A stretch of 25,378 nt of DNA from a virus. The stretch spans positions 1 to 25,378 of the IMG/VR virus record IMGVR_UViG_3300046009_010253. One strand, 5' to 3'. The notes beneath the pieces are model-generated. The model was given only the letters and a program-made list of their open reading frames with translations, was not told the DNA's origin and searched no databases. The translations under genes were made by a program, and so were the position numbers. Below, piece after piece: positions 1 to 25,378 of this stretch. Within the stretch, counting starts at the first letter, position 1, and each line of letters opens with the position of its first letter.

Positions 1-1003
1 CTATTCTGCCCCTAACACCTGCTATTAATTCGGCATGATCCTTGCTTACATCTAATCCTGTTGGGATTCCAAGCATCTCTTTGTATTTTTCGATTTGCTT
101 TTCGTTTTTTATACTTTTACCGTATGGCATTGTATCTACAATGGACTTATCTGGTAATATGATTCCTATTGGATTTCTTTCACTTTTAACAGTTGAGTGT
201 TGAATTTTAAATGCAACGATGTCGCACCATACATCCCATAGATTTTTAGATATGTCTATTTTCATTGCATCTTCTAATGATTTTAGAAATTGTAAATATC
301 CCTCTGCTACCTTTTTTCCTGTGTTGTTGAATTCTTTTGTTTTTGGGTCTTTTGTTGCAGTCTTCATCGTTAAGGTTAGATCGCCTTCTTTATTTGTTTT
401 TTTCGTAAAAAGATTATCAGGGGCTAAAGATTGATAAACTACAGAATTTATAGAATCTATACATCCTAGTTGTCCTAACATCAATTGAACTGCAAATGCT
501 GCTTTTGTTGGACCTAGACCTGTTAATTTCTGTAATCTATACCAGACTTTCACTGACGTATTAAGTTTATCTTCTGCGGTTTTTCCTTTATTTGAATGAA
601 TAATTTCCATAACATCATTATATGTTTTGGTTTTATTCTTCCATAATTCTTTGATATAAAGAGCACCAGGCCCAATTCTATTAATCATAGTGCTGAATGA
701 TGACGATGAATCATATCTCCAATCTGTGGATTTTGGACTTTTTTTGGTTTTTTTATCGGTGGTTAAAACCCATTGAATGAAATCATCGAAACTGAATTTA
801 ACATCGGTCCATTGTTTTTGTATGGAAAAAAACACGAATGAAATTAATATTGCCATATTAACATCATTTTTTAGTGCAAATGATTTAATTTGTGGTTGGT
901 GAAGGCAGAATCCACTGGAAATATCAGGTTTTTCTTGAGTACTGTCTACCATACCGACATATGGTCTTCCGTTTGCATCCAATATCTCTTCCTTTATTAT
1001 CAT
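1..1003 (-). CDS. Helix-hairpin-helix domain protein, 3' end beyond the window
   Basis: An open frame on the minus strand starts at the ATG at 1003-1001 and runs off the left edge with 334 codons visible and no stop, so this is the N-terminal part of a longer protein. Residues about 157-182 (LTGLGPTKAAFAVQLMLG, then a CID) resemble the helix-hairpin-helix plus following helix of DNA glycosylase-type DNA-binding proteins (LPGxGPKTA pattern). The region before it is mixed and lysine-rich. I cannot place a catalytic Asp or any other domain. The start is supported by an AATAAATA late-type box 5 nt upstream and by the lack of an alternative ATG close by. It is divergent from the nuclease-like gene at 1033 across only 29 bp. 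Late expression and a DNA-contacting role are inferences. The family is not recognised. Confidence 0.8.
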   Translation of the reverse strand, partial: MIIKEEILDANGRPYVGMVDSTQEKPDISSGFCLHQPQIKSFALKNDVNMAILISFVFFSIQKQWTDVKFSFDDFIQWVLTTDKKTKKSPKSTDWRYDSSSSFSTMINRIGPGALYIKELWKNKTKTYNDVMEIIHSNKGKTAEDKLNTSVKVWYRLQKLTGLGPTKAAFAVQLMLGQLGCIDSINSVVYQSLAPDNLFTKKTNKEGDLTLTMKTATKDPKTKEFNNTGKKVAEGYLQFLKSLEDAMKIDISKNLWDVWCDIVAFKIQHSTVKSERNPIGIILPDKSIVDTMPYGKSIKNEKQIEKYKEMLGIPTGLDVSKDHAELIAGVRGRI

Positions 1004-1008
1004 TTATA

Positions 1009-1016
1009 TATTTATT
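1009..1016 (-). promoter_or_regulatory. Late-type promoter box (AATAAATA) for the gene ending at 1003
   Basis: The minus strand reads AATAAATA, then 5 nt (tataa), then the ATG at 1003. It matches the T4 gp55-dependent late consensus TATAAATA at 7 of 8 positions. In T4 the RNA starts a few bases downstream of the box, so this transcript would begin at or next to the ATG. The same spacing recurs at most other minus-strand genes here. Confidence 0.6.
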
Positions 1017-1024
1017 AGTAAATA
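1017..1024 (+). promoter_or_regulatory. Late-type promoter box (AGTAAATA) for the gene starting at 1033
   Basis: The plus strand reads AGTAAATA, then 8 nt, then the ATG at 1033. It lies immediately beside the oppositely directed box at 1009-1016, so the 29-bp gap holds two divergent late-type promoters. No Shine-Dalgarno sequence is present. Confidence 0.55.
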
Positions 1025-1032
1025 GATTTAAT

Positions 1033-1644
1033 ATGACAGAGGGATTCGATTCTTATTTTAAATCTATTTTAGAGGCAATGACACCTTTTACTGGGGATCA
1101 ACGAGTAGATGCAGGAAGAATGGCCGATTTAACTAAAGGAAGTTATACTGAGACTGCATTTTCATCTCTTTTACAGAAAAACAATGTAGTTTTTCGTCTT
1201 GCAAGTTCTAAAGAAGAAGTTGAAGATCATGTGGATTTTTATGTTAAATTGTCTGCTGGCGGTTACAAATCATTCGAAGTTAAGCCTTTGTCTAAAGATG
1301 GGACATTTTATGCAATTGAATTAGTCGGTAGATCGGGAATGCCTGGGGCGATTTATGGAAAAGCCGACTACATGGCATTCCATAATCCTGTAAAACAACT
1401 TTTCTATATTATCGAAAGGGAAAAGATCAAATCTTTGGTAGAGAAAACAGGTGGTGTTTCTGTTGATAGATGGGGTAATTTATCAAATGATAAATTTAGA
1501 ACTGTCGATAATGTAGAAGATGCAGATTTGTTCAGAAGATCATTTTACTTCCGTAGAAACGGAAGAGGCGGCAATGATCCATCTTTATTAACAACCATAT
1601 CTGTTGAGAAAATGAAAGAAATTAAAAGCTTCCTTCTAAAATAA
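1033..1644 (+). CDS. Putative PD-(D/E)XK nuclease-like protein with head-targeting-type leader
   Basis: A 203-residue protein. I chose the ATG at 1033, not an upstream GTG at 892, because the upstream extension overlaps the divergent gene and its promoter, and because the protein then starts with MTEGFDSYFKSILE, the same leader as three other genes here. The body has E40, then HVDFYV with D68, then FEVK with E82 and K84, a spacing expected of a PD-(D/E)XK nuclease core. It is followed by a GKADYMAF/LFYIIEREKI segment typical of such folds. The SILE leader end fits the (I/L)xE cleavage rule of T4 prohead protease. Target and activity are unknown. A packaged, possibly injected nuclease is an inference from leader plus fold. 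Confidence is high for the gene, moderate for the nuclease fold. Confidence 0.75.
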   Translation: MTEGFDSYFKSILEAMTPFTGDQRVDAGRMADLTKGSYTETAFSSLLQKNNVVFRLASSKEEVEDHVDFYVKLSAGGYKSFEVKPLSKDGTFYAIELVGRSGMPGAIYGKADYMAFHNPVKQLFYIIEREKIKSLVEKTGGVSVDRWGNLSNDKFRTVDNVEDADLFRRSFYFRRNGRGGNDPSLLTTISVEKMKEIKSFLLK

Positions 1645-1647
1645 AGA

Positions 1648-1676
1648 TTGACAGATGATAGAACATGATGTATATT
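1648..1676 (+). promoter_or_regulatory. Sigma-70-type promoter upstream of the RNase H gene
   Basis: TTGACA at 1648-1653, a 17-bp spacer and TATATT at 1671-1676 form a near-consensus housekeeping promoter just after the stop of the preceding gene. RNA would start about 10 nt before the ATG at 1694. An alternative -10 (TAATAT, 1682-1687) sits 6 nt before the ATG, like the other early promoters in the window, but has a poorer -35. Confidence 0.65.
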
Positions 1677-1693
1677 TCATTTAATATAAGATC

Positions 1694-2119
1694 ATGATAA
1701 CAGTTTTTACAGATGGTGCATGTGATAAGAATCACAAAAAAGAGAACATAGGCGGTTGGGCATATGTTATTCTTAATGAATTTGGTGTTAAAACTTCGGA
1801 AAATTCAGGTAAAGAAATCAATACCACTAATAACCGTATGGAGATGATGGCAATGTTAAATGCACTAAAAGCCGTTCATAAAAACTATAAAGGTGAAAAA
1901 GCTGTTATTCATTCTGATTCTGAATATGTCATCAACACTCTTACGAAAAACTGGAAGAGAAATAAAAACGTCGATCTATGGGATCAGATAATTCCTCTCA
2001 TGGATGAGAAGATCACTTTAAAATGGGTCAAAGGACATGCAGGTAATCAGTTCAATGAATATGTTGACAAATTAGCATATCAACAAACTAAAGATTCAAA
2101 TATAACGATAATTCGATGA
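1694..2119 (+). CDS. rnhA: Ribonuclease HI
   Basis: A 141-residue type 1 RNase H, slightly shorter than the bacterial enzyme (about 155). It cuts the RNA strand of RNA-DNA hybrids using two metal ions. The four catalytic acidic residues are in place: D7 in VFTDGACD, E50 in NNRMEMMA, D75 in IHSDSEYV and D125 in EYVDKLA. The loop histidine (H115 in WVKGHAG) is also present. The GGWAYVI strand after the first aspartate is typical. In a T4-type phage it would remove RNA primers during replication or supply RNase H for replication restart. T4 itself uses an unrelated flap-type RNase H, so this is a cellular-type replacement. It leads a plus-strand operon, and its stop overlaps the next start (ATGA at 2116-2119). 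Confidence 0.95.
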   Translation: MITVFTDGACDKNHKKENIGGWAYVILNEFGVKTSENSGKEINTTNNRMEMMAMLNALKAVHKNYKGEKAVIHSDSEYVINTLTKNWKRNKNVDLWDQIIPLMDEKITLKWVKGHAGNQFNEYVDKLAYQQTKDSNITIIR

Positions 2120-2370
2120 ATTTACCTTTATCTAACAATTTTCCAAAAGAAGGCGATATATTAAAGGCAAAAGAAACATTGCCTAGTCTTGTTTATCCAC
2201 ACTTTATCAGTATCGTCGAAGATGCACATGATTCTATAATCCCTGGAAATGAATACACTGTCGTTAAATGTGAAGTTTATTCTTCTTGGTGTGCAGTATG
2301 GTTAAAAGAATTGCCAAGTCAACATGGGGATAGAAAATTCCACTTGGCATTTTTTGATTGGAAGTATTAA
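2116..2370 (+). CDS. Small protein of unknown function
   Basis: 84 residues. The start ATG at 2116 shares an ATGA with the RNase H stop, so it is probably translated by coupling. The sequence is mixed, with NFPKEGDILKAKE near the start and PGNEYTVVKCEVYSSWCAVWLKEL in the middle. The alternating hydrophobic pattern suggests a small beta-barrel (SH3-like) fold, but that is a guess. There is no signal peptide or membrane segment and I do not recognise the family. Codon use and A+T content match its neighbours. The gene is supported by its tight fit between two coding frames. Confidence 0.75.
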   Translation: MNLPLSNNFPKEGDILKAKETLPSLVYPHFISIVEDAHDSIIPGNEYTVVKCEVYSSWCAVWLKELPSQHGDRKFHLAFFDWKY

Positions 2371-2374
2371 AATT

Positions 2375-2611
2375 ATGAACAAATTATTTGAAGATTTAAA
2401 AGCTAGGTTCCCTGATAATGTTTTAGGGGAGCAAAGAAGGATAGATGCTTATGATTTTTCACCATTCAGTTTAATTACTGTGGATGGTATTGTTACGGAT
2501 ATTCGTGTTCCATTAGAGGAGGAGAGCTTTAGAGGAATACCATTAACGGAAAAAGACGAGCAAATGATATTAGAGCATTTCACTGAAAAGATCAAAAAGA
2601 TTATATCATGA
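2375..2611 (+). CDS. Small protein of unknown function
   Basis: 78 residues from the ATG at 2375, four bases after the preceding stop. An upstream in-frame ATG at 2324 would lie inside the previous gene, so the later start is preferred. The C-terminal half (EKDEQMILEHFTEKIKKII) looks like an amphipathic helix. The middle (SLITVDGIVTDIRVPLEEE) looks like beta strands. No family is recognised. Its stop overlaps the start of the ATP-grasp gene (ATGA at 2608-2611), so it belongs to the same transcription unit. Confidence 0.7.
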   Translation: MNKLFEDLKARFPDNVLGEQRRIDAYDFSPFSLITVDGIVTDIRVPLEEESFRGIPLTEKDEQMILEHFTEKIKKIIS

Positions 2612-3381
2612 ACACTATATTAATTGAAAACGATGTCTTCAGTGAAGATGAAAAAATTACTAGAAATTCGTCTACAATTGCATCGAAATTTTTCAATGTG
2701 GTGGAAGTCGATAGTATACTAGATATCGAGAAACATGCAGATAAGAACATCTGTTTCTATCGTGGTTCTTTCGCTGTCGGTGCTGTTCTTCGGCGTTATT
2801 TCAATTTTAATGAACAGGCATGGTTCTACAATTGCACGAGGTGGGTGCCTGAACTTAAGAGGTTTTACATTAATAAAAAGTATAACATTCTGGACTTTGA
2901 AAGCTGTTTGAATTTAGATTTTCCGAAATTCATACGTCCTTGTTCTGGCAACAAATCATTTTCGGGCCAACTGTTTGCGAATAAAGATCAGTTCAATACA
3001 GAATATATCTTCACAACTGTCAATAGAAATGTATCGAAATTCGATCTATGTCTATATGCACAACCTAAACTCATATCCGAAGAATATCGGTGTGTTTTTG
3101 TGAATAGGCAATTAGTGTCGGCATGTGGTTATTTGAAAGAGGGAGAACGTGTAGATTTCCCTTGTTCTAAAGATGTGATTGATTTGGCTAATACCATCTC
3201 GACAGATTCATATTTCACTATTCCGAATTTTGTCATTGATATTTGTCGGAATCAGAAAGATGATAGTCTACATCTTTTAGAAATAAATTCTATATACAAT
3301 GCTAGTTTTTATAGCTGCGATTTGTTCTCAATATACGAAGCACTAGCGAATTTTTTCAATTATGAGACACGATATGGATAA
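2608..3381 (+). CDS. ATP-grasp domain protein (R2K-like)
   Basis: 257 residues with the layout of a compact ATP-grasp ligase of the R2K type found in phages and bacteria. Visible elements are FIRPCSGNKSFSG at about 108-120 (R110 and K116, candidate nucleotide-binding basic residues), EEYRCVFVN at 158-166, a central D211 in FVIDI, and the C-terminal LLEINSIYNASFYSCD (E225, N227), which matches the metal-binding ExN of ATP-grasp enzymes. Such enzymes join a carboxylate to an amine, thiol or similar group through an acyl phosphate. The substrate is unknown. Related phage genes often sit beside sugar or peptide modification genes, and here the next gene is a sugar epimerase/reductase, so a joint role in surface modification is possible but inferred. 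Confidence 0.7.
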   Translation: MNTILIENDVFSEDEKITRNSSTIASKFFNVVEVDSILDIEKHADKNICFYRGSFAVGAVLRRYFNFNEQAWFYNCTRWVPELKRFYINKKYNILDFESCLNLDFPKFIRPCSGNKSFSGQLFANKDQFNTEYIFTTVNRNVSKFDLCLYAQPKLISEEYRCVFVNRQLVSACGYLKEGERVDFPCSKDVIDLANTISTDSYFTIPNFVIDICRNQKDDSLHLLEINSIYNASFYSCDLFSIYEALANFFNYETRYG

Positions 3382-3384
3382 ATA
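3379..3384 (+). promoter_or_regulatory. TAAATA box 6 nt before the epimerase/reductase start
   Basis: TAAATA overlaps the stop codon of the ATP-grasp gene and ends 6 nt before the ATG at 3391. The spacing is close to that of the late-type boxes elsewhere. Because the gene also sits inside a co-directional operon, this could be chance or an A-rich translation signal instead. Confidence 0.3.
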
Positions 3385-3390
3385 TCCTAT

Positions 3391-4233
3391 ATGGTCTTGG
3401 TCCTTGGTTCTTCAGGATATGTCGGTTCTAAAATTTGCCAATATCTGGATTTCCAAGGTATTCCCTCCATTACTTTCTCGTTGAGATTTAATATAGGGAA
3501 CATTGAAAAATTGGATTATGTTTGTCGAACAAAGGGTATAAAAAAGATAATCAACTGTTCGGCCTATGTGGGAGAGAAGTCGATTGATGACTGCGAGGTA
3601 AATGTCGGAAAGACCGAAGATGCAAATGTCTATTGCGTATGGAATATCGTAGAGATATGTAAGAAATACAATATTATCCTAACCCATGTGTCTACTGGTT
3701 GTATTTTTGACGGAGATAATAGCTGGGATGAATCGGTGACTCCTTTTTTCGAAGAATCTGTGTACAACAGAACCAAAATAGAAGCAGAAAAAATCGTATC
3801 GACATATGATAATATTTACATCTGTCGTCTCAGGCTTCCATTCGATTTTATGAATCATCCAAAGAATTTCATTTCAAAGATGATGAAATTTAATAAAGTT
3901 GGCGATCAGCTTAATTCCATTACCAATCTTAACGATTTTGCATTGATTGCGGTTGAATTATCTCAACAGAAACATCCGTTTGGGATATACAATGTTGTAA
4001 ATCCAGGGAAAATCAGTGCTCATGGAATTAAACTGATCCTCCAAGAATACAATTTGATCTCCGACCCTTGGACCATATTAGAGCATAATGACCCAATATT
4101 CAATCTGCGAGCAAATACCACTCTTTCAAGTTATAAAATATTACATGAGGGGTTTGTGATGGACGAAGTTAGCTTATCTATACGTAAATGTTTAGACAAT
4201 TGGGACAATTCAGATACTAACGTTTTCTGGTAA
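3391..4233 (+). CDS. NDP-4-keto-6-deoxyhexose 3,5-epimerase/4-reductase (rhamnose synthase-type SDR)
   Basis: 280-residue extended short-chain dehydrogenase/reductase. It has the Rossmann motif GSSGYVG at 6-12, INCSAYVG at 54-61, the STG segment (S101, T102) and the catalytic YxxxK as Y125 and K129. The stretch from about 100 on follows the bifunctional UDP-4-keto-6-deoxyglucose 3,5-epimerase/4-reductase of plants and giant viruses (NRS/ER): VSTGCIFDGD, then a TPFF acidic turn, YNRTK, RLRLPFD, HPKNFISKMMKFNKV, NSITNLND, and GIYNVVNPGKISAHGI. That is closer than to bacterial RmlD. The product would be UDP- or dTDP-rhamnose. No 4,6-dehydratase gene is in the window, so the substrate must come from elsewhere in the phage or from the host. 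It could feed the glycosyltransferases encoded further along. Confidence 0.8.
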   Translation: MVLVLGSSGYVGSKICQYLDFQGIPSITFSLRFNIGNIEKLDYVCRTKGIKKIINCSAYVGEKSIDDCEVNVGKTEDANVYCVWNIVEICKKYNIILTHVSTGCIFDGDNSWDESVTPFFEESVYNRTKIEAEKIVSTYDNIYICRLRLPFDFMNHPKNFISKMMKFNKVGDQLNSITNLNDFALIAVELSQQKHPFGIYNVVNPGKISAHGIKLILQEYNLISDPWTILEHNDPIFNLRANTTLSSYKILHEGFVMDEVSLSIRKCLDNWDNSDTNVFW

Positions 4234-4764
4234 TTATATTCCTCTTAGGGAGTATCCGTTCACTTTAGCATTAAAAACCAAAGCCTCCTTTATATTATGT
4301 TGAATATCGTAATCATCGAGTATACCCATGAATTTTTTAAATCCGAAATAGGACTGCATTCGATCAAAATCACATACAAAAGTTCCCGAATGTGACTTGG
4401 CATTCGTTTCCAGAGAAATGATAAAACGATCTTCCGCAGGAGGTAAATATGATTCTTTAGTTCTCCAATTGTGAAAATAAAAGGAAGTTACGGGATTCAC
4501 TCCATAAGTATCAATGGTTTTGAAGAAATATTTGTATTGCAATTTATGGAGTCTCATTTTTTTTCTGAAGTTTTCAGGTAAATCATTATAAGCTTTTTGT
4601 AATTTATCCGCTCTACTGGCATTATAAGAATTGGCCATATGTTTTTGGTAATATTCTAGTTCTTTAAAAAAAGGCTTAAAAATGTCCACATCTTCAACTT
4701 TACGATTATCCGAATCTTTAACGTTAAGCATCGCTCGATATAATTTATCAAAATTAGGTGTCAT
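4234..4764 (-). CDS. Unknown protein with head-targeting-type leader
   Basis: 176 residues. I chose the ATG at 4764 over one 13 codons upstream because a perfect T4 late box, TATAAATA, lies 5 nt before it and the protein then starts MTPNFDKLYRAML, matching the leader of three other genes. The body is basic and aromatic-rich (KMRLHKLQYKYFFKTID; FKKFMGILDDYDI), predicted soluble, with no domain I recognise. Unlike the relatives, no (I/L)xE cleavage site follows the leader. Its stop abuts the stop of the convergent epimerase/reductase gene with no spacer. It lies 39 bp downstream of another leader-bearing gene but has its own late box. A virion-internal role is inferred from leader and promoter. 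Confidence 0.8.
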   Translation of the reverse strand: MTPNFDKLYRAMLNVKDSDNRKVEDVDIFKPFFKELEYYQKHMANSYNASRADKLQKAYNDLPENFRKKMRLHKLQYKYFFKTIDTYGVNPVTSFYFHNWRTKESYLPPAEDRFIISLETNAKSHSGTFVCDFDRMQSYFGFKKFMGILDDYDIQHNIKEALVFNAKVNGYSLRGI

Positions 4765-4769
4765 TGAAT

Positions 4770-4777
4770 TATTTATA
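4770..4777 (-). promoter_or_regulatory. Late promoter box, perfect TATAAATA
   Basis: The minus strand carries TATAAATA, identical to the T4 late consensus, followed by 5 nt (attca) and the ATG at 4764. It lies in the 39-bp gap between two minus-strand genes and settles the start of the downstream one. The predicted RNA start falls at about the ATG. Confidence 0.75.
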
Positions 4778-4803
4778 TTTCGCATTAAAGAGAGAAACTT
4801 CAA

Positions 4804-5511
4804 CTACATCTGCCAAGGCTTTTTAGTAGGGCCGGAAAATCCTAATGCTCTAAGTTTAATTTGTCTCTCTAAATCTGCTTGATCCCTTAATTTCTTTTCT
4901 TCCTCTTCTTTTTTCTGGATATCTTGATCTGGGGTCAATTTATTAAAATATTGTCGCATGAAATCAAAGGTGAGCATCGGAGTGTCATGTGGTTTGTTTT
5001 TTATTGCTTGGGCTGTATCAAGATTGTCAGGAGCAGTACTGCCATCGAGATCGCAATCATATTTAAGCTCGTTAGGATCAAGACCTACAGCTTTAGCTGA
5101 TTCAACTGCGGTGTTAAAAACTTCTTTTGACGGAAAATTCCAAAAGCTTAAAACCTTTTGGGGTGGAAAAATTCTATATTTCACATATGACTGATCGTCT
5201 CGACCTACCCAATCTCTCAAATTACCATTTGTTTTTGCGTTTTTCTCTAAAAATGCAAAACGTTCTTCGCTTCTACCGCGATAGAGTCGGGATATAAAAG
5301 CACCATGACCAACGTAATCCGAACCATCATCTCGCATATCGCGAGTTATAGCCTCATCATTGAATAACAAAAAAATATCTTTTTTATGATTTGGTATTAA
5401 TCCAGTTAAATAGCCAGTATAATAATGGACGTTCTTACCATCCAAAGTGAAATTATCGGGAGATTCCTTTAAAAGTATGCTGTTGATATATTGATCAAAT
5501 TTCGGAGTCAT
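4804..5511 (-). CDS. Unknown protein with head-targeting-type leader
   Basis: 235 residues starting MTPKFDQYINSILLKE, the leader family shared with the genes at 1033, 4764 and 12887. LKE at 14-16 fits a (I/L)xE prohead-protease site. The body has strand-rich segments (VHYYTGYLTGLIP; DIFLLFNDEAITRDM), a GHGAFISRLYRGRSEERFAFLE stretch and, at about 195-220, a highly charged helix (KKEEEEKKLRDQADLE) likely to be a short coiled coil. The end is LGFSGPTKKPWQM. I do not recognise a family or catalytic motif. It has its own TGTAAATA box 5 nt before the ATG and is divergent from the Dda-like helicase gene. It is probably a late, virion-associated protein. Confidence 0.8.
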   Translation of the reverse strand: MTPKFDQYINSILLKESPDNFTLDGKNVHYYTGYLTGLIPNHKKDIFLLFNDEAITRDMRDDGSDYVGHGAFISRLYRGRSEERFAFLEKNAKTNGNLRDWVGRDDQSYVKYRIFPPQKVLSFWNFPSKEVFNTAVESAKAVGLDPNELKYDCDLDGSTAPDNLDTAQAIKNKPHDTPMLTFDFMRQYFNKLTPDQDIQKKEEEEKKLRDQADLERQIKLRALGFSGPTKKPWQM

Positions 5512-5516
5512 ATGAA

Positions 5517-5524
5517 TATTTACA
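5517..5524 (-). promoter_or_regulatory. Late-type promoter box (TGTAAATA)
   Basis: The minus strand reads TGTAAATA, then 5 nt, then the ATG at 5511. A second TAAATA (5530-5525) lies 8 bp upstream on the same strand. The 58-bp gap to the dda start also holds the early-type promoter of that gene on the other strand. Confidence 0.6.
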
Positions 5525-5534
5525 TATTTAGATG

Positions 5535-5563
5535 TAGATTTTGTTCTTTACATATGCTATATT
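5535..5563 (+). promoter_or_regulatory. Early-type promoter of the Dda-like helicase gene
   Basis: TAGATT (5535-5540), 17 bp and TATATT (5558-5563), followed by 6 nt and the ATG at 5570. The -35 is weak by itself, but the spacing and the distance to the ATG match the better promoters at 6901, 9084 and 18261. Confidence 0.45.
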
Positions 5564-5569
5564 GATACG

Positions 5570-6904
5570 ATGGCTGATTTAATTTTCACAGAAGACCAAC
5601 AATATGCCTATGACAATATCATAAATTTTATTGAAAAGGGGTCAAATACATATACCCTATTAGAGGGTGCCGCAGGAACGGGTAAGAGCACGATAACCGC
5701 ACATATCATAAGATATGTATTAGATAATGCATTGTTCGGTAAGATTGCGGTATCGGCCCCGACGAATAAAGCGGTTCGCGTGGTAAAGCGTATGTTTACA
5801 ACCGAAGAGCACGAGAAAGTAGATTTCACTTCGCTTCATTCTCTTCTTGGATTAAAGCATAACATCACCAGTAATGGTAAAGAGATTTTCAAACGTGACC
5901 CTCGTTCGGTCTGTAAACTAGCCTTCTATGACTTGATTGTTGTGGATGAGGCATCCATGATTGCCGATGAACTGTTTAAGGAATTAGACGAGCAGAACTT
6001 CCGAGGTGTTAAAGTTCTATTTGTAGGAGACAGTAATCAGATCAATCCAATCAATCACCTTCATTCTATCCCGATGCTCGAAGAGAAAAGAAAAGAATAT
6101 AACATAGGACATTTCAAATTGACCAAAGTGGTTCGCCAAGCAGAGGGGAATCCTATTATTCAAGTCTCTCAAAAAGTTCTCAAGAACGATTTTACATATG
6201 AGCCAGGTCAGAAACAAATGGTTGAAAAAACTGGAGTTGTGACTCTCAATTCTGATAATACTATTTTGAAAAAACTGCTCCACCTTTATTTCTGTAGCGA
6301 AAAATTTGACAATAACACAGACTATTGCAAAGTATTGGCATGGACTAATGCCACAGTTGACATTTTCAACAAAACCATTCGTAAGATGAAATATGGGAAT
6401 GCCCCGAAAATCGTTAAGGGTGAAAAACTCATAGTGGACCGTCCGATAAAATATGATGGTGATAATGTCGAAGTTATGTTCACAACCAATGAGGATTTGG
6501 TCGTTTTGGAGGTTGAAGAGTCCCAAAAAGAGGTGAACGGCCAATTTTATAAGTTTTACCTATGTCAAGTTAGAGGGGATTTAATCACGGATGAGATCAG
6601 CATAATTCATGAAGATAGCGTTAAAGATTTCGAAATCCAACTTAAGAAATTGGCAGATTCGGCAGAGAAAGAAAAGGATATTAAAGGCCGTATCAAGAAA
6701 TGGCGGGAATATTATGGCTTCATGGAAGAGTTCGCAGCAGTGAAATACAACTATGCAATTACTGTCCATAATAGCCAAGGGAGCACATATGAGAATGCAT
6801 TTATCGTCTATCAAGATATTAATAAAAACTATCGTGCCGACGAAAAAAGGCGGATTTTGTATACTGCAATAACTCGACCAAAAGAAATGCTTTTTATTAT
6901 TTGA
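5570..6904 (+). CDS. dda: Dda-like SF1 DNA helicase
   Basis: 444 residues, close to T4 Dda (439). All helicase motifs are visible: Walker A GAAGTGKST at 33-41, motif Ia APTNKAVR at 64-71, Walker B VVDEAS (D127, E128), motif III VGDSNQI with Q158, motif V AITVHNSQGST (396-406) and motif VI YTAITRPK with R436. Dda is a 5'-to-3' SF1B helicase of the RecD/Pif1 class that assists replication origin firing, fork progression past bound proteins and recombination. The start ATG has an early-type promoter ending 6 nt upstream and no Shine-Dalgarno. The next gene's promoter overlaps its stop codon, so transcription can be renewed there. Confidence 0.93.
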   Translation: MADLIFTEDQQYAYDNIINFIEKGSNTYTLLEGAAGTGKSTITAHIIRYVLDNALFGKIAVSAPTNKAVRVVKRMFTTEEHEKVDFTSLHSLLGLKHNITSNGKEIFKRDPRSVCKLAFYDLIVVDEASMIADELFKELDEQNFRGVKVLFVGDSNQINPINHLHSIPMLEEKRKEYNIGHFKLTKVVRQAEGNPIIQVSQKVLKNDFTYEPGQKQMVEKTGVVTLNSDNTILKKLLHLYFCSEKFDNNTDYCKVLAWTNATVDIFNKTIRKMKYGNAPKIVKGEKLIVDRPIKYDGDNVEVMFTTNEDLVVLEVEESQKEVNGQFYKFYLCQVRGDLITDEISIIHEDSVKDFEIQLKKLADSAEKEKDIKGRIKKWREYYGFMEEFAAVKYNYAITVHNSQGSTYENAFIVYQDINKNYRADEKRRILYTAITRPKEMLFII

Positions 6905-6929
6905 TTTGAACAGAAACTACATGTATAAT
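6901..6929 (+). promoter_or_regulatory. Early-type promoter TTGATT-17-TATAAT
   Basis: TTGATT (6901-6906) overlaps the dda stop codon. After exactly 17 bp comes a perfect TATAAT (6924-6929), then only 5 nt before the ATG at 6935. RNA would start at or inside the start codon. Confidence 0.75.
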
Positions 6930-6934
6930 ATCTC

Positions 6935-7912
6935 ATGCGAACTTTAAATTTTCCCGAAAAAGATGTAGTGCTCTTATCTGAAAAGCAAGTAGAATCTCTT
7001 AATAATTATAAAAATACATCTTCGTCTAAAAATGGCCTTGTTAATGCTATAATTATAGCATATAATGAACATAATATTCTTACTATTTCACCAGATGATG
7101 TGATGAATAATATATGTTGTCTGTGGGCCAAATACATATGTTTGAACGCAGAAAGATTTCGCGGCCAAATAGTCACACATAATGGCAAAAAGAAATTAAC
7201 TGTACTGACTATTCAGAACATAACATGGGATAATGATTTGCTTATAGAGCATATGGATCGATATATATCCTCAATAAATGAGGATCATAGCGCATTAAAA
7301 TGGATGGATATATCTTTTTCAACCACGACCAAGTTAGATAAAATGATCAGACAAGTATCGATGCTCTCATCTCAGAAAGAATACTATACGTATCATTCAA
7401 GAACTATGTGTTGGTTGCCCAAAATAAACCTATTAGGGACCGAGGAGGATTGGGAAAATTTATATAATAAGGTTAAATGGATGCCTTGCTATGATCAAGA
7501 TATGATTGATTGGAAAGCAAAACTTTTGACTGTTTTAGATAAATTTATCATTGCATCTGAAGAACATGTTGATTTCTGGCAAGCTCCGCTTACGCGCAAG
7601 TGTGGAGGTTCTGGAACAGTTCCGACATATTGTGGTTGGGTGACAGTTTTCAACCCTTTCGATGAAAAGGGTAAATGGGGCAGTGGTTACCGAAGAGAAT
7701 TAGGTCATAATATTGAACCTACACCATATTATCATATCCCTACAGAAGAGATTCTTAATTTAACCGTCGATTTTGAGATTGTGTGCGAAGATGATTACGG
7801 TATTCAACATGGATCGGTTAAAGTTTTTGCTGGGCCTACTGCTATTAATGCTTCCGTCGAAGATGGTATATGTCCTAAAAATAAATTGTATTTTAATTAT
7901 TCGGCTAAATGA
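6935..7912 (+). CDS. DUF4419 domain protein
   Basis: 325 residues covering what looks like a full DUF4419 domain. Recognisable pieces are AIIIAYNEHNILTISPDDVMNN at about 38-59, NAERFRGQIVTHNGKKKL at about 71-88, the serine/threonine-rich FSTTTKLDK at about 127-135, a YTYHSRTMCWLPKINLLGTEEDWENL stretch at about 151-176, then DFWQAPL, and TYCGWVTVFNPFD. These follow the family order (PDDVW, AExLR, FSTTT, CGIPxVxLLGTxxDW, GWxxAF). The family occurs in fungi, bacteria and some large viruses, and its molecular role is unknown. There is no transmembrane segment or signal peptide. It has its own strong early-type promoter, so an early role (for example host takeover) is plausible but unproven. Confidence 0.75.
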   Translation: MRTLNFPEKDVVLLSEKQVESLNNYKNTSSSKNGLVNAIIIAYNEHNILTISPDDVMNNICCLWAKYICLNAERFRGQIVTHNGKKKLTVLTIQNITWDNDLLIEHMDRYISSINEDHSALKWMDISFSTTTKLDKMIRQVSMLSSQKEYYTYHSRTMCWLPKINLLGTEEDWENLYNKVKWMPCYDQDMIDWKAKLLTVLDKFIIASEEHVDFWQAPLTRKCGGSGTVPTYCGWVTVFNPFDEKGKWGSGYRRELGHNIEPTPYYHIPTEEILNLTVDFEIVCEDDYGIQHGSVKVFAGPTAINASVEDGICPKNKLYFNYSAK

Positions 7913-7955
7913 ATAATTAAAACCTTAGAACAGGAACTAGTTAAAATTTATTAAT

Positions 7956-8159
7956 ATGGACATGATGCAATCAATATTCGAATACTGGGTCGAGCAAGTT
8001 AAGAACTCAGAGAAAAAACTCTGCAATTGTTGTGGGTTTTTATGCCTAGATATTGAGCATATCTGTCCAAGATGTAGTGCATATACCTTTAAGACTATAA
8101 CCAAAGAAGAATTGGAGAAAGTCCCCATGGAAGATATAAAACTTGATACCCAGATTTAA
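7956..8159 (+). CDS. Small zinc-ribbon protein
   Basis: 67 residues. CNCC (C23, C26) and CPRC (C37, C40) make a CxxC-x10-CxxC zinc ribbon, with extra cysteines at 25 and 30. A charged helix precedes it and an acidic, Lys-rich tail follows. Such small ribbons bind nucleic acid or other proteins, and the partner here is unknown. The MDMM start leaves a choice between 7956 and codons 3 or 4. It ends 4 bp before the next gene, so the two are co-transcribed. Confidence 0.75.
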   Translation: MDMMQSIFEYWVEQVKNSEKKLCNCCGFLCLDIEHICPRCSAYTFKTITKEELEKVPMEDIKLDTQI

Positions 8160-8163
8160 AAAT

Positions 8164-9087
8164 ATGAAAGCACTTATTATAGATTCACATAAAGGGCGTC
8201 TCGATAACAAAAATCTTCACTTGATTAATGCCCATCAGATAGCAAATAAATTAGGGGCCGATCTAATTTGTTCATACGAGGGGGTCAATGAAAACATAAA
8301 GTCTGGTTACGATGTTATTATTTTTAATCATGCATCGGCCTATTCGTTTGTTGACTATGCATGGCTGGAAGCCAATCCAAATGCCCGTCTATTCTATATA
8401 ACTAATGAATATAATCTAGGGGAACCGAGAATTTTATGGATGGCAGCAAAAAGAGCTAATAGAAAATACACAGTTATAGCAAACCATCCAGCGGCGGCTA
8501 GTAAAGTTGTCACTAAATATACGGATGATTGGTTAATCACCAATCTTAATTCGTTAATTTATAGTCCCGTAGAATGTGATATCAGTGAAAAGACCGAAGA
8601 TTTGATCTATTATGGTTCATTTAGAAGCGATAGGTGTCCATATTTTAAGAAATACTTCTCAGATAACCTAACTGTCTCATCTCATATCAAAAACGTGAAC
8701 AAATTTCGGGCAAACGATATAAATGCATCGTTCATACCTAGAATAGATTGGAACAACGATGGTCTTAAAAAATATCATTGTTCATTATACATCGAGGATG
8801 TAACCACCCATACTCATTATAACCATCTAGCTAATCGGTTCTACGAGGCATTGAATTACAAAGTTGTTCCTATCTTTGCAGAAGAATGCCGAACAACTAT
8901 CGAAAAATCAAATTATCCCGTGGATAGGAATCTTATTTTCTCAGATATAGGTAGAATGCATAGAATTGTGAATTTTATAAAACAGAATCCTGTAATAGTA
9001 GAACACTATATGGATATTTTCGGTTCTTTAGCTCATGAAGAGAAAATTAAAACGCTAAACTATATTCGCAAAGTTGTTTACACTTGA
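8164..9087 (+). CDS. GT-B-like glycosyltransferase candidate
   Basis: 307 residues from the ATG at 8164; an upstream in-frame TTG at 8143 would overlap the zinc-ribbon gene. The N-terminal half alternates strands and helices (MKALIIDSHKG; YDVIIFNHASAYSFVDY; ARLFYITNEYNLGEPRI). The C-terminal half has DLIYYGSFRSDRCPYFKKY and NRFYEALNYKVVPIFAEECR, which resembles the nucleotide-sugar-binding part of GT-B enzymes of the CgeB/GT4 kind (RxxEALxxxxVPI). I cannot assign donor or acceptor. It lies apart from the main sugar cassette at 18297-25034 but would fit with it. Confidence is high that it is a gene, moderate for the function. Confidence 0.65.
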   Translation: MKALIIDSHKGRLDNKNLHLINAHQIANKLGADLICSYEGVNENIKSGYDVIIFNHASAYSFVDYAWLEANPNARLFYITNEYNLGEPRILWMAAKRANRKYTVIANHPAAASKVVTKYTDDWLITNLNSLIYSPVECDISEKTEDLIYYGSFRSDRCPYFKKYFSDNLTVSSHIKNVNKFRANDINASFIPRIDWNNDGLKKYHCSLYIEDVTTHTHYNHLANRFYEALNYKVVPIFAEECRTTIEKSNYPVDRNLIFSDIGRMHRIVNFIKQNPVIVEHYMDIFGSLAHEEKIKTLNYIRKVVYT

Positions 9088-9112
9088 TTTAATATGTTTT
9101 CTATGGTAAATT
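9084..9112 (+). promoter_or_regulatory. Early-type promoter TTGATT-17-TAAATT
   Basis: TTGATT (9084-9089) overlaps the stop of the upstream gene. The spacer is 17 bp and the -10 is TAAATT (9107-9112), followed by 7 nt and the ATG at 9120. The layout matches the promoters at 6901 and 18261. Confidence 0.6.
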
Positions 9113-9119
9113 AGTCATA

Positions 9120-9278
9120 ATGAAAAAATATTATATTGGATTTTTTAAATACGAGGATTCTCAGGTTTACATGAGAAGTATGCTTTCGGAGAACAAGGAA
9201 GAGTTAATGGCTTATTTGGAAAGCGTGGATTATGTTGATAAATCAACCATTCAGATCAAAGAGATAGAATTAAAATAA
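9120..9278 (+). CDS. Small protein of unknown function (52 aa)
   Basis: ATG at 9120 to TAA at 9276-9278. The product begins MKKYYIGFFKYEDSQVYMRS and ends VDKSTIQIKEIELK. The pattern strand, helix (ENKEELMAYLESV), strand suggests a small alpha-beta fold. Support comes from an early-type promoter with the standard spacing upstream, a full reading frame filling the gap between two larger genes, and only 4 bp to the next start. No family is recognised. Confidence 0.7.
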   Translation: MKKYYIGFFKYEDSQVYMRSMLSENKEELMAYLESVDYVDKSTIQIKEIELK

Positions 9279-9282
9279 ACAT

Positions 9283-9918
9283 ATGTTAATATTTGACGAA
9301 CGCAAATACAGAGATAACCTAAAGGCCACATTGGGATTCCAAGATATCCCAGATGAAGAATTGTATGACCATAATTTGGTATTAAACTCCCCTATGGGTG
9401 GAACTAATGCCTTGTCGTTGTCTGTCGGGAAATATATCGACACAGATGTTGAGATGGCAAGAGAAGCATACAACAATCTCGCCGAAACTTTCGATGATGT
9501 GGAAATTCCAGAATTGGCACCTATCGAGGAAGGAAGGGTATCTGTTCTATCTAACAAAACTACTTTCGACGGTTCTAAGATCAAATATTTTGATATCGAT
9601 GTTCCAGGCGATGAAGGTAGTATAACTCCGTTCACCGTGGCGATATATGTTAATTCTTCTTCTCTGGAGTCTATCCAAGAGTCTAAGAATCAAATCCAAC
9701 AAGTCACTCATCATTTCACCTTTGTCGGGGAAAGAAAGAGCGAAGATTTGACGGGATTAGAAAGAATCATCAGTTATTATCAGTTTGTTAATCTGGTGGG
9801 TAGACTCGTCCATCAAAGTGATAGGAATGATGTTGCTGCCCGAATAGCAGAGAAGATTGCTATGGAATTTGAAGGTGATCTAGCCCTTGATGATATCAAG
9901 AAACAGTTCGGATTTTAA
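9283..9918 (+). CDS. Unknown protein
   Basis: 211 residues, starting 4 bp after the 52-residue gene. It is acidic overall, with DERKYRDNLKATLGF at the start, a Ser/Leu-rich middle (VSVLSNKTTFDGSKIKYFDI; TPFTVAIYVNSS) that looks like beta structure, and a helical C-terminal third (RIISYYQFVNLVGRLVHQSD; RIAEKIAMEFEGDL). No catalytic motif, membrane segment or known domain is evident. An AAAATA, one base off the TAAATA box, lies 5 nt before the start. It forms a run with the next three genes, ending in the ATPase/SPFH pair, which may suggest a shared function. Confidence 0.75.
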   Translation: MLIFDERKYRDNLKATLGFQDIPDEELYDHNLVLNSPMGGTNALSLSVGKYIDTDVEMAREAYNNLAETFDDVEIPELAPIEEGRVSVLSNKTTFDGSKIKYFDIDVPGDEGSITPFTVAIYVNSSSLESIQESKNQIQQVTHHFTFVGERKSEDLTGLERIISYYQFVNLVGRLVHQSDRNDVAARIAEKIAMEFEGDLALDDIKKQFGF

Positions 9919-9922
9919 CAGT

Positions 9923-10405
9923 ATGGACGAGGAATCTGCGAAAGAATTATCGAAATTTTTCGAAGCTACTGCCCCATCTTTGGCCGAGTTAGAAACATCG
10001 TATAGAACTTTGTTTAATTTCCGGCCAGCCGATTATGATCAATTTTATAATGATTGTATGCGCCCGATATTAAGACGGACAAAACTCACTGAGATATATG
10101 ACACATATCAAATGCAAGGTCCAGTGGGATTGGCGGCGAATCGTGATCGTAATGGTGAATTCCAATATTTTGCTATTGAAGCAGGAACGATAAAATGCCT
10201 TCGTGAGGATTTCTCGGATATAATAGAACAATATAATCCTAACGATTGTTTTTTGTATTTTTATAAGTTTGTGGATGCCGATGTATGGTGGTCGAAACAT
10301 CTCAGTGTGGTGGGGGTAAATTACGACGAATTGGGTGCAGATATTTTGACAAAAAATATCGGATTCGGGCTTAGAGGTAATTTTGTTAAAAAATATGATA
10401 TATGA
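9923..10405 (+). CDS. Unknown protein
   Basis: 160 residues from the ATG at 9923, four bases after the previous stop; an in-frame TTG at 9887 would overlap the upstream gene. The N-terminus is helical and acidic (MDEESAKELSKFFEATAPS). The middle has RTLFNFRPADYDQFYNDCMRP, then strands (FQYFAIEAGTIKCL; CFLYFYKFVDADVWW). No domain is recognised. Its 3' end overlaps the start of the ATPase gene by 11 bp, or 23 bp if the latter uses a TTG, so the two are probably coupled. Confidence 0.75.
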   Translation: MDEESAKELSKFFEATAPSLAELETSYRTLFNFRPADYDQFYNDCMRPILRRTKLTEIYDTYQMQGPVGLAANRDRNGEFQYFAIEAGTIKCLREDFSDIIEQYNPNDCFLYFYKFVDADVWWSKHLSVVGVNYDELGADILTKNIGFGLRGNFVKKYDI

Positions 10406-11222
10406 CTTTAAATTTAAATCGGGTTTCCCTTTGGCGATGCCTCATTACAATAATAGGCTAATCTCTTTTGGGCCAAGATTATCTGTCCTCTATGGTAGGA
10501 ACGGCATAGGCAAATCGGTAGCCATAAAAACCCTTGCTGCATATTGTGGGATCGAAAAGGGCGGATGGTCACAGATTTCAAATCCTGCCAAGTTAGCATC
10601 TAAGGTAGTAACACATTTCCCATTCGTCTATCGAGCATATACACCATCTAATGTTGATGCAGATGTGACATGGGACGGTGCGCCGACTTTCTATAATGAC
10701 TCAGATATGTTGAATAAAAATGATTTTACATGGTTTTTCGACAATGAGAAGTTATCAGCAGATGGTATAACATCGAGCGGCGAGCAAATGGATATTATGG
10801 CAGAAAAACCTTCTAGTGGTCAATACCGCATCCATAAGATCAACAAAATCATGAAAATCATCCAGACTCCACCTTCTCTCAGTGAAGTCCCCGATGTTGC
10901 AGATAAAGATTCAGCATCGGCAGAGGTAGAGTATATAAAGATTTTGAGAACTAATGCTAAAAAGTTCAACATGCCAGATACGGGTAAGATGACGCTTCTT
11001 TTCGATGAACCGGAAAAAGCCTTAGCACTACCAAAACAGCTTGAACTTTTCGACACATTGAATAAACTCTCAGAACATTTCCAAGTGATAATTGCAACAC
11101 ACTCACCATTCATCCTATATTTCAAAGATGCGAACATAATCGACCTTGAGAATGGATATGCGGATGAATGTCGCGATCTTATCGAAAAGCAGATTAAATC
11201 TTACAGATCAAAAAGAAAATGA
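10395..11222 (+). CDS. ABC-type AAA ATPase (RecF/AAA_21-like)
   Basis: 275 residues from the ATG at 10395. An in-frame TTG at 10383 has a GAGG 5 nt upstream, the only Shine-Dalgarno-like case in the window, and would add four residues. Walker A is GRNGIGKS at 34-41, the ABC signature is PSSGQ at 139-143, Walker B is LLFDEPE with D204 and E205, and the switch histidine is H236 in IIATHSPFI. The insert between Walker A and signature is only about 100 residues and has no long coiled coil, so it is not an SMC or gp46-type protein. No TOPRIM or HNH domain is fused, unlike OLD or Septu-type nucleases. The stop overlaps the SPFH start (ATGA at 11219), suggesting a working pair. Confidence 0.85.
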   Translation: MIYDFKFKSGFPLAMPHYNNRLISFGPRLSVLYGRNGIGKSVAIKTLAAYCGIEKGGWSQISNPAKLASKVVTHFPFVYRAYTPSNVDADVTWDGAPTFYNDSDMLNKNDFTWFFDNEKLSADGITSSGEQMDIMAEKPSSGQYRIHKINKIMKIIQTPPSLSEVPDVADKDSASAEVEYIKILRTNAKKFNMPDTGKMTLLFDEPEKALALPKQLELFDTLNKLSEHFQVIIATHSPFILYFKDANIIDLENGYADECRDLIEKQIKSYRSKRK

Positions 11223-11752
11223 CCGAACTATTCCAATGGCTAATAACGATGATTGATTCGTTTCGATTCTGGTTCTTTGTTGAACAAGACGAAATAGGAG
11301 TCCTGTTGCGTTGTGGGAAGTATAAGAAAAGTTTAGCCCCAGGTGGTTACTTCATATTTCCGGTCATTGATTCCGTCAAAACCCAAAAAAGCTCTATATG
11401 TGTGGTGAATCTACCCAATCAGAGTATTATCTCCATGGATAAGAAAATATGGGCATCCAGTGGTGTAGTAAGATATCAGATCATCGATGCACGAATAGCA
11501 ATATTAGAAATCTACGATGTAGATGCCGCTATTCAGAATGTGGCAATGGAATGTATCGCCCAAGAGATGTTTTCTTTTAATGAGGAGACATCTCTTGAGT
11601 TGATCAATGCATCCATAAGAGATAGGATCGAAACTGAGACTAGTGGTTTTGGAATTAAAATATTGAGTTTCAATCTAACCGATCTAGTTCCTCATAAAGT
11701 TTTCCGTTTCCTATCGAACGATATCCCACAATTGGGGTTTAAGCCAAACTGA
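11219..11752 (+). CDS. SPFH/band-7 (stomatin/prohibitin-like) protein
   Basis: 177 residues, much shorter than cellular stomatins. The start has a hydrophobic aromatic stretch (LITMIDSFRFWFFV, 8-21) that could dip into the membrane. It is followed by the SPFH hallmark EQDEIGVLLRCGKYKKSLAPGGYFIFPVID (EIGVLLRCG at 25-33, PGGYFIFP at 41-48). The later region (VVRYQIIDARIAILEI; AIQNVAMECIAQEM; IRDRIETETSGFGIKI) matches the domain core including the arginine/glutamate helix. Such proteins form oligomeric rings in the inner membrane and regulate proteases or lipid domains. The long C-terminal coiled coil is missing. Translational coupling to the ATPase suggests joint action at the membrane, for example in lysis timing, exclusion or protection. 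That is inference. Confidence 0.8.
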   Translation: MTELFQWLITMIDSFRFWFFVEQDEIGVLLRCGKYKKSLAPGGYFIFPVIDSVKTQKSSICVVNLPNQSIISMDKKIWASSGVVRYQIIDARIAILEIYDVDAAIQNVAMECIAQEMFSFNEETSLELINASIRDRIETETSGFGIKILSFNLTDLVPHKVFRFLSNDIPQLGFKPN

Positions 11753-11763
11753 TATATTATCAG
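11749..11763. terminator. Small inverted repeat across two convergent stop codons
   Basis: CTGATA-tat-TATCAG is a perfect 6-bp inverted repeat with a 3-base loop. It contains the TGA of the SPFH gene on the plus strand and the TGA of the convergent gene on the minus strand. It has few G-C pairs and no T tract, so it is at best a weak bidirectional terminator. Confidence 0.3.
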
Positions 11764-12239
11764 ATCAACTTCCAAGTCATATCAGTAAAGATGTCCTTTA
11801 ATTTAAGGCCGGATAAGTAATCACGAATTTTTCTAGGATCGGGTTCAAAATTTTGGATCAATAAAATCTCATCTTGAATTTCACCGTCCAGATTATGGAA
11901 GTATTCGACCTTTTTTGGTATTCTGTCCATGTTTTTAATAAAAACAATCTTTCCCGTCAGTTTTTTGATTTTACGTGATAGTTTATCAAAGAAGGTGTTG
12001 AATGCATCGTAATCAACATAATTAAAAATCTCCAAATCGGGAGACAGAATATGGTTATGGTAGAAAACTATATGAGAATCACCTAAAATCTCATTCATAT
12101 TCTTCATGAAGCAATAAACGAGTAATTTCTTACAGTCAGGGGTGAATTTACCTATAAGTCCACAGTTTTCAAGGAGATTGATATATTCTGACTGCCAAGT
12201 TTTGAAAAAATCTTGAAGCGATGTTAAGTTATAAACCAC
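11760..12239 (-). CDS. Unknown protein
   Basis: 159 residues starting with GTG at 12239, because an in-frame stop lies shortly upstream and no ATG is in frame nearby. It is 8 bp downstream of the GIY-YIG gene and probably co-transcribed with it. The sequence alternates helices and strands (SLQDFFKTWQSEYINLLENCG; SHIVFYHNHILSPDLEIFNYVDYDAFNTFFDK; GKIVFIKNMDRIPKK), suggesting an alpha/beta fold. No motif is recognised. The start begins MVYNLTSLQDFFKTW, loosely like the head-targeting leaders but without the FDxxxxxIL core, so I do not group it with them. Confidence 0.7.
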   Translation of the reverse strand: MVYNLTSLQDFFKTWQSEYINLLENCGLIGKFTPDCKKLLVYCFMKNMNEILGDSHIVFYHNHILSPDLEIFNYVDYDAFNTFFDKLSRKIKKLTGKIVFIKNMDRIPKKVEYFHNLDGEIQDEILLIQNFEPDPRKIRDYLSGLKLKDIFTDMTWKLI

Positions 12240-12247
12240 ATAACAGT

Positions 12248-12697
12248 TTACTCGTCATCATCATCCATGTCAACATCTAAAGTGTCATGATTTGATTGGA
12301 TATCCCTTCGAAAGAATTTACCCATAATGTTAGAGTTATAACAATCTTCGCGCTCAAGGACGTTCTCGACGATTTGATACTTCAATTCATAGAAACTCAT
12401 TTGCTTCCTAGTAAAACAAAGATGGATTATCTCTTTTTCGATCTCATGTCCCTTTGCGATGTCGATATTCAATTCGACGCAAGAGCCAGTATAGGATTTC
12501 CAGTTGCTTTCGACGATTAGCTTTCTTTTACGTTTTTTACCTTTTAACGGAGGTAATGTTTTTTTGTTTCTCAGTATCTTTCTACCGATGTAGAACATGT
12601 TGTTGGTTAGGTTCTTTATCTTATAGATAATCCCCACGCAGTTTGAGGGGAGGTCTTCCAATGATTGTATAGTCTGCCCATTATAAATCCAGTGCAT
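12248..12697 (-). CDS. GIY-YIG-type endonuclease domain protein
   Basis: 149 residues. The N-terminal half has the GIY-YIG core: VGIIYKIKNL (G22, Y25) followed by MFYIGRK (Y36, I37, G38, R39), then a lysine-rich stretch KGKKRKRKL, SNWKSYTGS, and the candidate metal-binding glutamate E104 in SFYELKYQ. YNSNIMGKF at 120-128 fits the end of such domains. The tail is very acidic (DVDMDDDDE). GIY-YIG nucleases cut DNA in repair, restriction or homing. No self-splicing intron or interrupted gene is visible around it, so a homing role is unsupported. The first motif is IIY, not GIY, a common variant. A TAAATA box 5 nt upstream suggests late expression. Confidence 0.75.
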   Translation of the reverse strand: MHWIYNGQTIQSLEDLPSNCVGIIYKIKNLTNNMFYIGRKILRNKKTLPPLKGKKRKRKLIVESNWKSYTGSCVELNIDIAKGHEIEKEIIHLCFTRKQMSFYELKYQIVENVLEREDCYNSNIMGKFFRRDIQSNHDTLDVDMDDDDE

Positions 12698-12701
12698 CTA
12701 T

Positions 12702-12887
12702 TTATTTAATTCTTTTTTTCCGCGTTTTTTGGGTTCGAGTTTTACCTAGATTTCTACGTTGCATTCCACCCAATATCTTAGGTATACCACCTTTATCGTC
12801 GAACCAGCCCGTTCCGACATTAGCCACATCATTAGCGGTCATGTCTTCTAATATTCCTCGAAAAAAATTATCAAAATTATCAGTCAT
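12702..12887 (-). CDS. Small basic protein with head-targeting-type leader
   Basis: 61 residues. MTDNFDNFFRGILED carries the leader, and GILE followed by D fits the (I/L)xE rule of T4 prohead protease. Cleavage there would leave about 47 residues ending in a strongly basic tail (GKTRTQKTRKKRIK), suited to binding DNA inside the head as T4 internal proteins do. The middle is Gly-rich (NVGTGWFDDKGG). It has an AGTAAATA box 7 nt before the ATG. Its stop codon region contains the late box of the next gene, whose ATG is 5 nt further on. The gene is well supported despite its length. Packaging in the head is inferred. Confidence 0.8.
   Translation of the reverse strand: MTDNFDNFFRGILEDMTANDVANVGTGWFDDKGGIPKILGGMQRRNLGKTRTQKTRKKRIK
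12703..12710 (-). promoter_or_regulatory. Late-type promoter box (ATTAAATA) for the GIY-YIG gene
   Basis: The minus strand has two overlapping TAAATA copies (TAAATAAATAG); the first ends 5 nt before the ATG at 12697. It overlaps the stop codon of the upstream small basic gene. Confidence 0.5.
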
Positions 12888-12894
12888 TTAGAAA

Positions 12895-12902
12895 TATTTA
12901 CT
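12895..12902 (-). promoter_or_regulatory. Late-type promoter box (AGTAAATA)
   Basis: The minus strand reads AGTAAATA with 7 nt to the ATG at 12887. The 52-bp gap to uvsY also holds an early-type promoter on the plus strand, so early and late transcription diverge here. Confidence 0.55.
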
Positions 12903-12929
12903 TGAAATTGATTTTTAGTATCGTATATT
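12902..12929 (+). promoter_or_regulatory. Early-type promoter of the uvsY-like gene
   Basis: TTGAAA (12902-12907), 16 bp, TATATT (12924-12929), 10 nt to the ATG at 12940. An alternative is TTGATT (12908-12913), 18 bp, TATATT (12932-12937), which would put the RNA start inside the gene. Either way the leader is a few bases at most. Confidence 0.5.
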
Positions 12930-12939
12930 AGTATATTAT

Positions 12940-13347
12940 ATGAACGAGAACCCTACAAATGCCTACGATGAAATAGATAAGTATGCATCTGAACTTGAGA
13001 TGGATACCCAAGTCGATTCGACTAACATTTTCCAGAAACAACTATCTGCACCTAATGTTCGCCATAAATGGCTTTACCGATTGGTGATGTGTAAGAAAAA
13101 ACTCTACATCCTTTCCGAGCAAAAAGATAACATTCTTAATGAAAAGATGAAATCGAGTAGATTACCTATCAGCAATATCGCTGCTAGGAAAAACTTTGAG
13201 AAAGAACCAGATATCGTCTTACTGGATAAAGAAATTTCTAAACAAGAATTATTGGTAGACTATTTAGATAGTGCGGTTAAACAACTGAACCAGATCGGGT
13301 TTGATTACAGAAATTTAGTCGAACTTCTAAAATTAGAACAACTATAA
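12940..13347 (+). CDS. uvsY: UvsY-like recombination mediator
   Basis: 135 residues against 137 for T4 UvsY. The layout agrees: an acidic start (NAYDEIDKYASELEMDTQVDSTNIFQKQ), a WLYRLVMCKKKLYILSEQKDN helix with basic residues, a middle region and a C-terminal helical segment (LLVDYLDSAVKQLNQIGFDYRNLVELL) that resembles the T4 end LLDFCSGALDAIKSRGF. UvsY loads the UvsX recombinase onto gp32-coated single-stranded DNA. Identity is low, so the call also rests on position: it precedes uvsW with one small gene between, as in T4, where uvsY and uvsW are neighbours. No UvsX gene is in this window. Confidence 0.75.
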   Translation: MNENPTNAYDEIDKYASELEMDTQVDSTNIFQKQLSAPNVRHKWLYRLVMCKKKLYILSEQKDNILNEKMKSSRLPISNIAARKNFEKEPDIVLLDKEISKQELLVDYLDSAVKQLNQIGFDYRNLVELLKLEQL

Positions 13348-13348
13348 T

Positions 13349-13552
13349 ATGGGATACATACCTCCACCTCTTCCACCTCAACCTTCCTACTGTTTAAGCG
13401 CAACATACGTTCCATCATACGAATTACATGTGGGAATTCGATGTGAGTATTGTTCATCCCTCAATAATGCCACTAAGTTTGATAACTGTAGATCGTGCGG
13501 TGCCCCACTAGGGACGCAAAAAACATTCCCAAAACCAAATGCATTTAAATAA
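13349..13552 (+). CDS. Small zinc-ribbon protein with proline-rich start
   Basis: 67 residues. The N-terminus is proline-rich (PPPLPPQP, 5-12). CEYC (C32, C35) and CRSC followed by GAPLG (C47, C50) form a CxxC-x11-CxxC zinc ribbon. It begins 1 bp after the uvsY stop and sits between uvsY and uvsW, the place where T4 has small unknown genes. A role in recombination is possible by association only. Confidence 0.75.
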   Translation: MGYIPPPLPPQPSYCLSATYVPSYELHVGIRCEYCSSLNNATKFDNCRSCGAPLGTQKTFPKPNAFK

Positions 13553-13579
13553 TGCGCGAGAAAGATTTCAAAATGATAA

Positions 13580-15022
13580 GTGATTAAAGAAAAAATAACA
13601 ATCGGTTTAAATGGAAAAAATGGCATAATCATATGCGATCATTATCTGCTTAAATTGGTAAGAGAGAAGTTCTCCGTCCCTAATCCTTCATATACGGCGA
13701 GAAAATTCTCCCCTCGCAAATATATAATAACACCTTCAGGTTCATTTGAAATAGGTCTATTCCATGAAATAAGAACCTACATCGAAAGCCTAGACATTCC
13801 AATCGAATTGGTAGTTTTAGATGATTTTGCTAATGCATTCTCCCCTAAATATGGGGATTATGAGATAGAAAACATCGATGGGTTCACTTACTACGATCAC
13901 CAGAAAAACACCATAGCTGAATTTCTTAAGTATGGGAGAGGGATTGGGTTATTAGCAACTGCATCTGGTAAAGCTCTCATAATAGGGGGTCTTGTTAAGA
14001 CTCTACTCAAGTATAACAATGATGCGAGAATTCTAATCATTGTCCCTAACACATCCTTGCTGAATCAGCTATATTATTCGTTTATAGACGAGTTTAATCT
14101 GCCCGTAATATCTAGATTCGGTGATAAAAATGTTCCCGATTGGGGCAAGAATGTTATAATCGCGAACTCTCAAATATTGACATCTGATATACCCTATTCG
14201 GTCGATAAGTTTAAAGATTTTGATTGTGTTATTGTCGATGAGGTCCACAGATTGGGCGAAAAGAATAATCAGATCAACAAAGTAGTCCATAATATCCCTA
14301 CACACCATAGATTCGGGTTAACAGGAACATTACCCGATAATCTATTAGCAACATGGAATGTTGTTGGTAAAATCGGTCCTATTCTTTACGAGGAATCATC
14401 TTACGATATTAGGCAGAAAGGGACTGCTTCCGAAATCAAGATAAAGATTATTATATGTGAACATCAAGGTGAACCTGAGAAGCCTGTTAGAATAGGAAAG
14501 AACCCTTTACTTCCAACGGCATACTACAATAAAGAGAAAGAATTCGTTTATTCGAACGGGACACGCAATGAGATAATCCATAAAATAGCCCATCGGTGTA
14601 ATGGTAACGTTCTCATATTGGTGGACACTATCGATCACGGTACATTACTCTATAATAAGCTGTCAACGGGTGATAAGCAAGTCTTTTTCATTCAAGGGAG
14701 CACAGATACAGCCGAACGCGCAAGGATCATCGATCTTATGGAAGAATCCGACAATATTATCTGTATTGCCATGTCGCAGATTTTCTCCACAGGTATTTCT
14801 ATTAAAAATCTACCCTACGTTATTTTTACGGCTATCGGTAAATCAAATGTGAAGATTTCACAGTCAATCGGTAGAGCAATGAGACTTCATAAAAACAAAG
14901 AAGAAGCGGTGATATATGATATTTCGGATAATACCGAGTATTCCATGGATCATTTGAAACAGAGGTTGAAACTGTATCGGAAGGATAAGATACCGTTTGA
15001 GATTAAAAGAATCAAGTTATAA
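13580..15022 (+). CDS. uvsW: UvsW-like SF2 DNA/RNA-DNA helicase
   Basis: 480 residues (T4 UvsW is 503), starting with GTG at 13580 because a stop codon immediately precedes it in frame. Motifs are the Q-like YYDHQKN at 104-110, Walker A ATASGKAL (126-133), DEVH (219-222), GLTGTLPD with TGT at 247-249, FSTGISIKNL, and QSIGRAMRLHK with R432 and R435. The N-terminal 90 residues correspond to the UvsW arm domain. UvsW unwinds R-loops and branched DNA and drives the switch from origin- to recombination-dependent replication. The residue after the Walker A lysine is A132 instead of Thr or Ser. T4 UvsW itself has an unusual loop (SAGRS), so this may still be active. Confidence 0.93.
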   Translation: MIKEKITIGLNGKNGIIICDHYLLKLVREKFSVPNPSYTARKFSPRKYIITPSGSFEIGLFHEIRTYIESLDIPIELVVLDDFANAFSPKYGDYEIENIDGFTYYDHQKNTIAEFLKYGRGIGLLATASGKALIIGGLVKTLLKYNNDARILIIVPNTSLLNQLYYSFIDEFNLPVISRFGDKNVPDWGKNVIIANSQILTSDIPYSVDKFKDFDCVIVDEVHRLGEKNNQINKVVHNIPTHHRFGLTGTLPDNLLATWNVVGKIGPILYEESSYDIRQKGTASEIKIKIIICEHQGEPEKPVRIGKNPLLPTAYYNKEKEFVYSNGTRNEIIHKIAHRCNGNVLILVDTIDHGTLLYNKLSTGDKQVFFIQGSTDTAERARIIDLMEESDNIICIAMSQIFSTGISIKNLPYVIFTAIGKSNVKISQSIGRAMRLHKNKEEAVIYDISDNTEYSMDHLKQRLKLYRKDKIPFEIKRIKL

Positions 15023-15026
15023 TTTT

Positions 15027-15788
15027 ATGGCAAGACCTAAAAAACAAAAAGATGTAATTGAAGATGAGGAATTAGATTTCACAGAAGATGTGGAACTTGA
15101 AATCCTCGATGAAGATGTCGAACCAATCGTCACCCCCAAAGTTCGAAAAAATAAAAAAGAGACAGAGATTTATATTCGACCCGAAGAAATGTGGGATGAA
15201 TTGAGAAACTATTATCTATCTCTAGGAGACAATTATGATTGGACAGAACAGAAAATTAAAGATAAGAACGATGAATTATATCCGCCGTTCCCTTTAAGAT
15301 TAGCATCGATGATCAATGAAATAGCAGAGCGCATGACATATTTGCCTAATTTCGTCAGATATTCATGGAAATCAGAGATGGTAGGAGATGCTGTCCTTAA
15401 GATGGTAAAAGCTGTTCGTGATTGTTCTTTCAAAGGTTATTCTACCGATAAAATCGTTAAGACTGTCGAGCGTAATGGTAAGAACTACTTCTACCACTAC
15501 GATAGACGGAATAAATTAAGAGAAAAACACATTAAACCTGATGCAACCATTGAAGAGAGGGACGATGGGTCGTATATTACCTACAAGAGCGATCCATTTA
15601 ACTATTACACTGGAATTTGTGCGAACTCTTTCATCAACAGAATTAAGAAAGAGAATCAGGCAAAAGACACATTAGATGCATATCAGGTTATGACATGGGA
15701 TAGAGTTTTGGCGACCGAACAATATCAGAATGTCCGTAGACCTAAAGTTATGGAGAGCGATGAAAATGAATCCTTTTACGAAGAATGA
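15027..15788 (+). CDS. 55: Late sigma factor gp55
   Basis: 253 residues from the ATG at 15027; an in-frame TTG at 14997 lies in the uvsW end. T4 gp55 has 185. The core matches: FPLRLASMINEIAERMTYLP at about 88-107, NFVRYSWKSEMVGDAVLKMV at 108-127 (region 2 helix for the -10 element and core RNA polymerase) and PFNYYTGICANSFINRIKKENQ further on. Two additions are visible: an acidic/lysine-rich N-terminal extension of about 75 residues and an insert of about 45 residues between the core helices. The end, ESFYEE, is short, acidic and aromatic like the sliding-clamp-binding tail of gp55. It directs host polymerase to TATAAATA late promoters, and such boxes precede the minus-strand genes here. It overlaps gene 47 (ATGA). 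Confidence 0.85.
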   Translation: MARPKKQKDVIEDEELDFTEDVELEILDEDVEPIVTPKVRKNKKETEIYIRPEEMWDELRNYYLSLGDNYDWTEQKIKDKNDELYPPFPLRLASMINEIAERMTYLPNFVRYSWKSEMVGDAVLKMVKAVRDCSFKGYSTDKIVKTVERNGKNYFYHYDRRNKLREKHIKPDATIEERDDGSYITYKSDPFNYYTGICANSFINRIKKENQAKDTLDAYQVMTWDRVLATEQYQNVRRPKVMESDENESFYEE

Positions 15789-16774
15789 AAACTTTAATTG
15801 TCGGCGATTTACATGCAGGTATCAATAGAAATAATTCTATATACCATCGAACTCTATTGAAATATGCCCTATGGATTAAACGTCTATGTGTGGAGCGTGG
15901 TATAAATCATATCATTCAACTGGGGGATGTATTCGACAATAGAAATCAGATATCGGTTGAGACACTGAATATTGTATCGAAATTCTTTGAGATATTGAAA
16001 GATTTCACCATTGACATAACTATAGGAAATCACGATGCACTGTATAATGATCATTCTAAAGTGAATTCTCTTGTCCCTTTTAAGGAACACCCCAATATCA
16101 CCATTCATGAAAATGTCACCAAAAGAGGAGATATGGTTTTCACCGGATGGGGAGTGAAATTGGAGGATATTCCTGAATGTCGCCTTCTATTTGGTCACTA
16201 TGATACGATTGGCTTCGAGCTTCAGAAGGGTAAAGTGTCTTCGCATGGATTTAAAGCATCAGATTTAATGGAAAAAGTGTCTGGGGCAGTCTATACGGGG
16301 CATTATCATCGTCCGCAACTGAGACATTACAATAAAAAACCTCTACATTACGTGGGAAGTGCATATCCTTTAGATTGGAACGATGCCGATGATACAAAGT
16401 TTGTTTATATCTTAGATACTGATACTTTAGCATTGGAAACTATCGAAAATACCGTCAGTCCTCGTTTCAACTACATCAGAAACGAAGAAGACTTGGATAA
16501 AATCGAGGGTAACTTTGTTTCTATAAAATATACCCTTGGCGAAGTGGGTGATAAATGGGTCAGTAAAATTCAAGCATTCAAACCACTGGCAGTAAAGACA
16601 GAACTCCTCAGTGATAATGTTAAACAGATCGAAACAGACATTGCCGACTTTAAGGTCGTCAAGATTGAAGATATCATAGAAGAATGGGTAACTGCATCGC
16701 TAGCTAACATAGACGATGACAGTAAGAAAGAAGTTGCAAAACTTGCAAAGATGAGGTATATTAACAAAAAATGA
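15785..16774 (+). CDS. 47: Recombination nuclease subunit gp47 (SbcD/Mre11-like)
   Basis: 329 residues (T4 gp47 has 339). It is a metallophosphoesterase of the Mre11/SbcD type with all signature motifs: GDLHAG (D8, H10), LGDVFDNR (D48), GNHD (N82, H83, D84), FGHYD (H138) and GHYHRP (H173, H175). With the Rad50-like gp46 it resects double-strand ends and degrades host DNA. Gene 46, normally next to it in T4-type phages, is not found: the next gene, starting at an ATGA overlap, is a glycosyltransferase. Gene 46 is presumably elsewhere in the genome. Adjacency to gene 55 is as in T4-like cyanophages. Confidence 0.93.
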   Translation: MKTLIVGDLHAGINRNNSIYHRTLLKYALWIKRLCVERGINHIIQLGDVFDNRNQISVETLNIVSKFFEILKDFTIDITIGNHDALYNDHSKVNSLVPFKEHPNITIHENVTKRGDMVFTGWGVKLEDIPECRLLFGHYDTIGFELQKGKVSSHGFKASDLMEKVSGAVYTGHYHRPQLRHYNKKPLHYVGSAYPLDWNDADDTKFVYILDTDTLALETIENTVSPRFNYIRNEEDLDKIEGNFVSIKYTLGEVGDKWVSKIQAFKPLAVKTELLSDNVKQIETDIADFKVVKIEDIIEEWVTASLANIDDDSKKEVAKLAKMRYINKK

Positions 16775-17604
16775 ACAAATTCAAAGACGAAACGGCTGTT
16801 ATTGTAATAACATGTAATAGAGAGGGTTTTTTCAAAAACCTTGTATCCTCTATTGATCGATCAGCAGTAGGCAAGATTTATGTAGTAAATGCAGGTGATA
16901 GGTACTCTGAATATCCAGATGATGTCGAGATAATTACTCCGAAACGAAATCCAACTGTTGTGGGAATAGCAAAAAATCTTGGTCTTCGTCGCGCTAAAAA
17001 AGATGGATTCAAATATCTCTTTTTAGTAGAGGACGATGTTGTTATAAAGGATAACAAAGTATGGGAGGAGTATATTCTTACTGCCGCAGATAGTGGCTTA
17101 TGGACTGCCCAATTGAGCTATGGAGCACATGGAGGTATCGGTGGAGGAAATGTTAATACTGATGGGACTCCTAAGAAGAGAATGACCCTCAAATATACCA
17201 ACAAAGAAGTCGATCTATATCTATACTCTTTCCAAGCATTTACCTTGATCCATGCAGATCATTTAACGGATAACGTGTATTTCCGTGAGATATATTCAAA
17301 TGCCGCCGAACATCTCGACCAGCACCAAACTATCTTCCTTAAGGAACATAAAGGTCTTCCTATCATGTGGCACCCTGATATATGCAATTCGTTTTTATAC
17401 ATATCTGATCAGGATTCAGATCATGCATCGAGTGTCATTAGAAAAAGTGCAGACTTTATTAAAAATTTCAACGATGCATGGGGTATCTTCAAAGAGAAAT
17501 TTGGTTATTATCCTCAAGAATCACCTAAATTCAGTGCAGAGAATGTCCATTCCATGCTTGAGGATATTGAGGGTAACTATGCCCAGAAAGAACTTCTTCA
17601 ATAA
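16771..17604 (+). CDS. GT-A glycosyltransferase (family 2-like)
   Basis: 277 residues. The start AVIVITCNREGFFKNLVSSI (9-28) is the nucleotide-binding strand and helix of GT-A enzymes. GIAKNLGLRRAKKDG (65-79) is the helix before the metal site, and FLVEDDVVI gives the DxD-like E87, D88, D89. Later AEHLDQHQTIFLKE and a His-rich stretch may hold the acceptor site and base. Donor and acceptor are unknown. Its ATG overlaps the gene 47 stop, so it is expressed with the recombination genes, an odd place for a sugar enzyme. T4 also has a glucosyltransferase (agt, for modified DNA) near gene 47, so modification of DNA cannot be excluded, though the sequence looks like a glycan enzyme. Confidence 0.8.
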   Translation: MNKFKDETAVIVITCNREGFFKNLVSSIDRSAVGKIYVVNAGDRYSEYPDDVEIITPKRNPTVVGIAKNLGLRRAKKDGFKYLFLVEDDVVIKDNKVWEEYILTAADSGLWTAQLSYGAHGGIGGGNVNTDGTPKKRMTLKYTNKEVDLYLYSFQAFTLIHADHLTDNVYFREIYSNAAEHLDQHQTIFLKEHKGLPIMWHPDICNSFLYISDQDSDHASSVIRKSADFIKNFNDAWGIFKEKFGYYPQESPKFSAENVHSMLEDIEGNYAQKELLQ

Positions 17605-17607
17605 ATA
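17600..17607 (+). promoter_or_regulatory. TAAATA box 5 nt before a small gene
   Basis: AATAAATA, containing the stop codon of the glycosyltransferase gene, is followed by 5 nt (aacat) and the ATG at 17613. The spacing is identical to that of the minus-strand late-type boxes, so the small gene may be transcribed late. Confidence 0.4.
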
Positions 17608-17612
17608 AACAT

Positions 17613-17837
17613 ATGAATACCACAGCTAAAAGAATAGGCGATCTACAATCGGTAGACAATAAAAACAGACGTTTCGGTTCCACCAATAAGTATAATTTCA
17701 TTCGAGTCCAACTCGAAGATGGAAAAGAGGTTCCTCTTCTTTTCACCGATAAAGAAATACTTAATGCTCGAATTCGTGCCCAGAAAAACCCTGAAGATTT
17801 GCCCAAAGTTTCAACCTTTAGGAATCTTTTTGATTGA
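17613..17837 (+). CDS. Small protein of unknown function
   Basis: 74 residues. It is basic at the start (TTAKRIGDLQSVDNKNRR), then YNFIRVQLEDGKEVPLLFTDKEI, strand-turn-strand, then a helix (LNARIRAQKNPEDLP). The pattern resembles small beta-rich phage proteins but no family is assigned. Its last 20 bases overlap the end of the convergent receiver-domain gene. A TAAATA box 5 nt upstream suggests possible late expression in addition to read-through from the glycosyltransferase gene. Confidence 0.7.
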   Translation: MNTTAKRIGDLQSVDNKNRRFGSTNKYNFIRVQLEDGKEVPLLFTDKEILNARIRAQKNPEDLPKVSTFRNLFD

Positions 17838-18246
17838 TATCAGAAACTATCTGTTTCACGTTATCAGGACTTGGTGCAATACTAGCCTTAGGAATATAGC
17901 TTAAAATTTGATCTCTACCGTCTGGATTCCCACTATGAATCCATACATTTTCTCCCATATTTCCTTGTTGAGCTAAGAATTCTGCAACTTGCGACCCCTT
18001 CTCCCCTTGGGCTAGGTCATAATCTAGGCTATAATGGGTAATATCACGATTTTCTCCGATATACAGTATAGCATCGGTCGCATTATCAACAATGTTGACG
18101 TTTTCTAGGATTATACCGTTTTTCTTTAGGTAAATTTTAAACATATTCTGAAGCATCAGGTTATCCTCGACGAATAGAATTTTATAATTCGATGTCGGGA
18201 CTTGTTGCTCTTGCACTAATTGGAAAAACTCTTTAAATGAGATCAT
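17818..18246 (-). CDS. Receiver-domain protein with head-targeting-like N-terminus
   Basis: 142 residues. After MISFKEFFQLVQEQQ, close to the MKTxxEFI-x-E start of T4 internal proteins, residues 22-130 form a response-regulator receiver fold: YKILFVEDN (E27, D28), SLDYDLAQG with the presumed phosphoacceptor D75, WIHSGNPDGRDQI (S105) and the conserved lysine K120 in PKASIAP. LDxDL plus HSxNP is typical of the receiver subgroup linked to cyclic phosphate processing (cREC), not of classic two-component regulators. No DNA-binding or output domain follows. The TGTAAATA box 5 nt before the ATG indicates late expression. A receiver that travels in the head could act on host signalling or nucleotides after injection. 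That is inference. Confidence 0.75.
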   Translation of the reverse strand: MISFKEFFQLVQEQQVPTSNYKILFVEDNLMLQNMFKIYLKKNGIILENVNIVDNATDAILYIGENRDITHYSLDYDLAQGEKGSQVAEFLAQQGNMGENVWIHSGNPDGRDQILSYIPKASIAPSPDNVKQIVSDINQKDS

Positions 18247-18251
18247 GGATA

Positions 18252-18259
18252 TATTTACA
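18252..18259 (-). promoter_or_regulatory. Late-type promoter box (TGTAAATA)
   Basis: The minus strand reads TGTAAATA, 5 nt (tatcc), then the ATG at 18246. It is divergent from and adjacent to the early promoter at 18261-18289. Confidence 0.6.
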
Positions 18260-18260
18260 C

Positions 18261-18289
18261 TTGATCAGGCATGTGTATTGATGTATAAT
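18261..18289 (+). promoter_or_regulatory. Early-type promoter TTGATC-17-TATAAT of the sugar cassette
   Basis: TTGATC (18261-18266), exactly 17 bp, TATAAT (18284-18289), 7 nt, ATG at 18297. It is the only clear promoter for the ten-gene run to 25034. The predicted RNA starts at about the ATG. Confidence 0.75.
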
Positions 18290-18296
18290 ATTGTAT

Positions 18297-19088
18297 ATGC
18301 GTATAGGTATAGGGATAACGACATGGAAAAGAGCCGATGATTTCAAAGAGCTACTTTCACAGATAAAGGACTTAGATGATCGTTTTTTCTTTGCATTCGT
18401 TTTCGACGGACCTTTTACCGTCAACAATGAATACGACTTCAAATACATTGCTGATTCTCTCGGTTCTAGATATAAAAATTACAGATATGGGGTGAATGTG
18501 GGAGTTTCGAAGGTCAAAAACAAGTGTATCGATCTTCTAAATGAATTCGATGTGGACTTTATATTCCTTCTCGATGATGATATGATGGTTTTGGACACCA
18601 AAGTTTTTGACCTTTACATCGAGGCACATAAACGTAGTGGCTTGGAACACCTTATGTTCTCCCATGTGGATAAGAACACCACCACATACACACTAATGGT
18701 GGCCGAAGATTTCGGAATTACTACACATAGCCTAGCACAAGGAGCATTCATGTTTTTCACGAAGGATCATCTTCGGAAAATAGGTAAATTCGACGAGGGG
18801 TTCAAGAATGCATTTGAGCATATAGATATGACATATCGATCATATACCGCACAGGAATTACCTTTTTGGTTCTTTCTAGATGTTTTAGGTAGCGATAAAT
18901 GTCTGAAGGAAAGGGGTAATCCCTCAACGATTACGAATAAAGAACCCTATACTCTTAATATACAGAAATCATCCATTCGATGGATGGAGAAGTATGGTAA
19001 AAATGTCGCGGATATACCTAGATTACCTGTCACGATACTAATAGATAGACTAAAGAAAATTAAAAATGAAAATAGTTCTAGGAGTTAA
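18297..19088 (+). CDS. GT-A glycosyltransferase, family 2
   Basis: 263 residues from the ATG at 18297; an in-frame TTG two codons upstream overlaps the promoter region. MRIGIGITTWKRADDFKELL is the nucleotide-binding start of GT2 enzymes, GVNVGVSKVKNKCIDL the following helix, and IFLLDDDMMV holds the metal-binding DDD (93-95). AFEHIDMTYR is the GT2 acceptor-side ED/HxD-type motif. It is first in a ten-gene glycan/methyl cassette and probably adds a sugar to a phage or host surface glycan. The sugar is unknown. Its end overlaps the next gene by 23 bp. Confidence 0.85.
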   Translation: MRIGIGITTWKRADDFKELLSQIKDLDDRFFFAFVFDGPFTVNNEYDFKYIADSLGSRYKNYRYGVNVGVSKVKNKCIDLLNEFDVDFIFLLDDDMMVLDTKVFDLYIEAHKRSGLEHLMFSHVDKNTTTYTLMVAEDFGITTHSLAQGAFMFFTKDHLRKIGKFDEGFKNAFEHIDMTYRSYTAQELPFWFFLDVLGSDKCLKERGNPSTITNKEPYTLNIQKSSIRWMEKYGKNVADIPRLPVTILIDRLKKIKNENSSRS

Positions 19089-19848
19089 CTTATTTGGCGA
19101 CGAACATCGTCATAGAATTTCAAGAGAAAGTTATAAAAGGCTTTCTGATAAGTTTGGTATCTCGCTGTTAAATCTACAGTTCGAAGGATTACCCCCTACG
19201 TTTGAAGATGAACGATTTGAAACCAAACATATCCTAAAGATTTCATCAAAAGATTTAATTCCTGAGTCTTTTAAGACCCTTCCGACTATGAAGGACTGTT
19301 TCGATGCATTAGCATCCACGGAATGTGATTATTTTATCTTCACCAATGATGATATTATCATATCACCGACATACATTGAACTGTTTCTTGCCACGCTTAA
19401 GGATAGTTATCCATCGAGTAGATTGTCCATCAAAGAATTGGCGACCTTAGAAGATGAAATTACTGCAATAGACCATTATCAGGTTGCAGGATTTGATGCA
19501 TTTATAATTAAAAAGGAATGGTGGTTGAAGGTAAGGGATTATTTCCCTAATTATATTCTCGGTAAACCATGCTGGGATGTCCATTATGCAATGCTTTGCA
19601 TGAGACATGGCGACAGTATGTTATGTAATAAATGGCCCCCTCCTACCTTCCACATTGCACACGATTTAGTGTCTTTCGATGATTGTCCAGAAAAGAAATA
19701 TAATGAAAGAATATTTTGGGAAGACCATATTGCCGATTCTAAGATATGGAATTTATACCTACATAAGGTTCTCTTAAAAAGACCAACACAATACATATCT
19801 GTCTTCGGGAATGAAGAAGAATTGGAGAAAATTTATTTTAAACTATGA
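19066..19848 (+). CDS. GT-A-like glycosyltransferase
   Basis: 260 residues. The start MKIVLGVNLFGDEHRHRI is followed by the metal-site stretch CDYFIFTNDDIII with NDD at 94-96, as in GT-A enzymes. VAGFDAFIIKKEWWLKVRDYFPNYILGKPCWD resembles the acceptor-side region of such enzymes. The C-terminal third is rich in Trp, Tyr and His. Donor and acceptor cannot be told. The gene overlaps both neighbours (23 bp upstream, ATGA downstream at 19845), so it is part of the cassette. Confidence 0.7.
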   Translation: MKIVLGVNLFGDEHRHRISRESYKRLSDKFGISLLNLQFEGLPPTFEDERFETKHILKISSKDLIPESFKTLPTMKDCFDALASTECDYFIFTNDDIIISPTYIELFLATLKDSYPSSRLSIKELATLEDEITAIDHYQVAGFDAFIIKKEWWLKVRDYFPNYILGKPCWDVHYAMLCMRHGDSMLCNKWPPPTFHIAHDLVSFDDCPEKKYNERIFWEDHIADSKIWNLYLHKVLLKRPTQYISVFGNEEELEKIYFKL

Positions 19849-20597
19849 GAAAATTGGGAATAATTCAACCTGGGAAAATAGGAGACATCATCATATGTCT
19901 TCCCATCGCTAAATGGTATTATGATAGAGGCTATGAAGTTATTTGGCCAGTTAATAGGGATATTATCGATAATTTTTATCAAGAAGGAAAACATAATTAT
20001 GTTCCTTATGTGAAATTTTTCCCTATTGAATACGATTGTCATGTTGCACGTAGGTTATGCGCAGCCCACGACTGTAATACCATCATCGATTTATCGTTTA
20101 CTATTCCAGGGGCACATGTAGGTAATACCTATTTCTATCTGAACCAATTTGATTACACCTTCGACGAACTGAAATACCATATTGCTAATGTTCCGACTTA
20201 CGAAAAGTGGAACCTGCAAGTGAAAAGAAACATGGAAAAGGAAAACCAATTAGTAGATTTCCTATGCAACTATTCGGAAGATGAATATGATGGGTTTATT
20301 CTTGTCCAAGAATCATCTTCTGATCAAAAGAGGGAGGTGGATGTTTGTAATCCTAGACTACATAGGATAAATATTAAACCCGTATCGGGATCGGTTTTTG
20401 ATTGGATATCTACTATCGAAAGGGCATCAAAAATATGCGTAATCGAGAGTAGTATATCTAACATGATCGATCAATTAAAAATCGATGTTCCTGATATGAC
20501 ACTGATGATGAAACATGGTTATTATGGTCCTAAGCTACATCATGGCGATTTATTACGGGGAGAGCCTTTATTACGAGGAAAATGGAAAAAAGTATGA
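19845..20597 (+). CDS. GT-B-type glycosyltransferase (family 9-like)
   Basis: 250 residues. IIQPGKIGDIIICLPIAKWYYDRG (7-30), with GKIGD at 10-14, is the N-terminal loop and helix of family 9 (heptosyltransferase-like) enzymes. YEVIWPVNRDIIDNF continues the Rossmann half. The C-terminal half has GFILVQESSSDQKREV and a RASKICVIESSISNMIDQL segment, where family 9 enzymes bind the nucleotide sugar. It is shorter than bacterial heptosyltransferases (about 320-350), so the fold may be trimmed. The start ATG overlaps the previous stop (ATGA). Confidence 0.65.
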   Translation: MRKLGIIQPGKIGDIIICLPIAKWYYDRGYEVIWPVNRDIIDNFYQEGKHNYVPYVKFFPIEYDCHVARRLCAAHDCNTIIDLSFTIPGAHVGNTYFYLNQFDYTFDELKYHIANVPTYEKWNLQVKRNMEKENQLVDFLCNYSEDEYDGFILVQESSSDQKREVDVCNPRLHRINIKPVSGSVFDWISTIERASKICVIESSISNMIDQLKIDVPDMTLMMKHGYYGPKLHHGDLLRGEPLLRGKWKKV

Positions 20598-21262
20598 AGT
20601 ATCAAATATATAGCGGATTTTGCAAAAATGTAGACCCAAAAAAATATGCAAACCTATCAGCAGATGAGTGGTTTGAAATATGGTATAAAAACACCATTAG
20701 TATAAGCCATTCTGATATTTTTATATTTGGGCCGGACGTTCCGAATTTAACGAATAAAAATGGAATATATTCCATAGGAGAATATACTAATTTAGGTCAT
20801 GGTGGTGATTATTGGAATGGTTCTAGGGAAGGACGTTGGTGTGGATGGGTGACTGGCGTTGCATTAGGAATGATCCATGCATATGCGTGTAATAGTGATT
20901 TTATATACAAAGAACAAGATTGTTTATGGTTCGGCGATACCATAATTTCACAGATGTACCAAGATTTAGGAGATACTGATATTGTGATGGGAACATGTAA
21001 ACTTATGGGGACTGCCAACTCTTTATTTTTAGTTCCAAGAAATAAAATATTGGACGTAATTGCCTCATTAATCCCGACAGATGCAAAGACTCTTCTACCG
21101 GAAGATAGATTCAAACGTATTCCTAATTCGTCGCGTTTAAGTTTTGGATATGATCGAGATCGACCTTTTGATATTTCCAAGTTACCTTTTTATGTTCAAC
21201 AAGTGACTGATACTGAACTTGAGTCCTTAAAGTCTATTGACAACAGTACATCGAAAATTTAA
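20594..21262 (+). CDS. Putative glycosyltransferase-like protein
   Basis: 222 residues from the ATG at 20594, which forms an ATGA with the upstream stop; an ATG at 20582 would add four residues. SHSDIFIFGPDVPNL, GWVTGVALGMIHAYACNSDFIYKEQDCLWFGD (the EQDC is a DxD-like site) and ANSLFLVPRNKILDVI have the strand-helix-metal order of a GT-A fold, but the match is loose. No transmembrane segment. Assigned mainly from the fold pattern and its position within the sugar cassette. It could be another sugar-nucleotide enzyme. Confidence 0.5.
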   Translation: MKYQIYSGFCKNVDPKKYANLSADEWFEIWYKNTISISHSDIFIFGPDVPNLTNKNGIYSIGEYTNLGHGGDYWNGSREGRWCGWVTGVALGMIHAYACNSDFIYKEQDCLWFGDTIISQMYQDLGDTDIVMGTCKLMGTANSLFLVPRNKILDVIASLIPTDAKTLLPEDRFKRIPNSSRLSFGYDRDRPFDISKLPFYVQQVTDTELESLKSIDNSTSKI

Positions 21263-21265
21263 ATA
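21260..21265 (+). promoter_or_regulatory. TAAATA box 7 nt before the methyltransferase start
   Basis: TAAATA overlapping the stop codon of the upstream gene ends 7 nt before the ATG at 21273. It could be a late-type promoter inside the cassette, or only an A-rich start-codon context. Confidence 0.25.
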
Positions 21266-21272
21266 ATACCAT

Positions 21273-21785
21273 ATGAGAAAAATACAATTTGGCTGTGGGG
21301 GAAACATTTTACCAGGATGGGAAAACTATGATTACGATGTAGATATTACAAAAACTCTCCCATTTAGCGACGATTCGGTAGATGCTATTTTAACAGAACA
21401 CGTAGTTGAACATGTCACTATCCATCAAGCATGGGATTTCTTTGAAGAATGCATGAGAATATTAAAACGAGGAGGATTTCTTCGAGTTGCCGTGCCAAGT
21501 GTCAGCCGTATTCACGCATTAGCAGATCAAGATTATTTTAATTTTATTAAAGAACAAGGATGGGGTGAGCCGAATATTAAAGGAGCCGTCAAATCGATAA
21601 TATTCAACCATGAACATAAGACCATATGGGAACAAGCGAGTTTAAACGCTATTATGGATTCAATGGGATTTCAAGTATTGTCCGATGCAAATATTATTAT
21701 GGCCGGAACACTCAACCATGGACGTGTTATTGGACAGAAGATGAACGATATCGACACAATTGTTGTTGATTGTATGAAACCTTAA
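21273..21785 (+). CDS. SAM-dependent methyltransferase (class I)
   Basis: 170 residues. KIQFGCGGNILPGWENYDYDVDI (3-25) has the SAM-binding loop FGCGG (6-10) and the acidic end of strand 2. LPFSDDSVDAILTEHVVEHV (29-48) is the motif IV/post-I region typical of the methyltransferase 11/31 families. FFEECMRILKRGGFLRVAVPS is the motif V strand and helix. It probably O- or N-methylates a sugar or a small target made by its neighbours. It starts 10 bp after the preceding stop. The fold is clear; the substrate is unknown. Confidence 0.85.
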   Translation: MRKIQFGCGGNILPGWENYDYDVDITKTLPFSDDSVDAILTEHVVEHVTIHQAWDFFEECMRILKRGGFLRVAVPSVSRIHALADQDYFNFIKEQGWGEPNIKGAVKSIIFNHEHKTIWEQASLNAIMDSMGFQVLSDANIIMAGTLNHGRVIGQKMNDIDTIVVDCMKP

Positions 21786-21787
21786 CA

Positions 21788-22561
21788 ATGAGACGAATAG
21801 CCTTTACGATAGTTTTGAATGGGATGCCCTTCATAAAAAGGCAAGCAACAATATTACCTAGGGTATTTGACGAGTGGCATATTATAGAGGGGGCAACATT
21901 GCCTCTTCTCGATACTGCATGGTGTCAGAATATCAACAATGAGTTTTATTCCGAAGACAAACTATCCGTCGATGGAACTACTGAATTTATAGATAGTATA
22001 GTAGATGGTGAGAAGATATTCATCCATCGAAAAGGAGATTTCTTTAATGGGAAAACCGAAATGTGTAATATGATACACGGCAGAATGCATGATTGTATTC
22101 TCATGCAGTTTGACGTTGATGAGATTTGGAATGTAGATACTCTAACCTCAGTATTATCCTTTGCCGAAGAAAATGAAGGGTTTGATGGTATGTTATTTCG
22201 ATGTAATTATTATGTTGGCCCAAATTTAATTACATATGGCGATAATTCATACGGAAATAATTCCGGCGAATGGTGCCGTTTATGGAAAATAAAAGATAAA
22301 ACAGAATGGGTTTCACATGAACCCCCTAGAATTCGAGGATTGACAGATTTCCTATCCAGAAAATATACTGACGAGAAAGGGTGGAATTTCAACCATTATG
22401 CATACATTCTAGAAGACCAAGTGAGGTTTAAAGAGAATTTTTATGGCTACACCGATGCGGTTCAATCGTGGAAAAAACTTCAACTACATAACACATACCC
22501 AGTCAGATTAGGTGATTTTTTACCTTGGGTTAGAGATAATGCATTGGCAATTAAAATATGA
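21788..22561 (+). CDS. Glycosyltransferase-like protein with DVDE motif
   Basis: 257 residues from the ATG at 21788, two bases after the previous stop; an in-frame TTG at 21770 would overlap it. RRIAFTIVLNGMPFIKRQA is a GT-A start (residues 2-20), DCILMQFDVDEIWNVD gives the metal-binding DVDE (109-112), and SGEWCRLWKIKD and HEPPRIRG lie on the acceptor side. It resembles family 2/17-type enzymes that act on glycan termini. Its stop overlaps the next start (ATGA at 22558). Confidence 0.7.
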   Translation: MRRIAFTIVLNGMPFIKRQATILPRVFDEWHIIEGATLPLLDTAWCQNINNEFYSEDKLSVDGTTEFIDSIVDGEKIFIHRKGDFFNGKTEMCNMIHGRMHDCILMQFDVDEIWNVDTLTSVLSFAEENEGFDGMLFRCNYYVGPNLITYGDNSYGNNSGEWCRLWKIKDKTEWVSHEPPRIRGLTDFLSRKYTDEKGWNFNHYAYILEDQVRFKENFYGYTDAVQSWKKLQLHNTYPVRLGDFLPWVRDNALAIKI

Positions 22562-23193
22562 ACGCTGAAATACATTTAAACGAACCCTTTGGGTATGAAA
22601 TTTTCCAAACAGTTATAAGATATGAACTTCTGAATAATCTGGAAATAGGTTCATGGGACGGAGAAGGTTCGACCTCATGTTTTGTTTCTGCAATGGAACA
22701 TCTATCAGGAAGTAAGAGTCTTCAATGTATAGAGATCATAGAAGAAAAATACCAAGTATTAGTAGACCGATATAAAGATAAAGATTTTGTTAAATGTTTT
22801 CTGGGTTCGAGTATATCTTCATCGTCTTTAATCGATAATGATTTTGATGCAATATGGAATTCTCCATTTAACAGAATACCTCAAAATCTTTATCCTAAAG
22901 AGTTGGTCAAATCGTGGTTCGATAGAGATGTCATGACCATACGTAAATCCGCCTATTTCATCGACTCTAGTTCAGATAAAGTTTACGATTCTGTTCTTAT
23001 AGACGGCGGCGAATTTACTGGATATTCAGAATTTATTTTATTGAAAGATCGGACTCGTGTTTTCTTTTTAGATGACGTTCATAATGCATTTAAATGTAAC
23101 CAAGTTTATCACACACTCTCCGATGATCCAAAATGGTCGTTGATTTGTGATAGACCCGATGTTAGAAACGGGTTCGCTATTTTTATTAAATAA
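22558..23193 (+). CDS. Class I methyltransferase-fold protein
   Basis: 211 residues. NLEIGSWDGEGSTSCF (27-42) is a SAM-binding loop like that of methyltransferase family 24. The following strand LQCIEIIEEKY carries the acidic residue, and YDSVLIDGGEFTGYSEFILL and RVFFLDDVHNAFKC correspond to motifs IV and V with an aspartate pair and histidine often seen in this family. The middle insert (FNRIPQNLYPKELVKSWF) is not recognised. It is the first of three methyltransferase-fold genes in a row. Confidence 0.7.
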   Translation: MNAEIHLNEPFGYEIFQTVIRYELLNNLEIGSWDGEGSTSCFVSAMEHLSGSKSLQCIEIIEEKYQVLVDRYKDKDFVKCFLGSSISSSSLIDNDFDAIWNSPFNRIPQNLYPKELVKSWFDRDVMTIRKSAYFIDSSSDKVYDSVLIDGGEFTGYSEFILLKDRTRVFFLDDVHNAFKCNQVYHTLSDDPKWSLICDRPDVRNGFAIFIK

Positions 23194-23194
23194 G

Positions 23195-23758
23195 ATGATG
23201 GAACATTTTTACAGTAATATAGGGGAAAACTGGTTCACATACCCTAACTTGTATAGAAATGCGGTGAAGGAGTTTGATAATTGTGATTTTCTTGAGGTCG
23301 GATCGTGGAAAGGACGTAGCGTATCATTTTTAGGAGTGGAAGTTAAAAATCAAAGCAAAAATATACACATCCACTGTGTTGACACTTGGGCAGGTAGTAC
23401 CGATCATCAAGATTTTGAACAATTAAACCCTGATGTTATATACGCTGAATTTCTTAAAAATACAGAACCCCTTAAAGATATAATCACCCCTGTTAGAATG
23501 ACATCGTTTCAAGCTTCTCATAATTATAATGATGAGTTTTTCGATTTTATATTCATTGATGCTTCCCATAAATATGATGACGTTCTAATCGATCTGGATA
23601 TATGGTTTCCGAAATTAAAAAAACAAGGACTATTTGCAGGGCATGATTATGGAAACGGATGGGGCGGGGTAGAGCAAGCCGTAATAGATTGGACTAAAAA
23701 AAATTCTATAGATTACAGTGTGGATAAAACAGAGTATTGTTGGTATTTGAGAAAATGA
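23195..23758 (+). CDS. Class I methyltransferase (family 24-like)
   Basis: 187 residues from the first of two adjacent ATGs (23195 or 23198). FLEVGSWKGRSVSFLG (32-47) is the SAM loop, HIHCVDTWAG (58-67) the strand 2 acidic residue, FDFIFIDASHKYDDVLIDLDIW the motif IV region, and GLFAGHDYGNGWGGV the motif V turn with the conserved GHD. This order is that of methyltransferase family 24. The TAAATA beginning at 23187 ends exactly 5 nt before the second ATG, which may mark the real start. Its stop overlaps the next start. Confidence 0.8.
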   Translation: MMEHFYSNIGENWFTYPNLYRNAVKEFDNCDFLEVGSWKGRSVSFLGVEVKNQSKNIHIHCVDTWAGSTDHQDFEQLNPDVIYAEFLKNTEPLKDIITPVRMTSFQASHNYNDEFFDFIFIDASHKYDDVLIDLDIWFPKLKKQGLFAGHDYGNGWGGVEQAVIDWTKKNSIDYSVDKTEYCWYLRK

Positions 23759-24333
23759 TTATTGTTCAGATAGGCACGAATGATGGTAACGACCATGTTT
23801 TTGATTTTGTTAAAAACGTGGATTGTTATCGCATTATCCTCATCGATGCTAATCCGCGATGCACAGAAAAGGTTTCCGACCGATATGTCGGAATCCCAAA
23901 TGTTGAATTTTATAATATGGCTATTGTTCCATATGTAGTTACTGAACCTACCACTGTCAAATTGCTCGTCCCTACTGCGGACGAGACGAGTGCTCATGCA
24001 TCGTTACAAGAAGAGCATATGAGTAAACATGGCCATACATCATTAGATTCTATCGAAGTTAATGCTCTCGATTTTCATGGAATGTTGGGAACCCTTAAAA
24101 TAGATAAAATTGATAGGCTATATATTGATGTTGAGGGTTTGGATATCGATATCATTAATAGTATAGATTTTAAAAATATTTGCATTCCCTATGTGATGTT
24201 TGAATATATACATTCGGATGGAACATTATCTTGGGGAGGGGTAAAATTAGACGATTGTCTCCGTCGATTGGCTTCATTTGGATACGATATAGAAAAGGTC
24301 GCATATAACATAATAGCAACTAAATCAATATGA
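23755..24333 (+). CDS. FkbM-type methyltransferase
   Basis: 192 residues from the ATG at 23755, which shares ATGA with the preceding stop; an in-frame start at 23737 would overlap more. QIGTNDGND (5-13) is the SAM loop, IILIDANPRC (27-36) the strand 2 acidic residue, and LYIDVEGLDIDIINSID (122-138) is the FkbM signature with D125, E127 and G128. FkbM enzymes methylate hydroxyls of sugars and other natural products. It is likely to modify a glycan made by the adjoining glycosyltransferases. Confidence 0.85.
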   Translation: MIIVQIGTNDGNDHVFDFVKNVDCYRIILIDANPRCTEKVSDRYVGIPNVEFYNMAIVPYVVTEPTTVKLLVPTADETSAHASLQEEHMSKHGHTSLDSIEVNALDFHGMLGTLKIDKIDRLYIDVEGLDIDIINSIDFKNICIPYVMFEYIHSDGTLSWGGVKLDDCLRRLASFGYDIEKVAYNIIATKSI

Positions 24334-25034
24334 AAACCGCAATATGCCTTTCGGGAGAACTGAGAAGTATAAGGAAAACTTTTCCCCGAATTAAAAAAGA
24401 TATCCTCAATCAATTGGAGTCATACGATGTGTTCTACCATACTTGGACGGATGATCCTGATCTTAGGGATTTAAATATACTAATTCAGGACGGTAATCTG
24501 AAGGACATATTCATAGAACCACGAATAACGTTCGACGAGAAGAATTATAATCTACGTAAAAGATCGGAAGTGTTCATTCAAGGGTTTTTACGCCAACTCT
24601 ATTGCCTTAAGAAATGTAACATGCTTAAAAAACAATATGAGGCTGAGCATGATTTCATCTATGATGCGGTGCTAAGAGTCAGACCCGACATTTATCCTAT
24701 TCTCGACTCGAAATTGGAAGAAATTGATGTTAGTAAACTGCAAAATGCGGTATATATTCCGACACATGACCATTGGCACGGCTACAATGATCGTTTCTAT
24801 TATTCTAGTTCCCCGAATATGGATATTATCTCTTCGAGGTTTGATAAAGTGGATGATTATTTTAACAAAGGTGGCATAATCCATTACGAAACATTCCTTA
24901 AGTATATTATCGATACGAATCTATTGAAAGTTTTAGATTCCGATCTGAAATTCGTTCTACTACGAAATAATGGAGAAAAGAACGGGGAATTGGTCGAACC
25001 TGATAGGACTTTTTTGGATAAATTTGTAAAATAG
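24330..25034 (+). CDS. Glycosyltransferase-like protein of a phage/bacterial surface-glycan family
   Basis: 234 residues. MKTAICLSGELRSIRKTFPR followed by SYDVFYHTWTDD is a start seen in a family of glycan-locus proteins. The conserved RVRPDIYP and a His-rich stretch (IPTHDHWHGYNDRFYY) come later. The fold looks like GT-A with RPD in place of DxD, but catalytic activity is not certain. It is the last gene of the cassette and starts with an ATGA overlap. No terminator is visible in the 39 bp before the next gene. Confidence 0.6.
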   Translation: MKTAICLSGELRSIRKTFPRIKKDILNQLESYDVFYHTWTDDPDLRDLNILIQDGNLKDIFIEPRITFDEKNYNLRKRSEVFIQGFLRQLYCLKKCNMLKKQYEAEHDFIYDAVLRVRPDIYPILDSKLEEIDVSKLQNAVYIPTHDHWHGYNDRFYYSSSPNMDIISSRFDKVDDYFNKGGIIHYETFLKYIIDTNLLKVLDSDLKFVLLRNNGEKNGELVEPDRTFLDKFVK

Positions 25035-25037
25035 ATA

Positions 25038-25066
25038 TTGAAAGATTGGAAATAGTGTAGTAAGTT
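25038..25066 (+). promoter_or_regulatory. Early-type promoter TTGAAA-17-TAAGTT
   Basis: TTGAAA (25038-25043), 17 bp, TAAGTT (25061-25066), 7 nt, ATG at 25074. The -10 is poor, but spacing and distance to the ATG match the other early promoters. Confidence 0.4.
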
Positions 25067-25073
25067 ACTACCT

Positions 25074-25376
25074 ATGATGACATCCAGCAATGTATATAAT
25101 GTGCAACCACCACCATCGTCTACCCCGACAGAGCAACCAGTCTATGAAGACTTGTCAACAACTACTCCTGTTGTTTCTCCAGTAGACGACTTCCGATATC
25201 GTGTGATTCTTGAGCGTTCGGAACTTCGAACAAAGATTGATGCCTTAGCAGCATTTCTCAAAACGCCCACTTATTCTACCTTAGATAAGGCCGAGCAAGG
25301 AAGACTTACAACTCAACTGGATATTATGACTCAGTATGAAGGCATTCTAGCCGAACGTATTTTGGCATTTCGTTAA
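25074..25376 (+). CDS. Small conserved phage-type helical protein
   Basis: 100 residues, complete, with the stop at 25374-25376 just inside the window. The first 40 residues are Pro/Ser/Thr-rich and probably disordered (QPPPSSTPTEQP). The rest, RVILERSELRTKIDALAAFL and RLTTQLDIMTQYEGILAERI, is a pair of amphipathic helices like those of a small protein family common in tailed phages, with the pattern RVxxExxELxxKxxxLxxF. Its role is unknown. The start at 25074 (MM) could also be the second ATG at 25077. Confidence 0.75.
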   Translation: MMTSSNVYNVQPPPSSTPTEQPVYEDLSTTTPVVSPVDDFRYRVILERSELRTKIDALAAFLKTPTYSTLDKAEQGRLTTQLDIMTQYEGILAERILAFR

Positions 25377-25378
25377 TT

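Follow-up and report, generated by a model that had tools for sequence, protein, structure and literature searches.

The window, which here means the whole stretch of 25,378 nt analysed from the virus record IMGVR_UViG_3300046009_010253, bears on its plus strand an open reading frame that runs from ATG 1033 to the stop at 1644 and encodes a protein of 203 aa. An alternative in-frame GTG start lies upstream at 892, but ATG 1033 is the better start because the near-identity to a sibling protein (97% identical; contig IMGVR_UViG_3300032320_002277, L001/G001) begins there and because the element AGTAAATA is placed just before it. The features of the gene, together with four other genes of the window whose products have related N-termini, are collected in Table 1. 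Elsewhere in the window, positions 16771-25034 of the plus strand hold a run of many glycosyltransferase-like and methyltransferase-like genes (read by eye), unusually sugar-rich for a phage. The ATPase gene at 10383-11222 is matched by L088 (9798-11654, minus strand), where the reading by eye shows the gene interrupted by an insert resembling an intein (CLAEGTLVATPNG...HN); the window copy has no such insert.

Table 1. Features of the nuclease gene and of leader-bearing genes in the window (the arrow marks a predicted cleavage site)
Feature	Position	Strand	Remark
AGTAAATA, T4-late-promoter-like element	1017..1024	+	8 nt before ATG 1033
Leader, residues 1-14 (MTEGFDSYFKSILE), predicted prohead-targeting propeptide	1033..1074	+	predicted cut after E14 (I-L-E↓A)
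Predicted mature PD-(D/E)XK nuclease, residues 15-203	1075..1641	+	21.3 kDa, pI 9.1
E40, acidic residue of helix 1, equivalent to Hjc E12	1150..1152	+	27/27 relatives
D68 of the HxD motif, equivalent to Hjc D42	1234..1236	+	27/27 relatives
E82-V-K84, (D/E)xK motif, equivalent to Hjc E55/K57	1276..1284	+	D/E 27/27, K 28/28
GKADYMAF signature, family motif	1357..1380	+	alignment; GKADY doubled as search peptide
Unrelated protein, leader-like start MTPNFDKLYRAML, no clear L/I-x-E	4234..4764	-	exact TATAAATA upstream
Unrelated protein, same leader MTPKFDQYINSILLKE↓S	4804..5511	-	leader 19/20 identical to sibling
61-aa protein, leader MTDNFDNFFRGILE↓D and basic tail	12702..12887	-	leader match
Leader-like start MISFKEFFQLVQE and cyclic-phosphate-processing receiver domain (PF20274)	17818..18246	-	Pfam

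The original prediction had read a PD-(D/E)XK pattern from E40, D68 and E82-V-K84, and translation of the 203-aa frame places these residues exactly at the positions named. The AlphaFold2 model of the window protein has a core pLDDT of about 90 (blocks of residues 41-140 at 79-93) and a low-confidence leader region. Searched with Foldseek and VIA-align, the model found the proposed fold and no other at the top of the list, the best match among solved structures being the homing endonuclease I-Ssp6803I (2ost; Z 10.4 over 121 residues, 2.8 A), followed by Hjc (2wcw; Z 9.6) and, further down the ranking, HinP1I, NhoI, SPARDA nuclease domains, RecU and PvuII. A leaderless relative, L048, was modelled separately (pLDDT 91.6, pTM 0.87) and returned the same list of structures, with Z scores of 9.9 (I-Ssp6803I), 9.7 and 9.4, which upholds the fold claim from a second protein, although the best Foldseek E-value is only 0.003. 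In the AlphaFold2 model of the window protein, E40 lies in the helix of residues 24-49, D68 opens a strand, and E82 and K84 are in the strand of residues 78-84. Profile comparison with Hjc by hhalign gave a probability of 4.6, not significant alone, in an alignment that sets E40/D68/E82/K84 onto Hjc E12/D42/E55/K57, the catalytic residues of Hjc. The Pfam models of Hjc and RecU found no match at E<=1 among 28 family members. On these models a restriction-endonuclease-like alpha/beta core with an intact catalytic set is well supported as a prediction, and strand positions, spacing and the Hjc register suggest that E40, D68, E82 and K84 cluster in space.

No family match to the 203-aa protein was obtained in PHROGs, in NCBIfam or, by tblastn, among 50,697 phage records, where Synechococcus phage S-SM1 matched weakly in two records (E 6), a result taken as chance. 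Pfam returned only RE_MjaI, sub-threshold at E 0.18, and the PDB sequence search only two unrelated weak matches (E 0.17 and 0.28); a profile search of PDB sequences gave no match. The first IMG/VR relatives were found with a DNA pattern combining the (D/E)xK strand and the GKADY motif, and the wide IMG/VR scan by alignment used the peptide [YQ]GKADY[IM] alone. The latter yielded 45 loci and a variant peptide brought several more, about 50 in total; these relatives are phage proteins, mostly of 149-190 aa, with 21-30% identity to the window protein (the sibling excepted). In the alignment of 28 relatives, E40, H66, D68 and D/E82 are each kept in 27/27, a count of the members that cover the position among the 28 aligned rows, while K84, E96 and R175 are kept in 28/28. 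The GKADY motif is likewise invariant in the 28 rows but served as the search key; conservation of the catalytic residues is unselected, because the wide scan was keyed only on the [YQ]GKADY[IM] peptide. PHROG and Pfam models gave no convincing score for any member, and the family is uncatalogued, being absent from PHROGs and having nothing above a Pfam cut-off. It also looks phage-restricted within the genomes scanned, since 84,980 bacterial and archaeal species genomes gave zero confirmed relatives.

What sets the window protein and its sibling apart from the family is the N-terminus, with 39 residues before the conserved glutamate against 0-32 in the relatives (all but one at most 21). The leader ends in an L/I-x-E site (I12-L13-E14↓A15, SILE↓A), and two more L/I-x-E triplets occur inside the nuclease body at residues 126-128 and 135-137. 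Apart from the sibling, none of the relatives checked has the leader MTEGFDSYFKSILE↓A; it recurs instead on proteins of this phage and its cousins that are unrelated to the nuclease. In the protein encoded at 4804..5511, the first 20 residues are identical to its sibling at 19/20 positions and the remainder at 105/214, a pattern that fits constraint on the leader and rapid evolution of the cargo. On sibling contigs, leaders were found on a DUF6321 protein (MTEQFDAYVNSILE) and a 2H phosphoesterase (MNFNTLYRIIKE), and further ones read MKFDDLYLTLLKE, MTPAFDEYVSSLLLCE and MKYSQFFTKLLLE.

Some leader-bearing products deserve mention in their own right. The 61-aa protein consists of nearly all leader plus a basic tail (QRRNLGKTRTQKTRKKRIK) and resembles a DNA-associated internal head protein. 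The receiver-domain protein may likewise be injected and act on cyclic-nucleotide signalling. The leader-bearing 2H phosphoesterase L059 (IMGVR_UViG_3300032320_002277, 23639-24175, plus strand; MNFNTLYRIIKEN...) scores above the cut-off for Pfam 2_5_RNA_ligase2 and sub-threshold for Acb1 (anti-CBASS), which makes it a candidate for a virion-delivered anti-CBASS enzyme.

Sharing of the leader among unrelated proteins is above chance. A regular expression for the leader matches 9/171 genes of this phage species, and as it was written from the very examples that it counts, the informative figures are its controls: an expectation of 0.145 after residue shuffling (at most 2 in 200 shuffles) and 0/522 matches at internal Met positions. 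The pattern is not fully specific, since it also matches an HD-like protein in L064, L067 and L087; this protein, a 938-aa protein and short chance ORFs were judged to be non-leaders, and a baseplate-hub-like protein matching the pattern was likewise judged to have no leader.

The leader genes also have an upstream element in common. Every distinct leader gene of the phage species (12/12) has TAAATA in the 20 nt before it, versus 27/144 other genes (Fisher p 1.4e-8) and 0.8% of random positions. Its strongest form upstream of leader genes is exact TATAAATA, the T4 late-promoter consensus. In cousins, the same element precedes the portal, neck, gp21, tail, gp22-like and gp23-like genes. As a match in sequence, the element predicts rather than shows late expression of the leader genes.

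A DNA pattern representing the leader was also run across IMG/VR; in the contigs that it returned, genuine leaders are borne by DUF6321 basic proteins, among others. Nine contigs were then tested for two head genes, a portal of the T4 type and a protease of the gp21 type. Both were present in 5/9, all five of them leader-bearing cousins, in a set that held no random contigs. Portal and gp21 were not found in the other four: both contigs from the species of the window, a 19-kb fragment, and L064, whose pattern match is an unconvincing leader. The window's species is represented by fragments only (25, 42 and 58 kb), and neither portal nor gp21 was found in the 42- and 58-kb contigs. In cousins G010, G011 and G013, gp21 and a core-like protein, small and acidic, lie beside a leader protein, which is DUF5661 in the one cousin scanned. 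A gp22-like gene then follows in G011 and G013, and a gp23-like gene in G011 (gp22 and gp23 assigned by eye). G013 also carries a MNFSSFYKLFFEN-type leader on an ADP-ribosyltransferase domain (PF18760). In T4-like cousins (L137 on the G013 contig, 42339, minus strand, and contigs G009, G010 and G011), leaders of the MKFxxYYxLLxE type are borne by many proteins, among them an ART-PolyVal ADP-ribosyltransferase and others that contain HExxH-like motifs. The head-targeting-type leader of the original prediction is supported by its sharing among unrelated proteins, its L/I-x-E site, the late-promoter-like element, and gp21 and a T4 portal in cousins.

The closest known scheme is that of phage T4, whose prohead protease gp21 cleaves after L/I-x-E (PMC9026906; papers cited beside this rule are PMC9391042 and PMC12373910). 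Like T4 IPI, IPII, IPIII and Alt, the window protein has a short N-terminal leader of aromatic/hydrophobic pattern ending in L/I-x-E↓. The likeness to the T4 internal proteins extends to a mature protein that is basic and about 20 kDa in size and to a late-type promoter element, both predicted here from sequence, to a leader common to otherwise unrelated proteins, and to the T4-type portal and gp21 in cousins. T4 ipII and ipIII, read directly, both begin MKTYQEFIAE↓A, so that the leader here is longer (14 versus 10 residues), reads FDxYhxxIL instead of KTYQEFIA, and has a wider gap between the aromatic pair and the cleavage site. T4 Alt modifies RNA polymerase, and the G013 leader on an ADP-ribosyltransferase domain provides a parallel to it. 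The cargo is the main difference, being a PD-(D/E)XK nuclease here and restriction inhibitors or an ADP-ribosyltransferase in T4.

Fold, catalytic set, shared leader, cleavage consensus and late-promoter-like element were all obtained by computation, and the gene probably encodes the precursor of a virion-internal DNase which is expressed late, targeted to the prohead, clipped, packaged and ejected, and which cuts DNA. From these features we infer packaging, cleavage after E14, ejection and nuclease activity as follows. The nuclease gene would be transcribed late, its promoter being of the T4 late type, and the precursor would be docked into the prohead core by its first 14 residues. Once a gp21-type prohead protease had clipped off this leader behind E14, a basic PD-(D/E)XK nuclease of 21 kDa would stay in the head alongside the packed genome. 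Upon infection, the nuclease would be ejected with the DNA and would cut DNA in the new cell ahead of phage gene expression. The target is the least certain part of this explanation; host or plasmid DNA is the first choice, with branched DNA or incoming ends as the other candidates.

The packed phage genome might be spared by selectivity for branched structures, a property of the Hjc-like enzymes that share the fold, by a shortage of metal that the enzyme could use inside the head, or by DNA modification. An engineered precedent is the fusion of IPIII with staphylococcal nuclease in T4, of which up to 200 copies are packaged and which is activated inside the head by Ca2+, digesting the phage DNA only upon Ca2+ addition (PMC9026906). 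This dependence on Ca2+ weakens the argument that a nuclease inside the head would inevitably degrade the genome packed with it. The fusion resembles the arrangement proposed here in that a capsid targeting sequence carries a nuclease into a T4-type head, and differs in being engineered and of another fold, whereas the arrangement here appears natural. The idea of 2-aminoadenine DNA (PurZ) as self-protection was rejected, as the sibling protein in question matches PurA better and falls far below the PurZ cut-off. The gene concerned, L058 (14972-16105, plus strand), is a divergent adenylosuccinate-synthetase-like gene that scores higher for PurA than for PurZ and below all cut-offs.

Among the other explanations, a head-carried structure-selective nuclease, that is, a Holliday-junction or branch resolvase which debranches DNA around packaging or processes and recombines incoming phage ends and leaves host DNA alone, is improbable, though the likeliest of them. 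Hjc and RecU are among the fold neighbours, the archaeal Hjc and bacterial RecU proteins are of similar size, and the E, D and (D/E)xK residues are in register with those of Hjc. Leaderless relatives often lie in replication, recombination or terminase neighbourhoods, where polymerase, SSB, RuvC-like, RusA-like, exonuclease-like and terminase genes were labelled by eye, and such an enzyme would leave linear packed DNA intact. Conversely, no sequence membership in the Hjc or RecU families was found, the relation being non-significant by hhalign and without a Pfam match, and the GKADYxAF signature and E96 are extra features of the present family. Targeting to the prohead core would moreover put the protein inside before DNA entry, which is odd for debranching concatemers. 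A homing endonuclease of the I-Ssp6803I type, itself of PD-(D/E)XK fold, is very improbable even though I-Ssp6803I is the top single fold match for the window protein and for its leaderless relative alike. Rfam models, introns included, gave no match in the window or over the initial 39 kb of the sibling contig, the gene is free-standing with its own late-promoter-like element, and a head leader, present here and not in I-Ssp6803I, serves no purpose in homing.

The remaining explanations each give up one half of the preferred reading. If the cutting were given up, the product would be a packaged protein with a DNA-binding, restriction-decoy or anti-defence role, comparable with T4 Ip1-3 acting against GmrSD enzymes, all three of which inhibit restriction enzymes (PMC12373910). 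The basic mature protein (pI 9.1) would suit such a role, which is nevertheless unlikely in view of the full catalytic set kept in a family conserved for exactly that set. If the packaging were given up, the product would be a cytoplasmic nuclease of phage DNA metabolism, with N-terminal 14 residues that are no head signal. This is quite unlikely: the other family members checked have no leader and many lie in DNA-metabolism modules, but leader sharing with unrelated proteins far exceeds the shuffled and internal controls, and the leader ends in the gp21 consensus, accompanies a late-promoter-like element and adjoins gp21 in cousins.

The preferred reading, a DNase carried in the virion, builds on what is already known, namely the head-targeting scheme of T4 and the predicted injected ParB-type DNases of the polyvalent proteins (PMC5512222). 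The latter, which combine ParB-type DNase and ART domains, embody the same idea of phage enzymes injected with DNA; they are large, multidomain proteins, in contrast to the single-domain PD-(D/E)XK protein with a T4-type leader described here. In the open-access literature, no natural virion-targeted PD-(D/E)XK nuclease was found, only the engineered IPIII fusion and the predicted ParB DNases. As a tentative and rather doubtful extension, this T4-like lineage may load its heads, via one modular leader, with entry-acting enzymes that form an injected strike and counter-defence kit. The kit would comprise the PD-(D/E)XK DNase against resident DNA, the 2H phosphoesterase with weak Acb1 similarity, the cyclic-phosphate-processing receiver and the ADP-ribosyltransferase.

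The nuclease family constitutes a new annotation target, lying outside PHROGs and below the Pfam cut-off. With the leader rule, candidate injected effectors of uncultured T4-like phages can be listed straight from sequence. If a nuclease is indeed a natural cargo of the head, the testable question is raised of how the packed genome escapes, and DNA attack or processing would precede any phage gene expression.
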